From assembly GCA_947625405.1 (NCBI GenBank), contig CANQOF010000013.1, positions 1-51,998 on the forward strand: a stretch of DNA of 51,998 nt. Direction: 5' to 3'. Under the pieces are notes generated by a model. The model worked only from the letters and a program-made list of their open reading frames with translations. It had not been told where the DNA came from and searched no databases. Positions 1-51,998 of the stretch are shown one piece after another; within the stretch, counting starts at the first letter, position 1, and each line of letters starts with the position of its first letter. The translations under genes were made by a program, and so were the position numbers. Source of the stretch: an uncultured Atopobiaceae bacterium (GTDB lineage: Bacteria; Actinomycetota; Coriobacteriia; Coriobacteriales; Atopobiaceae).

Positions 1-3000
1 GGGGCCCTGGCGGCCCTGCTAGCCCTCTTTGCCGCCGTCGTGGTGGCAACGCCGGCCGTAGCCGACCCGGCGGAGGAAATGTCTCCTGCCATCACGGGCG
101 GCTGGCAGGTCGTTGCGACTGGTACCAGCGATGCACCCACCGGCTGGGGCGCGCTCAGCGGGATTACGAGCGCGACCAGTACCGGCATCACCATCTCGCC
201 GGTTGCGGGCGAGGATCAAGATCCCATCACGATCAATCTAAATGCCGCGAACTCCGAGAGCACTCCGATCACATTCGAAAACCTCGGCACGATCACGGGA
301 CAATCGAGCGCGCTTATCACCATTAATGGAACTAAAGACACATACGTGAACTTCAATGGCGGGAATGTAAGCGGCTCTGCGGCCGTGCTTGCCATCACAA
401 ACACAGCTGGTGAGCAGAGCGATAAATCTGCTGGTGAAACCGTGGGCGTCGTGCTGGGCGGCTCCGGCACTCTCACGCTCACGAATACCAGCAGCGCGAG
501 TGCAATGACCACATCCACTGGGGCCGTAACGGTTACCGACTCCCTTAACGTAGTCGCAAACGTGAGCGGTGGTACCGCTGGTGCACTCGCTCTTGGTGAT
601 GGTCCTCTCACCATCGGCGATGGCGATGGCTCAACCGCTACCGTGACCCTCAACAACACGGGGAGTGGCCCGGCGTTCGTTGCGGCTACTGACACGAATA
701 CCGATGAAAATGACATCAAGGTGAACGAAGGCGCCACTCTTGCCTGCACCGTTGCCGCTCCCAATGGGACCACCGCGGGCGTTCAGCTTAACGATAACAA
801 CCTTCAAGTCGACGGTACCGTGAGCGTCGAGCTCACCGGCACCGGTAACATGCCTGCTGTGAGCTCCACGGGCGCCATTGCCCTCGGCGCAGCTGGTGCT
901 CCCGCTTCAAATGCTGATTTCACCGTGTCCGCTCAGCCGAACGCCACGAGCCTTGGTGGCAGCGCCAACGCAGTCGTAACTGCAGGTAGCATTGCCAACT
1001 ATGGTGGTACCGTTGCCGTGGACGTGACCGTCTCCGTGCCCGCGGGTGCGACCGCATCTAACTATGAAATCAACGGTGTCCAAACAAGCACTGCCACAGG
1101 CGTGGTCGTCGCCAACGGCGGCACCATGGCAGTAAATGTCGTAAACGGTGGTGGCAAGGGTCTCACAACCACCAATAGCGGTGTTGTGACCGTTGGGAAT
1201 GGCTCCGGTAACTCGCTTACCGCTGGCGCCCTCTCCGTGAACGCCCCTGGCGTGGCCATCACGAGCGCTGGGCTCATCACCCTCAACAGCGGCGAAATCA
1301 CCGCAACCTCCGGGACCACAACGGCCATCGTCGCAAGCGCGGCTACCACCTCGGTTACGCTCAATGGCGGCACCCTTACCGCCAACGGTGGCGCTCCTGC
1401 CAAGTCTGATAGCTCTGCCGGCTATGGCATTAGCTCCACTGGCAACATCACTCTCACCAACAACTCTGAATCCGGGAATGGTGGTCCGACTCTCAACGCC
1501 TCCACCAAGGACACGGATCGAAATTCGCAGGCAGTGAATGGGGCGATCGCCCCCGATGCCACAGGTGACTCGAGTGCAGCGAATTACAAGTGGGTGTACG
1601 TATCCGGTGGCACCAACACCACAACCGCGCCTTCGACCGCTACCCCTCAGCCCGTCCTTCCCATGGAAATCCGCAACTATGCGGGTATGGCCACTGAGCC
1701 CGTGAGCATCACGGCTGAAAACCTCACCCAGGTCATCGTGATGCCGAATGCCATCACTGGCTTCATCGCCACGGTCTCCCCGGCGTCTGGCTCGTTTGGC
1801 GCCACTGGTTCGGGCGCTGGTGGGGCCATAACTGGTGCTCCCATGCCCAACGGCTATGTGGTTGCCAATACAGGGACCGTGACTAAGTCCACCGATGTTG
1901 CCGGCATCTTCGCCTATTCGGCCAAGATGGCCCCGAGCTTCACGGATACGACGTATCCGCTCGCTGACAACGTGGCCGGGGCGGAGCAAGCCAACGTCAC
2001 CTCCATCTTCAACGGCATCAACAGCGGTACTAACCCGACTGTGGTGACCGTTGCGAGCGGGAGCAAGTACTTCGCGCTCACCAACAAGTTCTCCGGCACC
2101 ACGCTGCCCCTCACGCTTGCCACCACGAACGCCCCTGCGCTCTCCGTGACCGGCCTCTATCCCAAGAACAGCCTCAAGCTGACCATGAACGAGATCCCGG
2201 TCTCCTATCAGGTAACGTTCGATGGCAACGGAAGGCTTGCGGATCCTCAGCCCGAGGCGGGCGCAACGGTTGATGGCGAGACCGTAACGGATGCGAATAA
2301 AGGTGCGTTCGGCTATACGATCGCTACGCCTGTGGGTAGCGAATACGGCGTCTACTTCACCGAGCCTGGCGGCGACACCATCCTCAATGGCATCCCCAGC
2401 ATCACCGACACTTCCAAGAACGTGCCTGTGGCGAGCCTTCCGGTCGAGAAGCCAGTCGGTTCTTACTTCCTTGGTTGGTATGAGTCAAATACCGCTACGG
2501 ATGCGACCGTTCCTGTCCTCCCCGATCCAATCACCGAGGTCCCGACTGCGAGCGCCAATGTGACCTACAACGCCGTGTACGGTAAGGTTACTGTCAATAC
2601 TGCGATCAAGGACATCCTCGACGGCTCCCCGCAGACCATCATGGCTGGCGAAACCGCGACCTACACCGTGCCCGTGAAGGTTGTCCTGGCCAACACTGAC
2701 TACTATTCCACTCTCGATATCTCCGACATCAACCTCGATCCTCAGGCTATCAACGTGACGGGCGTTGTTGACAGCGATAGCTATGTGTCGCTTCAAACTA
2801 CGTTCGAAGGCGCGAGCTCCGGCGCTCTCAATGGTGTGGTGCTCGGCACGCCAACCGTCTCTGATGTGAGCGAGGCCGCCTTCGTCATCACGGTGCCGAT
2901 CACCACTGGTGCGAACGCCACGCAGGGTAAGTACAGCGTGGGCATTGCGATCAACGAGGCTGGTACCGGGGATACGACTCCTTCATCTCTATACGGCATC

Positions 3001-3480
3001 CTCAACGTTGATGGCGTCGCCGCCGACGCTGACATCGCGGTCATCCGCTACTACAACCCCTACGACGGCGAGCACGTGCTCACCACGAGCCACGACGAGT
3101 CCATGGCGCTTCTCACCGCCGGATGGCTCGGCGAGGACATCGCGTGGTTCGCTCCCGCCGATGGCCAGGCTGTGTACAGGCTCTACAACCCGTACAACCA
3201 CGATCACTACTACACCACCAGCACGACTGAGGTGGATGGCCTCGTGGAGCTTGGCTGGGAGAAGGACTTCGCGAACGCCGACGGCACTCAGAACCCCGTC
3301 TTCTATGGCAATACCGAGAATTCGCTCTACCCGGTCTACCAGCTCTTCAACCCCTATGAGACCGTGGGTACGCACCTCTGGACGCTCGACATGAACGAGG
3401 TCCTCGCACTCTGCACGCCTGATGGCTGGCAGAACGAGGGTCCGAAGTGGTTCGCCTCCTATCCCGGAACGACCCTCTAA
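1..3480 (+). CDS. Large secreted beta-repeat surface protein with C-terminal DUF5648-like repeats (5' partial)
   Basis: The reading frame is open to the first base of the window, and the first ~20 codons (AALLALFAAVVVATPAVA, then DP) are the hydrophobic core and AxA cleavage site of a signal peptide. The true start therefore lies upstream, and a GTG at position 40 is internal. The next ~600 residues are rich in Thr, Ser, Asn, Gly and Ala with short repeated beta-strand motifs, as in beta-helix or adhesin-like proteins. A stretch with YQVTFDGNGR resembles an InlB/Listeria-type B-repeat. The last ~140 residues hold three copies of an aromatic repeat (YYNPYDGEHVLTTS, LYNPYNHDHYYTTS, LFNPYETVGTHLWT), which match the DUF5648 family. 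No LPXTG anchor or C-terminal membrane helix is seen, so it is probably secreted or held non-covalently. Its function is unknown; adhesion or glycan binding is a guess. Confidence 0.85.
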   Translation, partial: GALAALLALFAAVVVATPAVADPAEEMSPAITGGWQVVATGTSDAPTGWGALSGITSATSTGITISPVAGEDQDPITINLNAANSESTPITFENLGTITGQSSALITINGTKDTYVNFNGGNVSGSAAVLAITNTAGEQSDKSAGETVGVVLGGSGTLTLTNTSSASAMTTSTGAVTVTDSLNVVANVSGGTAGALALGDGPLTIGDGDGSTATVTLNNTGSGPAFVAATDTNTDENDIKVNEGATLACTVAAPNGTTAGVQLNDNNLQVDGTVSVELTGTGNMPAVSSTGAIALGAAGAPASNADFTVSAQPNATSLGGSANAVVTAGSIANYGGTVAVDVTVSVPAGATASNYEINGVQTSTATGVVVANGGTMAVNVVNGGGKGLTTTNSGVVTVGNGSGNSLTAGALSVNAPGVAITSAGLITLNSGEITATSGTTTAIVASAATTSVTLNGGTLTANGGAPAKSDSSAGYGISSTGNITLTNNSESGNGGPTLNASTKDTDRNSQAVNGAIAPDATGDSSAANYKWVYVSGGTNTTTAPSTATPQPVLPMEIRNYAGMATEPVSITAENLTQVIVMPNAITGFIATVSPASGSFGATGSGAGGAITGAPMPNGYVVANTGTVTKSTDVAGIFAYSAKMAPSFTDTTYPLADNVAGAEQANVTSIFNGINSGTNPTVVTVASGSKYFALTNKFSGTTLPLTLATTNAPALSVTGLYPKNSLKLTMNEIPVSYQVTFDGNGRLADPQPEAGATVDGETVTDANKGAFGYTIATPVGSEYGVYFTEPGGDTILNGIPSITDTSKNVPVASLPVEKPVGSYFLGWYESNTATDATVPVLPDPITEVPTASANVTYNAVYGKVTVNTAIKDILDGSPQTIMAGETATYTVPVKVVLANTDYYSTLDISDINLDPQAINVTGVVDSDSYVSLQTTFEGASSGALNGVVLGTPTVSDVSEAAFVITVPITTGANATQGKYSVGIAINEAGTGDTTPSSLYGILNVDGVAADADIAVIRYYNPYDGEHVLTTSHDESMALLTAGWLGEDIAWFAPADGQAVYRLYNPYNHDHYYTTSTTEVDGLVELGWEKDFANADGTQNPVFYGNTENSLYPVYQLFNPYETVGTHLWTLDMNEVLALCTPDGWQNEGPKWFASYPGTTL

Positions 3481-3501
3481 GGACTAGTTAGTTTCATCCC
3501 C

Positions 3502-3524
3502 GGCGGGGGCTCCGCGCCCCCGCC
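3502..3524 (+). terminator. GC-rich hairpin just after the surface protein gene
   Basis: There is a perfect 9-bp stem (GGCGGGGGC / GCCCCCGCC) with a 5-nt loop, 21 nt after the stop codon. It has no U-tract, so it may be a processing or pausing hairpin rather than a complete intrinsic terminator. Confidence 0.4.
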
Positions 3525-3731
3525 ACCCCGCACTCCCCGCGGGCATTCCGCCCGCACCGCTCCATGTTCGTCGATCGACTCGCGCTGCCCATGGGTTACC
3601 TAGCAGGCCCACGGCCGCGAGAGTGCACTCGGCGGGGGGCGACGGCCCCCCGCCCCTATCTTCGGGTTCCGGTCCCTCTGCAAGAGGCGGGCCCACGCCC
3701 CCTCGCAGGGCGGACGACAACCTAGCGAGAA
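3525..3731. other. Intergenic stretch with strong GC hairpins, no gene seen
   Basis: No coding frame is convincing here. A second perfect 9-bp hairpin (GCGGGGGGC, loop GACG) lies at 3632-3653. The 8-mers ACCTAGCA (about 3599) and ACCTAGCG (about 3721) flank it. The region ends in the intrinsic terminator at 3732, so a transcribed non-coding RNA is possible but unproven. I could not match it to tmRNA, RNase P, SRP or 6S RNA. Confidence 0.3.
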
Positions 3732-3768
3732 GGGCCCCGTCGGCGTTCGCCGGCGGGGTCCTTCTTTT
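3732..3768 (+). terminator. Intrinsic terminator
   Basis: A 13-bp stem (3732-3744 with 3749-3761, two G-U pairs) closes a GTTC tetraloop and is followed by TTCTTTT. It lies 250 nt after the surface protein gene, so it ends either that transcript or a small RNA encoded between them. Confidence 0.7.
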
Positions 3769-4188
3769 CGCCATGCCAGCGGCTGTTTCATTTGCCACCG
3801 AATGACAATTTCGCCACTCGCCCAAAGCCCGCAACTCATCTACCTGCGCTTTTGCGAATCGCTGCTGCCAGTTTCATGTATCACCTGTTTTTCACTTTGC
3901 GTGCCACCCTGGCCTTTTCGCCCGCGCGAAATCTAGACACGCTCCTGGTTGCTTGCCCCGATGGAGAGGTCTCGGATGTGCGATTGCGTGGAGGCATCTC
4001 GTCCGCCCTCGCGCGACCTCAAACCCTTGCCGGCATTTCAACTCTTGGGCGAGACCGTGCCGTTCGGGGCCGCGAATATGGAAGGACTGTGGAGGAGTCC
4101 TACACTTGCGAAGGCCGCTTCCCGCGAGGCCGCGCTTGCTCGCGCCACGCGCTTGCGGCATAGATACGCTCGCATTTTGGGAGGACTC
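3769..4188. other. 420-bp gap before the aquaporin gene; partial dispersed repeat
   Basis: No gene is seen. Positions about 3955-3985 (GATGGAGAGGTCTCGGATG and neighbours) resemble the dispersed repeat found at 4993-5110 and 48190-48310, so a third, decayed copy is likely. The promoter of the aquaporin gene should lie in the last ~120 bp. Confidence 0.4.
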
Positions 4189-4893
4189 ATGGACGTACCC
4201 GCGTACAAGAAGTACTTCGCAGAGATCTTCGGCACCGCCGTGCTCACCCTCTTTGGCTGCGGCAGCGCGGCCATCGCCGGCGGCACCCTCGGCAATCTCG
4301 GCATCGCCGTCGCCTTCGGCCTCTCCATCGTGGCCATGGCGTTCGTGATTGGCGACGTGAGCGGCTGCCACATCAACCCGGCCGTGTCCTTCGGTATGTT
4401 CCTCGACGGCCGCATGTCCGGCGGCGAGATGGTGGGCTATTGGGTGAGCCAGTTCATCGGCGGCATCTGCGGCGCCGCGCTCCTCATGGCCATCGAATGG
4501 TGCACCGGCTTTGCGCCCGGCGAGTTCGGCCTCGGCGCGAATGGCTTCGATTCCGCGAGCTCCATTGGCCTCACGGGCGTGGGCGCCTTCCTCGTGGAGA
4601 TCATCCTCACCTGCGTCTTCGTGCTCTCCGTGCTCGGCTCCACCTCGAGCGAGAAGACCGCACCCTTCGCCGGCATCATCATCGGCGCCACGCTCACCTT
4701 CGTGCACGTGATGGGCATCCCGCTCACGGGCACCTCCGTGAACCCCGCGCGCAGCTTCGGCCCCGCGCTCCTCATGCTCGGCGTGGGCGACACGCTCCCC
4801 ATCTCGCAGGTGTGGGTCTTCATCCTCGCCCCGCTCGTGGGCGCCGGCCTCGCCGTCCTCGTCTGGCGCATCGTGACGGTGAGCGACAAGTAG
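4189..4893 (+). CDS. Aquaporin / major intrinsic protein family channel
   Basis: This encodes a 234-residue MIP-family channel, the usual size for a bacterial aquaporin. It is an inner-membrane protein with about six membrane helices. Both NPA signature loops are present: HINPAVSFG in the first half and SVNPARSFGPA in the second. The ATG at 4189 is preceded by GGGAGGACTC, a good ribosome site; an upstream in-frame extension would add 80 residues of non-family sequence and is rejected. Whether it carries water (AqpZ type) or glycerol (GlpF type) is not settled by eye. The residue after the second NPA motif is R-S-F-G, as in AqpZ-type proteins, and no glycerol genes are adjacent, so water is slightly favoured. 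It is monocistronic, with its own terminator at 4959. Confidence 0.92.
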   Translation: MDVPAYKKYFAEIFGTAVLTLFGCGSAAIAGGTLGNLGIAVAFGLSIVAMAFVIGDVSGCHINPAVSFGMFLDGRMSGGEMVGYWVSQFIGGICGAALLMAIEWCTGFAPGEFGLGANGFDSASSIGLTGVGAFLVEIILTCVFVLSVLGSTSSEKTAPFAGIIIGATLTFVHVMGIPLTGTSVNPARSFGPALLMLGVGDTLPISQVWVFILAPLVGAGLAVLVWRIVTVSDK

Positions 4894-4958
4894 GTTCTCT
4901 TCGGGGGAAGGCAGCCACCATGCCCTGCGCAGCGCAGGGAATGGAAGCAAGCTCGTAG

Positions 4959-4991
4959 GCAGCTCAAGACTTAGGCCTTGAGCTGCTTTTT
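4959..4991 (+). terminator. Intrinsic terminator of the aquaporin gene (part of a dispersed repeat)
   Basis: A perfect 10-bp stem GCAGCTCAAG / CTTGAGCTGC is followed by TTTTT. The same stem recurs at 48325-48352 next to the same flanking sequence but in inverted orientation, so this terminator belongs to a dispersed element. Confidence 0.8.
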
Positions 4992-5110
4992 CTGCCCAGC
5001 GGATGGGCTTAAGGTTCGGACGCGCGAAAACGCGCATCCAAGACCTGACATCCGGGGCAATCAATCAGGAGCGAGTCTCGATGCCACGCGCAGCCGAGAC
5101 CTGGCATCCG
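4977..5110. repeat. Dispersed repeat, copy 1 (inverted relative to the copy at 48.2 kb)
   Basis: The landmarks run in this order: CTTGAGCTGC, GGATGGGCTTAAGGTTCG, a GCGCATCC / GAGACCTGGCATCCGGG segment, and CAATCAATCAGGA. They recur in the same order, reverse complemented, at 48190-48352. A shorter relic is near 3955. No ORF is carried. Confidence 0.7.
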
Positions 5111-5133
5111 GGACGCAACGCGGGTGCGGGCGC

Positions 5134-5318
5134 CCTTGCGGTGTATCTCGTGGCATGGGTGCTCTTGCGGTGTAGAGAAATCGGGCGAAAACGCCCATTT
5201 TTGTCCCGTTTCGTACACCGCAAGGCCAGCCTCGGCACAATTCGCCACACCCTAAGCCCGTCCGTGCCACGGGATACACCGCAAGGGCCTCCGCGGCAGC
5301 GCCTCGCACACCGCAAGG
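5134..5318. repeat. Phased palindromic repeat array, locus 1 (TACACCGCAA family)
   Basis: The decamer TTGCGGTGTA occurs at 5136 and 5165 (29 bp apart). After a central segment with a GCGAAAACGC-type hairpin, its reverse complement TACACCGCAA occurs at 5214, in degenerate form at 5246, and again at 5275 and 5307 (32, 29 and 32 bp apart). The spacers share GTGCCACG or CGTGGCAT. The same plan is seen at 9919-10190. No protein-coding gene is seen; function unknown. Confidence 0.8.
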
Positions 5319-5452
5319 CTTGCCATGGCCACACGTTGCTCGAGGCCACGTGCGATGCTCTCTGCTATCATTCCTCTTCGCGAAGCGAGGCTCGCTTGGG
5401 CCTCCACCTGACTGGCGCCCTTTGCAGGCTGCTGGCTGGTTTTGAGCGATTG

Positions 5453-5540
5453 TCCCTCGGGCGGCTGGCGCGAGTGCCGGGCGCAGGGGCCATAGTCGCA
5501 ACGCCTGCCGGTGGTTTCCCGAGGGAGCCGCCGGTTTTTT
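5453..5540 (+). promoter_or_regulatory. Candidate transcription attenuator in the infC leader
   Basis: A terminator hairpin (5508-5519 with 5523-5534, 12 pairs including G-U, loop CGA) is followed by TTTTTT at 5535-5540 and ends 54 nt before the infC start. The upstream segment TCCCTCGGG (5453-5461) is exactly complementary to CCCGAGGGA (5518-5526), which overlaps both terminator arms. The leader can therefore fold into terminator or antiterminator forms. Known infC-rpmI-rplT operons of Bacillota are controlled by an L20-binding leader that ends in a terminator. That this is a functional analogue is inference; the primary sequence is not recognisably the same. Confidence 0.6.
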
Positions 5541-5594
5541 CATATCGATGGCCCTGCGCGGGAGCACTGCGGGGCCGAAAGGAAGGTGTTCGAC

Positions 5595-6158
5595 ATAGCT
5601 AGGAACGACACGCCGCGCATCAACGATGAGATCACGGCCCGCACGTGCCGCCTCATCGGGCCGGACGGGAACCAGCTCGGGCTCTTCGGCATTCTCGATG
5701 CCCAGCGCTACGCCGACGACCAGGGCCTCGACTTGGTGGAGATTGCCCCCAACGCCAACCCCCCGGTTTGTCGCGTGATGGACTACGGGAAGTACCGCTA
5801 CGAGCAGGCCATGAAGGACAAGCAGGCCCGCAAGCGCCAGACGCGCGTCGAGGTCAAGGAGATGAAGTTCCGGCCGAAGATCGACGTCGGCGACTACGAG
5901 ACGAAGAAGGGCCACGTCCTGCGCTTCCTCAAGAAGGGCGCGCGCGTGAAGGTGACCATCATGTTCCGCGGCCGCGAGATGGCGCATCCCGATCAAGGCC
6001 TCACGGTGCTCGAACGTCTGCAAGAGGACCTCAAGCCCTACGCCACCGTCGAGCAGGCTCCGAAGATGGAGGGTCGCAACATGCACATGCTGCTCGCCCC
6101 CATCAAAGGCGCGTTCGACAAGAAGGACACCGAGGACGAGGCCCCCGAGAAGGCCTAG
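5595..6158 (+). CDS. infC: Translation initiation factor IF-3, probably starting at AUA
   Basis: IF-3 binds the 30S subunit, blocks premature 50S joining and proofreads initiator tRNA and start codon. The protein contains TPRINDEI near its start, then the N-domain (RLIGPDGNQLGLF), a lysine-rich linker and the C-domain (KIDVGDYETKKGHV; VTIMFRGREMAHPDQG). No ATG lies near the family's N-terminus. The best signal is AAAGGAAGGTG at 5578-5588, then 6 nt, then ATA at 5595, giving 187 residues. AUA, AUU or AUC starts are a conserved feature of infC in many bacteria and let IF-3 repress its own translation. An in-frame GTG at 5586 overlaps the ribosome site and is less likely. It is the first gene of infC-rpmI-rplT, downstream of a candidate attenuator. 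Confidence 0.93.
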   Translation: MARNDTPRINDEITARTCRLIGPDGNQLGLFGILDAQRYADDQGLDLVEIAPNANPPVCRVMDYGKYRYEQAMKDKQARKRQTRVEVKEMKFRPKIDVGDYETKKGHVLRFLKKGARVKVTIMFRGREMAHPDQGLTVLERLQEDLKPYATVEQAPKMEGRNMHMLLAPIKGAFDKKDTEDEAPEKA

Positions 6159-6227
6159 CTCCCTACGACGCACCACCACGCAAGCACCGACTCGAAGAAC
6201 GTCCGCCGAAAGGAAAGAGGAGACGAT

Positions 6228-6419
6228 ATGCCAAAGATGAAATCCCACCGCGGCACCGCGAAGCGGTTCCGTCGCACGGGTACCGGCAAGCTCATGCACG
6301 CGCACGCCTTCAAGAGCCACATCCTCACCAAGAAGTCGCCCAAGCGCATCCGCAATTTCCGCAAGGAGACCGAGGTCTCCAAGGCCGACGCCAAGAACGT
6401 GAACGCGAGGCTCGGCTAG
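6228..6419 (+). CDS. rpmI: 50S ribosomal protein L35
   Basis: This 63-residue, strongly basic protein begins [20 protein letters not shown] and contains [16 protein letters not shown], the typical L35 pattern. L35 is a late-assembling component of the large subunit. The ATG follows AAAGGAAAGAGGAG, a strong ribosome site, 69 nt after infC. It sits in the conserved order infC-rpmI-rplT. Confidence 0.97.
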
Positions 6420-6473
6420 AGGCGCTGCCCTCGCGACTTTTACTCGATTGCACACTCGAAGGAGTTGAGGATC

Positions 6474-6848
6474 ATGGCACGTATTAAGCGCAGCGTGAAC
6501 GCGAAGAAGAAGCGTCGCACCACGTTCGAACGCGCGAAGGGCTACTACGGCGCGCGGTCGCGCACGTATCGCTCGGCCAAGGAGCAGGTTCAGCACTCGC
6601 TGCAGTACCAGTACCGCGATCGTCGCAACAAGAAGCGCGAGTTCCGCCGCCTGTGGATCCAGCGCATCAACGCCGGCTGCCGCGAGAATGGGCTCAGCTA
6701 CTCGAACTTCATGCACGGCCTGAAGCTCGCCGGCGTGGAGCTTGACCGCAAGGTGCTCGCGGAGATCGCCTACGACGATGCCACCGCTTTCGCCGCCCTC
6801 TGCGACGTGGCGAAGAAGGCCCTCGAGGAAGGTGAGCAGGCCGCCTAA
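6474..6848 (+). CDS. rplT: 50S ribosomal protein L20
   Basis: L20 binds 23S rRNA early in 50S assembly and in several bacteria represses its own operon. The 124-residue product begins [20 protein letters not shown] and contains [37 protein letters not shown] and [10 protein letters not shown], all family signatures. The ATG at 6474 is chosen over an upstream ATG at 6465, which would add MRI, because GGAGTTGAGG is correctly spaced to 6474. The C-terminus has a short acidic tail (EEGEQAA) beyond the usual ~118 residues. The terminator at 6880 ends the operon. Confidence 0.97.
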
Positions 6849-6879
6849 CGGCTCGCGCCCCGCTCATTTGTCCTGGAAC

Positions 6880-6916
6880 CGCCGCATGCCGCCTTCGGGC
6901 GCATGCGGCGTTTTTT
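6880..6916 (+). terminator. Intrinsic terminator of infC-rpmI-rplT
   Basis: A 10-bp stem CGCCGCATGC / GCATGCGGCG, extended by GCC-TTCG-GGC with one bulged C, is followed by TTTTTT, 31 nt after the rplT stop. Confidence 0.9.
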
Positions 6917-6989
6917 CGCGCGACGATGCGCGGCCCATCCCTCGGGCTTTACATAACATCGCAGAATTACACGCCCTCGCGGCAGGAAG

Positions 6990-7190
6990 GCGCAGAAACT
7001 CCTTGCCTCGTGCCACCAGGTGGCATGGGGCGAGGAGTTTCTGCCATCGATCTCGCCTGAATCTGGCGTGACAGCAGGAGTTTCTGACATTTCCTGGCAC
7101 GAGGCCCAGACTTTCTGCGTTTTCGGCCCCCTGAATTTAAAACCGAGACAGAAACTCCTGCCCCCACGACAAGGTAGGGGCTTGCGACCG
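6990..7190. repeat. Palindromic repeat cluster (CAGAAACTCC family)
   Basis: CAGAAACTCC at 6993 is mirrored by GGAGTTTCTG at 7034 and 7077, a degenerate copy lies near 7109, and CAGAAACTCC recurs at 7149. Spacings include 43 and about 32 bp. The spacers carry CTCGTGCCAC and GGCACGAG, almost the spacer core of the TACACCGCAA arrays, although the signature decamer differs. A segment near 7120-7148 (CGTTTTCGGCC ... AAAACCGAG) acts as the centre. No ORF is carried. Confidence 0.65.
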
Positions 7191-7204
7191 CGCTACCGCG
7201 CACT

Positions 7205-7400
7205 GCAAAGGGGGACCCGCGAGGGTCCCCCGAATGCGCGAGAATGCCGCCCTCGCTGGAACCCTTAGTGACCCCACCTCATAAGGTGGGTGTCCTGCCC
7301 GCGTTTTCCAGCTTCCACATCAACGGTGGATACCTGTACGAACGCGTGTCGCGGATTCCCTAAGTATTCGTGACGGGCCACCCAGTTTGTCCGCGGGGCG
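7205..7400. other. Structured intergenic region, possible non-coding RNA
   Basis: A perfect 9-bp hairpin GGGGGACCC-GCGA-GGGTCCCCC lies at 7210-7231. Further on, GCTGGAA (about 7255) pairs with TTCCAGC (about 7306), enclosing the hairpin CCCACCT-CATA-AGGTGGG. No reading frame is convincing. A structured RNA (6S-like is one idea) or hairpin debris are both possible; I cannot decide by eye. Confidence 0.3.
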
Positions 7401-7544
7401 AGCATTCGACGCACACGATACCCATCGCGCGCCCCGAGGTCGAGGGGATATCCAACTTCCTCGATGGATCACTCGCCAACGGTATGAACTCCCGCAGTCA
7501 AAGGCGAAAAGATATACCAACCCTTTCGAATCTTCCCAAGACCA

Positions 7545-7580
7545 AAGGGACGGTTCTTTTGTCTTGCGGCGTCTTGCGTT
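7545..7580. repeat. Short GGGACGGT...TTTTGTCTTGC repeat (single copy)
   Basis: AAAGGGACGGTTCTTTTGTC is one unit of the palindromic family also seen at 20348-20392, 29017-29165 and 32336-32525. It lies in the gap before the WecA-like gene. The rest of 7400-7654 shows nothing else I recognise beyond a promoter position. Confidence 0.6.
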
Positions 7581-7654
7581 CGGTTCGTGCGAGCAAAAGC
7601 CTCTAGAATCACGCCACATACCGGCCGCGCGAGCTCGAGAGGAGGTGGCGAGGG

Positions 7655-8893
7655 ATGCCGTTGCCCTGGGTGCCCTTCGTGGCGCTCTTTCTCACGTCCC
7701 TCGCGATGACGCTCGCACTCGTGCCCTTCGTGCGGCGTCTCGCCATCCGCCTCGGCTCTGTGGACTATCCCGGCGGACGCCGCGTGAACACGGTGCCCGT
7801 CCCGCGCATGGGCGGCCTCGCGGTGGTGCTCGCGCTCGCCGTGGCGGCCGGCGTGCAGTGGCTCGGCACCACCTACCTCGACTGGCCCGTGGTCGTGCTC
7901 CCCGCGCCCGGCCTCAGCGTGAACTACTGGGTGCTCGCCGTCTCCGTGCTCATCATCTTCCTCACGGGCTTCATCGATGACCTCGTCTCGCTGCGGCCGC
8001 TCCCCAAGCTTCTCGGGCAGGTCCTCGCGAGCTCCGTGGCCGCCGCCTCCGGTCTCATCGTGGGAGACATCGTGAACCCCATTGCGGGCGGCACCGTCTC
8101 CATCGGTTGGCTCGCCTATCCCGTGACCGTGATCTACCTCGTGGCATTCGCGAACGCGATCAACCTCGTGGACGGTCTCGATGGCCTCGCCTCGGGTCTC
8201 ACGGCGATAGTGAGCCTCTCGATGTTCGTTATCGCCACGAACGAGGCGCGCCTCGACGCGGCTGCGCTCGCGATCGCGCTCACGGGCGCCTGCATCGGCT
8301 TCCTCCGCTACAACTTCAGCCCCGCGGTGATCTTCCTTGGCGATTCGGGAGCGCTCACCTTGGGCTTTGTGCTCGGCTGCGTGTCGTTGCTCTCCGTCAC
8401 GCGCGTCGCGGGCGTGACGATGCTCCTCCTGCCGATCATGCTCGCCGGCATCCCGATCCTCGACACGTTCTCCGCGATCGTCAGGCGCCGGCGCGCCCAC
8501 GTGAGCGTGGGCCAAGCCGACACTGGCCACATCCACCACCGACTCGTGCGCGAGGGCTACGACCCGCGCCAGGCCGTGATCCTCATCTACCTCTGGACGG
8601 CCGTGCTCTGCGTGGGCGCGATCGTGATGACGCGCATCGACTCCTGGACCGACGAGATGCTCGAGCGCACCGTGCTCAAGGTGCTCATCTTCCTCTTCTT
8701 GCTCGCGTTTTCCCTTATCTTCGCGATCCGCCTGCGTCTCTTCACGCCCGTGCTCCTGCACCACTGGGATCCTCGCCGCCGCCGCGATGTGCTCATCACC
8801 CCCGATGATCCGCGCTTCGTGGAGGAAGCCGAGCGCCAAAACCTCCCCGACGCCGAGCTCGAAGCCGAGCGCGCATCCGACAATGGGGAGTAG
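7655..8893 (+). CDS. Undecaprenyl-phosphate sugar-1-phosphate transferase, WecA/TagO/MraY family
   Basis: This membrane enzyme of glycosyltransferase family 4 would transfer a HexNAc-1-phosphate from UDP-sugar to undecaprenyl phosphate, the first step in building a cell-wall glycopolymer. The 412-residue protein has about ten hydrophobic segments. Family motifs are visible: PRMGG near the N-terminus, FIDDL (Mg-binding Asp pair), NAINLVDGLDGLASG, FLGDSGAL, and a cytoplasmic HIHHRL motif typical of WecA/TagO rather than MraY. The ATG follows GAGAGGAGGTGGCGAGGG. The C-terminal ~50 residues are charged and cytoplasmic. The gene stands alone, so the polymer is not identified. GlcNAc as the sugar is inferred from the family. 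Confidence 0.9.
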   Translation: MPLPWVPFVALFLTSLAMTLALVPFVRRLAIRLGSVDYPGGRRVNTVPVPRMGGLAVVLALAVAAGVQWLGTTYLDWPVVVLPAPGLSVNYWVLAVSVLIIFLTGFIDDLVSLRPLPKLLGQVLASSVAAASGLIVGDIVNPIAGGTVSIGWLAYPVTVIYLVAFANAINLVDGLDGLASGLTAIVSLSMFVIATNEARLDAAALAIALTGACIGFLRYNFSPAVIFLGDSGALTLGFVLGCVSLLSVTRVAGVTMLLLPIMLAGIPILDTFSAIVRRRRAHVSVGQADTGHIHHRLVREGYDPRQAVILIYLWTAVLCVGAIVMTRIDSWTDEMLERTVLKVLIFLFLLAFSLIFAIRLRLFTPVLLHHWDPRRRRDVLITPDDPRFVEEAERQNLPDAELEAERASDNGE

Positions 8894-8912
8894 GGTTCGT
8901 ACAGGTACGAAC

Positions 8913-9042
8913 TGGTGGAGATGAAGGGATTCGACGCGGAATTGCTTCGCAATTCCGCTGGGCTCCGGGCTTACAGCCCTTCGCCCTACGAGGAGCCACA
9001 AGGGCTCCTCGCGCCCTCGCGGGTTCGAATCCCTTCATCTCT
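8913..9042. repeat. Inverted repeat built from the tRNA-Ala 3' end
   Basis: Positions 8913-8934 are identical to the first 22 nt at the 3' end of the adjacent tRNA-Ala (as read on the plus strand, 9089-9110). Positions 9021-9042 carry nearly the same sequence in the opposite orientation (GGGTTCGAATCCC...). The ~85 bp between contains perfect hairpins (GCGGAATTG-CTTCG-CAATTCCGC; GAGGAGCC...GGCTCCTC). It looks like a remnant of tRNA-targeted integration, or a tRNA-derived hairpin element. Confidence 0.65.
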
Positions 9043-9053
9043 ATGATCATCAG

Positions 9054-9081
9054 CAAAAAGGCCCGGATAAACCGGGCCTTG
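9054..9081 (-). terminator. Terminator of tRNA-Ala
   Basis: On the minus strand an 8-bp stem AGGCCCGG / CCGGGCCT with loop TTTAT is followed by TTTTTGC, directly downstream of the tRNA 3' end. Confidence 0.8.
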
Positions 9082-9088
9082 CTGGCGA

Positions 9089-9164
9089 TGGTGGAGATGA
9101 AGGGATTCGAACCCTCGGCCTCTGCCATGCGACGGCAGCGCTCTCCCAGCTGAGCTACATCCCC
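9089..9164 (-). tRNA. tRNA-Ala (anticodon CGC), CCA encoded
   Basis: Read on the minus strand, the acceptor stem GGGGATG pairs with CATCTCC and contains G3-U70, the alanine identity pair. The D-arm GCTCAGCTGGGAGAGC, anticodon stem CTGCC/GGCAG, loop GTCGCAT (anticodon CGC) and T-arm GAGGG-TTCGAAT-CCCTT are all intact. Discriminator A and CCA are encoded. Confidence 0.95.
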
Positions 9165-9238
9165 GTGTGGTGCAGGTATTTTCCGACGAAGGGCCGAGGG
9201 TGTCAAACCCCGCGTGGCGCGAGGCTCGAGGCGAGGCG

Positions 9239-9823
9239 CTACGCGAGCTCGTCGGAAATGCGGTCGGCGGAGGTGAGCTCGCGCGCCACGCGGCAGGGCG
9301 AGCCGTAGGCGATCACGCCCGCGGGGATATCGCGCGTCACGACCGAGCCCGCGCCGATGACGGAGCCCTTGCCGATGGTCACGCCGGGCATGATGGTCAC
9401 GTCGCCGCCCACCCACACGTCGTCTTCGATGACGATGGGAGAGGCCTTCTCGAGCCCTGTCGCGCGCTCCTCGGCGTTCAGCGGGTGCTGGGCCGTGTAG
9501 GCGCCGAGGTTCGGGCCGATCTGGCAACGCTTGCCGATGCGAATGCCGCCGCCGTCCATGAGGTAGGCGCCGTGGTTCACGAACGTGCCCTCGCCGATCT
9601 CGATGCGCGAGCCGTAGTCCACGTAGACGGGTGCGAGCACGACGGCGCCCTCGCCGAACTCGGCGAAGAGCCGCTCGAGGAGCTCGCGGGCGCGCTCGAG
9701 CTCGGCGGGGGAGAGCTGGTTGAACTCCCAGGCGAGGGCGTTGCCCTCCGTGCGAAGCGCTTCAAGCGCGGGGTCGCCGGCGTCGTACCACTGTCCCGCG
9801 TCCATCTTCTCGAGTTCGCTCAC
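9239..9823 (-). CDS. Maltose/galactoside O-acetyltransferase family protein (hexapeptide-repeat acyltransferase)
   Basis: This 194-residue protein has the two-part Maa/LacA layout. The N-terminal helical domain contains MDAGQWYDAGDPAL, and a left-handed beta-helix of hexapeptide repeats contains IGEGTFVNHGAY, IGKRCQIGPN and VTIGKGSVIGAGSVV. The catalytic His is in TAQHPLNAEER, corresponding to TAGHPLDPE-R in characterised members. It transfers acetyl from acetyl-CoA to a sugar hydroxyl and is expected to be a cytosolic trimer. The ATG at 9823 follows GAACGGAAGGATTC on the minus strand. The substrate cannot be read from sequence, and the neighbours give no clue. Confidence 0.9.
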   Translation of the reverse strand: MSELEKMDAGQWYDAGDPALEALRTEGNALAWEFNQLSPAELERARELLERLFAEFGEGAVVLAPVYVDYGSRIEIGEGTFVNHGAYLMDGGGIRIGKRCQIGPNLGAYTAQHPLNAEERATGLEKASPIVIEDDVWVGGDVTIMPGVTIGKGSVIGAGSVVTRDIPAGVIAYGSPCRVARELTSADRISDELA

Positions 9824-9918
9824 GAGGAATCCTTCCGTTCAGTCGCGCGTGGATAAGGCGAGATCATGGTAGCGGGCGATTCTCCCTGGCAACGCCACGC
9901 CGAGTGCCACGCCGAGCC

Positions 9919-10190
9919 CTGCGGTGTATCTGGTGGCACGGGTGCGTTTGCGGTGTGCGCAAAAGCGCCGCAGCCACGCTTGCGGTGTGCGAATCGGGCA
10001 AATCCGCGCCGTTTTCACCTAGATTTGCTACACCGCAAGCCCACCCGTGCCACGAAGTACACCGCAAGGCCGTGCGTGGCATGAGCGGCTACACCGCAAG
10101 CCCACCCGTGCCACGAGCTACACCGCAAGCACACCTATGCCACGAGCTCCACCGCAAGCGGGGGCGTGGCACGAGCAGCTACACCGCAAG
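9919..10190. repeat. Phased palindromic repeat array, locus 2 (TACACCGCAA family)
   Basis: The inverted decamer (TGCGGTGTA or TGCGGTGTG with one base before) starts at 9919, 9948 and 9980 (29 and 32 bp apart). After a centre with a GTTTTCACC/AAATC segment, TACACCGCAA starts at 10029, 10058, 10090, 10119, 10148 (one mismatch) and 10180 (29, 32, 29, 29, 32 bp). The 29-bp units carry GTGCCACGA in the spacer, while the 32-bp units carry its reverse complement CGTGGCA. It is not a CRISPR: spacers are related and orientation switches in the middle. Confidence 0.85.
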
Positions 10191-10221
10191 CACACCGCTG
10201 GGACGCAATAGAATCGCGTGC

Positions 10222-11226
10222 ATGGGCTTTCGTGAAACATCCCTGTTGCTCTCGCTTGCGGCGTATGGGCGCTGCGAGCTGTGCCCGCGGCGCTGCGGGG
10301 TGAACCGCGCGGCGGGGGAGCGCGGCGTGTGCGGCGAGACGGCGACGATGCGCGCGGCGCGAGCGGCGCTCCACCTCTGGGAAGAGCCGCCCATCTCGGG
10401 AAACGCCGCCGACGACGCGCTGCCCGCCGCCGAGGCGCGTGACGCGGGCTCGGGTACGATCTTCTTCTCCGGTTGCCCCCTTCGCTGCGTCTATTGCCAA
10501 AACGCCGAGGTGAGCGCGCGCGGCGCCGGCTGGCCGCTCAGCACGGGCGAACTCGCGCGGACGATGCTCGCCCTCGAGGCCCAAGGCGCCCTCAACGTGA
10601 ACCTCGTGACGGCGCTCCACTTCGCGCCACAGGTGGCTCGCGCGGTGCGCGAGGCTCGCGAGCTGGGCCTTTCCATCCCCATCGTGGCGAACACCTCGGG
10701 CTACGAGCGCGCGGAGCTCGTGCGCGCGCTCGCGGGCACGGTGGACGTCTGGCTCACGGACTTCAAGTACGCGAGCCCCGAGCTTGCGGCGCGGCTCTCC
10801 CACGCGCGCGACTACCCAGAGGCCGCGTCAGAGGCGCTCGAGGCGATGGTCGAGGTCGTGGAGGCCGCGGGCGGGCGCGAGGAGGACGAGGCGGGCCACC
10901 TCAGGCGCGGCGTCATCGTGCGCCACCTGCTGCTTCCCGGCGAGGCATCGGACAGCTTCGCCGTGCTCGACCGCGTGGCCGCGCTCGCGCTCGGCCGCTG
11001 CGACCTCTCGCTCATGAACCAATACACGCCGAACGAGGCCTGCCGGCGCGCGGGTGGCGCGCTCGCGGGAAGCGTGGACGACGAGGACTACGAGGCCCTC
11101 ATCGCCTACGCCTACGAGCTCGGCTTCGAGCGCGTGTGGTGGCAGGAAGCGGGGACGGTCTCCGAGAGCTTCGTGCCCGCCTTCGACGGCACCGGCCTTC
11201 CCGGAGAGCATCCCGAGGCGCGCTGA
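10222..11226 (+). CDS. Radical SAM protein of the PflX / PFL-activating-enzyme-like family
   Basis: This 334-residue protein carries the radical SAM signature CPLRCVYC (C-x3-C-x2-C) in GCPLRCVYCQN. A second N-terminal Cys cluster (CELCPRRCGVNR ... GVCGE) may bind an additional Fe-S centre. This arrangement matches the PflX/COG1313 group, related to pyruvate formate-lyase activase but with no settled substrate. Later motifs include VTALHFAPQV, VANTSGYE, DVWLTDFKY and LMNQYTPN. The ATG at 10222 is chosen because upstream frame lies inside the repeat array; no strong ribosome site is visible, so the start is less certain. Nothing links it to the Cys-rich peptides 19 kb away except that radical SAM enzymes do modify such peptides in other systems. 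Confidence 0.85.
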   Translation: MGFRETSLLLSLAAYGRCELCPRRCGVNRAAGERGVCGETATMRAARAALHLWEEPPISGNAADDALPAAEARDAGSGTIFFSGCPLRCVYCQNAEVSARGAGWPLSTGELARTMLALEAQGALNVNLVTALHFAPQVARAVREARELGLSIPIVANTSGYERAELVRALAGTVDVWLTDFKYASPELAARLSHARDYPEAASEALEAMVEVVEAAGGREEDEAGHLRRGVIVRHLLLPGEASDSFAVLDRVAALALGRCDLSLMNQYTPNEACRRAGGALAGSVDDEDYEALIAYAYELGFERVWWQEAGTVSESFVPAFDGTGLPGEHPEAR

Positions 11227-11281
11227 AGGGGTATAGAGCCCTCGAGAGGCACTCACACGCACGCGAATCAAGGAGGCCATC

Positions 11282-11488
11282 ATGGCGGTCTATGATCCCG
11301 AGCCCCTGCCCGTGGGCGAGAAGGAGAAGCTGCAGCGCGAAGAGGCGCTCAAGGAAGAGACGAAGTCCGAGGCGGCCGAGGCCAGCCGCGAGGAGGCGAA
11401 GACCGAGAGGGAACGCCTGCTCGACAAGTGGGAGGCCAAGGAGAGGCAGCGCGCGCTCGAGAAGAAGATCGAGGGCGAAGAGGCGTAG
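11282..11488 (+). CDS. Small highly charged coiled-coil protein, unknown function
   Basis: This is a 68-residue protein rich in Glu, Lys, Arg and Ala, predicted to be one long helix after a short Pro-containing N-terminus (MAVYDPEPLPVGEKEKLQ). The ATG follows AAGGAGGCCATC, a strong ribosome site, which supports it as a real gene. It is followed 38 nt later by another charged helical protein, and the two may form an operon. I do not recognise the family. Confidence 0.65.
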   Translation: MAVYDPEPLPVGEKEKLQREEALKEETKSEAAEASREEAKTERERLLDKWEAKERQRALEKKIEGEEA

Positions 11489-11526
11489 CATTCTGGCCCG
11501 AGCAAGCACTCGGCGTTTGGGGAGCC

Positions 11527-11817
11527 ATGGCCGATCAACAGTTGAGCGATCAGGAACGCGCGGAGCTCGAGGAACTGCGCGCTGAGAAGGCCGCGCGCGA
11601 GGAGGCCGAGGCCGCGGCGCGCGAGCGCGCCGAGCTCGAGCGGCTTCGCGAGGAGCAGGCGCGGGCCGAGCACGACGCGGCCGTGGACGCGCGCATCGAG
11701 GCCGCGCGCCAGCGCATGGAGCCCGACGACGACCTCAAGATGCCCCTTCCCCAGAAGATCATCCTGCTCATCTGCATCGTGGTCTTCGTCGTGGTGCTGT
11801 TCTACTTCTTCTTGTAG
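11527..11817 (+). CDS. Tail-anchored coiled-coil membrane protein, unknown function
   Basis: The 96-residue product has ~65 residues of Glu/Arg/Ala-rich coiled coil and ends in IILLICIVVFVVVLFYFFL. That is a C-terminal membrane helix reaching the last residue, so the topology is tail-anchored with the coil in the cytoplasm. The ATG at 11527 follows GGGGAG. It is paired with the small charged protein just upstream and may interact with it. Family not recognised. Confidence 0.7.
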   Translation: MADQQLSDQERAELEELRAEKAAREEAEAAARERAELERLREEQARAEHDAAVDARIEAARQRMEPDDDLKMPLPQKIILLICIVVFVVVLFYFFL

Positions 11818-12015
11818 TCCCGAAGGTGGTTCTGTATTGATTTCACCGAAGGAGGCCGTGAGGCGATGCACGCGTAGCGCGCGCGGCCTCCGAGCCCGTT
11901 TGGGCAAATGAGAATTGAGGTCGCGCGCGCTTCGCGCGCGGGCGAATGGAGCAGGCTACACTAGCGAGGATCGAGATCGCGCCGCGCGCGATCGTCCCTG
12001 CGTCGAAAGATCGCC

Positions 12016-13512
12016 ATGTCGCTCACCGATCGCACCATCCCCACGGACGTCGCCCTCAACACCGACCTCTACGAGCTCACGATGGCCCAGGCCTTCTTCG
12101 AGAGCGGCCGCGGGCAGGACGAGGCCGTCTTCACCGTCTTCTTCCGCGAGAACCCCTTCGACGGCGGCTATGCCGTGGCCTGCGGCACGGGGCAGATCGC
12201 GGACATGATCGAGAACTTCCGCTACACGCCGGAATCGATCGACTACCTCGCCTCGCTCGAGGCGCCCGGCGGCGGGAAGATGTTCAAGCCCGACTTCCTC
12301 GCCTGGCTCGGCGACTTCGAGCCGAGGGTGACGATCCACGCGGTGCGCGAGGGCGACCTCGTATTTCCGCGTGAGCCGCTCGTGCGCGTGCAGGGAAACG
12401 TCGTGGCCTGCCAGCTCATCGAGACGGCGCTCTTGAACCTCGTGAACTTCCAGACGCTCGTGGCCACGAAGGCAGCGCGCGTGGTGCAGGCGGCCGAGGG
12501 CCACGCGGTGAGCGATTTCGGCCTTCGCCGAGCCCAGGGGCCCGACGGCGGCCTCGCGGTGGCGCGCGCGAGCTACGTGGGCGGCGCGAGCTCCACCTCG
12601 AACGTGCTCGCGGGAAAGATCTACGACATTCCCGTCTTCGGCACCCACGCGCACAGCTGGGTGATGGCCTTCCCCACGGAGATCGAGGCCTTCCGCGCCT
12701 TCGCGGCCTCCATGCCGAACAACTGCACGCTGCTCGTGGACACCTACGACGCCGAGAACGGCATCGAGAACGCGATCGTGGTGGCGAAGGAGATGGAGGC
12801 GCGCGGCGAGCGGCTTCGGGCCGTGCGCCTCGACTCCGGCGATCTCGCGAAGCTCGCGAAGTACGCGCGCCGGCGCTTCGACGAGGAGGGGCTGCCCTAC
12901 GTGGGCGTCTCCGCGTCGAACGACCTCGACGAATACACGATCCAGTCGCTCTTCGCGCAGGGCGCCCCCATCGACAGCTTCGGGGTGGGCACGAAGCTCG
13001 CCACGTGCGATCCGCAGCCCTCGCTCGGCGGCGTCTACAAGCTCACGGCCTTCCGCACGCCCGGCGAGCGCGCCTGGACGCCCACGATGAAGCTCTCCGA
13101 GCAGGCCTTCAAGCGCACGATCCCCGGCGTGCAGCACGTGCTTCGCTACAAAAGCGAGAACGAGGTGCCCATGGGCGACGTCATCGTCTTCGACGACGTG
13201 GCGAGCGATCTCTCCGGCCTCGCGCGCGACGTGCTCGACGGCGACACGATGTACGACTTCACCTCCGGCACGCCGGAGGAGGTGCTCACGCTCATGGTGG
13301 AGGACGGCCACGCCGCGGTGCCGGCCGAGCCGCTCGCGGTGGCGCGAGAGCGCTGCAAGAACGCGCTCATGCACCTCGACCCGGCCATCCGTCGCTTCCT
13401 GAACCCGCAGTTCTACCCGGTGGGGCTCGAGCCGGGGCTCGCGGAGCTCAGGAGCCACCTCACACAGCTCGAGTGGGAGACGGCTCACGCGAGCACGAAG
13501 GACGAAGGCTAG
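12016..13512 (+). CDS. pncB: Nicotinate phosphoribosyltransferase
   Basis: This enzyme converts nicotinate and PRPP to nicotinate mononucleotide with ATP help, the entry step of NAD salvage. The 498-residue protein starts with the family segment ALNTDLYELTMAQAFF and contains FRENPFDGGYAV, ALLNLVNFQTLVATKAAR, FGLRRAQGPDGG, GTHAHSWVMAF, LLVDTYD, RLDSGDLAKLAK, VSASNDLDEY and FGVGTKLATC. These are the conserved core motifs. TACACT at 11956-11961 is a plausible -10 box. The ATG at 12016 is followed closely by argS in the same direction. Confidence 0.95.
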   Translation: MSLTDRTIPTDVALNTDLYELTMAQAFFESGRGQDEAVFTVFFRENPFDGGYAVACGTGQIADMIENFRYTPESIDYLASLEAPGGGKMFKPDFLAWLGDFEPRVTIHAVREGDLVFPREPLVRVQGNVVACQLIETALLNLVNFQTLVATKAARVVQAAEGHAVSDFGLRRAQGPDGGLAVARASYVGGASSTSNVLAGKIYDIPVFGTHAHSWVMAFPTEIEAFRAFAASMPNNCTLLVDTYDAENGIENAIVVAKEMEARGERLRAVRLDSGDLAKLAKYARRRFDEEGLPYVGVSASNDLDEYTIQSLFAQGAPIDSFGVGTKLATCDPQPSLGGVYKLTAFRTPGERAWTPTMKLSEQAFKRTIPGVQHVLRYKSENEVPMGDVIVFDDVASDLSGLARDVLDGDTMYDFTSGTPEEVLTLMVEDGHAAVPAEPLAVARERCKNALMHLDPAIRRFLNPQFYPVGLEPGLAELRSHLTQLEWETAHASTKDEG

Positions 13513-13559
13513 CGCCCCCGCGCGCCCCTCGCCAAAACGAACACGAAAGACGAGACACC

Positions 13560-15419
13560 ATGGCTTCTGTGCCTGTGAAAGACACCCTTGCCGGCCTCCT
13601 CGTGGAGGCGGTCGGCGCCGCGCAGGACGCGGGCGCGCTTCCCGCCTTCGAGGTGGAGGACGCCTTCCTCGAACGCCCCGCGGACGCGAGTCACGGCGAG
13701 TGGTCCTCCACGCTCGCGATGCGCGCCGCGAAGGCCGCGCGTAAGGCGCCGCGGGCGATCGCCGAGGCGATCCTCGCCGCGCTCCCCGCAAACGACGTGG
13801 TGGAGCGCGTGGAGGTGGCGGGCCCCGGGTTCATCAACTTCAAGCTCACCCCCGCCGCGCGCGCGAGCGTGGTGGCCGAGGCGCGCGAGAAGGGAAACGA
13901 CTTCGGGCGCTCCGACGTGGGGCACGGGCAGTCCGTGCAGGTGGAGTTCATCTCGGCGAACCCGGTGGGGCCGATGCACCTCGGCCACGGGCGATGGGCG
14001 GCGCTCGGCGATTCGCTTTGCCGCGTCTTTCGCCATACGAACTACGCCGTTGAGCCCGAGTTCTACGTGAACGACCACGGAAGCCAGCTCGACGTCTTCG
14101 GCGCCTCCATCGGCGAGCGCTACCTCCAGCTCGCGGGCCTCATGGCAAAGGAGGGGCTCGATCTCGCCGGCGCGCGCGAGCGCCTGCTCGCCGACCGCGA
14201 GGCCTTCGTGGCGGACGAGGACGACGCGCACCCCGAGGCGCACCCGCTCATGGACGCCTTCAACGAGCACCTCGGCGGAAACGCCTACGGCGGCGACTAC
14301 GTGGTGGACATCGCCGCGCGCTTCCTCGAAACCGATGGCACGCAATGGGTGGATCAACCGGCCGAGGAGCGCAACCTCTCCTTCCGCGAGCGCGGTTATC
14401 AGATGATGCTCGACGAGATGGAGAAGACCTGCGCCGACGTGCGCTGCCACTTCGACATGTGGTTCTCCGAGCGCTCGCTCTACGCGAAGGACGCCGACGG
14501 CACCTCGCAGGTGAGCCGCGCCTTCGACAAGCTCCGCGAGATGGGCTACCTCTTCGAGGCCGAGGGGGCGCTGTGGTTCCGCTCGACCGCGCTCGGCGAC
14601 GATAAGGACCGCGTGCTCATCAAGGCGAACGGCGAGTACACGTACTTCGCCTCCGACGTGGCCTACCACTGGAACAAGTTCCAGCGCGTGGACCACGTGA
14701 TCGACATCTGGGGTGCCGACCACCACGGCTACATCGCCCGCGTGCGCGCCGCGTGCGACGCGCTCGGCTACGAGGGCCGCTTCGAGGTGCTGCTCGGGCA
14801 GTTCGTGAACCTGCTGCGAAACGGCGTGCCGGTGCGCATGTCGAAGCGCAAGGGGACGATGATCACCTTCCGCGAGCTCATCGACGAGGTGGGCGCGGAC
14901 GCCACGCGCTTCACGCTCATGAGCCGCTCCTCGAACCAGACGATCGACTTCGACATCGAGAAGGTGAAGCAGAAGAACGCGGACAATCCCGTCTACTACG
15001 TGCAGTACGCGCACGCGCGCATCTGCTCGGTGCTGCGCCGCGCCGCCGCGCGAAGGGGCGCCGAGGACGCCGAGCGCCTCGGGGCCGACGCCGCCGCGCT
15101 GAGGGCGATCGGCGAGGACGTGGACCTCTCGCTCCTCTCGGGCGAGGAGGAGGCCGCGCTCTGCCGCAAGCTCGACGAGTTCGGCGACCTCGTCGCCGGC
15201 TGCGCGCGAGACCGCGCCCCCTTCCGCATCACCCACTACCTGCAGGAACTCGCCTCCGCGTTCCACGGCTTCTACACCGCCTGCCCGATTCTGCCACGCG
15301 AGAGGCGCCCTCTTTCCGAGGCGCTCTCGCAGGCGAGGCTCGCGGCGTGCGACGCGGTGCGCATCACGCTCGAGGTGGGCCTCTCGCTCATCGGCGTCTC
15401 GGCCCCGGAGACGATGTAG
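13560..15419 (+). CDS. argS: Arginyl-tRNA synthetase
   Basis: This 619-residue class I aminoacyl-tRNA synthetase charges tRNA-Arg. An N-terminal Add-1 domain contains GPGFINFKL. The catalytic HIGH motif appears as HLGHGR in NPVGPMHLGHGRW, and the KMSKS motif as RMSKRKG. WGADHHGYIARV and YVQYAHARI precede the C-terminal helical DALR anticodon-binding domain. The ATG at 13560 starts MASVPVKDTLAGLL, 47 nt after pncB, with a weak ribosome site (AAAGACGAGACACC). An upstream in-frame extension lies over pncB and is rejected. Confidence 0.95.
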   Translation: MASVPVKDTLAGLLVEAVGAAQDAGALPAFEVEDAFLERPADASHGEWSSTLAMRAAKAARKAPRAIAEAILAALPANDVVERVEVAGPGFINFKLTPAARASVVAEAREKGNDFGRSDVGHGQSVQVEFISANPVGPMHLGHGRWAALGDSLCRVFRHTNYAVEPEFYVNDHGSQLDVFGASIGERYLQLAGLMAKEGLDLAGARERLLADREAFVADEDDAHPEAHPLMDAFNEHLGGNAYGGDYVVDIAARFLETDGTQWVDQPAEERNLSFRERGYQMMLDEMEKTCADVRCHFDMWFSERSLYAKDADGTSQVSRAFDKLREMGYLFEAEGALWFRSTALGDDKDRVLIKANGEYTYFASDVAYHWNKFQRVDHVIDIWGADHHGYIARVRAACDALGYEGRFEVLLGQFVNLLRNGVPVRMSKRKGTMITFRELIDEVGADATRFTLMSRSSNQTIDFDIEKVKQKNADNPVYYVQYAHARICSVLRRAAARRGAEDAERLGADAAALRAIGEDVDLSLLSGEEEAALCRKLDEFGDLVAGCARDRAPFRITHYLQELASAFHGFYTACPILPRERRPLSEALSQARLAACDAVRITLEVGLSLIGVSAPETM

Positions 15420-15606
15420 GGGTGCTCGCGCGGCGGAAAGGTCGTTTCCCGGGTCGCGTCATCGCAGCTCGGCTGTGCTACACTGCGCGTCGAGCTCAAG
15501 GGCTCGTCTCTCCATGAAGCCGCCAACCACGCTTCGGCGGCACTCCTCCCTGAGATCCACGTTTCCAAGTGAAAGTGCGCGTGGCATAGCCGTTGGAAGG
15601 AAACCC

Positions 15607-17421
15607 ATGCCCAGAAAGAGCGCCGCGAAGACGCCGGAAGCCGCCGAGGCGACGAGCGCCGAATCCTCGATCGACGCCATGACCCGCCGGACGCGCGAGG
15701 CTACGAAGGCCCAGGCCACCCCGGGCCCCGCGCCCGCGCAAACCCTCGCCGAGGCAGAGCGCCCCAAGCGCACGCGTCGCACGCGCAAGAGCGCCGCCGC
15801 GGAGGCTCCCGCGGAGGCCGCGCCCGCCGCGGAGGCGAAGGAGACGAGCCCCGAGGCGGCGCCGCGCCCCAAGCGCACGCGTCCCAAGAAGGCGGCGGAG
15901 GGCGAGGCACCCGCTCCCGAGGAAGCGAGCGCCGAGGCATCGAAGCCCGCTTCCTCGGAGCCTAAGGCCGCCGCGCCCGCGCAGAACCAGAACCAAAACC
16001 AGAACCAGAATCAGGGCCAGCAGGGCCAGCAGGGCCAGAACCAAGGCCGCGGCAACAACCACAACTTCAACAACCAGCAACAGGGCCAGGGCTACAACGC
16101 GCGCCGCAACCGCCACAAGAACCGTCGCGACCAGACGCCCGCCGAGCCGAGCCTCTCCCGCGAGGAGCTCCAGGGGATGAAGGTCGCGGAGCTCCGCGAT
16201 CGCGCGCGCGAGCTTGGCCTCGACTACGTGGGCGTGCGCAAGGCCGACCTCGTGGAGACCATCTACCAAAAGGCCGCAGCGCTCGAGGGCTTCCGTGACG
16301 TGGCCGGCATCCTCGACATCGTGCCCGAGGGCTACGGCTTCATCCGCACCGGCAACTACATGCCCGGAGACAACGACGCCTTCGTGCCGCAGGCGATGAT
16401 CCGCCAGCAGGGCCTGCGCCGCGGCGACTTCGTGTCCGGCTCCGTGCGCCCGAGCCGTCCGAACGACCGCTATCCCGCGCTCTCGAAGATCGTCTCCGTG
16501 AACGGGCTCGACCCGCAGCTCGCGGCGCTGCGCCCGCGCTTTCGCGACCTCACGCCGATCTTCCCCGACGAGCGCCTCAAGATGGAGACCACGAAGGAGG
16601 CCACGACCGGCCGCGCCATCGACATCGTGGCGCCCATCGGCAAGGGGCAGCGCGGCCTCATCGTGAGTCCGCCGAAGGCCGGCAAGACGACCATCCTGAA
16701 GCGCATCTGCCAGGCCATCTCTCGAAACAACCCCGAGGTGCACCTCATCTGCCTCCTCGTGGACGAACGTCCCGAGGAAGTGACGGACATGGAGCGCTCC
16801 ATCAAGGGCGACGTCGTGGCATCGACCTTCGACATGCCGGCCGACAACCACACGCAGGTGGCCGAGCTCGTCATCGAGCGCGCCAAGCGCCTCGTGGAGC
16901 AGGGCGAGGACGTGGTGGTCGTGCTCGACTCGATCACGCGCCTCGCGCGCGCCTACAACCTCGCCGCACCGCCTTCGGGGCGCATCCTCTCCGGCGGCGT
17001 CGATTCCGCGGCCCTCTACCCGCCGAAACGCTTCCTCGGCGCCGCGCGCAACATCGAGGGCGGCGGCTCGCTCACGATCATCGCCTCCGCGCTCATCGAC
17101 ACCGGCTCGAAGATGGACGAGGTGATCTTCGAGGAGTTCAAGGGCACGGGCAACATGGAGCTCAAGCTCGACCGCGGCATGGCCGACAAGCGCATCTTCC
17201 CCGCGATCGACCCCGTGGCCTCCGGCACGCGCAACGAGGATCGCCTCATCGACCCCACGATGGCGCCGCTCGTCTGGGGCCTTCGCCGCGTGCTCGCCAA
17301 TATGAACAACGTCGAGCGCGCCGAGGCCTCCCTCATCAAAGGCCTCCAGTCCACGCCGAACAATCAGGACTTCCTCGTTCGTTCGGCAAGGAAGGCGGCT
17401 CGTACCGATTATTCGGACTGA
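15607..17421 (+). CDS. rho: Transcription termination factor Rho with a disordered, Q/N-rich N-terminal extension
   Basis: Rho is the hexameric RNA helicase that ends transcription. This 604-residue form has a long insertion before the usual domains. Residues 1-125 are Ala/Lys/Glu/Pro-rich. Residues 126-164 are almost only Gln, Asn and Gly (QNQNQNQNQNQGQQGQQG and onward), and 165-185 are Arg-rich. Then come the SAP-like Rho-N helix (VAELRDRARELGLDYVGVRK), the cold-shock RNA-binding domain (GYGFIR ... GDFVSG), the Walker A equivalent PPKAGKTTILKR, Walker B VVVVLDSITRLAR, and Q/R-loop elements (GGGSLTIIASALIDTGSKMD). The ATG follows GGAAGGAAACCC. A TACACT box sits at about 15477. N-terminal insertions are known in Actinomycetota Rho, and N/Q-rich ones can assemble. 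Confidence 0.96.
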   Translation: MPRKSAAKTPEAAEATSAESSIDAMTRRTREATKAQATPGPAPAQTLAEAERPKRTRRTRKSAAAEAPAEAAPAAEAKETSPEAAPRPKRTRPKKAAEGEAPAPEEASAEASKPASSEPKAAAPAQNQNQNQNQNQGQQGQQGQNQGRGNNHNFNNQQQGQGYNARRNRHKNRRDQTPAEPSLSREELQGMKVAELRDRARELGLDYVGVRKADLVETIYQKAAALEGFRDVAGILDIVPEGYGFIRTGNYMPGDNDAFVPQAMIRQQGLRRGDFVSGSVRPSRPNDRYPALSKIVSVNGLDPQLAALRPRFRDLTPIFPDERLKMETTKEATTGRAIDIVAPIGKGQRGLIVSPPKAGKTTILKRICQAISRNNPEVHLICLLVDERPEEVTDMERSIKGDVVASTFDMPADNHTQVAELVIERAKRLVEQGEDVVVVLDSITRLARAYNLAAPPSGRILSGGVDSAALYPPKRFLGAARNIEGGGSLTIIASALIDTGSKMDEVIFEEFKGTGNMELKLDRGMADKRIFPAIDPVASGTRNEDRLIDPTMAPLVWGLRRVLANMNNVERAEASLIKGLQSTPNNQDFLVRSARKAARTDYSD

Positions 17422-17640
17422 CGCTGCGGCACTCTGGTGCACCCGATCTACGCGCGATTTTGGGCACTCACGTAGCGCAAGTACGCTACGTCCTCTCAAG
17501 CCATCCCGTAGGTTACGTCACCATTGGCAACCTGCATTTCGTTGCTTTCGCAACAACCCACTGGGTTGTTGCGCCCAAAATCCCACGTACCTCGGGCACC
17601 CCAGAGCGCCTCGCTGTCGTTTGTCGGATCTCCCTGTAGT
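17420..17640. repeat. Palindromic element, copy 1 (GATTTTGGG ... CCCAAAATC family)
   Basis: The left arm (about 17431-17466: CTGGTGCACCC ... GCGCGATTTTGGG) and right arm (about 17573-17612: CCCAAAATCCCACG ... GGGCACCCCAG) are imperfect inverted repeats. The segment between holds extra hairpins such as GTTGC-TTTC-GCAAC. The downstream landmark TGTTTGTCGGAT or its close variant is shared with copy 2 at 20130. It begins at the rho stop codon, so it may also end rho transcripts. Confidence 0.75.
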
Positions 17641-17656
17641 AAGGAAAATAGAACCG

Positions 17657-18454
17657 CTAGCTCGCGTTTCTTTGCGACGTCCACTCGCTGATCTTGGCTT
17701 CGAGGGCCATGGCCACGTCCGTGGGGATCACCTTGCAGAGCGCGTTCATCACGCGCACGTCGGGCGAGGTGATGGCCACGCGCTTGCCCCGGATGGCGCA
17801 GCGAAGCGATTCGCTCACGCAGGTGCGCGGATCCTCGAAGCCGATCCACAGCACGCGATCGAGCGCGCCGTGGTCGCCGGGCTTGTCGAGGAACTTCGTG
17901 TGCATGAACTTCGGGCACACGGCCGTCACGTGGATGCCCACGGGGCCGAGCTCGGCGTCGAGCGCACGCGAGAAATCGAGGACGAAGCGCTTCGTGGCGC
18001 TGTAGGTGGAGAGGCCGGGCTGGGGCAGGAGCGCCGCGGCGCTCGCGATGTTCACGATGCGGCTTCCCGCGTGCATGTAGAGGAGCGCCTGGTAGCAGGC
18101 CTCGACCACGGCCACGCAGTTGAGCTTCACCATCGAGGCGTTCGCCTCGCCCACCTCCTCGAATGTGCCGAACTTCCCGAAGCCGGCGCAGTTCACGAGC
18201 CATTGGACGTTCAGGCCGTCCGCCGCGTCGGAGAGCTCCTTGGCGAGCTCGGTGAAGGCGGCGGGGTCCGTGAGGTCGAGCGCGAGCACCTTCACCGGCG
18301 TGTGGGATTGCTCCTTCACCTCGGCGAGCGCGGATTCGTTTCTCGCGATGGCCCAGATCTCGTCCAAGGGACCTCCCGCCCCGAGGTCGAGCTGGCGAAC
18401 GAATTCACGGCCAAGGCCGCTTGAGGCCCCGGAAACGATGGCGATATCGCGCAT
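17657..18454 (-). CDS. Short-chain dehydrogenase/reductase
   Basis: This 265-residue SDR has the cofactor motif GASSGLG at residues ~9-15, the structural NCAG motif, and the catalytic Ser...Tyr-x3-Lys set (IASAAALL; YSATK). The N-terminal AIARNESALAEV segment following beta-2 suggests NADP preference, as in many 'classical' SDRs. It would reduce or oxidise a small carbonyl or alcohol in the cytosol; the substrate cannot be told. The ATG at 18454 follows CTCCGAAAGGAATCCC on the minus strand. It diverges from the membrane-anchored gene at 18802, and the pair sits between two copies of the same palindromic element. Confidence 0.9.
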   Translation of the reverse strand: MRDIAIVSGASSGLGREFVRQLDLGAGGPLDEIWAIARNESALAEVKEQSHTPVKVLALDLTDPAAFTELAKELSDAADGLNVQWLVNCAGFGKFGTFEEVGEANASMVKLNCVAVVEACYQALLYMHAGSRIVNIASAAALLPQPGLSTYSATKRFVLDFSRALDAELGPVGIHVTAVCPKFMHTKFLDKPGDHGALDRVLWIGFEDPRTCVSESLRCAIRGKRVAITSPDVRVMNALCKVIPTDVAMALEAKISEWTSQRNAS

Positions 18455-18801
18455 GGGATTCCTTTCGGAGGTGGAGTTCCATCCATGCTCGCAGAGATGA
18501 GAACGATCTTTATCGATGGGTAGGCGGACGGTCCCCGCGTTTCGGCGGCGCGCCCGGCGCTCGCTCGCGGCGCTTCCCCTCGAAAGTTCTTGCAGGGAGG
18601 GGCCATTGTTTTCTATATTTGTGATCGACCGCGACGGTACACGAAGCTAAAACGACACCACGCCGTCTTTTGGATGCTCGCACGGCGAGCCCCCTTGAGA
18701 CATTTCCCGCTCGGAGCCGTCATCTCGTGGCTGGGCTTTCGGGCTCTCGAGCGTGCCTCGTGTGATCGCGCGTGCACGCACGTGCCGGCGAAAGGCGAAC
18801 C
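18455..18801. promoter_or_regulatory. Divergent intergenic region of 347 bp
   Basis: It lies between the SDR gene (minus) and the membrane-anchored gene (plus). An AT-rich island TTGTTTTCTATATTTGTG at about 18605-18622 contains a TATATT box suitable as -10. No repeat or gene is recognised in the rest. Confidence 0.4.
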
Positions 18802-20118
18802 ATGGGCAAGGCTTCTCGGACAAGCGCCTGGGTGGCAGCGGCGAGCGTTGCCGCGCCCGTCGTGCTCACGCCCTCCGTGGCGTGGGCGGCGAACGACACG
18901 GCCGTGATCGCGGCCTCCGCGATCTCCGGGGTGGTGGGCGCCGCCGTCGGGGCGGGAGTGGCGAGCGGCCTTGGCTATCGCGCCATTCGCCGCGAGCGCG
19001 CCGCCTACGAGGAGCTCCTCTACGGCCAGGGAGTGGCGGAAAAGCCCGCGCGCGCCACGACGCCCGCGCATGGCGCGAAGGGCCCGCAGGTGGCGCCCGG
19101 CCACGCCGCGCTCAGCGCGCAAGCCGCCCCCGAGAGCGCGCACCCCGCGCGCCATATCGCTGAGAACAACCCCTACCTCGACGCGCTCTCCGATACGGGC
19201 GACCTTGCCGAGGTGGCCGTGGCCTACGTGGCGGACAAGAGCATGAAGGAGCGCATGGGCCAGAGGGCCAAGGGCGTGCGCGCCGTGCTCTCCGAGCGCA
19301 TGGGCAAGAACATGCTCGACGACATGCCCGTCATCATGCGCGCGGATGGTTCCGTGGGCGACGTGGGCACCTCGTGGTGGGATCCTGCGGTGTCGAGCGC
19401 CTTTGGCGTGGAGGCCATCCAGGCCCGCGAGCTCGCCAATCGCGTGAACGCGCAGCCGGAGCACATGCCGGCGCCCGTGTCGGAGGTGCCGCAGGTGCCG
19501 CAGACTCCGCAGGCTTATCCACCGCTCAGGATCCCCCGGACGCCGCAGGCGAGCGCCACGTCCTTCTCGCCGGCGTCCGCGCCAGCGGTGCCCGCCGCCA
19601 TGCGCGCCGCGCCCGTTGCCCCCGCGTCCGCGCCGCGGGTGAGCGTGCAGGCTCCCGAACCCACGGTCGCGCAGCTCATCGCCTCGCGCGTGCCGCAGGT
19701 GGTGGAGGAGGCCTATCCTGAGATCGGACGCGCGTGGAACTCCCAGGACGACCACTGGGAGCGCGCCCTCGCCGCGCTCGACGAGCGCGTGGAGGACAAC
19801 CTCATGGGCGAGCGCCTCGAGCGCGCCTATCAGCGCATCGAACGTTCCCGCGTGGGCGCGCCGGAGGCCTTCAGCGACGGCATCGGCACGATCGAGACGA
19901 TCGACGAGCCGGATGGCCTCGAGCGCGACACCGCGTTCCTCTCCTTCAAAGCCCCGGGCAACCATCCCGAGGTGCAGGACACCGCGAGCTACATCAACTA
20001 CCTCATCGGCGATGAGTTCCGTCGCAACCCCTCGCGCCAGGCGAGGCGCCAGGCTCGGAGCTTCCTCAAGCTCCACGAGGGCGGCACCCACGCCGAGCCG
20101 CAGGTGCAGGCGATGTAG
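18802..20118 (+). CDS. Membrane-anchored protein with Pro/Ala-rich linker, unknown function
   Basis: The 438-residue product starts with a signal-like hydrophobic stretch (AAASVAAPVVLTPSVAWAA). A second, glycine-rich membrane helix follows (ISGVVGAAVGAGVASGLG), then a basic stop-transfer segment RAIRRER. Beyond this it is soluble, with a Pro/Ala-rich linker around residues 225-295 and a C-terminal helical domain containing HWERALAALDERVEDN. The ATG at 18802 has GAAAGGCG upstream; the earlier in-frame ATG at 18772 lacks a site. I do not recognise the family. Its C-terminal region has no metal-binding or catalytic pattern that I can see. Confidence 0.75.
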   Translation: MGKASRTSAWVAAASVAAPVVLTPSVAWAANDTAVIAASAISGVVGAAVGAGVASGLGYRAIRRERAAYEELLYGQGVAEKPARATTPAHGAKGPQVAPGHAALSAQAAPESAHPARHIAENNPYLDALSDTGDLAEVAVAYVADKSMKERMGQRAKGVRAVLSERMGKNMLDDMPVIMRADGSVGDVGTSWWDPAVSSAFGVEAIQARELANRVNAQPEHMPAPVSEVPQVPQTPQAYPPLRIPRTPQASATSFSPASAPAVPAAMRAAPVAPASAPRVSVQAPEPTVAQLIASRVPQVVEEAYPEIGRAWNSQDDHWERALAALDERVEDNLMGERLERAYQRIERSRVGAPEAFSDGIGTIETIDEPDGLERDTAFLSFKAPGNHPEVQDTASYINYLIGDEFRRNPSRQARRQARSFLKLHEGGTHAEPQVQAM

Positions 20119-20124
20119 CCCCGG

Positions 20125-20275
20125 TAGTCGACGCTGCGAGACGCTGGTGCACCCCATCTTCGCGCGATTTTGGGGGCTCACGTAGCGGTAAGTACGCAAC
20201 GCCCCCAAAATCCCACGAATCTGGGGCACCCCAGCGCCTCTCGCTGATGTTTGTCGGATTCCCTGAATCCGCCAT
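20125..20275. repeat. Palindromic element, copy 2 (GATTTTGGG ... CCCAAAATC family)
   Basis: It shares CGACGCTGCG, CTGGTGCACCCC, TCGCGCGATTTTGGG, CCCAAAATCCCACG, GGGGCACCCCAG and GTTTGTCGGAT with copy 1 at 17420, in the same order and orientation. Here the arms are separated by only about 15 bp, so this is the compact form. It starts right after the gene ending at 20118. Confidence 0.8.
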
Positions 20276-20347
20276 CGTCGAGGCGAGGATTCACGGGCAC
20301 CTCTTGCTAACGCATTGCTGATTATCTGGCACTTGATCTTACTTGTG

Positions 20348-20392
20348 CCTTGCGGGCGAGACAAAAGGACCGTCCCTTTCGTCTTGCGGAGG
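20348..20392. repeat. GACAAAAGGACCGTCC repeat, single palindromic unit; possible thrB terminator
   Basis: AGACAAAAGGACC followed by GTCCCTTTCGTCT forms a near-perfect hairpin. It lies immediately after the thrB stop on the minus strand and could end the thrC-thrB transcript. The family also occurs at 7545, 29017 and 32336. Confidence 0.65.
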
Positions 20393-20397
20393 AAGGG

Positions 20398-21297
20398 TTA
20401 CTCGATTTCGAAGCCCTGCGTGTTCGTTTCGAGGATGAAGCGCTCGTAGGACGGGAATTCCCTCTCCCATGCGGCGGAGACCGCCTCGGCGGCCTCGTCG
20501 GAAAGGCAGGCCGCGAGGAGCGCGGAGCCCGATCCACTGATCCAAAAACCCGAGGCACCGCCTTCGAGCGCGAGCTTCTTCGCGCGGTCGTGGTCGGGAA
20601 TGAGCTGCTTTCGGAAGGGCTCGTGGATGCGGTCGGAGAGGACGGCGCCGAGGAGCTCGCCGTCGCCTTCGCCCAGCGCGCGCACGAGCGCGAGGCAGCG
20701 GCTCGACTGCCACTCCACGACGCGGTGCGGCACCTCCTTGGGGAGCACCATGCGCGCCTTGTCCGTGCGCACGGCATAGGGCGGGCAGAGGAGCGCGAAG
20801 CGCCAGCGCGCGTCCACTGGCCACGAGACGATGATGAGCTCCTCGTCGTCGGTCGTGCAGGAGCTCGCGAGGTTCCCGAGCACGGAGGGCACGACGTTGT
20901 CGGGATGCCCCTCGATGGCGTTCGCGATCTCGATCACCCGCGAGGGGTCCGCCTCCCGCCCGCAGGCGAAAAGCCCCGCCGCCACGCCGGCGACGATGCA
21001 GGTGGAACTCGAGCCGAGGCCGCCCGTGAGCGGGATGCTCGCGTTGATGTGGATGGAGACGGGCGCCGCGTCGAAGCCGCTGAGCTCGCAAGCCTTCTGA
21101 TAGCTCGTCCACACGAGGTTGTCCTCGCCGGCGAAGCACTCATCGCAGCCGGTGATGGAGAGGTCGTCGGCCGCCTCGAGGTGGAAGCGGTTCGAAAGCG
21201 AGAGCGCGAGGCCGAGCACGTCGAAGCCTACGCCCATGTTCGCCGAGGTCGCGGGCACCGTGATGTCAATGGGGCGGGGAAGGCGCGCGGTGCTCAT
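20398..21297 (-). CDS. thrB: Homoserine kinase
   Basis: This GHMP-family kinase phosphorylates L-homoserine with ATP, the penultimate step of threonine synthesis. The 299-residue protein has the ATP-binding GHMP motif PLTGGLGSSST, the N-terminal VPATSANMGVGFDVLG segment typical of ThrB, and a C-terminal FWISGSGSALLAA motif. Its ATG at 21297 overlaps the thrC stop (ATGA), so the two are translationally coupled and transcribed as thrC-thrB on the minus strand. Confidence 0.95.
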   Translation of the reverse strand: MSTARLPRPIDITVPATSANMGVGFDVLGLALSLSNRFHLEAADDLSITGCDECFAGEDNLVWTSYQKACELSGFDAAPVSIHINASIPLTGGLGSSSTCIVAGVAAGLFACGREADPSRVIEIANAIEGHPDNVVPSVLGNLASSCTTDDEELIIVSWPVDARWRFALLCPPYAVRTDKARMVLPKEVPHRVVEWQSSRCLALVRALGEGDGELLGAVLSDRIHEPFRKQLIPDHDRAKKLALEGGASGFWISGSGSALLAACLSDEAAEAVSAAWEREFPSYERFILETNTQGFEIE

Positions 21298-22805
21298 GAG
21301 AGGAGCCTTTCCGCCTCGGCCTCCACGAAGGCCACGGCGTCCGCGGGCGCGATCGCGCCGTCGAAGCGCACCTGCGCGTCCTCGAGCGCGGCGAGCTGGG
21401 CGGGCGGCCTCTCGCCCGTGAGCCTCGCGAGCGCGGCCATCGCGGCAAAGCCCGAGCGCTCCGCGGGCGCGCCGAGCGCGCGAAGGACGTCCGCCGGGAA
21501 CTTGAACGGCGAGGCCGTGGAGAGGAGCACGCGCTCCGCGCCCTCAGGCTCGCTCGCGGCCATCACGCTCGCGCCGACTCCCGTGTGCGGGTCGATGAGG
21601 ACGCCGTCGTCCTCCCAGGCGCGCTTGATCGCGGCGCGCGTGGCGTCATCGTCCGCGCGGCCCGCGGTGAAGGTCGCGCGAATGCGATCCATCACGCGAT
21701 CCGGCACCGTGTAGCAGCCCTTTTCCTGAAGATCGGCCATGAGGCTCGCCACGAGCTCGCAGTCGCCGTCACTCTCGTAGTAGAGGAGGCGCTCGAGGTT
21801 CGAGGACACGAGGATGTCCATCGAGGGCGAGATCGACTTCTTGAACTCGCGGCGACGGTCGTAGACGCCCGTGGCGAGAAAGTCCACGAGCACGTCGTTC
21901 GCGTTCGAGCAGATGCAGAGGCGCCCCACGGGAAGGCCGAGGCGCTTTGCGAGGTAGCCGGCGAGGATGTCGCCGAAATTGCCCGTCGGCACGAAGAAGT
22001 CGACGGGCTCGGCGGCGCCGATCTTTCCCGCGCGCACGAGCTGGCACCACGAGTCCACGTAGTAGACGACCTGCGGCACGAGGCGCCCGACGTTGATGGA
22101 GTTTGCACTCGAGAGCATGATGCCGCGCTTGGCGAGCCGCGCCTCGAGTGTCCGGTCGGAAAAGACGCGCTTCACGGAGGTCTGCGCGTCGTCGAAGGTG
22201 CCGCGCACGGCCGTGACGCCCACGTTCGCGCCCGGCTGCGTGACCATCTGCAGGCGTTGCACGTCGCTCACGAGGCCGCTGGGATAGAAGACGACGATCG
22301 CCGTGCGATCGACGTCCGCGAAGCCCGCGAGCGCCGCCTTGCCCGTGTCGCCCGAGGTGGCGGTGAGGATGAGCACGCGCTCGCCGGCGGTGGCGGAGTC
22401 GCTCGTGGCGAGCGCGATCTCCACGAGGCGGGGCAGCATCTGGAGCGCCACGTCCTTGAAGGCGCAGGTGGGGCCATGGAAGAGCTCGAGGCGCCAGTCC
22501 TCGCCGAAGGGAGTGAGCGGGGTGATCGCGGGGTCGGAGAAGCTCGCGCCATACGCGGCGGCCACGGCGCGATCGATCTCCTCGGGGGAATAGGCGGGGA
22601 TGAGGAGCGAGAGCACCTGGCGCGCGTGCGCGAGGTAGTCGACCTTCGAATCCGCCTCGAGGCCGAGCGAGGCGAGGTCGAGCTTCCGCTCAAGCACCTC
22701 GTCGCTCACGAAGAGCCCGCCGTCGGCCGCGAGCCCCTCGAGGATCGCCGCCTTCGCGTCGACGAGCTCGCCCATGCCGCGCGTGCTGTGATAGGTGCCA
22801 GCCAT
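21294..22805 (-). CDS. thrC: Threonine synthase
   Basis: This PLP enzyme converts O-phosphohomoserine to threonine. The 503-residue length and N-terminal YHSTRGMGELVDAKAAILEG fit the long (fungal/E. coli-type) threonine synthase class. The PLP lysine is in GPTCAFKDVALQML, and the phosphate/PLP-binding segments TATSGDTGKAAL and FVPTGNFGDILAGY are clear. The ATG at 22805 follows AAGGGAGTGGC; a start 8 codons upstream lacks a site. thrB follows with a 4-nt overlap, and hom diverges 147 bp away. Confidence 0.95.
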   Translation of the reverse strand: MAGTYHSTRGMGELVDAKAAILEGLAADGGLFVSDEVLERKLDLASLGLEADSKVDYLAHARQVLSLLIPAYSPEEIDRAVAAAYGASFSDPAITPLTPFGEDWRLELFHGPTCAFKDVALQMLPRLVEIALATSDSATAGERVLILTATSGDTGKAALAGFADVDRTAIVVFYPSGLVSDVQRLQMVTQPGANVGVTAVRGTFDDAQTSVKRVFSDRTLEARLAKRGIMLSSANSINVGRLVPQVVYYVDSWCQLVRAGKIGAAEPVDFFVPTGNFGDILAGYLAKRLGLPVGRLCICSNANDVLVDFLATGVYDRRREFKKSISPSMDILVSSNLERLLYYESDGDCELVASLMADLQEKGCYTVPDRVMDRIRATFTAGRADDDATRAAIKRAWEDDGVLIDPHTGVGASVMAASEPEGAERVLLSTASPFKFPADVLRALGAPAERSGFAAMAALARLTGERPPAQLAALEDAQVRFDGAIAPADAVAFVEAEAERLLS

Positions 22806-22952
22806 GCCACTCCCTTCGCTCGGCCCCACATTCTAGTGGCCATGCATGAAGGCGCGGTTACAGAGGCCCCGCAATCTGCAATCTGCCGGCAAACAGGCTC
22901 GCGCGCGCGAGGCGCTAGACTTGAGATTCTGGAATGGCGAGCAGGAGGACGC
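22806..22952. promoter_or_regulatory. Shared control region between thrC-thrB and hom-lysC-asd
   Basis: This 147-bp divergent gap must contain both promoters. The direct repeat GCAATCTGCAATCTGCCGG lies at about 22871. I see no T-box, leader peptide rich in Thr/Ile codons, or strong terminator hairpin. Confidence 0.4.
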
Positions 22953-24134
22953 ATGAGGATCGGGCTTTTGGGCTGCGGAACGGTGGGCGGCGGCGTGCTG
23001 AGGATTTGCCGTACGCGCGTGCCTGAGCTCGAGGTACGCCGCATCCTCACGCTCCCCGGCGAACTCGACGATCCTCTCGTCACCCACGACGTGGCCGACA
23101 TCATCGACGACCCCGCGATCGAGTGCGTGGTGGAGGCGATGGGCGGCATCGAGCCCGCGCACGGCTTCCTCATCCGCGCGCTCGAGGCGGGAAAGAGCGT
23201 GGTCACGGCCAACAAGGCGGTGGTCGCCGCGCACTTCGCGGAGTTCATGGAGCTCGCGGAGAAGCACGACGTGGCGTTCAAGATCGAGGCCACCTCGGGC
23301 GGCGGCATGCCGTGGATCGCCGGGATCGAGAAGGCGCGGCGCATCGACGAGATCTCCGAGCTCTCGGGCATCCTGAATGGCACGTCGAACTACCTCATCG
23401 ATTCCATGGAGCGCAGCGGCAAGGGCGCGGACGAGGCACTCGCCGAGGCCCAGGCGCTCGGATACGCCGAGGCCGATCCCTCGGCCGACATCGACGGCAT
23501 CGACGTCAAGAATAAGACGATCATCTCCGCGACGGTGGCCTTCGGCTCGCTCTGCCGGCGCGACATCCCCGTGCTCGGGATTCGCCATCTCACGAAGCCC
23601 ATTCTCGACGCGCTCGAGGCGCGCGGCTGGAGCGTGCGGCTGCTCGCGCGGGCGCGCCAAGACAGCGGCCGCTACGCGGCGTGCGTGGAGCCCGTCGTAC
23701 TCTCGCGCGCAAGCGAGGAGGCGCACGTGCCGTCGAACTTCAACCTCGCGACGCTCGTGGGCGAGACCGTGGGCGAGCTCAAGTTCTTCGGCCAAGGCGC
23801 GGGCGCCCTTCCCACGGGAAACGCCATCGTGCAGGACCTCCTCGACGTCGCCGCCGGCGAGAAGCCGCGCTACGCCACCGAGGAGACGCTCGAATGGGAC
23901 TCCGCGCTCCTTGGCGCCGCGTATCTCCTCGCCACGAACGCGCCGGCTCCCGAAGGGGCCCGCGTGCTCGCACGCGCCGGCGAATCCGGCGCGAATAAGG
24001 CCCTCTACCTCGTCTTCGGCCTCGATCCCGTGCGCGCGGGCGAGCTCGTGCGCGCGTCGGCCGCCTCTGACCCCGCCACCTTTGCCGCGAGCTTCTCCGC
24101 CGAAGCCGCGGCATCGCTCGAATCGCTTCTCTAG
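22953..24134 (+). CDS. hom: Homoserine dehydrogenase
   Basis: This enzyme reduces aspartate semialdehyde to homoserine with NAD(P)H. The 393-residue protein has the Rossmann motif GLLGCGTVGGG, then VVTANKAVVA (catalytic region), ISGILNGTSNYLID-like FGILNGTSNY (here SGILNGTSNYLI) and the catalytic DPSADIDGIDVKNK segment. Homoserine dehydrogenases with a regulatory ACT domain are usually ~430 residues. The last ~95 residues here do not show a clear ACT pattern, so threonine feedback may be weak or different. The ATG at 22953 follows CAGGAGGACGC. It is 26 nt before lysC. Confidence 0.94.
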   Translation: MRIGLLGCGTVGGGVLRICRTRVPELEVRRILTLPGELDDPLVTHDVADIIDDPAIECVVEAMGGIEPAHGFLIRALEAGKSVVTANKAVVAAHFAEFMELAEKHDVAFKIEATSGGGMPWIAGIEKARRIDEISELSGILNGTSNYLIDSMERSGKGADEALAEAQALGYAEADPSADIDGIDVKNKTIISATVAFGSLCRRDIPVLGIRHLTKPILDALEARGWSVRLLARARQDSGRYAACVEPVVLSRASEEAHVPSNFNLATLVGETVGELKFFGQGAGALPTGNAIVQDLLDVAAGEKPRYATEETLEWDSALLGAAYLLATNAPAPEGARVLARAGESGANKALYLVFGLDPVRAGELVRASAASDPATFAASFSAEAAASLESLL

Positions 24135-24160
24135 CGCGCACGCGCCCTTCCGGAGGTTCC

Positions 24161-25480
24161 ATGCTCAAGATCACGAAGTTCGGCGGCTCCTCGGTGGCCA
24201 CGGCCGCGCAGTTCAAGAAGATCAAGGACATCATCCGCGCCGACAGCGCGAGGCGCTTCGTGGTGGTCTCCGCCGCGGGCCGGCGCTTCCCGGACGACAA
24301 CAAGGTGACGGACCTCCTCTACCTCGTGTGCGCGCACCGCGCCTACCACGTGGATGCCACCGACCTCCTCGAGGACGTGGAGGAGCGCTTCCTCGCCATC
24401 AAGGACGGCCTCGGCCTCACCTTCCCCGTGGCGGAGAAGTTCGCCGAGTTCGCGAGCCATATCGGGAGCGATTCCGAGGAGTACATCGTCTCGCGCGGCG
24501 AGTGGTTCACGGCGCATCTCATGGCCGAATACCTCGGGCTTCCCTTCGTGGACGCCGCGGACGTGATCGTCTTCCACCACGACGGTACCTTGAACGAGGA
24601 GCGCACCGACGAGCTCGTGCGCGCCACGGTGAAGCGCCTCGGGAAGTTCTGCATGCCGGGCTTCTACGGAGCCACGAGCGACGGCGAGATCAAGCTCATG
24701 GAGCGTGGCGGCGGCGATATCACGGGTTCGCTCCTCGCGCGGGCGCTCTCGGCCGACCTCTACGAAAACTGGACCGACGTCTCGGGCTTCCTCTCGGCCG
24801 ATCCCTCGCTCGTGGACGAGCCGCGCACGATCGACCGCATCACGTTCGACGAGATGCGCGAGCTCTCCTACATGGGCGCGAGCGTGCTCCACGAGGACGC
24901 GATCTTCCCCGTGCGCGAGGCGAACATCCCGATTCAGATCCTCAACACGAACGATCCCGAAAACACCGGCACCATCATCCGCGAGCACGTGGAGCATCAC
25001 GAGGGAGATCCCGTGGTCACGGGCATCGCCGGGCGCAAGGACTTCCTCTCCGTCTACGTGGACAAGACGCACCTCTCGAACATGGTCGGCGCGCTTCGCC
25101 GCGTGCTCGCGATCTTCGAGCGCTACGGCATTTCGATCGAGCACCTGCCCACGGGCATCGATTCCTTTTCCGTGGTGGTGAACGCGGCCGACGTGAAGAA
25201 CTCGATCTACTCGATCGTGCGTGACATCAAGGAGGAGCTCGAGCCTGACGAGGTGAAGGTGATCGACGGGCTCGCACTCGTATCGGTCGTCGGGCGCAAC
25301 ATGTCGAAGCGGCCGGGCACGTCGGGAAAGATCCTCACGACGCTCGGCGATGCGGGTATTAACGTGAGGATGATCTCGCAGAGCTCCCAGGAGATCACCA
25401 TCATCGTGGGCGTGAACGAACGCGACTTCGCCGAGACGGTGCGGCGCGTCTACGACGCCTTCGTGCGCGAGGAGGTTTAG
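24161..25480 (+). CDS. lysC: Aspartate kinase
   Basis: This enzyme phosphorylates aspartate, the committed step for Lys, Thr and Met. The 439-residue monofunctional enzyme begins with KFGGSSVATAAQFKKI, the hallmark of the family. ERGGGDITGSLLARAL and MSYMGASVLHEDA-like YMGASVLHEDAIFPV follow. Two C-terminal ACT domains are suggested by VTGIAGRKDFLSVYVD and VSVVGRNMSKRPGTSGKIL, the sites of feedback by lysine and/or threonine in relatives. A ribosome site CCGGAGGTTCC precedes the ATG. It is co-transcribed with hom and asd. Confidence 0.95.
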   Translation: MLKITKFGGSSVATAAQFKKIKDIIRADSARRFVVVSAAGRRFPDDNKVTDLLYLVCAHRAYHVDATDLLEDVEERFLAIKDGLGLTFPVAEKFAEFASHIGSDSEEYIVSRGEWFTAHLMAEYLGLPFVDAADVIVFHHDGTLNEERTDELVRATVKRLGKFCMPGFYGATSDGEIKLMERGGGDITGSLLARALSADLYENWTDVSGFLSADPSLVDEPRTIDRITFDEMRELSYMGASVLHEDAIFPVREANIPIQILNTNDPENTGTIIREHVEHHEGDPVVTGIAGRKDFLSVYVDKTHLSNMVGALRRVLAIFERYGISIEHLPTGIDSFSVVVNAADVKNSIYSIVRDIKEELEPDEVKVIDGLALVSVVGRNMSKRPGTSGKILTTLGDAGINVRMISQSSQEITIIVGVNERDFAETVRRVYDAFVREEV

Positions 25481-25484
25481 CGCT

Positions 25485-26696
25485 ATGGCTGATGAGCGTG
25501 TGTTCGCCGAGGCCGCGGCCGAGGAGCCGCTTTCCGAGCTCGAGCCCGCGGACGCCTTCCCCGGGGCCACGGCGGAGCTCGTGGCGCTGAACGACGAGCT
25601 CGCGAAGCTCCCGACGGGCGCCACGCTCGCCGAGAAGGTGGCCGAGAAGGGCGGGCTCGACGTGGCCGTCGTGGGCGCAACGGGCGCCGTGGGGAGGCAG
25701 ATGATCGATTGCCTCGCCGAGCGCGACTTCCCGCTTCGGCGCCTGCGCGTGCTCGGCAGCGCGCGTACGGCGGGAGAGACTCTTCCCTGGCAGGGAAACG
25801 CGCACCTCGCGGCTGATGACCTCGAGCTCCACGAGGGCACGGCGGAGGCTCTCGCCGGAGTCGACCTCATCCTCGGCGCCGCGGCGAACGACATCGCCAT
25901 GGCGCTCTACCCGGCCGCCGCGAAGGAGGGCGCGATCGTCGTCGACAACTCGTCGGCGTTTCGCCTGCTTCCCGAGGTGCCGCTCGTGGTGCCCGAGATC
26001 AACGCGACCGACGTGGCCGAGAGCCACGGCATCATCGCGAACCCCAACTGCGCGACCATCATCTGCCTCGTGGCGGCGTGGCCGCTCGCGAAGGCCGCGG
26101 GGCTGCGCTCGATGGTCGTCTCCACCTACCAAGCGGCTTCCGGCGCGGGACGCCGCGGCATGGAGGAGCTCGTGGCTGAGGAGGCCGCACTCGCCCTCGG
26201 CGAGCCCGTGCCCGAGCCGAGCGCCTTCGCCTACCAACTCGCCTTGAACCTCATCCCGCAGATCGGCGGCTTCGACGCGCGCGGCTACACCTCCGAGGAG
26301 ATGAAGCTCCAGAACGAGGGGCGCAAGATCATGCACCTGCCCGCGCTTCGCGTGGGGTGTACGTGCGTGCGCGTGCCGGTGATGCGCTCGCACGCGGAGA
26401 GCGTGGCGCTTCGCTTCGAAAGGCCGATCACGCCGGCCGAGGCGCGCGAGCTCCTTCGCGGCGCTCCCGGCGTGAGGCTCGTGGACGAGCCGGCGGTGGA
26501 GCCGCCCGCGCGGCGCTACCCGATGCCACTCGACACGTCGGATCAGGACCTCGTGTACGTGGGCCGCATCCGCGAGGATCTCGGCGCCGAGGATCCCTCG
26601 CGCGCGCTCGAGCTCTGGTGCTGCGGCGACCAGATCCGCAAGGGCGCGGCCACGAACACCGTCCAGATCGCCGAGCTCTTGCTCGCGGGAGAGTAG
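25485..26696 (+). CDS. asd: Aspartate-semialdehyde dehydrogenase with an N-terminal extension
   Basis: This enzyme reduces aspartyl phosphate to aspartate semialdehyde. The catalytic Cys is in ANPNCATI, the Rossmann motif in VVGATGAVGRQM, and the His/Arg-containing LRVGCTCVRVPVMRSHAE segment is present. At 403 residues it is about 55 longer than typical. The extension (residues 1-55, acidic and Ala-rich, MADERVFAEAAAEEPLSELE) lies before the Rossmann fold. The ATG at 25485 has GGAGG just upstream inside the lysC end, 4 nt from the lysC stop, so the extension is probably real and the pair is translationally coupled. Confidence 0.94.
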   Translation: MADERVFAEAAAEEPLSELEPADAFPGATAELVALNDELAKLPTGATLAEKVAEKGGLDVAVVGATGAVGRQMIDCLAERDFPLRRLRVLGSARTAGETLPWQGNAHLAADDLELHEGTAEALAGVDLILGAAANDIAMALYPAAAKEGAIVVDNSSAFRLLPEVPLVVPEINATDVAESHGIIANPNCATIICLVAAWPLAKAAGLRSMVVSTYQAASGAGRRGMEELVAEEAALALGEPVPEPSAFAYQLALNLIPQIGGFDARGYTSEEMKLQNEGRKIMHLPALRVGCTCVRVPVMRSHAESVALRFERPITPAEARELLRGAPGVRLVDEPAVEPPARRYPMPLDTSDQDLVYVGRIREDLGAEDPSRALELWCCGDQIRKGAATNTVQIAELLLAGE

Positions 26697-26705
26697 GGGA
26701 GCGCC

Positions 26706-27353
26706 ATGGCGAAGAAGCGGAGCGCCAAGCGCGCGAAGGAGCGAGCGCAGGCGCAAGCCGCCGCGCAGGCCAGGAAACTCCGCTGGGCCGAGGTGGTGTT
26801 TGCCTTGCTCGCCCTCGTGTTCTCGCTTTTCCCGTGGGTGGCGGCGCCCGAGTGGATCATCACGCTCGACGAGCTCACCTCGAACGCGAACTTCGCGCTC
26901 GAGGTGAACCCGAACTACGGGCCGCTCAACTTCGCCGACCTCGCGGTGCAGCTCGCAAACGCCTTCGACGAGCCCACGCTCACGTGGATGCTCGGCGCGG
27001 CCGAGGCGCTCTGGGTGGCGGCCCTCACGTTCATCGCGCTCGGCGTCTTCGGCACGCTCACCCATAAGATCTTCGGCGAGCAGCAGCTCAGGCGCTTCAT
27101 GGCGTGGGGCTCGGCCTTCACGATCGCCGCGTGCGCGGTGTCGATTGCCTTCTCGCCCATCTCCGGTTCGGCCTTCTTCGCGCACTTCTCCGAGGCGCAC
27201 GAGGGGCTCGCGGGCTATCTCTCCTACGTGGGCGGCGCGGAGGTCACGCAACAGGGCTTCGGTCCGGAGATCTGGCTCTTCATCTCCCTCGGCTTCGCGA
27301 TCGCCGCCTTCGCCTGCGCCATCGCCGAGACGATCAAGGTCCAGCAAGAGTAG
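26706..27353 (+). CDS. Four-helix integral membrane protein, unknown function
   Basis: The 215-residue product starts with a very basic cytoplasmic segment (MAKKRSAKRAKERAQAQAAA). About four membrane helices follow (VVFALLALVFSLFPWVA; WVAALTFIALGVFGTL; FTIAACAVSIAF; LFISLGFAIAAFACAIAE). The ATG is 9 nt after the asd stop, with GGGGAGCGCC upstream, so it is probably the last gene of the hom operon. No transporter signature is seen. A role in amino-acid export would be a guess from position only. Confidence 0.7.
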   Translation: MAKKRSAKRAKERAQAQAAAQARKLRWAEVVFALLALVFSLFPWVAAPEWIITLDELTSNANFALEVNPNYGPLNFADLAVQLANAFDEPTLTWMLGAAEALWVAALTFIALGVFGTLTHKIFGEQQLRRFMAWGSAFTIAACAVSIAFSPISGSAFFAHFSEAHEGLAGYLSYVGGAEVTQQGFGPEIWLFISLGFAIAAFACAIAETIKVQQE

Positions 27354-27436
27354 TAATCCCTCCTTGGCCGAAGCGCGTCTTCGTTCGCGGATTAGTCCGC
27401 ACACTCCCATGGCATCAGGGTATGAGGGCTTTTGAT

Positions 27437-27454
27437 ATGCCAAATCGTTGGCAT
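27437..27454. promoter_or_regulatory. Perfect inverted repeat upstream of the permease gene, candidate operator
   Basis: ATGCCAA-ATCG-TTGGCAT is a perfect 7-bp dyad with a 4-bp centre, 56 bp before the permease start and in its only upstream gap. Its size and symmetry fit a dimeric repressor site. No regulator gene is adjacent. Confidence 0.5.
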
Positions 27455-27509
27455 GTTTGAAGCTCGTTGCACGGAACGTACCTGAAGCACGTGGGGGAGT
27501 TGACCACAT

Positions 27510-28997
27510 ATGTCGGAGGACGCCACCAGACAGAGCGCACCGACCACGAACGCAGCGATGCCGAAACAGGCGGCCCCCACCTACGATCACCTCGCCTTCC
27601 CTGACGCCGAGTCGAGGGAGCTTCGCGAGGACGACCCCACGGCCATGAAGGATCCGTCCACCCAGAACACGGGCTTCGCCAAGACGCTCACCATCTTCGA
27701 CATGGTTGTCTACGGCCTCATCTTCATGGTGCCGATCGCGCCCTTCTCCATCTACGGCAACGTCTTCCAAACCTCGAACGGCATGCCTGCGCTCGCCTAC
27801 CTCATCGGTATGGTGGCCATGCTCTTCACGGCCCTCTCCTTCGGCGTGATGGTGAGGCTCTATCCCTCGTCGGGCTCGATCTTCACGTACGCCTCCAAGG
27901 GCATCGGTCGCGGCATCGGCTTCGTCACGGGCTGGTTGATGCTGCTCCAGTACCTCATCTGCCCGAACCTCATGTACATCCTCGCGGGCATCGCGCTCCA
28001 GGAATACTTCCCCGAGATCCCGGTCTGGGTGTGGTGCCTCATCTTCATGGCCTTCGTCACGCTCGTCACGCTCCGCGGCGTGGAGACGACGATCATCATC
28101 GACCGCTTCGCCCTCGTGGCCGAGCTCATCGTGCTCTTCCTCTTCATGGGCTTCGGCCTCGCCTACGTCGTCGGTCACCCGGCGACGAGCCACTTCAGCG
28201 CGACGGCCATCGTGAACCCGCCCAAGTTCTCCTTCAACGCGATGATGGGCGCGGTCGCCCTTTCCGCGCTCTCCTACGTGGGCTTCGGCTCCGTCGCCAC
28301 CCTCACGGAAGAGGCCAAGGACGGCCCGCGCGGCGTCTCCAAGGCGATCATCCTCATCGTCCTCATCCTCGGCTGCCTCTTCTTCCTCATGTGCTACATC
28401 GCCACGTGCGTCGACCCCACCGGCCAGCTCATGGCCAAGGATTGGGATAACGGCTTCTACGTGCTCGCGTCGCTCGTGGGCGGCGACTGGTTCGGCGTCG
28501 TGTGCGTCGTGGCCATCGCGCTCGCCCAGGGCGTCTTCACCGGCATGGCCGGCCAGACCTCGGTGGCGCGCATCCTCTACATCATGGGAAAGTCCGGCGC
28601 CCTTCCGCGCTTCCTCGGCAAGATGAACGCCAAGACCAAGACGCCGACCCAGGCCACGCTCTTCGTGAGCGCCTTCTCGCTCGCGACGCTCTTCATCCTC
28701 ATCCCGCTTGGGATGGACACGGTGGCCGAGTTCCAGAACTTCGGCGCGCTTTCCACGTACTGCCTCTTGAACATCGTGGTCATCTGGCACTGCTGGATCA
28801 AGGAGGACGAGCGCCACCAGCCCTTCCGGCTCCTCATCTGCCCGGCCATCGGCGCCATCGTCGTGGGCTACATCTTCTGCTCGCTGAGCCTCGTGCCGAT
28901 CATCGTCGGCATCTGCTGGACCATCGCCGGCATCATCTACTACGTGGTCCAAACCCGCGTGCGCCACGTGGCCATCGACCTCGGCGACATGGAGTAA
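27510..28997 (+). CDS. APC-superfamily amino acid/polyamine permease
   Basis: The 495-residue protein has a ~50-residue soluble N-terminus and about twelve membrane helices. TM1 contains TLTIFDMVVYGLIFMVPIAP, matching the unwound helix of APC transporters. YPSSGSIFTYASKGIGRGIG is the classic family motif, and GSVATLTEEAKDGPRGVSKA lies after TM6. MGKSGALPRFLGKMNAKTKTPTQA is the cytoplasmic loop typical of APC proteins. It would import an amino acid or amine by proton symport or exchange. The substrate is not deducible. GTGGGGGAGTTG precedes the ATG. A perfect dyad lies upstream. Confidence 0.9.
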   Translation: MSEDATRQSAPTTNAAMPKQAAPTYDHLAFPDAESRELREDDPTAMKDPSTQNTGFAKTLTIFDMVVYGLIFMVPIAPFSIYGNVFQTSNGMPALAYLIGMVAMLFTALSFGVMVRLYPSSGSIFTYASKGIGRGIGFVTGWLMLLQYLICPNLMYILAGIALQEYFPEIPVWVWCLIFMAFVTLVTLRGVETTIIIDRFALVAELIVLFLFMGFGLAYVVGHPATSHFSATAIVNPPKFSFNAMMGAVALSALSYVGFGSVATLTEEAKDGPRGVSKAIILIVLILGCLFFLMCYIATCVDPTGQLMAKDWDNGFYVLASLVGGDWFGVVCVVAIALAQGVFTGMAGQTSVARILYIMGKSGALPRFLGKMNAKTKTPTQATLFVSAFSLATLFILIPLGMDTVAEFQNFGALSTYCLLNIVVIWHCWIKEDERHQPFRLLICPAIGAIVVGYIFCSLSLVPIIVGICWTIAGIIYYVVQTRVRHVAIDLGDME

Positions 28998-29016
28998 GGC
29001 GCCCTTCTGGCCCCAC

Positions 29017-29165
29017 AAGACAGTGGGGACGGAGCTTTCGTCTTGCGACAAGCCGTCTACCTGCGCCTTTGTCAAGACAGAAGGTCCGTCCCCACTGTCT
29101 TGCGACGTTTTCGCAGGTAGATGCGTCACGCGCAAGACAAAAGGTCCGTCCCCACTGTCTCGTCT
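29017..29165. repeat. Long copy of the GACAGTGGGGACGG repeat, copy A
   Basis: About 150 bp beginning CAAGACAGTGGGGACGGAGC. It contains three palindromic units and an internal 10-bp dyad (TCTACCTGCG / CGCAGGTAGA). It is nearly identical, in the same orientation, to 32336-32525, so the two copies flank precursor genes 1 and 2 and the flavin oxidoreductase. Confidence 0.85.
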
Positions 29166-29284
29166 CCACTGTCATGTCGTTCACGAACTCTCCTCGACTC
29201 GTACGCGAAAGGCAGCCGCGAATACATGAAAGCGCAGGTACAGGCTCCGTTCGCGGCTTCGGCCTTCGCGGGGGGCAACGTCAT

Positions 29285-29292
29285 GGATAATC
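29285..29292 (+). promoter_or_regulatory. Conserved GGATAATC element of precursor gene 1
   Basis: GGATAATC starts 42 nt before the ATG. The same octamer or a close variant lies 44 nt before precursor genes 3, 4 and 5. It may be a -10 box (GATAAT) or a regulator site. Confidence 0.6.
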
Positions 29293-29326
29293 GTCCCCAG
29301 TTCTCGATGTGCGGAAAGGAAGACTG

Positions 29327-29716
29327 ATGAACGAGAAGATCCAGAAGTTCTATGAGGCCGTCTCCACCGACGAGGCGCTCCAAGCAGAGCTCACCACCGT
29401 GACGGAGGGGGTCGTCGTCGACGGCGTCTCCGAGAGGCAGGCGCGCCAGGCCATGGCCGAGGCCGTCGCCGCCTTCGCCGCGGCCCACGATCTCGACCTC
29501 ACCGCGGCCGACATCCTCGCCGCCGACGCCGAGCAGCCCGAGGGCGAGATCTCCGAGGCCGAGCTCGAAGCGGTCACCGGCGGCGTGAAGTGCGGGTGCT
29601 TCATCGTCGGCGCGGCCACGGGTTGCGGCTGCTTCATCAGCGGCAGCAGGAAGAACATGATCAACCAGGGCGACGATACGCACACGAAGCACTGCCCGAT
29701 CGTCGGCGGCTACTAA
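29327..29716 (+). CDS. Nif11-like leader precursor peptide 1, Cys-rich core
   Basis: The 129-residue product has a Nif11-type leader (MNEKIQKFYEAVSTDEALQA, then AEAVAAFAAAHDLDLT and SEAELEAVTGG). The double glycine at residues ~85-86 is the expected cut site of a C39-type leader peptidase. The ~43-residue core begins VKCGCFIVGAATGCGCFISG and ends HTKHCPIVGGY. It has five Cys: two CxC pairs 8 residues apart and one near the end. The core has few Ser/Thr compared with lanthipeptides. GGAAAGGAAGACTG precedes the ATG. Product and activity are unknown; a modified, secreted peptide natural product is the best family-based inference. Confidence 0.85.
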   Translation: MNEKIQKFYEAVSTDEALQAELTTVTEGVVVDGVSERQARQAMAEAVAAFAAAHDLDLTAADILAADAEQPEGEISEAELEAVTGGVKCGCFIVGAATGCGCFISGSRKNMINQGDDTHTKHCPIVGGY

Positions 29717-29772
29717 TCGCTCTCGCGGGCGACGCCTCGTCCGGGTCGTGCGATTGTTTGGAGGAGAGATCG

Positions 29773-30159
29773 ATGAACGAGAAGATCCAGCGGTTCTATG
29801 AAGCCGTCTCGGCCGACGAGGGGCTCCAAGCCGAGCTCGGCGCTGCGGTGGAGGGCGTCGAGCTCGAAGGCGTCTCCGAGGAGGAGGCGCGGGCCGCCAT
29901 CGCGGAGGTCGTGGCCGCCTTCTCGGCCGAGCACGACCTCGACCTCACCGTCGAGGACATCCTCGCGGCCGACGCGGAAGCCGTCGAGGGACAGCTCTCG
30001 GAAGGCGAGCTCGAAGCCGTTGCGGGCGGCTCGAGCGGCTGCGCGTGCGTGATCATCGGCATGTTCAGGGGCTGCGGTTGCTTCATCGGCGGCGCGGCGA
30101 AGACGCAGGGCGTCACCGGCGGGGAGTACACCGCCTGCCCCATCATGGTCGGCCTCTAA
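29773..30159 (+). CDS. Nif11-like leader precursor peptide 2, Cys-rich core
   Basis: The 128-residue paralogue has leader MNEKIQRFYEAVSADEGLQA, helical middle and SEGELEAVAGG cut site. The core starts SSGCACVIIGMFRGCGCFIG, with the same CxC-x8-CxC signature, and ends with TACPIMVGL, so again five Cys and a C-terminal Cys-Pro-Ile. The ATG has GGAGGAGAGATCG upstream. It starts 56 nt after precursor 1 with no terminator or GGATAATC element between them, so the two are probably co-transcribed. A hairpin at 30192 follows. Confidence 0.85.
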   Translation: MNEKIQRFYEAVSADEGLQAELGAAVEGVELEGVSEEEARAAIAEVVAAFSAEHDLDLTVEDILAADAEAVEGQLSEGELEAVAGGSSGCACVIIGMFRGCGCFIGGAAKTQGVTGGEYTACPIMVGL

Positions 30160-30191
30160 GCCCACCTGCCACTTAGGGCACACGAGAGGGA

Positions 30192-30219
30192 AGAGGGGAG
30201 GCCTCAGGGCCTCCCCTCT
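30192..30219. terminator. Bidirectional hairpin between converging genes
   Basis: A perfect 12-bp stem AGAGGGGAGGCC / GGCCTCCCCTCT with a 4-nt loop lies between precursor 2 (plus) and the oxidoreductase (minus). U-tracts are poor on both sides. It probably ends both transcripts. Confidence 0.6.
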
Positions 30220-30253
30220 CGCATTTCGCAGCTCAGACGGAGGGATTCACGAG

Positions 30254-32245
30254 CTAGATGTTGTTGCCGACCTCGAAGCCGTCCCAAACGGACGTGAGGA
30301 TCGTGCCCACGCGGCGCTCGTCGCCGATCACGTAGACCGTCTGGCCGGCGGCCTGCAGCTCGGCGGCCATGGACGCGCGCGGCCTCAGGCCCACGGCCAT
30401 CACGATCGTGTCGGCCTCGAGCGTGCGCTCGGCACCGTCGACCTCGACGATGGCCCTGCCGTCCTCGATGCGATTGAGCTTCGCGCTCGTGAGCACCTCG
30501 ACGTCGTGGTAGGCGAGGAGGTCGCCCATCATCTGCGCGTTCATCGCGGGCGCGGGCGCGCCGGCGGCCATGATCTTCGGGAGCATCTCCACGACCGTGA
30601 CCTTCTTGCCCTCCTGCGCCCAGCCGAGCGCGCACTCGCAGCCCACCGAGCCGCCGCCGACGACGATCACGGACGAGCCGACCTTCTCCGGCTGCTCGAG
30701 CGCGGTGATGGAGTCGACGGCCTTTGGGTCGTCGGTGCCGGGGACGGGCGGGATCGTGGGCTCGGCACCCGTTGCGAGGATGACGACGTCAGGCTTCTTC
30801 TTGCAGATGCTCTCCACATCCATCGCCTTGCTGAGGTGCACGTCCACGTCGAGGTGGTCGAGCATGTGCTGGTACCACTCGTTGAGCTCGGCGATCTCGT
30901 GCTTGAAGGAGTGCGAGCCGGCCACCACGAGCTCGCCGCCGAGGGCGTCCTTCGCTTCGTAGAGGTCCACGTCGTGGCCGCGCAGGGCCGCCACGCGCGC
31001 GGCCTCCATGCCGGCGACGCCGCCGCCCACCACGAGCACGTCCTTCTCGCGGAAGACAGGCTTGTAGGCCATGCGAAGTTCGCGCTGGGCCTGCGGGTTC
31101 ACGGCGCAGGAGCAGGGCACGCCGTCGCCCAGGCGCTGGATGCAGCCGATATTGCAGGCGATGCACGGACGCACGTGGCTCTCGCGCCCGGAGAGCACCT
31201 TGTTCGGGTAGTCCGGGTCGGCGAGCGACTGGCGCGCGAGCGAGATGGCGGTGAGCGCGCCCTCTGCCACGGCCTTCTCGGCGATGGCGGCGTCGTCCAT
31301 GCGCCCTGCGCCCATCGTGGGGATGCTCACGGCCGCGGTTGCCTTGGCTGCGAGCTCCACGAAGAAGCCCTTCGGCATGTACATCGGCGGGCAGGCGTAG
31401 TAGTAGGAGTCGTAGGTGCCGGTGTCGATGGAGAGGCCGTCGTAGCCGTAGCTCTCGAGGAGCTTGCAGATCTCCACGCCCTCCTCGAGCGTGCGGCCGC
31501 GCTCGTCCTCGCCGGTGAGGGTGGCGGTGTTCCAGTCCTTCACGAAGGACTTGATGCCGAGGCGCATCGTGACGGGCCACGCCTCGCCACAGGTTTGCTT
31601 GATGCCCTCGACGATGAGGCGCGCTGCGCGCAGGCGATTCTCAAGCGGGCCACCCCACTCGTCGCCTCGGGTGTTCGTCATCGCCATGCCGAACTGGTCG
31701 AGGAGGTAGCCCCAGTGCATCGCGTGGATCTCGATGCCCGCGTAGCCGGCCTGCTTGGCCACGGCGGCGCTTTGGATCATGAGGTCGATCTTCGTCTTGA
31801 TCTGATCGACCGTGAGCTCGGGGGAGCGCATGTCCGTCGTGCCCCACACGGGATCGGGCGAGGGGGCGGGAAGATAGGGGTAGTTGCGCCCGAGGCCCAT
31901 GGAGATCATCGCGAAGACCTTCGCGTCGTAGGCGCCGCAGCGCTCGTTCAGCTCGGTGGAGGTGTCGATGTAGGCCGCGGGGTTCGCGAGGATGGCCGGG
32001 CCGAGCGCGCAGAAGGGGTCCACCTTGTCGTCGGTGGTGGTGGCGCCGGTGAAGATGAGGCCGAAGCCGCCGCGGGCGCGACGCGCGTAGTACTCGATGG
32101 CCTCGTGGGTGAAGCCGCCGGTGGGGTTGAAGAGCTGCGCGCCGCCCATGGGCGCCATGCAGAAGCGGTTCTTGATCGTGACGTCGCGGATCTTGAACGG
32201 GGTCGCGAGGATGGGGTAGGGGCAGTGGCGTTCGTGGCTTGACAT
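30254..32245 (-). CDS. NADH:flavin oxidoreductase, old-yellow-enzyme / dienoyl-CoA-reductase type (FMN, 4Fe-4S, FAD)
   Basis: The 663-residue protein has an N-terminal FMN-binding TIM barrel (TIKNRFCMAPMGG; AGYAGIEIHAMHWGYLLDQF). An Fe-S cluster site follows at C361, C364, C368 and C380, exactly the C-x2-C-x3-C-x11-C spacing of FadH-type 2,4-dienoyl-CoA reductase. The C-terminal half has two nucleotide-binding folds (VLVVGGGVAGMEAA for FAD; VIVVGGGSVGCECA for NAD(P)H). Relatives include dienoyl-CoA reductases, trimethylamine dehydrogenase and the BaiCD/BaiH bile-acid enzymes, so an enoate or similar unsaturated substrate is likely but unidentified. The ATG at 32245 follows GGAAAGGAGCGCC. It lies between precursor genes 2 and 3, on the opposite strand. 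Confidence 0.92.
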   Translation of the reverse strand: MSSHERHCPYPILATPFKIRDVTIKNRFCMAPMGGAQLFNPTGGFTHEAIEYYARRARGGFGLIFTGATTTDDKVDPFCALGPAILANPAAYIDTSTELNERCGAYDAKVFAMISMGLGRNYPYLPAPSPDPVWGTTDMRSPELTVDQIKTKIDLMIQSAAVAKQAGYAGIEIHAMHWGYLLDQFGMAMTNTRGDEWGGPLENRLRAARLIVEGIKQTCGEAWPVTMRLGIKSFVKDWNTATLTGEDERGRTLEEGVEICKLLESYGYDGLSIDTGTYDSYYYACPPMYMPKGFFVELAAKATAAVSIPTMGAGRMDDAAIAEKAVAEGALTAISLARQSLADPDYPNKVLSGRESHVRPCIACNIGCIQRLGDGVPCSCAVNPQAQRELRMAYKPVFREKDVLVVGGGVAGMEAARVAALRGHDVDLYEAKDALGGELVVAGSHSFKHEIAELNEWYQHMLDHLDVDVHLSKAMDVESICKKKPDVVILATGAEPTIPPVPGTDDPKAVDSITALEQPEKVGSSVIVVGGGSVGCECALGWAQEGKKVTVVEMLPKIMAAGAPAPAMNAQMMGDLLAYHDVEVLTSAKLNRIEDGRAIVEVDGAERTLEADTIVMAVGLRPRASMAAELQAAGQTVYVIGDERRVGTILTSVWDGFEVGNNI

Positions 32246-32335
32246 GGCGCTCCTTTCCTGCGCGCAAAAGATCGATACGCCAATTCTAAAGGAGCGCTCC
32301 ACTTGTACCGCGCACCGGCTGGCAGCCGGTCGCAA

Positions 32336-32525
32336 CAAGACAGTGGGGACGCGCAACAAGACAGTGAGGACGGAGCTTTCGTCTTGCGACAAGCCGTCTA
32401 CCTGCGCCTTTGCCAAGACAGAAGGTCCGTCCCCATTGTCTTGCGACGTTTTCGCAGGTAGATGCGTCACCCGCAAGACAGAAGGTCCGTCCCCATTGTC
32501 TTGCGCAGTCCCCACTGTCTTGCGC
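32336..32525. repeat. Long copy of the GACAGTGGGGACGG repeat, copy B
   Basis: It carries the same ~150-bp body as 29017-29165 in direct orientation, with an extra partial unit at each end. The family's hairpins could act as bidirectional terminators between the oxidoreductase promoter and precursor 3. Confidence 0.85.
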
Positions 32526-32529
32526 ACGA

Positions 32530-32649
32530 ATGGGGTGTGGTGGCGCACGAAAGTGCGCTTGTGTTTCACGATCGGTGCCTTGTGACGGATGCGGAAGCGC
32601 GTGGGGGATAATCACCCTCGGGATCGTCACCCAAGCGAAAGGAAGATCC
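32530..32649 (+). promoter_or_regulatory. Promoter and 5' leader of precursor gene 3, duplicated at precursor gene 5
   Basis: About 120 bp matches the region before precursor 5 (33698-33819) at roughly 85% by eye, much closer than the two coding regions. It includes GGATAATC at 32606, 44 nt before the ATG, then CACCCTCGGGATC and CAAGCGAAAGGAAGATCC. A perfect hairpin GCGCAC-GAAA-GTGCGC lies near 32544. Confidence 0.65.
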
Positions 32650-33045
32650 ATGAACGAGAACATGAAGGCCTTCTACGAGGCCGTTTCGGAAGACAAGAAC
32701 CTTCAGGCGGAGCTCACGGCCGTCACCGAGGGCGTGAACCTCGAGGATGTCTCCGAGGAGGAGGCCCGTGCCGCCATGGCCGAGGCCGTCGCCGCCTTCG
32801 CCGCTGCGCACGAGCTCGACCTCACCGCCGAGGACATCCTCGCGGCCGACGAGGCGCCCGAGGGCGAGCTCTCCGAGTCCGAGCTTGATGTCGTGGCCGG
32901 CGGCATAACGAAGACCGGTTGCGCGTGCGTCGTCATTGGCGCCGTGAAGGGCTGCGGCTGCTTCATCGGCGGCGGCGGCAAGGATATGGGCTTGGACATG
33001 CAGTTTCTCCCTGGTTGTATCGTGGCCGGCGACGGATTAGCGTAG
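32650..33045 (+). CDS. Nif11-like leader precursor peptide 3, Cys-rich core
   Basis: The 131-residue paralogue has leader MNENMKAFYEAVSEDKNLQA and ends the leader with SESELDVVAGG. The core ITKTGCACVVIGAVKGCGCF has the CxC-x8-CxC signature, followed by a glycine run (IGGGGKDMG) and a final Cys in LPGCIVAG. CGAAAGGAAGATCC precedes the ATG. It has its own promoter-like leader and a strong terminator at 33069, so it is transcribed alone. Confidence 0.85.
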   Translation: MNENMKAFYEAVSEDKNLQAELTAVTEGVNLEDVSEEEARAAMAEAVAAFAAAHELDLTAEDILAADEAPEGELSESELDVVAGGITKTGCACVVIGAVKGCGCFIGGGGKDMGLDMQFLPGCIVAGDGLA

Positions 33046-33068
33046 ACCGCGCTTTGTTGCGCACGCAG

Positions 33069-33117
33069 AAGGCCCCACTGGGCCTCCGCACGAGGAGGCC
33101 AAGTGGGGCCTTTTTTT
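33069..33117 (+). terminator. Intrinsic terminator of precursor gene 3
   Basis: A stem of about 18 bp (AAGGCCCCACTGGGCCTCC with GGAGGCCAAGTGGGGCCTT, one mismatch) is followed by seven T residues. Confidence 0.92.
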
Positions 33118-33274
33118 GCGTTTGGCAGGGGCGAGGGGGCCGCGCCTGTGGACATTCTGTGTGCCGCCACACCGGCCAACGGCACATTCCACGCGCGAAT
33201 GACGCGGACGCGCACACGAATCGACCTCCCCGCACGCCTTTCACGGTTTACGTCAAACAAGGGCATCTAGCTGG

Positions 33275-33282
33275 GGATAATC
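33275..33282 (+). promoter_or_regulatory. Conserved GGATAATC element of precursor gene 4
   Basis: GGATAATC starts 44 nt before the ATG. The region between (GACGCC ... CAAGCGAAAGGA) also resembles the leaders of precursor genes 3 and 5. Confidence 0.6.
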
Positions 33283-33318
33283 GACGCCAATACCCGCGGT
33301 CAAGCGAAAGGACGACCG

Positions 33319-33684
33319 ATGAGAGAGAACGTGTCCAAGTTCTACGAGGTCGTGTCGGCAGACGACGCGCTTCAAGCTGAGCTCGTCGCCGTCACCGAGG
33401 GCGTGGCCCTCGAGGGCCTCTCCGAGAAGGAGGCGCGCGAGGCCATGGCAGAGGCCGTGGCGTCTTTCGCGGCGGCCCACGAGCTCGACCTTGCCGCCGA
33501 GGACATCCTCGCGGCCGATGAGAAGGCCCCTGAAGGTGAGCTCTCCGAGGCGGAGCTCGCGGGCGTTTCGGGCGGAGGCCGCTGCGCGTGCGTCATCATC
33601 GGCGCCGTGAAGGGCTGCGGCTGCGTGGTCGTCGGGGGCGCGAAGAGGGAAAGCGTGAAGTGGACCTGCGGCGTCATTGGCTAG
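33319..33684 (+). CDS. Nif11-like leader precursor peptide 4, Cys-rich core
   Basis: The 121-residue paralogue has leader MRENVSKFYEVVSADDALQA and SEAELAGVSGG before the core. The core GRCACVIIGAVKGCGCVVVG carries CxC-x8-CxC, then KRESVKWTCGVIG with the fifth Cys. Its central block is identical to precursor 3 over VIGAVKGCGC, showing recent duplication or strong selection on this part. The ATG follows CGAAAGGACGACCG. The tail is shorter than in the others. Confidence 0.85.
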   Translation: MRENVSKFYEVVSADDALQAELVAVTEGVALEGLSEKEAREAMAEAVASFAAAHELDLAAEDILAADEKAPEGELSEAELAGVSGGGRCACVIIGAVKGCGCVVVGGAKRESVKWTCGVIG

Positions 33685-33697
33685 TGAGCACGCGCGA

Positions 33698-33819
33698 ATG
33701 ATGTGTGGTGGTGCACGAAAGCGCGCTTGCATTGCATGACCGGTGCCTTGCGACGAATGCGGAAGCATGTGGGGGAAATAATCACCCTCGGGATCCGCAC
33801 CCAAGCGAAAGGAAGATCC
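33698..33819 (+). promoter_or_regulatory. Promoter and 5' leader of precursor gene 5
   Basis: This is the duplicate of 32530-32649. The octamer is AAATAATC at 33776, again 44 nt before the ATG. The GCGCAC-GAAA-GTGCGC hairpin is degraded here. Confidence 0.6.
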
Positions 33820-34179
33820 ATGAACGAGAAGGTGACCAAGTTCTACGAGGCAATCTCTGCGGATGGCGCGCTGAGGGACGAGCTCCAGGCCGTGACCGAT
33901 GGCATCGAGCTCCACGTGGAGGTCGAGGGCCAGGCAGATCTGGCAAAGGCCATCGCCGCCTTCGCCACCGCGCACGGATTCGACCTCGCCCCGGACGACC
34001 TCCTCGTCGAGCCGGCCTCAGAGGGCGAGCTCTCGGAAGACGAGCTTGCCGTCGTGGCGGGCGGCTGGGTGCACGATTACGGATTTGGCATCGAGGAGTG
34101 CGATTGTCCCACCACTGGAAACGGCATCTTCACGCCGAAGCTTGAGCCTGGACAGTGCGCTCCTTGGGGGCGGTCGTAA
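33820..34179 (+). CDS. Nif11-like leader precursor peptide 5, divergent core
   Basis: The 119-residue paralogue keeps the Nif11-type start (MNEKVTKFYEAISADGALRD) and the SEDELAVVAGG cut site. Its leader middle differs (IELHVEVEGQADLAKA). The core is unrelated to the others: WVHDYGFGIEECDCPTTGNG then a Pro-rich tail with one more Cys (GQCAPWGRS), three Cys in total. Its upstream region is nearly the same as that of precursor 3, so promoter and leader seem to have been combined with a different core. The terminator at 34286 follows. Confidence 0.82.
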   Translation: MNEKVTKFYEAISADGALRDELQAVTDGIELHVEVEGQADLAKAIAAFATAHGFDLAPDDLLVEPASEGELSEDELAVVAGGWVHDYGFGIEECDCPTTGNGIFTPKLEPGQCAPWGRS

Positions 34180-34285
34180 TGTGAAAACTACCTCGCGTCT
34201 CCTGTCGCAGGAGACGGCTGCGCCGAAGCGGGCGAGAGGGATTTGCCCGGATGGCGAGGCGCGAGGGGACATAGGGGAACCCGAA

Positions 34286-34317
34286 GGGGCGCCGGCACGC
34301 GAGCCGGCGCCCCTTTT
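34286..34317 (+). terminator. Intrinsic terminator after the precursor cluster
   Basis: A perfect 11-bp stem GGGGCGCCGGC / GCCGGCGCCCC with a 6-nt loop is followed by TTTT. Confidence 0.85.
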
Positions 34318-34432
34318 CTCGTATGAATTCCATGGTGATGCCCGTGGAGGGGTACACTCCGTGGCAGCGGCACCCGCTGGTTGTGAGTACTGGGCGGGCG
34401 GCGCGGTGAGCGAAGAGGGCGTCTAGTTGCTG

Positions 34433-34558
34433 CTAGCGCCCTCTCCTTGTAAACCGACCGTGCGTCCGTGCAGCTTGGAGCCAATGCCAGAGCCTTTCGG
34501 CAATGGCCATGACGTTCGCCACGATTGCGTAAATCGCAGACAGGGCATGGAGATCCAT
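34433..34558 (-). CDS. Candidate 41-residue membrane peptide
   Basis: On the minus strand GAGAGGGGGTGAGACGCCT precedes an ATG at 34558, an unusually good ribosome site. The frame encodes MDLHALSAIYAIVANVMAIA, then ERLWHWLQAARTHGRFTRRG and a final Arg. This is one hydrophobic helix with a Trp-containing boundary and a basic tail. The shape is that of small type I toxin or membrane-regulator peptides, but I cannot place it in a family. The neighbourhood has other toxin-antitoxin material. It may also be a chance frame. Confidence 0.4.
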   Translation of the reverse strand: MDLHALSAIYAIVANVMAIAERLWHWLQAARTHGRFTRRGR

Positions 34559-34837
34559 AGGCGTCTCACCCCCTCTCGGAGATGCGCCGCCCGCATGCAC
34601 GGATGCCGCTACCAGCTTTGAATTCTACTGGTGCCGATTGTGTAGCGAGTACGTCCGACTTCTGTGCTTTTCGCGGTACGTGCGCCGATGGAAGTCATTC
34701 GCGCATGGAGTAGCCGTTTTCGGCATGAGCCGTCCTTCTTTGCTTGGGGGTGAGACGTGTAGGGGTATTTTGCGGATAATATGTATTGCAGATGGCATTA
34801 CATTTACAGGAGCTTCTCATTGAGAGGATAGACCGAG
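34559..34837. other. AT-richer gap before the orphan antitoxin gene
   Basis: No further gene is seen. The segment 34760-34800 is AT-rich for this genome and contains GGATAATATGTATTG, a plausible -10 region for the antitoxin gene. The lower GC suggests acquired DNA. Confidence 0.35.
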
Positions 34838-35146
34838 ATGAAGACCGCAAGCGTGACGGTGCGCATCGAACCGGAGATCAAGCAACAGGCGGAAGCGGTG
34901 CTCGATCAGATCGGACTTCCGGTCTCGGTCCTCATCGACACCCTCTACCGGCAAATCATCATGACGGGCGGCGTGCCCTATTCGCTCACCGTGCCTAGGA
35001 TTTCCATGCGCGACGTCCTCACCGACGAGCAATTCGACGCAATGATGCGGCAAGGCATTGGGCAGGCACTGGCAGGTGACGGACGCCCGATTGACGAAGC
35101 GTTCCGAAGAGACCAGCTTTCGGCCTTGAGTGGTTTGATGGACTAG
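34838..35146 (+). CDS. RelB/DinJ-family antitoxin, no toxin partner adjacent
   Basis: The 102-residue protein begins MKTASVTVRIEPEIKQQAEA and continues VLDQIGLPVSVLIDTLYRQI. This is the ribbon-helix-helix DNA-binding and dimerisation pattern of RelB/DinJ antitoxins. These normally precede a YafQ/RelE mRNA interferase, but here only a non-coding repeat follows. It is either an orphan left after loss of the toxin or a stand-alone regulator. A ribosome site TTGAGAGGATAGACCGAG is plausible. Confidence 0.8.
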   Translation: MKTASVTVRIEPEIKQQAEAVLDQIGLPVSVLIDTLYRQIIMTGGVPYSLTVPRISMRDVLTDEQFDAMMRQGIGQALAGDGRPIDEAFRRDQLSALSGLMD

Positions 35147-35180
35147 AGCAGTGCGGCGCACAGGGTGCCAACACACAAGC

Positions 35181-35435
35181 CATTACCCTTTTTCGTGGTG
35201 TGCCTGCCGCGCAGGGATCTCCGCCGCCTTCGAAGCACTGTAGGGCTCTCCGCCGCCCGCTCTTATGGCGGATTCGCGTCACCTAGCCCCTTCCGCCGCC
35301 CGTTTCGTGGCACGGAGACCTCTCGGCCGCCCGCATGAGGCTCATTTGCGCGGCAGTGGGGCCTACACGGCCAATCCGCCGGGCAGCCGAGGGGCCTACG
35401 CGGTGAAAAAGGCGGCCGAGACGCCTAGACGGCGA
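35181..35435. repeat. 255-bp direct repeat, copy 1 (GCCGCCC family)
   Basis: This aligns without gaps to 37401-37655 (constant offset 2220, roughly 80% identity by eye). Inside, GCCGCC-containing units (such as CTCTCCGCCGCCCG) occur at 35223, 35252, 35295 and 35326 in one orientation. Inverted units (GGGCAGCCGAGGGGCCTAC) follow after a centre near ATGAGGCTCAT. One spacer has CGTGGCACGGAG. It runs to within the 3' end of the tetR-like gene. Confidence 0.85.
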
Positions 35436-36057
35436 CGGATGCCAGCAAATTCTTGACGAAGCGGGCGGTGAGCTCGGAGATGGACATGAAGACGTAGTCC
35501 ACGCCCGCGCCCTCCATCGCCTCGCGCTGCTTCTTCTTGACGAAGGTGTAGGGGTAGATGCCGAACATGAACGGGAAGAAGCCGTAGATGAAGTCCTCGC
35601 GGGCCTCGCCGTCCATCTGCGGGAAGAACTTGGCCAGGCAGGCGCCCATCGCGTCCATGGAGCGGCCGTAGGAGACCTTGAAGCTCGTGAGCTCCTCGAG
35701 GCGGCTGTTGCTCTCCATGTCGTAGTGGTTCATGGACATGATCTTGAGGAGCTGCCAGCGCTTGGACAGACCCTCGCCTATCGCTTGGGCGAACTTGTCG
35801 ATGGAGAGCGCCTCGTTCGAATTCCGCAGCTCGAAGAGGGAGGCGGACCAGAGGTCGTACTCGCGCTTAAGCAGCCCGAGGAAGATCTCCTCCTTGGTGT
35901 GGAAGTAGTTGTAGACCGACGCGCGGGAGAGGCTCGTCATGTCGGCGATGTCCTTCACGGTGATGTCCTTGAAGTCCACCGTCCGATAGAGCTCCTCGCA
36001 GGCGTTCAGGATCTCCTCCCGACGCGCCTCGACGAACGCTTCCGTCACCTTCGGCAT
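35425..36057 (-). CDS. TetR-family transcriptional regulator
   Basis: The 210-residue protein has the TetR N-terminal DNA-binding domain: helix start EEILNACEELYRTVDFKDIT, then VKDIADMTSLSRASVYNYFH (helix-turn-helix) and TKEEIFLGLL. The C-terminal ligand domain is not recognisable beyond helices. It lies 28 bp downstream of an aldo-keto reductase on the same strand and probably controls that gene and itself through the paired TGACA-N3-TGTCA sites at 37278-37325. Its last codons overlap the start of the 255-bp repeat, so the repeat inserted close to or provided the end of this gene. Confidence 0.9.
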   Translation of the reverse strand: MPKVTEAFVEARREEILNACEELYRTVDFKDITVKDIADMTSLSRASVYNYFHTKEEIFLGLLKREYDLWSASLFELRNSNEALSIDKFAQAIGEGLSKRWQLLKIMSMNHYDMESNSRLEELTSFKVSYGRSMDAMGACLAKFFPQMDGEAREDFIYGFFPFMFGIYPYTFVKKKQREAMEGAGVDYVFMSISELTARFVKNLLASVAV

Positions 36058-36084
36058 GGCTATCCCGCGGGGTCGTCTCGGGCT

Positions 36085-37071
36085 TTAATGGTTCTGCGCC
36101 ATGACGCCCACGAGGGCGTGGGGCACGTAGGGTTCCTCGAGGTAGGCGATCTGCTCGTCCGTGAGGTGGACGTCGAGCGCCGCCACGGTCGAGGCCACGC
36201 GATCGGGACGCGTCATGCCCACCACCGGCGCCGCCACCTTCGTGAGGAGCCAGGAGAGCGAGACGTCGGCCATGGTCACGCCGAGCTCCTCCGCCACGTC
36301 GTGGACGCGGTTGATGATGACGGCGTCCTCCTCGGCGGTGGCGTCGTACTTGCCCTTGGCGAAGGTGTCGGTAGCCATGCGCTTGGACTGCTCGGCGCCG
36401 GGAAGGCGCGTGAGGCGTCCGGAGGCAAGGGCGGAGTAGGGCGTCATGGAGACGTCGTAGGCGCGGCAGTAGGGCGCCATCTCGCGTTCCTCCTCGCGGA
36501 AGAGCAGGTTGTAGTGGCCTTGGATCGAGTCGAGGCGATGGAGCCCCTCGTAGGCGGCCACGTCGTTCAGGTGCGCGAGCTGCCAGGCAAAGCAGTTGGA
36601 GATGCCGATGGCACGGGCTCGCCCCTCGTCGACGAGCTCGCTCATGGCGCGAAGGATCGTCTCCATGTCGCATCCGTAGTCCCACATATGGCAGATGTAG
36701 AGGTCGACGTAGTCCATGCCGAGGCGCTTGAGGGATTCCTCGAAACACCTACGCACGTGGCCGCGCTCGTCGACGCCGGCCTCCTTCTCCTCGGGCGTGC
36801 GGGTACCGAACTTCGTCGCCACCTGCACGTTGGCTCGGTCGGTGAGTGCGCGGAGCGCCTGGCCGAGGTAGCGCTCGGAGGTGCCGCCGTTATAGCCATG
36901 GGCCGTGTCGAAGAAGGTGATGCCGGCCTCGAGTCCGGCCTTCACCACGGCCTCGGTCTCCTCGGCGCCGATCACCCACTTGTGGATGCCGAGGGGCTCG
37001 CCGAACCCCATGGCCCCCATGCAGATACGGCTGACGGTGACGTCCGAGCGCCCGAGCTTCGTGTATTCCAT
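36085..37071 (-). CDS. Aldo/keto reductase
   Basis: This 328-residue NAD(P)H-dependent oxidoreductase has the AKR fold. Catalytic residues are visible: Asp and Tyr in FFDTAHGYNGGTSE, Lys in VQVATKFG, and His in LYICHMWDYG. The C-terminal cofactor-binding segment VVGMTRPDRVASTVAAL replaces the usual GASS/R pattern. The start MEYTKLGRSDV at 37071 has AGAGGGAGATCGAC before it; a longer start at 37101 would add MASLNQREID with no good site. It would reduce a small aldehyde or ketone. It is probably co-transcribed with the TetR gene below it. Confidence 0.9.
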   Translation of the reverse strand: MEYTKLGRSDVTVSRICMGAMGFGEPLGIHKWVIGAEETEAVVKAGLEAGITFFDTAHGYNGGTSERYLGQALRALTDRANVQVATKFGTRTPEEKEAGVDERGHVRRCFEESLKRLGMDYVDLYICHMWDYGCDMETILRAMSELVDEGRARAIGISNCFAWQLAHLNDVAAYEGLHRLDSIQGHYNLLFREEEREMAPYCRAYDVSMTPYSALASGRLTRLPGAEQSKRMATDTFAKGKYDATAEEDAVIINRVHDVAEELGVTMADVSLSWLLTKVAAPVVGMTRPDRVASTVAALDVHLTDEQIAYLEEPYVPHALVGVMAQNH

Positions 37072-37134
37072 GTCGATCTCCCTCTGGTTAAGTGATGCCA
37101 TTCCGCCTTGTGGACTTGCCGATGCCGAGGCCGA

Positions 37135-37230
37135 TCAGGCGCCGAGGGCCATGCCCGCCATGACGGCCGTGCCCATCCACGTCGCGCGCCGGAGGAATTC
37201 CCTTCTTGCCATCGCCTCTTCGTCGCGCAT
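37135..37230 (-). pseudogene. Truncated Tat signal peptide ORF
   Basis: GGAGGGCGTGAGC precedes an ATG at 37230. The 31-residue frame MRDEEAMARREFLRRATWMG continues into TAVMAGMALGA and then stops. It has the twin-arginine motif (RREFLRR), a hydrophobic core and no mature protein. This looks like the remnant of a Tat-exported enzyme gene, of which the rest was deleted up to the aldo-keto reductase. It could instead act as a translated leader for the operon. Confidence 0.6.
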
Positions 37231-37277
37231 GCTCACGCCCTCCAAGAATCCGAGCCTCCGTTGCCATCCCAATGAAA

Positions 37278-37325
37278 CTGACAATGTGTCAGCTATGATG
37301 GTGCCATTATGCTGACACCGTGTCA
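37278..37325. promoter_or_regulatory. Two palindromic operators, probable TetR-family binding sites
   Basis: CTGACA-ATG-TGTCAG (37278-37292) and TGACA-CCG-TGTCA (37313-37325) are two near-identical dyads with centres 34 bp apart, just upstream of the truncated Tat ORF and aldo-keto reductase. A TTGACA on the minus strand (37322-37327) overlaps the outer site and could be a -35 box. The TetR gene is the last gene of the same unit. Confidence 0.75.
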
Positions 37326-37400
37326 ACTCATCGGAAGGCCACTGCGATCGCGTTCTCCCCAACCTGGAGAGAACTCTGAAACGGTTTTTCGCAATTGCGT

Positions 37401-37655
37401 CGGCACCCTCTTTCGCGGTGTGCTTACCGCGTAGGTTTCTCTGCCGCCCTTTCATCACTGTAGGGCTCTCTGCCGCCTGCTCATTTGGCGAATTCGCGCC
37501 GCTTAGCCTCTTCCGTCGTCCGTTTTGTGGCACGGAGATCCCTCGGCCGCCCGCACGGCGCCCATTTGGGCGGCTGAGGAGCCTGCGGGGCAAATCCGCC
37601 GGGCGGCTGAGAGGCCTACGCGGTGAAAAGGGCGGCCGAGATGCCTCGACGGCAT
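37401..37655. repeat. 255-bp direct repeat, copy 2 (GCCGCCC family)
   Basis: This is the direct partner of 35181-35435. The two copies enclose the TetR, aldo-keto reductase and Tat-relic genes. No ORF is carried. Confidence 0.85.
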
Positions 37656-37689
37656 GTACGGGGGCGATGAGAGCCGCCGGTATCCGGGT

Positions 37690-37893
37690 TTATGTGAACG
37701 CCACCCGCTTGCCCTCGGCCATGCATTGGCTGAGGTAGAGGTTGATGAGGCTCTGGTAGGGTATGCCCGTCTCCGCCGCCATGGCCTTGAAATACTCGAT
37801 GACGGGCACGTCGAGGCGGATCGTCACCGGCTTCTTCTCCGTGTGCGCATAGGGGTTCGGCCGAGACTCGCTGAAGTCATATTCATCACGCAT
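37690..37893 (-). CDS. brnA: BrnA-family antitoxin
   Basis: The 67-residue protein MRDEYDFSESRPNPYAHTEK then KPVTIRLDVPVIEYFKAMAA matches the BrnA antitoxin pattern. The family has an N-terminal 'DFS...NPY' segment and a ribbon-helix-helix DNA-binding domain ending in a short tail (LINLYLSQCMAEGKR). The ATG lies 8 nt before the end of the toxin gene, and the order toxin-then-antitoxin is typical of brnTA. The complex normally represses its own promoter. Confidence 0.9.
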   Translation of the reverse strand: MRDEYDFSESRPNPYAHTEKKPVTIRLDVPVIEYFKAMAAETGIPYQSLINLYLSQCMAEGKRVAFT

Positions 37894-38173
37894 GCCGATA
37901 CCTCCAATACGTTGCTTCCTCACGCGGCGTCGCCCTACGAGCGGAAATGATGCGGATGGTTCCCCCATCCCCGCGAAGGCAGTGGCATACGACGAGCACG
38001 CGAGCGAGGAGGCTGAGCCCGATGAGCACGAAACGCTCTTCGTCCTTCGAATGGTCGGGATCTTCGATGATGCGTGCTTCAGAGTCATAGAAGGCCGTTG
38101 ACGCCTCATCAAAGCTCACTCCATGCTTCTTCAGGTTGGAGTGCGCTTTCGTTTCATCCCATTCGAAGTCCAA
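37886..38173 (-). CDS. brnT: BrnT-family ribonuclease toxin, TTG start
   Basis: BrnT is a RelE-fold ribonuclease that cleaves RNA and arrests growth until neutralised by BrnA. The product begins DFEWDETKAHSNLKKHGVSF (after the initiator) and contains RFVLIGLSLLARVLVVCH and IRIISARRATPREEATY, the family core. I place the start at TTG (38173), because AGAAAGGAG lies 8 nt upstream of it and inside the longer possible frame from 38209. This gives 95 residues, the usual BrnT length. A slightly acidic N-terminal half and basic C-terminus fit a toxin. Confidence 0.9.
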   Translation of the reverse strand: MDFEWDETKAHSNLKKHGVSFDEASTAFYDSEARIIEDPDHSKDEERFVLIGLSLLARVLVVCHCLRGDGGTIRIISARRATPREEATYWRYRHA

Positions 38174-38299
38174 GCTTCGCGCTCCTTTCTGCTGTACGTA
38201 TGTTAGCAATATTCGTTGGCATTACCTTGAGTCGGAATGGCAACTCTGAGAGGCCTCGCCGGCATGTACGGAGACAATGCGCTCCGCCTCGGTGGCCCT

Positions 38300-38371
38300 G
38301 CGGACGAACACTTCTTGAAGTACGCCATCTGCGGAAACCATCTCGCAGAATTTGCTGACTTTCTCGTTCGT
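38300..38371 (-). pseudogene. Decayed sixth Nif11-like leader (5' fragment)
   Basis: On the minus strand the frame reads (T)NEKVSKFCEMVSADGVLQE, matching the first 20 residues of the five intact precursors. The ATG has become ACG at 38371-38369, and homology stops soon after. Upstream sequence (CGCGAAGGGACGG and an ACAATT about 40 nt before) also resembles their leaders. No double glycine or Cys-rich core remains. Confidence 0.7.
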
Positions 38372-38439
38372 CAGCCGTCCCTTCGCGAGCTTCGGAATCG
38401 GCGCCAATTGTGCGCACCATCCTCCGAAAGGAGGCCTCG

Positions 38440-38641
38440 ATGGCCAACGGAGCACGCACACGCACGCTCATGTCAATCAATCCCGCGTTCAAGCCGACTA
38501 TCTCATGTCACCAAACCGTACTTGTCCACCGCAGTCCCGATTCACCAACACATTTTGTCCGTCAACTCCCATATCGCCGCGTTCGAAGAAGAAGGCGACT
38601 ACAAGGCACCTGCGGGCATCCCCGCCAACGAAAGCAGCTAG
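38440..38641 (+). pseudogene. Possible frameshifted small antitoxin-like ORF
   Basis: GAAAGGAGGCCTCG precedes an ATG at 38440 (MANGARTRTLMSINPAF...). The sensible sequence then seems to move to another frame ending FEEEGDYKAPAGIPANESS. The strong ribosome site and the ending suggest a broken small gene, perhaps an antitoxin. This is weak evidence. Confidence 0.25.
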
Positions 38642-38669
38642 ATGGAATATAGCCATCTAGCTGCTGTTT
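38636..38669. terminator. Hairpin downstream of tRNA-Lys
   Basis: GCAGCTAGATGG / CCATCTAGCTGC forms a 12-bp stem. The plus side is followed by TGTTTTG. It could end transcription from either side. Confidence 0.6.
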
Positions 38670-38673
38670 TGTC

Positions 38674-38749
<76 letters not shown>

Positions 38750-38768
38750 GTATGTGGGTGCTCCAGGA

Positions 38769-38845
38769 TGGGGTGGGCGAAGGGGCTCGAACCCTCGACC
38801 TACGGAGCCACAGTCCGTCGCTCTGCCAACTGAGCTACACCCACC
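38769..38845 (-). tRNA. tRNA-His (anticodon GTG), CCA encoded
   Basis: The anticodon loop CTGTGGC gives GTG. There is an extra 5' G (G-1) opposite C73, the histidine identity pair. Acceptor GTGGGTG / CGCCCAC and the D- and T-arms are intact, and CCA is encoded. It lies 19 bp from tRNA-Lys on the same strand and they are likely co-transcribed. Confidence 0.95.
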
Positions 38846-39009
38846 ATATGGAGCGTTGGTGCTCGGATATTGTCGCTATTCGAGCCACCGAGCGCAAGTG
38901 AACCGGCGGATGGAATGGAGAGTTCACAGAACTCCGCGCCCTCGCGGTGCGACAATGGCGTGGATACGCGCAATGGCAGAGCAGAGACAGAGCAGAGAAG
39001 GAGTGCATG

Positions 39010-39606
39010 ATGGAGTTCTACGACGTCGACCCCAAGGAGCTGAGCCTCCAGCCCATGGACATCTTTGCCACCGATTGGGCGCTGCTCACATCCGGCACCT
39101 CGGATTCCTGGAACACCATGACGATCGGATGGGGCGGGCTCGGCACTCTGTGGAGCCAGCCCATGGCCACGGTCTACGTGCGGCCGGATCGCCACACGCA
39201 TGGCTTCATGGAGGCGAACGATCGCTTCACCATCTCCTTCTTCGGCGAAGATGATCGCGAGAAGCTGAACTTCTGCGGCTCGCGTTCCGGTCGCGACATC
39301 GACAAGACCGAGTGCGGCATCAAGCCGATGGAGGTGGACGACGGGGCCATCGCCTTCGAGGACGCCGAGCTCATCATCAGCTGCCGCAAGGTCTATAGCA
39401 CGGACTTCGAGGCGGGCAAGTTCCTCGACGAGCAGATCCTCAACTCCCGCTACCCCGGAGAAACGCCGCTCCACACGGCCTACTGGGGCGTGATCGAGCA
39501 TGTCTACGTGGCCGAGAGCGTGCTCGACGACGAGGACGAGTGCGGCTGCGAAGACGACGAGTGCGGCTGCGGGAGCCACCATCATCACGACGAAGGGGAA
39601 GCGTGA
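39010..39606 (+). CDS. Flavin reductase-like (FMN-binding split barrel) protein with a Cys/His metal-binding tail
   Basis: The 198-residue protein has a flavin-reductase-like split barrel: DWALLTSGTSDSWNTMTIGW matches the FMN-binding segment, then SQPMATVYVRPDRHTH, NDRFTISFF and IECRKVYSTDF-like IISCRKVYSTDF. The last ~28 residues are a separate low-complexity tail, DDEDECGCEDDECGCGSHHH followed by HDEGEA. The acidic residues, four Cys and four His in a row suggest metal binding, a pattern seen in metallochaperone tails. Two adjacent ATGs exist; the second (39010) has the better spacing to AAGGAG. It overlaps the next gene at its stop. Confidence 0.88.
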   Translation: MEFYDVDPKELSLQPMDIFATDWALLTSGTSDSWNTMTIGWGGLGTLWSQPMATVYVRPDRHTHGFMEANDRFTISFFGEDDREKLNFCGSRSGRDIDKTECGIKPMEVDDGAIAFEDAELIISCRKVYSTDFEAGKFLDEQILNSRYPGETPLHTAYWGVIEHVYVAESVLDDEDECGCEDDECGCGSHHHHDEGEA

Positions 39607-40454
39607 GCGAGCGCGTGAGCGCCCCCGCGTGGCCGGAGCCCGCCACTTCGAAGTCCCGTGAGCGGGCGGTGAGGGCCAAGGTGGCCTTCTTCGACATCGA
39701 CGGCACGATCATGCCGATCGGCACGAAGATGATGCCCGCGTCGACCGTGCGCGCGCTCGACTGGCTCCAGGAGCGCGGCGTGAAGATCGTCGTCTGCACG
39801 GGGCGCCACCTCGACTTCGCCCGGGAAGTCGCGCGTTTCCACGACTTCGACGGATGGCTCTGCGCGAACGGCAGCTACTGCGTGCTCGATGGCGAGCTCA
39901 TCCGCGCGCAAGAGCTCGACCATGGCGACGTGCTCACGGCCGTCGCCGAGGCGAGGGAGAAGGGCTACGGGCTCGCGCTCACCTACGACCACGACCTGGC
40001 CGTGGCCGTGCCGGGAGGGGATCGCGCGGTGATCAACAATTCTTGGGAGCACTCTCCCGCCGTCGACTACTCCGAGCTCGACCTTTCCAGGCCGGTCTAC
40101 CAGTTGAACGCCGTCGTGCCACCCGAGCGCGACGCCGAGGTGCTCGCCCATACGCCGCACCTCAAGAGCGTGCGGTGGACCGAGTGGTTCGCCGACATCG
40201 TGCCCGCTGACGGGGGCAAGCAGGAGGGCATGAGGGCCGTGCTCCGCGCCCTCGGCGCCACCCGCGAGCAATGCCTTGCCTTCGGGGACGGCAACAACGA
40301 CCGCGATATGGTCGCCTTCGCAGGAGTGGGCGTGGCCATGGAAAACGGCGCGCCCGAGGTGAAGGCCGTCGCCGACTACATCACGAGCGCCTGCGACGCC
40401 GACGGCGTCTGGAACGCCCTCGAGGCGCTCGGACTTCGCGATCCCCGCCGCTAA
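39603..40454 (+). CDS. Cof-type HAD-superfamily hydrolase
   Basis: The 283-residue phosphatase has HAD motif I FFDIDGT, motif II CTGRH and motif III/IV AFGDGNNDRDMVAFAG. The cap domain between is of the C2 Cof type. It probably dephosphorylates a sugar or cofactor phosphate. The GTG start at 39603 overlaps the stop of the flavin reductase gene (GTGA), with GAAGGGGAAGC as ribosome site, so the two are translationally coupled. An N-terminal ~20 residues before the fold are extra. Confidence 0.9.
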   Translation: MSERVSAPAWPEPATSKSRERAVRAKVAFFDIDGTIMPIGTKMMPASTVRALDWLQERGVKIVVCTGRHLDFAREVARFHDFDGWLCANGSYCVLDGELIRAQELDHGDVLTAVAEAREKGYGLALTYDHDLAVAVPGGDRAVINNSWEHSPAVDYSELDLSRPVYQLNAVVPPERDAEVLAHTPHLKSVRWTEWFADIVPADGGKQEGMRAVLRALGATREQCLAFGDGNNDRDMVAFAGVGVAMENGAPEVKAVADYITSACDADGVWNALEALGLRDPRR

Positions 40455-40458
40455 AACC

Positions 40459-40502
40459 GAAGGTCCCCGCCCTCGCGTGGCATACGCGAAAGCGGGGACC
40501 TC
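40459..40502. terminator. Bidirectional hairpin between converging genes
   Basis: AGGTCCCCGC (about 40461) pairs with GCGGGGACCT (40492-40501), with an inner CGCG pair. It lies between the HAD gene (plus) and the repeat protein (minus). U-tracts are weak. Confidence 0.55.
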
Positions 40503-40542
40503 GGCGAAAAGGAGGCGGCGGGGCCTCGAGGAGGAAAGGCCG

Positions 40543-41043
40543 TTAGACGGAACCGTTGGACTGGTTGTTCTGCGTGTTTTGGGTGTTCTGGTTCTGCCGC
40601 GTGCTCTGATCGCCCCTCGGGGCGCGCTGGTCCTGCTGGTTCTGGGTGTTCTGGTTCTGCTGCGTTTGTGGGTTCGTTTGGTCGTTCTGCTGCGTTTGCG
40701 TGTCCTGGTTCTGGTTCTGCCGCGTTTGTGGGTCCTGGCTGGTGCCGCGCTGCTTGTTCGTGATCTGGCGTTCCACGAGGTCCTCGAAATCGATGTCGAA
40801 CTGGTCATCGAAGTCGCGACCATCGAAGTCGCGACCATCGAAGTCGCGACCATCGAAGTCGCGATCCTCGAGGTCGAAGCGATCCTCGAGGTCGAAGCGA
40901 TCCTCGAGGTCGTCGAGGTCCTCGCGACCTTGCGGGGCCTGGACACTGGACGCGTCATCGCGCTCGAGCATGTTGGCCGCCACGATGCCCGTGCCGGGGA
41001 TGAGGAGCGAGAGCGACGCGAGGAGGGCAAGAAGGATATGCAT
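40543..41043 (-). CDS. Small secreted low-complexity protein with DFDGR repeats and a Gln/Asn/Thr-rich tail
   Basis: The 166-residue product has a signal peptide (MHILLALLASLSLLIPGTGI, then VAAN). Two acidic repeat blocks follow (DLEDRF twice, DLEDR then DFDGR three times, DFDDQ). The last ~65 residues are Gln, Asn, Thr and Asp (QNQNQDTQTQQNDQTNPQTQ). The DFDGR block is encoded by near-perfect 12-15 bp tandem repeats (CGCGACCATCGAAGT on the plus strand at about 40810-40865), which could vary in number. I do not recognise the family. Acidic repeats could bind calcium. The neighbouring minus-strand gene at 41094 may share its promoter. Confidence 0.7.
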   Translation of the reverse strand: MHILLALLASLSLLIPGTGIVAANMLERDDASSVQAPQGREDLDDLEDRFDLEDRFDLEDRDFDGRDFDGRDFDGRDFDDQFDIDFEDLVERQITNKQRGTSQDPQTRQNQNQDTQTQQNDQTNPQTQQNQNTQNQQDQRAPRGDQSTRQNQNTQNTQNNQSNGSV

Positions 41044-41093
41044 ATCCGTGCCTTTCGTGTGCGTGGGGGAGGGAGGGGTGAGGATGGGCGGCG

Positions 41094-41444
41094 CTACGCC
41101 ATCGCGCCGTCGGTGGTGGTGGGATCCATCGGGATCTGCCGCGTGGGCGCGGGGCCCTCGGGCTCGCTCGGCATCGTCTCGAAGACCGCGACCGGCTCCT
41201 CCACCTCGCGTGGCTTCAGGCAGAGCACGTAGAGGCCGAGTGTGATCGGGGTGAGCACGATGCCGACGATCCAGTAGCCGGCGAGCTTCGCGCCCTTCAC
41301 CTCGATGCCCTTCTCGCGCGCCGCGTCGATGAGCATGACGATGGCGATGATGGTGGCCGCGACGAGGGCCGCCGTGAAGATGAGCCCGAAGATGCCGAGA
41401 AGCGCGTTGCCGCCGAGCATGCCCATGGGCATACGGTTGAACAT
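41094..41444 (-). CDS. Two-helix membrane protein, unknown function
   Basis: The 116-residue product has two clear hydrophobic helices (IFGLIFTAALVAATIIAIVM; YWIVGIVLTPITLGLYVLCL) with a charged loop between. An acidic, Pro-rich C-terminal tail follows (EPVAVFETMPSEPEGPAPT). The ATG follows AAGGAAGGAGTCTTCC. It is 50 nt upstream of the DFDGR-repeat gene on the same strand, so an operon is likely. Family not recognised. Confidence 0.75.
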   Translation of the reverse strand: MFNRMPMGMLGGNALLGIFGLIFTAALVAATIIAIVMLIDAAREKGIEVKGAKLAGYWIVGIVLTPITLGLYVLCLKPREVEEPVAVFETMPSEPEGPAPTRQIPMDPTTTDGAMA

Positions 41445-41537
41445 GGAAGACTCCTTCCTTGGGGCGGAGCCTTTCTCCGCCGTCGGAAGGGAAGTCTGCC
41501 GGGCGCTCCTAAAGCCGAGCTAAAGCGCTTGCGTTCC

Positions 41538-42761
41538 TCAGTTGATCGAGCCTATGGTGCCCATGAACAGGGGAACGTTCGCGTAGGCGTCCACGATCAT
41601 GTAGGCGAAGGGCCGATCGAGCACGACCTCGTGGGCCTCGTCGAGATCCGGCGCCATGCTCGTGAGCTCGATTCCGACCTCCGTGGCCGCGCCCGCACGC
41701 GTGCCCTCCTCGCTCACCTCGATGAACGTCTTCTGCACGGCCTCGCCGACGCAGAGTCGCTCGGAGCTGATGCCGGAGAAGTTCGCGAGGTTCGGGTCGA
41801 AGGCGTCCGTCATGCCAAGGCGCTGGAGCGTCTTTGAGAGGTCCATCTCGTGCTCGCCCTCGAACTTCGGGAGGCCGGTCGTCGCGCTGCCCTGGCTCCC
41901 CATGCGCACGAGGTCGGCAAGCTCCGCTCCATCCGTCTCGGCGAGGAGCTCGGAGACGCTCGTGCCCTCCTTCGGGAGCAGCCCCACGAAGGTGTAGCGG
42001 CGGCCTGAATAGGGCTTCATGAAGCCCGTGCACTGGTCGTTCTCGAGGTAGCCCGACGCATCTTGCTCGTACATCATGCTCACGTTCGTCTCGGCGCCAT
42101 TCACGCCGTGAAACGTGGCGTCCTCCACCGCGCCCTCCTCATAGGGCGTCTCCCAGCCGCCCTCGAAGGCGCAGGCGTTGATCACGTAGAGCGCGTAGGA
42201 GGGATCGACCTTCTCGAGGATGGAATCGATCATGCCATGCGTGTGCTCGTCCACCCAGCCGTTGATCTCCTTGAGCGTGGCGGAGTCGAAGGCGCGATCG
42301 TAGACCTCGGCGCCGAAGTCCTCCTCCGCGTTCGAGATGAACTGCTCGGCCGGCTTGAAGGTCTCGTTCACCCAGAGCGAGTCGGCGAGCGAGAAGGTGT
42401 CGCCGTCTTTGCTCCAGTCATCGGCAAGGCCCTTGAGCTCGGCTTCGAGGGTGCCGTCGACGGGCGCACCGAGCACGTCCTCGATCTGCGTGCGCGTGGC
42501 GCCCTCCGCGCCGGTGGCGAGCACCGCGAGCGGGCGCGCGAGCGAGATGGGGGAGACGAGGGCGTTGCCGTCCCGCGCGTCGACGTCCCTGAGAAGTCCG
42601 AGGCCAAGGTCGTAGTAAGGTGCGGGATCGGACACGCTGGCCACCTCTTCGGTTTGCGTGCTCGGTTCGGGCTCGGGTTCTGCCTCCGGGGTGGCGCCGC
42701 AGCCGGCGAGGCCGCCACAGACGAGGAGCGCCGCGAGCAGCGCGGCATGCCGTTTCTTCAT
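41538..42761 (-). CDS. Lipoprotein serpin (serine protease inhibitor)
   Basis: The 407-residue protein starts MKKRHAALLAALLVCGGLAG followed by C, a lipobox, so it is exported and lipidated. The serpin fold is clear: NALVSPISLARPLAVLATGA, NAEEDFGAEVYDRAF, INGWVDEHTHGMIDSIL, VINACAFEGGWETPYEE, GLPKFEGEHEMDLSKTLQRL and FIEVSEEGTRAGAATEVGIE. The hinge EEGTRAGAAT has the small residues needed to insert as a strand, so it should be inhibitory. By standard counting from the hinge Glu (residue 351, P17) the scissile bond falls at about T367-S368, pointing to an elastase-like or small-residue-preferring target. The start at 42761 is chosen because a longer frame places basic residues before the signal. 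Confidence 0.92.
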   Translation of the reverse strand: MKKRHAALLAALLVCGGLAGCGATPEAEPEPEPSTQTEEVASVSDPAPYYDLGLGLLRDVDARDGNALVSPISLARPLAVLATGAEGATRTQIEDVLGAPVDGTLEAELKGLADDWSKDGDTFSLADSLWVNETFKPAEQFISNAEEDFGAEVYDRAFDSATLKEINGWVDEHTHGMIDSILEKVDPSYALYVINACAFEGGWETPYEEGAVEDATFHGVNGAETNVSMMYEQDASGYLENDQCTGFMKPYSGRRYTFVGLLPKEGTSVSELLAETDGAELADLVRMGSQGSATTGLPKFEGEHEMDLSKTLQRLGMTDAFDPNLANFSGISSERLCVGEAVQKTFIEVSEEGTRAGAATEVGIELTSMAPDLDEAHEVVLDRPFAYMIVDAYANVPLFMGTIGSIN

Positions 42762-42913
42762 CGGGGCCCTCATTTCACGTCGCAGGGCTTTGCACATACT
42801 AGGGATTCCCCTGAGGCCGCGCTTCGAAACCCGCGTTTCCGCTATGGTGGTCGCATCGAAGTGGCCAGCGTAGACGGGCCACGCCAGATGCGCTGAGCGG
42901 AAGGGCCCGACCC

Positions 42914-43018
42914 ATGGTTTTGAACTTGAACCCGACCGTGATCTGCCTCATCATCGCGCTCATCATCGCCCTCGTGAGCTGGATCGTCATTTCCTTCAAG
43001 AAGCCGTTCGGCCTCTAG
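42914..43018 (+). CDS. 34-residue single-helix membrane protein
   Basis: GGAAGGGCCCGACCC precedes an ATG. The frame encodes MVLNLNPTVICLIIALIIAL, then VSWIVISFKKPFGL and a stop. This is one membrane helix with a basic C-terminal end, and the ribosome site and clean composition support it. It is 20 nt upstream of the spermidine-synthase-like gene and probably in the same transcript. Function unknown. Confidence 0.6.
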   Translation: MVLNLNPTVICLIIALIIALVSWIVISFKKPFGL

Positions 43019-43038
43019 GCGCGCGTCTTCCCAAGCGC

Positions 43039-43818
43039 ATGATCTGGCCGATCGCCTTCGTCGTCCTCGCGATCGCCCTCGTCGCATGCCGTGGCGTGCA
43101 TCTCCGACGCACCGACGCGGGACTCGCGCTCATCTTCACCACGCGGCGTTTCGCGGGCAGGCGCGTGCGCGTGCTCTCCGTCCACCACGCCTGGCAGTCG
43201 GGGATGGATCTGGACAACCCCGGCGAGCTCGTCTTTCCCTATGTGCGAGCCTTCGATGCGATCTTCTGCGGGCCGCGAGCGCCAAGGCGCGTGCTCGCGA
43301 TCGGCGGGGGCGGGTTCTCCTATCCCGCCTCGCTCGCGCGGCGCGGGATCGTGGTGGACGCGGTGGAGATCGATCCCGCGGTCGTGGGGATCGCGCGCAA
43401 GTTCTTCGGGCTCAAGGCCGCCGAGGCGCTTCACGGCGAGGATGGGAGGCCACTCCTTCGCGTGATCATCGACGACGGAGCTCGCTACCTCGAGGAATGC
43501 CAGGAGTCCTACGATGCGTGCGTGCTCGACGTCTATCGCGGCCTCGAAGCGGTGGGCGAGATGGCGAGCGCCGAGACGATCGCCCGCGTGAGGGAGCATC
43601 TCGCGAAAGGCGGCGTGCTCGCCGTAAACGCCGTCTCGAGCAAGGAGAGCGACCTCACCCTCGAGGCCTGGGCGAACGCGCTCCTCGGCCAGTTCGCGCA
43701 CGTCTGGGAGATCCCCGCGTCGTGGGGCATGGACGCCTACTGGCAAAACTCCGTCCTCGTGGCCTCCGACTCAGAGCTTGACCTCGCCGAACGCTTCCCG
43801 GAGGCAGCGGAGCTCTAG
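43039..43818 (+). CDS. Spermidine synthase-like SAM-binding protein
   Basis: The 259-residue protein has an N-terminal hydrophobic segment (MIWPIAFVVLAIALVACRG) and a Rossmann methyltransferase-type fold of the spermidine synthase family: VLAIGGGGFSYPASLARR (cofactor loop), VDAVEIDPAVVGIARKFFG and VIIDDGARYLEECQESYDAC-like VIIDDGARYLEE. The usual aminopropyltransferase Asp pair is only partly visible, and the N-terminal tetramerisation domain is missing. It may therefore be a methyltransferase or a membrane-tethered SpeE relative rather than a true spermidine synthase. No speD or speA genes are nearby. The start lacks a strong ribosome site. Confidence 0.75.
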   Translation: MIWPIAFVVLAIALVACRGVHLRRTDAGLALIFTTRRFAGRRVRVLSVHHAWQSGMDLDNPGELVFPYVRAFDAIFCGPRAPRRVLAIGGGGFSYPASLARRGIVVDAVEIDPAVVGIARKFFGLKAAEALHGEDGRPLLRVIIDDGARYLEECQESYDACVLDVYRGLEAVGEMASAETIARVREHLAKGGVLAVNAVSSKESDLTLEAWANALLGQFAHVWEIPASWGMDAYWQNSVLVASDSELDLAERFPEAAEL

Positions 43819-43899
43819 CCCGAGGCGAGCCACGAGCGAAACGACGGACTTCGGGCATAAACCTCGGTGACCGTCTATGCCTAGAGGAAGCGAGATCGC

Positions 43900-44550
43900 A
43901 TGTGCGGACGCTACATCCCCCTCACGATCCGGCAGATCATGCGCGTGATCGACGTGCTCGCGGGCGAGGCCGACTGGGGACGCGAGGACGAGTGGACGCA
44001 TGCGGCGCGCCAGGTGTATCCGGGCGACGAATCGCAGCTCGTCATCCCCTTCGAGGAGCGCCTGCAACCCGCGGAAAAGCGTTGGGGGTATGAAGTGGGC
44101 TGGCGCAAGGGCCCGATCTTCAACACGCGCATCGAGAGCGCGCTCGAGGGCGGCATGTGGAGGGATTCGATCGAGCATCGCCGCTGCATCGTGCCCTGTC
44201 GCGCGTTCTTCGAGCCGCATCGCTCGGAAACCGCGCGCTCTTCGAGGACGGGCCGCGAGATCAAGCGCCACTACGAGTTCTCGAATCCCGAGGCGCCCGC
44301 GATCCTCATGGCCGGGGTGTGGGAAAACGACCGCTACTCCGTGGTTACGTGCGCGCCCGACGAGCAGATGGCGCCCATCCACGACCGCATGCCGCTCGTG
44401 CTCACGCCCGAGGAGGCGAGGCTATGGCTTGGCCCCCGCTACGCCGAGCTCGCCGATCATCCGCGTGAGCGGCTCGTGGTACAGCCGGAAGACACAGTGC
44501 GACGAGGCGCTGCCCCACCCCTCGCCGGCATCCAGGAGACGCTCTTCTAG
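43900..44550 (+). CDS. SRAP-domain protein (YedK/HMCES family)
   Basis: SRAP proteins form a covalent bond through Cys2 with abasic sites in single-stranded DNA and protect them during replication. This 216-residue protein starts MCGRY, so the catalytic Cys is residue 2 after Met removal. Other family motifs are NTRIESAL (for NARxE), RCIVPCRAFFEPH, ILMAGVW and HDRMPLVLTPEE with the active-site His. GAGGAAGCGAGATCGC precedes the ATG. It stands alone; SOS control cannot be judged, since no LexA box was recognised. Confidence 0.92.
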   Translation: MCGRYIPLTIRQIMRVIDVLAGEADWGREDEWTHAARQVYPGDESQLVIPFEERLQPAEKRWGYEVGWRKGPIFNTRIESALEGGMWRDSIEHRRCIVPCRAFFEPHRSETARSSRTGREIKRHYEFSNPEAPAILMAGVWENDRYSVVTCAPDEQMAPIHDRMPLVLTPEEARLWLGPRYAELADHPRERLVVQPEDTVRRGAAPPLAGIQETLF

Positions 44551-44747
44551 GGTTTTCGCGGTGTGGTCTCAGGGCCCACGCGAACTGGCGGTTTTTGGAG
44601 GCCACGAGGCGTGCGTGAAAGGCGGCTCGTGTTCCTCTGTGAGAATTCACGAACGCGCGTGGCGATGGTGGGTCACAACTTCTAGACTTCGAACTGCCGG
44701 TTTGGGCAGACTGGCGTGATGGCTGCCGTGCGTCTCTGGGGAGAGCT

Positions 44748-47699
44748 ATGAAAATCCGCAGGTGGAGCATTGTGCTCGGCATTCTTGCCGCATGCGTTTC
44801 CGTGTGCGCGGTCGCGGGGTGTGACAACGAGCCGTTGATGTCCGCGGAGGCCGAGGCGCTCGCCTATGAGCCGAGCGGCTCCTACACGGCCACCTTGACG
44901 CCACGCGATGGCGTGTCGATGGAGGGTCTCACCGCGGCTGACCTGCAGGTGGGCTATCCCGTCATCGACCACGAGTGGCTCGTGGAAAACGGCTACGCCT
45001 TGCCCGAGGGAGCCGAGGAAGATGCGGCGTCTGCCACGCCCACGACGGACACCTCGACGAGCGACGACGCACAAGGCGACGCCGAGGACGCCCCCGCGCA
45101 GGCAACCACTTCGGGCGAGAACGGCGAGGACTTCGTGGATGCCCCCACCGAGACCGTCTATGCGGAGGTAACGGACTTCACGGTGAACGCCGATGGCACG
45201 GCCACCTTGAGCTTCGAGGATCCGAAGGCCGCGGAGAACCAGCCCGAGATCTACTCCGTCTACGCGGAGAAGACCGAGTTCTCGAGCCAGGTGCCTGTGA
45301 CCTATCCGCAGTTCGCGCTCGAACCGGACATCTCCTATGTGCCCGCCACCGCCGAGACGACGAAGCTCACGCTCGTGCTCGACGAGGGCGAGTTTAACCC
45401 GAACGTCTCCGAGGACGCCATCACGCTCGACGGTTCCTTCGAGGACATGCAGGTCGAGAGCCTCTCGTCCGCGGGCAAGAACCTCACGCTCCAGCTCACG
45501 GGCGCGCCGACGATGGTCGCCGAGGCGGGTGTCTACACTGATGGCGTTGTCACCGTCGCGCCCGAGGCGATCGCCCATGCGAGCGTGCCCACGAACGCCT
45601 TCATCCCGGTGCAGACGGACGGCGTCATGTTCGTGCCCGCCGATCTCACCGTGGCGAGCAACACGGTCACCATCCCGATGCTCGTCTTCGGCGTGGCCGA
45701 TCCCGCGACCATCACGGCTGATCAAATCTCCATCACGGGCGGCGAGAAAGCCGTCACGGTGAAGGACGTCCAGGCGGGAGCTGGCGATCAAGCGATCCTC
45801 ACGCTCGACGTCCCCGGTGTCGCCACCGCGAACGAGGCGGCTGCCGCGCTCTCCGGCCAGACGCTCAAGGTCGCCGACTTCGAGACCACGATCGACCTTC
45901 CCGAGGCGAGCTTCTATCCCGTCTTCGACTACGTGGGCGCCGATGGGAGCGACCTCGCGCTCACGCTCGTCGCCTACGTGAACGGCGGCACCTTCGCCGA
46001 GGACCTCGCGGCCGACGACGTCACGCTCGGCGATGCCTTCGAGGACGGCACCGTGAAGTCCATCGAGCGTACGGGCGACACCACCGCGAAGATCGAGCTC
46101 ACGATCCCCGCGGACGGCACGAAGCCCGAGGATCTCGACGTGACGGGCACGGTCACGCTCGCCGCCGGCACGCTCGTCTCCTCATGGGACGAGCCCACCG
46201 AGGAGGCCACGAGCTACACGCGCTCCTACTCGCAGGAGTCGCTCGGCCGTGACAACACGATCGGCAACATCCTCTCCGTCATCGAGAACTCGAACGCGCT
46301 CAAGGCCGTGAACATCATGAGCTCGATCTCCGGCGGCTACGACGCGGTCATGAACATCCTCGGCATCTGCGGCGTGGTGGAGGACGGCAACGCGCAGATC
46401 CTCGAGGAGCTGAAGAGCATCGAGAGCCAGCTGGACGGCATCCAGACCACGCTCGCGGAGCAGTCAGAGATCATGAAGGACATCCAGAAGGGCATGTACG
46501 AGAACCGTTGCAACAGCTTCGACACGGCGCTCTACCGGCTGCAGGAGGACAACCAGACCGCGGCCGACTACTTTGCCATGGCAACCTCGCTCGGCGTGAA
46601 GACGCCGACGCAGGTGCAGGAGGAGATCACGGCGGCGCAGAGCGCCGCAGATGCCGCGGCGCAGGCCCAAGCGCAATCGGAGCAGCCGACCGAGGGCACG
46701 GAGGGCGCGGCAACGCCCGAGGATCAAGCGCCGGAGGAAGCCCCCGCCGCGCCCGAGGTGCCGGCGGTTGAGAACCCCTACGAGGGCCTGAGTGAAAACG
46801 ACGCGTGGTCGAAGTACCTCACCGACCTCGTCCAGGCGATGAAGAACGCGGAAGCGCAAGGCAACGGCAACTTCGTGGGCTTCACGAAGACCATGCAGAC
46901 GCTCGAATCCGACTACCGCACGGTCGCGAACGCCGTCTCGGCGAGCTCGAACAGCAACAACGCGCTCTACAACTACGACCACCTCTGCTCGCTCACCTAC
47001 AACTTCGACACCATCGCGAAGCCCTACCGCCAGGCCTTCCGCGCGAACATCATCTTCCAGCTCGACCGCGGCCTCGGCTTCATCAGCGCCTACTACAACC
47101 GCCTCGCGAACCCGAACAACCCGAGCATGAGCGCCATCCAGCGCTCTTTCGACGCCGCGCAGACGCAGCTCAAGAACCGTGCGGTGGAGGAGACGGATGC
47201 CATCTTCTTCTACACCGCGGGCGTCTACGTGCGCCCGACCCTTCCTTGGGGCTCGCGCTCGTCCTCGTATAAGGAAAGCACCGAGGCGATCATCGGGTGG
47301 GGCAACCTCACAAGCAAGAACGGGAAGCTCGACGAGTTCGTGAAGCGCATGAACGGGCGCACGGCGCGCCAGGAGGTTACGCTCGCGGGCTTTTGGACCG
47401 AGTGGGACTACACGATGAGCAGCGGCTACGTCGCACACTACAACATCGACGAGTTGGCCGGCCTGGGTCTGAACTTCTATAAGGAGTATGAGAAGCGCGG
47501 ATCCTTCAGGTACGACTACGACCACATGTACGCCGATATGATCAAGTGGGACGAGACGACGCTCACCACGAAGTACCAGCGCAGCCGCTATCGCTATAAC
47601 GGCGGCAACCCGTTCCTCGGCTCCGAACACTACGACATCGTGAACACGAGCCCGTCCGCCTTCGCGAAGGAGGACATGAACGCGCCATCCTACGTGTAG
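44748..47699 (+). CDS. Large lipoprotein with repeated beta-domains and a helical C-terminal half, unknown function
   Basis: The 983-residue protein begins MKIRRWSIVLGILAACVSVC and has the lipobox AVAGC, so it is lipidated at the cell surface. Residues ~200-490 carry a repeated beta-domain: LTLVLDEGEFNPNVSEDAIT / LTLVAYVNGGTFAEDLAADD, each followed by a 'LDGSFEDM' or 'LGDAFEDG' motif. The second half is mainly helical, with a coiled segment (ILEELKSIESQLDGIQTTLA) and an Ala/Gln/Pro-rich linker near residue 640. Its end is aromatic. The layout suggests a surface-exposed binding or toxin-like protein, but I know no family. GGGGAGAGCT precedes the ATG. Confidence 0.8.
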   Translation: MKIRRWSIVLGILAACVSVCAVAGCDNEPLMSAEAEALAYEPSGSYTATLTPRDGVSMEGLTAADLQVGYPVIDHEWLVENGYALPEGAEEDAASATPTTDTSTSDDAQGDAEDAPAQATTSGENGEDFVDAPTETVYAEVTDFTVNADGTATLSFEDPKAAENQPEIYSVYAEKTEFSSQVPVTYPQFALEPDISYVPATAETTKLTLVLDEGEFNPNVSEDAITLDGSFEDMQVESLSSAGKNLTLQLTGAPTMVAEAGVYTDGVVTVAPEAIAHASVPTNAFIPVQTDGVMFVPADLTVASNTVTIPMLVFGVADPATITADQISITGGEKAVTVKDVQAGAGDQAILTLDVPGVATANEAAAALSGQTLKVADFETTIDLPEASFYPVFDYVGADGSDLALTLVAYVNGGTFAEDLAADDVTLGDAFEDGTVKSIERTGDTTAKIELTIPADGTKPEDLDVTGTVTLAAGTLVSSWDEPTEEATSYTRSYSQESLGRDNTIGNILSVIENSNALKAVNIMSSISGGYDAVMNILGICGVVEDGNAQILEELKSIESQLDGIQTTLAEQSEIMKDIQKGMYENRCNSFDTALYRLQEDNQTAADYFAMATSLGVKTPTQVQEEITAAQSAADAAAQAQAQSEQPTEGTEGAATPEDQAPEEAPAAPEVPAVENPYEGLSENDAWSKYLTDLVQAMKNAEAQGNGNFVGFTKTMQTLESDYRTVANAVSASSNSNNALYNYDHLCSLTYNFDTIAKPYRQAFRANIIFQLDRGLGFISAYYNRLANPNNPSMSAIQRSFDAAQTQLKNRAVEETDAIFFYTAGVYVRPTLPWGSRSSSYKESTEAIIGWGNLTSKNGKLDEFVKRMNGRTARQEVTLAGFWTEWDYTMSSGYVAHYNIDELAGLGLNFYKEYEKRGSFRYDYDHMYADMIKWDETTLTTKYQRSRYRYNGGNPFLGSEHYDIVNTSPSAFAKEDMNAPSYV

Positions 47700-47751
47700 C
47701 GCAGCGGTTTTAACAGCGGATGATCAGCCGATTTGGCGAGAGGAGAGCACT

Positions 47752-48171
47752 ATGGCACTGAAGACTTCGAAGAAGGGCCTCATCGCGGGCGTGTGCGCGG
47801 CCGTGCTGGGCGTGGCGCTCATGGCGGGCTGCGCGCAGACCCCGAAGGGCGGCTACACCATCACGGACGGCCAAGTGGACTACGACGGTACTACCCTCAC
47901 GGTCACGCTCAACTGCGAGGGCGAGCCCGATTGGGAGGCGGCCGTTTCAGGCGATGGCATAGAGGCTGACGGCGAGACCCACGAGGCGAGCGAGAACGCC
48001 GACGTCTTCACCTTCAAAGGCACCGGCGAAGGGAGCGCGACCATCACCTTCACGTATCCCTCCGAGGATCCGAAGACCGTGACCGTGGAGACCACGACGG
48101 ACGCGAGCGGCCAGTTCATTTCCACAGGAGCCACCGGCAGCGACGGATCGATGGGCAGCACTCAGGGCTAA
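47752..48171 (+). CDS. Small lipoprotein with one beta-domain
   Basis: The 139-residue product has a signal peptide and lipobox (VCAAVLGVALMAGC) and a single beta-rich domain (GGYTITDGQVDYDGTTLTVT). A Ser/Gly-rich tail ends in GSTQG. GAGAGGAGAGCACT precedes the ATG. It lies 52 nt after the large lipoprotein and is probably in the same operon. The beta-domain resembles periplasmic copper- or bacterial Ig-like folds only in general pattern. Confidence 0.75.
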   Translation: MALKTSKKGLIAGVCAAVLGVALMAGCAQTPKGGYTITDGQVDYDGTTLTVTLNCEGEPDWEAAVSGDGIEADGETHEASENADVFTFKGTGEGSATITFTYPSEDPKTVTVETTTDASGQFISTGATGSDGSMGSTQG

Positions 48172-48189
48172 AACAGACTTGTGCCAAGT

Positions 48190-48352
48190 ATGTTGAATCG
48201 GATGGCAAGGTCTCGGATGCGCGTGTTGTCCAAACTCGTTCCTCATTGATTGACCCGGATGGCAAGGTCTCGGATGCGCGGTCTTTGCGCGTCCGAACCT
48301 TAAGCCCATCCGGGGAGCAAAGAAGCAGCTCAAGGCCCAAGCCTTGAGCTGC
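48190..48352. repeat. Dispersed repeat, copy 2, ending in a terminator hairpin
   Basis: This is the reverse complement of the 4959-5110 element: GGATGGCAAGGTCTCGGATG occurs twice (about 48198 and 48261), then ACCTTAAGCCCATCC and the stem GCAGCTCAAGGC / GCCTTGAGCTGC (48325-48352), followed by TACATTTT. It probably also ends the lipoprotein operon. Confidence 0.75.
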
Positions 48353-48475
48353 TACATTTTGGTACGGCCCCCTTTTTCCACGGTGGCGAGGCATGCCCAC
48401 ACGGGCTTCACACAGGTCGTGGCCCGAATCGCTAGACTTCGCTCGGCTCAACTCCCGCCCTTCGGAAAGGCCCTG

Positions 48476-50704
48476 ATGAAGCGCTTTCGGGTCGTGAAAA
48501 CCGGCGCCCTCGCCCTTGCCGCGCTCGTGATGGCGTGCGCGATCGCCGCGTGCGCGCCCGTACCGGCAAAGCACGCGCTCTACCTCTACCTTTGCGGCTC
48601 CACGCTCGAGACGCAAAACGGTGCCGCCTCCCAGAACCTCTCCGAGCTCCTCGAGGCGGAGATCCCCGCGGACACGACCGTCGTCGTGCAGACGGGAGGC
48701 GCGAGCACGTGGCGCGACCACGACATCCCCGCCGATTCCCTCAACCGCTATGAAGTCAAGGATGGCGAGCTTCGCCACCTCGAGACCCTCGAGAACGCGT
48801 CGATGGGCGATGCCCAGACGCTCGAGGACTTCCTCGTGTGGAGCGCGCAGGCGCATCCAGCGGAGCAGACGATGCTCGTGCTCTGGGACCACGGTGGCGG
48901 CGCCGACGGCACCCTCTGCTACGACGAGGCCTTCGGGATGGACCCGCTCGACCCCGCGGAGCTCAAGAGCGCCTTCGAGGGAGCCGGCGCCCACTTCAAC
49001 CTCATCGGCCTCGACGCCTGCCTCATGGCGACGCTCGACACCGCGCAGCTCCTCGCGCCCTATGGCGACTACCTCGTGGCTTCGCAGGAGATCGAGCCAT
49101 CGGGCGGCTGGGACTACACGACCATCGTGGAGGCGATGGACGACCCCGCAGCCATGGCGGAGGTGCTCGAAGAGGCTGCCATCGAGAAGTGGGCGAACTT
49201 CGACTATGGCGACTTCAGCAGCTACGACGACGGCGAGGGCATGCTGGTCGTCGCGCTGCCCACCGAGGAGGAAGGCGAGGAGGGAGAAGCGTCCGATACG
49301 GATGCGCCCGCGCCCGAGGCGGAGGCGCCCGAGAGCGCGCCCGAGGTGGAGGCGCCCGAGCCCGTGGCCGAGCCCGTGGCCGAGGTCGACGACACGCTCG
49401 CCCTCGCGAAGGTGATCGCCGACTCCTACATCTGGAAGAGCGATGAGGAGGCCGGAGGGCAGGGATCGATGGCCACCCTCTCGGTGCTCGACCTCTCGAA
49501 GATGGACGAAGTCGAAGAGGCCTTCGATGCCCTTTCCGATGAGCTTGTGGCGAAGGGGATGAGCGAGGACAACGTCGGATTCGCCGCGGTGCGCGAGGCC
49601 GCCACGAATTCGGAGAGCTTCGGCGGCAACAGCAAGGCCGAGGGCTTCAGCAACCTCATCGATCTCAGCACCTTCGCGAGTTACCTCGGCGAGGCCTATG
49701 ATTCCGAGGCCGCGAACGCGCTCACCGAGGTGCTCGCCGACTTCGTGTCCTACGAGAGCCTCGGCGGCCTGCGTGGCACCCTCGGCACGGCGGGCGGCGT
49801 CTCGCTCTACTACCCGCGCTACTACGATCCCGAGGCGATCGCGTCGTACGAGAGTTGGAGCAGCTTCCCCTCGTATGGCACCTACCTTGACGCGGTGTAT
49901 GGCGACGAGCCCGCGGAGACCATAGGCTTCGCCGACCCCGGCAGCCTCACCGCCGACGGGACGTTTCGCATCCAGCTCACCCCCGAATCAAAGCGCTACC
50001 TCGACAACGTGGCCTTCGAGCTCGTGCGAGTGGAGGATGACGGCACGCGCACGACGCTCGGTCGCGACTTCGACTTCGTGAACGATCGCACCACGAACAC
50101 CTACGAGAGCAACTTCCGCGGCGTGTGGATGGCGCTCGATGGATCGCCCCTCGCAGCCGATCTCCTCGGCCGCGGCGACGACACGCTCCTCTACACCGCC
50201 CCGGTGCTCGTGAACGGCATGCCCACCAACCTCCGCTTCAACTGGCGGGCAAACCCGCCCTACCAGGAGATCGACGAGAACGGCAATCCCGTTGAATCCA
50301 ACGAGATGAACGGCCGCACGGTCTTCATGAAGGAGTACTACGTGGTCGACGGCCTCTGGGACGCGCTCGACGAGCATGAGCTCGCGCCCAAGGACGTGAC
50401 GTACCTCAAAGAGGGCGATCGCGTGACGCCACTGCCGTACGCCGAGCGCTACGACGCGGAAGCGTTGCAGGGCCTCGACTCCGCCAGCCTCGAGACCGTG
50501 ACGCTCGACCAGTACTGCGGCTTCGTGGGCGAGATCCCGCTCGAGGGGCATCGCTTCGAGTACACCTTCGTGGTGACGGACATCTTCGGCAACGAACACC
50601 GCTCGAAGACCGCCGTCTTCGAGATGGACTACGAGGGTGACGCGCTCACGCAGGCGATCCTCGATGGCCTCTACCCCGCCACGATCGTCGAGATCAAGGA
50701 CTAG
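48476..50704 (+). CDS. Clostripain-family (C11) cysteine peptidase, lipoprotein
   Basis: The 742-residue protein starts MKRFRVVKTGALALAALVMA, with CAIAAC as lipobox. The C11 fold follows: HALYLYLCGSTLETQNGAAS, TTVVVQTGGASTW, then catalytic His139 in LVLWDHGGGADG and catalytic Cys182 in GLDACLMATLDTAQ. SQEIEPSGGWDY lies after the Cys, as in clostripain, which cuts after Arg. A Pro/Glu/Ala-rich insertion (residues ~265-300) may be the flexible linker. The C-terminal ~250 residues form an additional domain. GGAAAGGCCCTG precedes the ATG. It probably degrades host or dietary peptides at the cell surface. Its stop overlaps the convergent thioesterase gene. Confidence 0.92.
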   Translation: MKRFRVVKTGALALAALVMACAIAACAPVPAKHALYLYLCGSTLETQNGAASQNLSELLEAEIPADTTVVVQTGGASTWRDHDIPADSLNRYEVKDGELRHLETLENASMGDAQTLEDFLVWSAQAHPAEQTMLVLWDHGGGADGTLCYDEAFGMDPLDPAELKSAFEGAGAHFNLIGLDACLMATLDTAQLLAPYGDYLVASQEIEPSGGWDYTTIVEAMDDPAAMAEVLEEAAIEKWANFDYGDFSSYDDGEGMLVVALPTEEEGEEGEASDTDAPAPEAEAPESAPEVEAPEPVAEPVAEVDDTLALAKVIADSYIWKSDEEAGGQGSMATLSVLDLSKMDEVEEAFDALSDELVAKGMSEDNVGFAAVREAATNSESFGGNSKAEGFSNLIDLSTFASYLGEAYDSEAANALTEVLADFVSYESLGGLRGTLGTAGGVSLYYPRYYDPEAIASYESWSSFPSYGTYLDAVYGDEPAETIGFADPGSLTADGTFRIQLTPESKRYLDNVAFELVRVEDDGTRTTLGRDFDFVNDRTTNTYESNFRGVWMALDGSPLAADLLGRGDDTLLYTAPVLVNGMPTNLRFNWRANPPYQEIDENGNPVESNEMNGRTVFMKEYYVVDGLWDALDEHELAPKDVTYLKEGDRVTPLPYAERYDAEALQGLDSASLETVTLDQYCGFVGEIPLEGHRFEYTFVVTDIFGNEHRSKTAVFEMDYEGDALTQAILDGLYPATIVEIKD

Positions 50705-51474
50705 CGCCCCGTCTCCTTCGCCGGCGCGAACTCCACGCGCGCCACGCAGGCGGTTTCCCCCTCTGGGTGTACGAGGTAGACGTCGCTTGAGTCGAGCGTA
50801 CCGTCGTCCGCACGCGTGTCCCTGCGGCAGACGGAGAGCGCCTCGAGTTCGCGACATTGCGAGAGGAAGTGAATCTCGAAGCGCTCCGGCTCGCGTTGCT
50901 CGAGCTCCGCGCGCGTGAAGGCGTCCATGGCGGCCTCGACGTAGCGGAGGTTGTTCATGTGGCCGTTGTTGTCGAGGTCGGAGTAGCGCACGTCGTAGTC
51001 GAAGATCCGCTCCGCGTCTGAGGCGTCCTTGGGGATGCGCGTGTAGGAGCCCACGTCCACCGTGCCGCGGCTCTCCTCGAAGAAGCTATCGGGGAATTGC
51101 ACCGCGTCCGGCAGCACGACCTTTTGCTGCGCGAGGTCGAGGAAGCAGCACTCGAGTCGCCCGAGCGCCATGGTCTCGCCCGCCTGCCTCACCTCGAACT
51201 CGCGGTCCATGAAGCGGCGGTGCGGCCTCGAGGAGATCCACGTGGTGAGTTCGAGCGGGTGCTCGGCGTCGGCGCGCCTCACGATGCGAAGGATGTAGCG
51301 CGCGAAGATCCAGCCGATGCCGAACTTATAGGGCAAGACGTTGTTGCCGTAGCCCTCGGCCGCCACGGCCTCGCTCGCGAGAATCTCGAAAAGCTCGAGG
51401 TAGCCCCTCACGCCGCACCGGCAGTCGGGGTCCGTCATGCGGAAGTCGAGCGGGTGCTCGATGGAGTACGCCAT
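50701..51474 (-). CDS. Acyl-ACP thioesterase
   Basis: The 257-residue protein matches the FatA/FatB-like family: two hot-dog domains, with YILRIVRRADAEHPLELTTW and RPHRRFMDREFEV in the first and YDVRYSDLDNNGHMNNLRYV in the second. The Asn/His catalytic pattern NGHMNN is intact. It releases fatty acids from acyl carrier protein in the cytosol. Bacterial members occur mainly in anaerobic Bacillota and Actinomycetota. The ATG at 51474 follows GGAGCTGCTC, directly after the carboxymuconolactone decarboxylase-type gene, so the two are likely co-transcribed. Confidence 0.92.
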   Translation of the reverse strand: MAYSIEHPLDFRMTDPDCRCGVRGYLELFEILASEAVAAEGYGNNVLPYKFGIGWIFARYILRIVRRADAEHPLELTTWISSRPHRRFMDREFEVRQAGETMALGRLECCFLDLAQQKVVLPDAVQFPDSFFEESRGTVDVGSYTRIPKDASDAERIFDYDVRYSDLDNNGHMNNLRYVEAAMDAFTRAELEQREPERFEIHFLSQCRELEALSVCRRDTRADDGTLDSSDVYLVHPEGETACVARVEFAPAKETGR

Positions 51475-51483
51475 GAGCAGCTC

Positions 51484-51998
51484 CTAGCCCTTGCGCTGCG
51501 CCACCGCGTCGGAGAGGCAACGGAGCGCGTTCAGCGAGCGCGGATAGCCAATGTAGGGCAGGCACTGGCTCACGACGTCCACGAGGAAGGCCTCGTCGTT
51601 TCCGAGGTTGAGGTTCGCGCCTGCGTGGCTCGTGAGCTGCGGCTCGCAGCCTCCCTGCGCGGAAAGGCAGCAGAAGGTGATCATCTCGCGCTCGCGGTCG
51701 GAGAGGCCGCCTCGCGTGTAGTAGTCGCCGAAGCAGTTGCCGGAGAGCCAGCGGTTGATGTGCTCGCGGCCGGGCGCGCCGGAGGTGGCGAAGCCGCGCA
51801 TGTGCTCGCCGAAGTACTCCACCTGCTTCGCCTCACCCTTCTCCACGCGATCCTCGGGCGTGGTCGTGCCCTGCCCGGGCAGCGGCAGCGCGATCCCGCG
51901 GGCGTCCATGATCTCGTTCGCGATGAAGAAGAAAGGATAGGTGCGCGCGATGCCGAGGTAGGCGGTGAGTTGGTAGATGAGCTCCTTCACGGCCACGG
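51484..51998 (-). CDS. Carboxymuconolactone decarboxylase (AhpD-like) family protein (5' partial)
   Basis: The frame is open to the window edge. The visible 170 residues contain GLSDREREMITFCCLSAQGG and SHAGANLNLGNDEAFLVDVV, the core helices of the CMD family. The last part reads YIGYPRSLNALRCLSDAV. The usual CxxC redox pair is replaced by CC in ITFCCLSA, so an AhpD-type peroxidase partner role is doubtful. The N-terminal half of a two-domain member or a start at 51996 are both possible; I treat it as partial. It is 9 nt upstream of the thioesterase start. Confidence 0.85.
   Translation of the reverse strand, partial: VAVKELIYQLTAYLGIARTYPFFFIANEIMDARGIALPLPGQGTTTPEDRVEKGEAKQVEYFGEHMRGFATSGAPGREHINRWLSGNCFGDYYTRGGLSDREREMITFCCLSAQGGCEPQLTSHAGANLNLGNDEAFLVDVVSQCLPYIGYPRSLNALRCLSDAVAQRKG

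Follow-up and report, generated by a model that had tools for sequence, protein, structure and literature searches.

The locus described here raises the question of how a group of peptide precursors can be matured when no enzyme adjoins their genes. The window, i.e., the whole stretch of 51,998 nucleotides that was analyzed, belongs to an uncultured Atopobiaceae bacterium from the rabbit gut. Five precursor ORFs with Nif11 leaders and GG sites, all on the plus strand, span positions 29327-34179:

29327-29716, + strand: precursor G1, 129 aa; leader of 86 aa ending in VTGG, core from 29585, VKCGCFIVGAATGCGCFISGSRKNMINQGDDTHTKHCPIVGGY
29773-30159, + strand: precursor G2, 128 aa; core from 30031, SSGCACVIIGMFRGCGCFIGGAAKTQGVTGGEYTACPIMVGL
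32650-33045, + strand: precursor G3, 131 aa; core from 32905, ITKTGCACVVIGAVKGCGCFIGGGGKDMGLDMQFLPGCIVAGDGLA
33319-33684, + strand: precursor G4, 121 aa; core from 33577, GRCACVIIGAVKGCGCVVVGGAKRESVKWTCGVIG
33820-34179, + strand: precursor G5, 119 aa; core from 34066, WVHDYGFGIEECDCPTTGNGIFTPKLEPGQCAPWGRS

An earlier note, made from the sequence alone, had described Nif11-type precursors with a double-glycine cleavage site, and this observation held up. The TIGR03798 model matches all five (E values of 3e-8 to 9e-4; 3e-7 to 9e-4 for G1 to G4), with its curated cut-off passed by G5 only (33.6 versus 32.3 bits), and the cut-off of PF07862 is passed by G1, G3, and G5. A failure of the leader model on the entire set, which would have contradicted the note, did not occur. 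All five leaders end in GG, which is invariant in alignment A2. In the alignment, the leaders of the other window precursors are 60 to 61% identical to that of G1, except for G5 with 45%. Structure prediction yielded a helical leader and an unstructured core with a pLDDT of about 31, and the idea that the core is part of a globular protein was rejected on these grounds. Among paralogues, core identity is 33%, compared with 66% for the leader.

The cores of G1 to G4 indeed contain Cys-x-Cys twice plus a fifth Cys, as the earlier note had stated, and its remark on their paucity of Ser/Thr was equally correct. The proposed tandem unit of 11 residues applies within the window family and cannot be generalized: what is conserved is a stretch of seven residues, CxCx3G, and a C-x3-G usually begins at the last Cys, too. 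The fifth gene, which was thought to keep the promoter and leader but to have a different core, does keep the former two, but its core is less divergent than claimed and contains CDCPTTG and CAPWG. The following elements are based on the sequence and on shuffle statistics:

29591-29611, + strand: CxCx3G unit 1 of G1, CGCFIVG
29624-29644, + strand: CxCx3G unit 2 of G1, CGCFISG
30040-30060, + strand: CxCx3G unit 1 of G2, CACVIIG
30073-30093, + strand: CxCx3G unit 2 of G2, CGCFIGG
32920-32940, + strand: CxCx3G unit 1 of G3, CACVVIG
32953-32973, + strand: CxCx3G unit 2 of G3, CGCFIGG
33583-33603, + strand: CxCx3G unit 1 of G4, CACVIIG
33616-33636, + strand: CxCx3G unit 2 of G4, CGCVVVG
33667-33681, + strand: C-terminal Cx3G of G4, CGVIG
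34099-34119, + strand: single CxCx3G unit of G5, CDCPTTG
34156-34170, + strand: C-terminal Cx3G of G5, CAPWG

In the 12 cores of this genome, a Gly stands four residues past the second Cys in 22/22 Cys-x-Cys, whereas shuffled cores contained a mean of 1.05 and a maximum of 7 CxCx3G (0/5,000 shuffles reached 22). The repeats in these cores are not due to chance. Across 20 cores, many of them from separate loci, Gly was found at +4 in 47/47 CxC, and the +4 residue is Gly for 32 of the 35 unit-final Cys. The informative feature is CxCx3G rather than CxC alone.

The promoters and conservation of the window genes bear on whether they are functional at all. A NATAAT element is located 41 to 43 bp upstream of the ATG of four genes; at a distance of 38 to 48 bp it precedes 9 of the 12 family precursors of the genome versus 1 of 103 other genes. 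According to the NATAAT count, the elements in the window are as follows:

29286-29291, + strand: -10-like GATAAT of G1, 41 bp before the ATG
32607-32612, + strand: -10-like element of G3
33276-33281, + strand: -10-like element of G4
33777-33782, + strand: -10-like AATAAT of G5

No NATAAT element is present ahead of G2, which is probably cotranscribed with G1. Compared with the orthologues in the related genome G004 (locus L017), the core of G1 is identical and those of G2, G3, G4, and G5 are 95%, 98%, 97%, and 95% identical, respectively; orthologous cores are nearly invariant (dN of 0.012 versus 0.059 for the leader). The gene order is kept in G004 and partly in the genomes G001 and G003. 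Repeats of 151 nt flank the window genes. It is highly improbable that these genes represent decaying or surplus paralogues, without a product, of a working cluster elsewhere (contig C9, see below). The many paralogues, a truncated family copy on contig C7 (L006, 1043-1255), and the recombination suggested by the flanking repeats would fit such a decay, but G1 to G5 are all intact, their order and promoters are conserved, and their cores, with 95 to 100% identity between species, are under strong purifying selection. The flavin oxidoreductase encoded between G2 and G3 was rejected as a candidate maturation enzyme: it resembles old yellow enzymes of the BaiCD/bilirubin-reductase type, with scores below the cut-off, and the corresponding gap in G004 measures only about 0.6 kb.

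Enzymes are indeed absent next to G1 to G5 and present elsewhere in the genome, as had been anticipated. The genome, which was read as stretches around the matches, contains 12 family precursors distributed over seven contigs. On contig C9, two tandem radical-SAM (rSAM) genes, rSAM-A and rSAM-B, start 16 bp downstream of a family precursor; their matches to PF04055 and PF13186 (radical-SAM/SPASM) are above the cut-offs. The sole C39 exporter of the genome is an NHLM-type ABC pair on contig C1, about 5 kb from a family precursor (TIGR03796, 908 bits, cut-off of 853; TIGR03797, 728 bits, cut-off of 709). The HlyD-like export gene encodes a protein of just 201 aa, compared with 421 positions in the model, and reaches only 43.6 bits with TIGR03794 (cut-off of 156), with a match restricted to positions 1-57. 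The view of the earlier note that this is a precursor-only island was rejected in light of the 12 copies, the rSAM pair, and the exporter. A YcaO protein (PF02624) had no match in the genome, and the azole (TOMM/LAP) reading, one of the options considered earlier, was rejected as unlikely on account of this absence. Matches to LanC/LanM (PF05147) were missing from the genome and from the genus; the lanthipeptide reading was likewise rejected for lack of a LanC-like match in the genome.

The motif tracks the rSAM-A enzyme clade. All 25 CxC in eight cores beside rSAM-A homologues of 44 to 48% identity are CxCx3G, and otherwise dissimilar cores of other genera contain the motif beside homologues of 44 to 51% identity. 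The sister clade comprises 12 rSAMs without the motif (tree support of 99/99), and its precursors have 0 Cx3G among 42 Cys. On the rSAM tree, the motif label requires 4 changes versus 11.4 after shuffling (0/500 equally low). Motif-less precursors adjoin some homologues within the clade (G048, G342 C732, and G148 C388). The precursor-A-B order of contig C9 recurs in G004. Genome G003 has an A/B pair without an adjoining precursor, yet scattered precursors elsewhere, as an action in trans would predict, and genome G002 harbors a B orthologue without the CxC family on a contig that stops where A would be located. No close rSAM-A/B was detected in two of the five family-bearing genomes, i.e., G001 (91% complete, at least 11 family precursors) and G005 (69%), both fragmented assemblies, which may explain the missing genes.

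These distributions also bear on the possibility that the window peptides escape rSAM modification and are exported by the NHLM system as disulfide-folded or soft-metal (Cu/Zn) binding molecules, comparable to double-glycine bacteriocins or to small metallothioneins. In favor of this, CxC is known as a motif for soft metals, the precursors outnumber the enzymes and are mostly distant from them, and G001 contains many precursors without detected A/B genes. Neither disulfides nor metal binding, however, predict a Gly at +4 of all 47 CxC in 20 cores, a motif that follows an rSAM clade, or a precursor-A-B operon, and we consider unmodified peptides improbable.

The window genes are best read as part of a system of rSAM-modified Nif11 RiPPs organized like the prochlorosins, and the precursors, rSAM pair, and exporter suggest a kind of chemically modified peptide that has not been described before. 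We favor, with some reservation, a genome-wide trans-acting system in which rSAM-A and rSAM-B of contig C9 would recognize the conserved leader of the scattered precursors, including those of the window, and modify their CxCx3G units, followed by cleavage and export through one transporter. Within each unit, the enzymes would link the second Cys to the Gly four positions further on, at its alpha carbon; the single C-terminal Cys would be treated likewise, and the resulting thioether rings would be small and un-nested. A Cys-to-Gly thioether appears most likely, with both the chemistry and the partner Gly deduced; since rSAM-A scores far below the cut-off of every characterized sactisynthase model, such as those for StsB and AlbA (NF045574, 82 versus 625 bits; AlbA, 67 versus 850 bits), the bond type is a guess. 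The predicted structure of rSAM-A (pLDDT of 93) has SkfB and SuiB as top PDB matches. The first Cys of each CxC would be the target of the second enzyme or enter a disulfide, and the NHLM-type C39 transporter would cleave after GG and presumably export the assorted mature peptides, which probably serve antagonism or signaling among gut bacteria.

A modification by another chemistry or another enzyme, e.g., ranthipeptide-like beta or gamma links, epimerization, or the rSAM of contig C7 or of the TIGR04340 type, with Gly merely providing a turn, is the less likely but most serious competitor. In the case of PapB, the Asp that is linked to Cys is likewise located at +4 (PMC9413430), and several SPASM RiPP enzymes with different chemistries match equally distantly. 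The genome also encodes a peptide-type SPASM rSAM on C7, 0.7 kb from a CxC precursor, and an ACGX-type rSAM (TIGR04340, 525 bits). However, a ranthionine is impossible at Gly because this residue lacks a beta carbon, the C7 enzyme belongs to a distant clade with a different precursor type alongside, and CxCx3G follows the rSAM-A clade. A more far-reaching proposal that accompanies our preferred trans-acting system is tentative, and we give it less than even chances: CxCx3G would be the recognition and crosslink motif of a new Coriobacteriales RiPP class, in which a dedicated SPASM clade creates un-nested rings of five residues by linking Cys to the Gly at +4, its tandem partner uses the first Cys, and one enzyme pair plus exporter serve a dozen or more dispersed cores.

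A counterpart is found in genome G278, which is probably Eggerthella lenta, as its precursor lengths and leader/core splits match those of Elen_2949/2953/2954. Its CxC precursors were found by a wider ORF scan, and the rSAM tree was labeled accordingly. The counterparts of Elen_2949 and Elen_2953 have two CxCx3G and one Cx3G, the layout of the window genes (core 1, CCCQYTG/CECPTTG/CRFMG; core 2, CCCRQTG/CDCPREG/CHSMG), and adjoin an rSAM gene (L160) whose product is 51% identical to rSAM-A. The Nif11/NHLP genes of E. lenta form a local cluster, unlike the scattered precursors described here; in the section consulted, the 2014 report on this cluster mentions radical SAM proteins without referring to CxCx3G (PMC4289311). 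The literature searched on Nif11/RiPP radical-SAM systems, Coriobacteriia, and E. lenta, mostly outside subscription journals, contained no description of the motif either. An apparently enzyme-less precursor island is linked to probable maturation and export genes, and CxCx3G represents a short rule that predicts substrates of an uncharacterized radical-SAM clade. Since CxCx3G and the enzyme are also present in a genome that matches a common human-gut species, the chemistry is directly testable.

Among known systems, the repeated Cys with a partner at +4 is shared with the ranthipeptide PapA/PapB (CX3D), whose partner is Asp/Glu, whereas the Gly found here cannot form a beta-carbon link. SPASM radical-SAM enzymes are shared with the sactipeptides (streptosactin, SkfB, RumC, and thuricin CD), and SkfB is the best PDB match to rSAM-A. 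Streptosactin (GggA/GggB) has Cys-to-Gly S-Calpha bonds in un-nested rings (PMC8172795), and thuricin CD involves two cooperating rSAMs (PMC12093266). The spacing here is +4 instead of +3, the present peptides have CxC pairs and a Nif11 leader, their enzymes fall far below any sactisynthase family cut-off, and their Gly is nearly fixed, whereas sactipeptide acceptor residues vary. The organization resembles that of the prochlorosins/synechococsins, which are LanM-modified Nif11 precursors (PMC10783134): in both cases, precursors with diverse cores are scattered genome-wide, some within the enzyme cluster and others alone, and few enzymes are shared. The prochlorosins differ in their LanM and Ser/Thr/Cys cores, in contrast to the tandem rSAM/SPASM pair, the fixed CxCx3G, and the absence of a LanC-like match in this genome. 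If our reading is true, this system would join the prochlorosins as the second natural example in which a scattered Nif11 library is served by a single set of enzymes, and radical chemistry would tolerate very different cores.

The window carries five intact precursor genes, G1 to G5, located as follows.

29327-29716, + strand: G1, intact ORF
29773-30159, + strand: G2, intact ORF
32650-33045, + strand: G3, intact ORF
33319-33684, + strand: G4, intact ORF
33820-34179, + strand: G5, intact ORF

Their products of 119 to 131 aa comprise a leader of 82 to 86 aa ending in GG and a core of 35 to 46 aa. All five matched the Nif11 leader model TIGR03798 (E values of 3e-8 to 9e-4), G5 alone exceeding the cut-off, and PF07862 was above cut-off for G1, G3, and G5. 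AlphaFold2 predicted a helical leader (pLDDT ~84) and an unstructured core (pLDDT ~31), an appearance typical of RiPP precursors and unlike that of a globular protein; the globular reading of the core was rejected.

The window is the entire contig C13 of a 1.72-Mb genome (98.5% complete), and the precursor-only island of the earlier note turned out not to be isolated. A profile built from G1 to G5 retrieved 12 intact family members from this genome, five on C13, two on C6, and further ones on C7, C1, C16, C8, and C9. One more copy on C7 is truncated, and C4 and C10 hold Nif11 leaders that diverge further from the family. The ATG is preceded at 41 to 43 bp by a -10-like NATAAT in 9 of the 12 family genes versus 1 of 103 other genes. 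One Nif11-leader gene (C10:58754) encodes a Lys-rich, amphipathic-looking helical core, NIFTDIWSGIKKGFDDLGDTLSKVGQDIYGGVKKLLKK, resembling a class II bacteriocin; this peptide probably shares the NHLM exporter.

The public relatives comprise Atopobiaceae MAGs from rabbit gut ("Lapin") together with a single contig assigned by binning to Eggerthellaceae. The counterpart of the island in genome G004 is a contiguous six-gene array (L017) including a member absent from the window, CFCVIIGAVKGCGCVLGGGG; its G2-G3 gap is only ~0.6 kb. The Eggerthellaceae-binned contig, which is short and from the same rabbit sample, bears one family precursor, CGCVIIGIAKKCGCFIYG, reflecting either transfer or mis-binning. 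In the window, the G2-G3 gap holds an OYE-type Fe-S flavoenzyme (30254-32245, - strand) akin to BaiCD and to the long form of bilirubin reductase (below cut-off at 380 bits), and a RelB/DinJ-like antitoxin (34838-35146, + strand; 45.6 bits, just under the cut-off of 45.65) directly follows the array. A 151-nt direct repeat (29010-29160 and 32351-32501; 95%) is made of GTCCGTCCCCANTGTC copies in both orientations (five in the window versus 0.01 expected), and this element also adjoins precursors on other contigs (L035, L131, L017).

All 22 CxC motifs in the 12 cores have a Gly four residues past the second Cys (CxCx3G), versus a mean of 1.05 and a maximum of 7 in 5,000 shuffles of the cores; for unit-final Cys, C-terminal Cys included, the Gly at +4 is present in 32 of 35 cases. 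The proposed 11-residue tandem holds within the window family, but the general rule is C-x-C-x-x-x-G, and the G5 core, previously set apart as different, carries CDCPTTG and CAPWG.

Between species, orthologous cores are 95 to 100% identical (pooled dN 0.012, dS 0.131) and more alike than the leaders (dN 0.059, dS 0.361), while paralogues share 66% leader and 33% core identity. Judged by this divergence, the precursor genes are maintained, every core being a distinct constrained product. The lower synonymous divergence of the cores (0.13 versus 0.36) suggests that paralogues have exchanged leaders or that the cores are constrained at the nucleotide level.

Candidate maturases are encoded on C9 (locus L037), where, 16 bp downstream of a family precursor (10016-10405), two radical-SAM/SPASM genes with 54% mutual identity lie in tandem.

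10421-11845: rSAM-A, first gene of the pair
11855-13255: rSAM-B, second gene of the pair

The order is identical in G004; in G003 the pair is retained without an adjacent precursor, the family precursors (at least five) lying at other sites. G002 has an rSAM-B orthologue and no CxC family, its contig stopping where rSAM-A would be; homologues of the pair were not found in G001 (91% complete) or G005 (69%), both with family precursors. The only C39 peptidase match of the source genome lies within an NHLM-type pair on C1, ~5 kb from a family precursor (TIGR03796 at 908 bits and TIGR03797 at 728 bits, each exceeding its cut-off). Its HlyD-like partner (L034, 17625-18230, - strand) has 201 aa versus 421 in the model and covers only positions 1 to 57 of TIGR03794; short versions also occur in G026 and G048. 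Searches of the source genome for YcaO and LanC-like proteins gave no match. The remaining nameable radical-SAM proteins are housekeeping (MiaB, RimO, RlmN, NrdG, HemW-like, and others); the exceptions, two on C4 and one on C7, are of the peptide type. Among the peptide-type genes (L033, L038, C4:16010), the C7 enzyme adjoins a precursor whose leader begins MEEKLIEKL.. and whose core is TFSVLSSSTDPFYGKKVC, and C4:120243, a third paralogue with partly lost SPASM Cys, adjoins core MGLPGDQCSLFGVDDEPMILWY. The set also includes a TIGR04340 ACGX-system protein (525 bits).

Of 397 genomes of the order, 41 contain rSAM-A homologues (E <= 1e-60), which among 396 genomes across the phylum are confined to this order. 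Precursors beside homologues at the 44 to 51% level carry CxCx3G repeats, some behind other leaders, and outside the motif their cores resemble those of the window only weakly.

Core units near rSAM-A homologues
L159: CFCAVAG, CACVVGG, CHCPIGG
L161: CACATGG, CICAMAG, CGCLGMG
L162: 13 units in four tandem precursors
L126: CWCVFEG, CTCSWDG, CDCYVYG
L166: CTCYTYG, CECYIYG, CTCFHVG
L160: CCCQYTG, CECPTTG, CRFMG in one core; CCCRQTG, CDCPREG, CHSMG in another

The motif was present in 25 of 25 CxC of eight tested cores, which were gathered after the pattern had been noticed and include tandem paralogues that are not independent. For a further subclade, 19 of the 24 precursor Cys belong to single Cx3G units, and Cys-rich precursors adjoining a sister clade (support 99/99) show none among 42 Cys. 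On the tree of 33 labeled enzymes, the motif label required 4 changes versus 11.4 when shuffled (0 of 500 as low). The motif belongs to one enzyme clade, with exceptions inside it: enzymes of G048, G342 (C732), and G148 (C388) adjoin precursors without it. The sister-clade precursors are a second undescribed substrate type; they have another repeated Cys pattern, e.g., CWSNDEC and CWSNYMC (L165, L168, L172, L173, L174, L179, L181, L182, L120), and a broader scan showed that a zinc-ribbon-like CxxCG pair closes some of those in L165.

The open-access literature searched contained no description of the CxCx3G rule, the rSAM-A clade, or the dispersed Atopobiaceae set. In a 2014 survey, Eggerthella lenta Elen_2949, Elen_2953, and Elen_2954 are listed as Nif11/NHLP precursors clustered with radical-SAM proteins (PMC4289311); the L160 precursor lengths match those given there exactly, from which we infer that L160 comes from E. 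lenta. Prochlorosins are a known case of scattered Nif11 precursors that share one enzyme (PMC10783134). The rSAM-A model (pLDDT 93) has SkfB, a sactisynthase, and SuiB as top PDB matches, SkfB also being the first match by sequence. Since rSAM-A fell outside the sactipeptide maturase families and the motif lacks the ranthipeptide acceptor, the system is assigned to neither class and is filed among rSAM-modified Nif11 RiPPs. The leader would be bound by the N-terminal part of rSAM-A/B. Streptosactin has a Cys-to-Gly S-Calpha bond within un-nested rings (PMC8172795), PapB uses a +4 spacing with Asp as the partner residue (PMC9413430), and thuricin CD requires two rSAMs working as a complex (PMC12093266); from these precedents, one Cys-Gly(+4) thioether per CxCx3G unit would be the most economical prediction, a beta-carbon link at Gly being impossible. 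The +4 spacing is common to PapB and the window system; the partner is Asp in the former and would be Gly in the latter.
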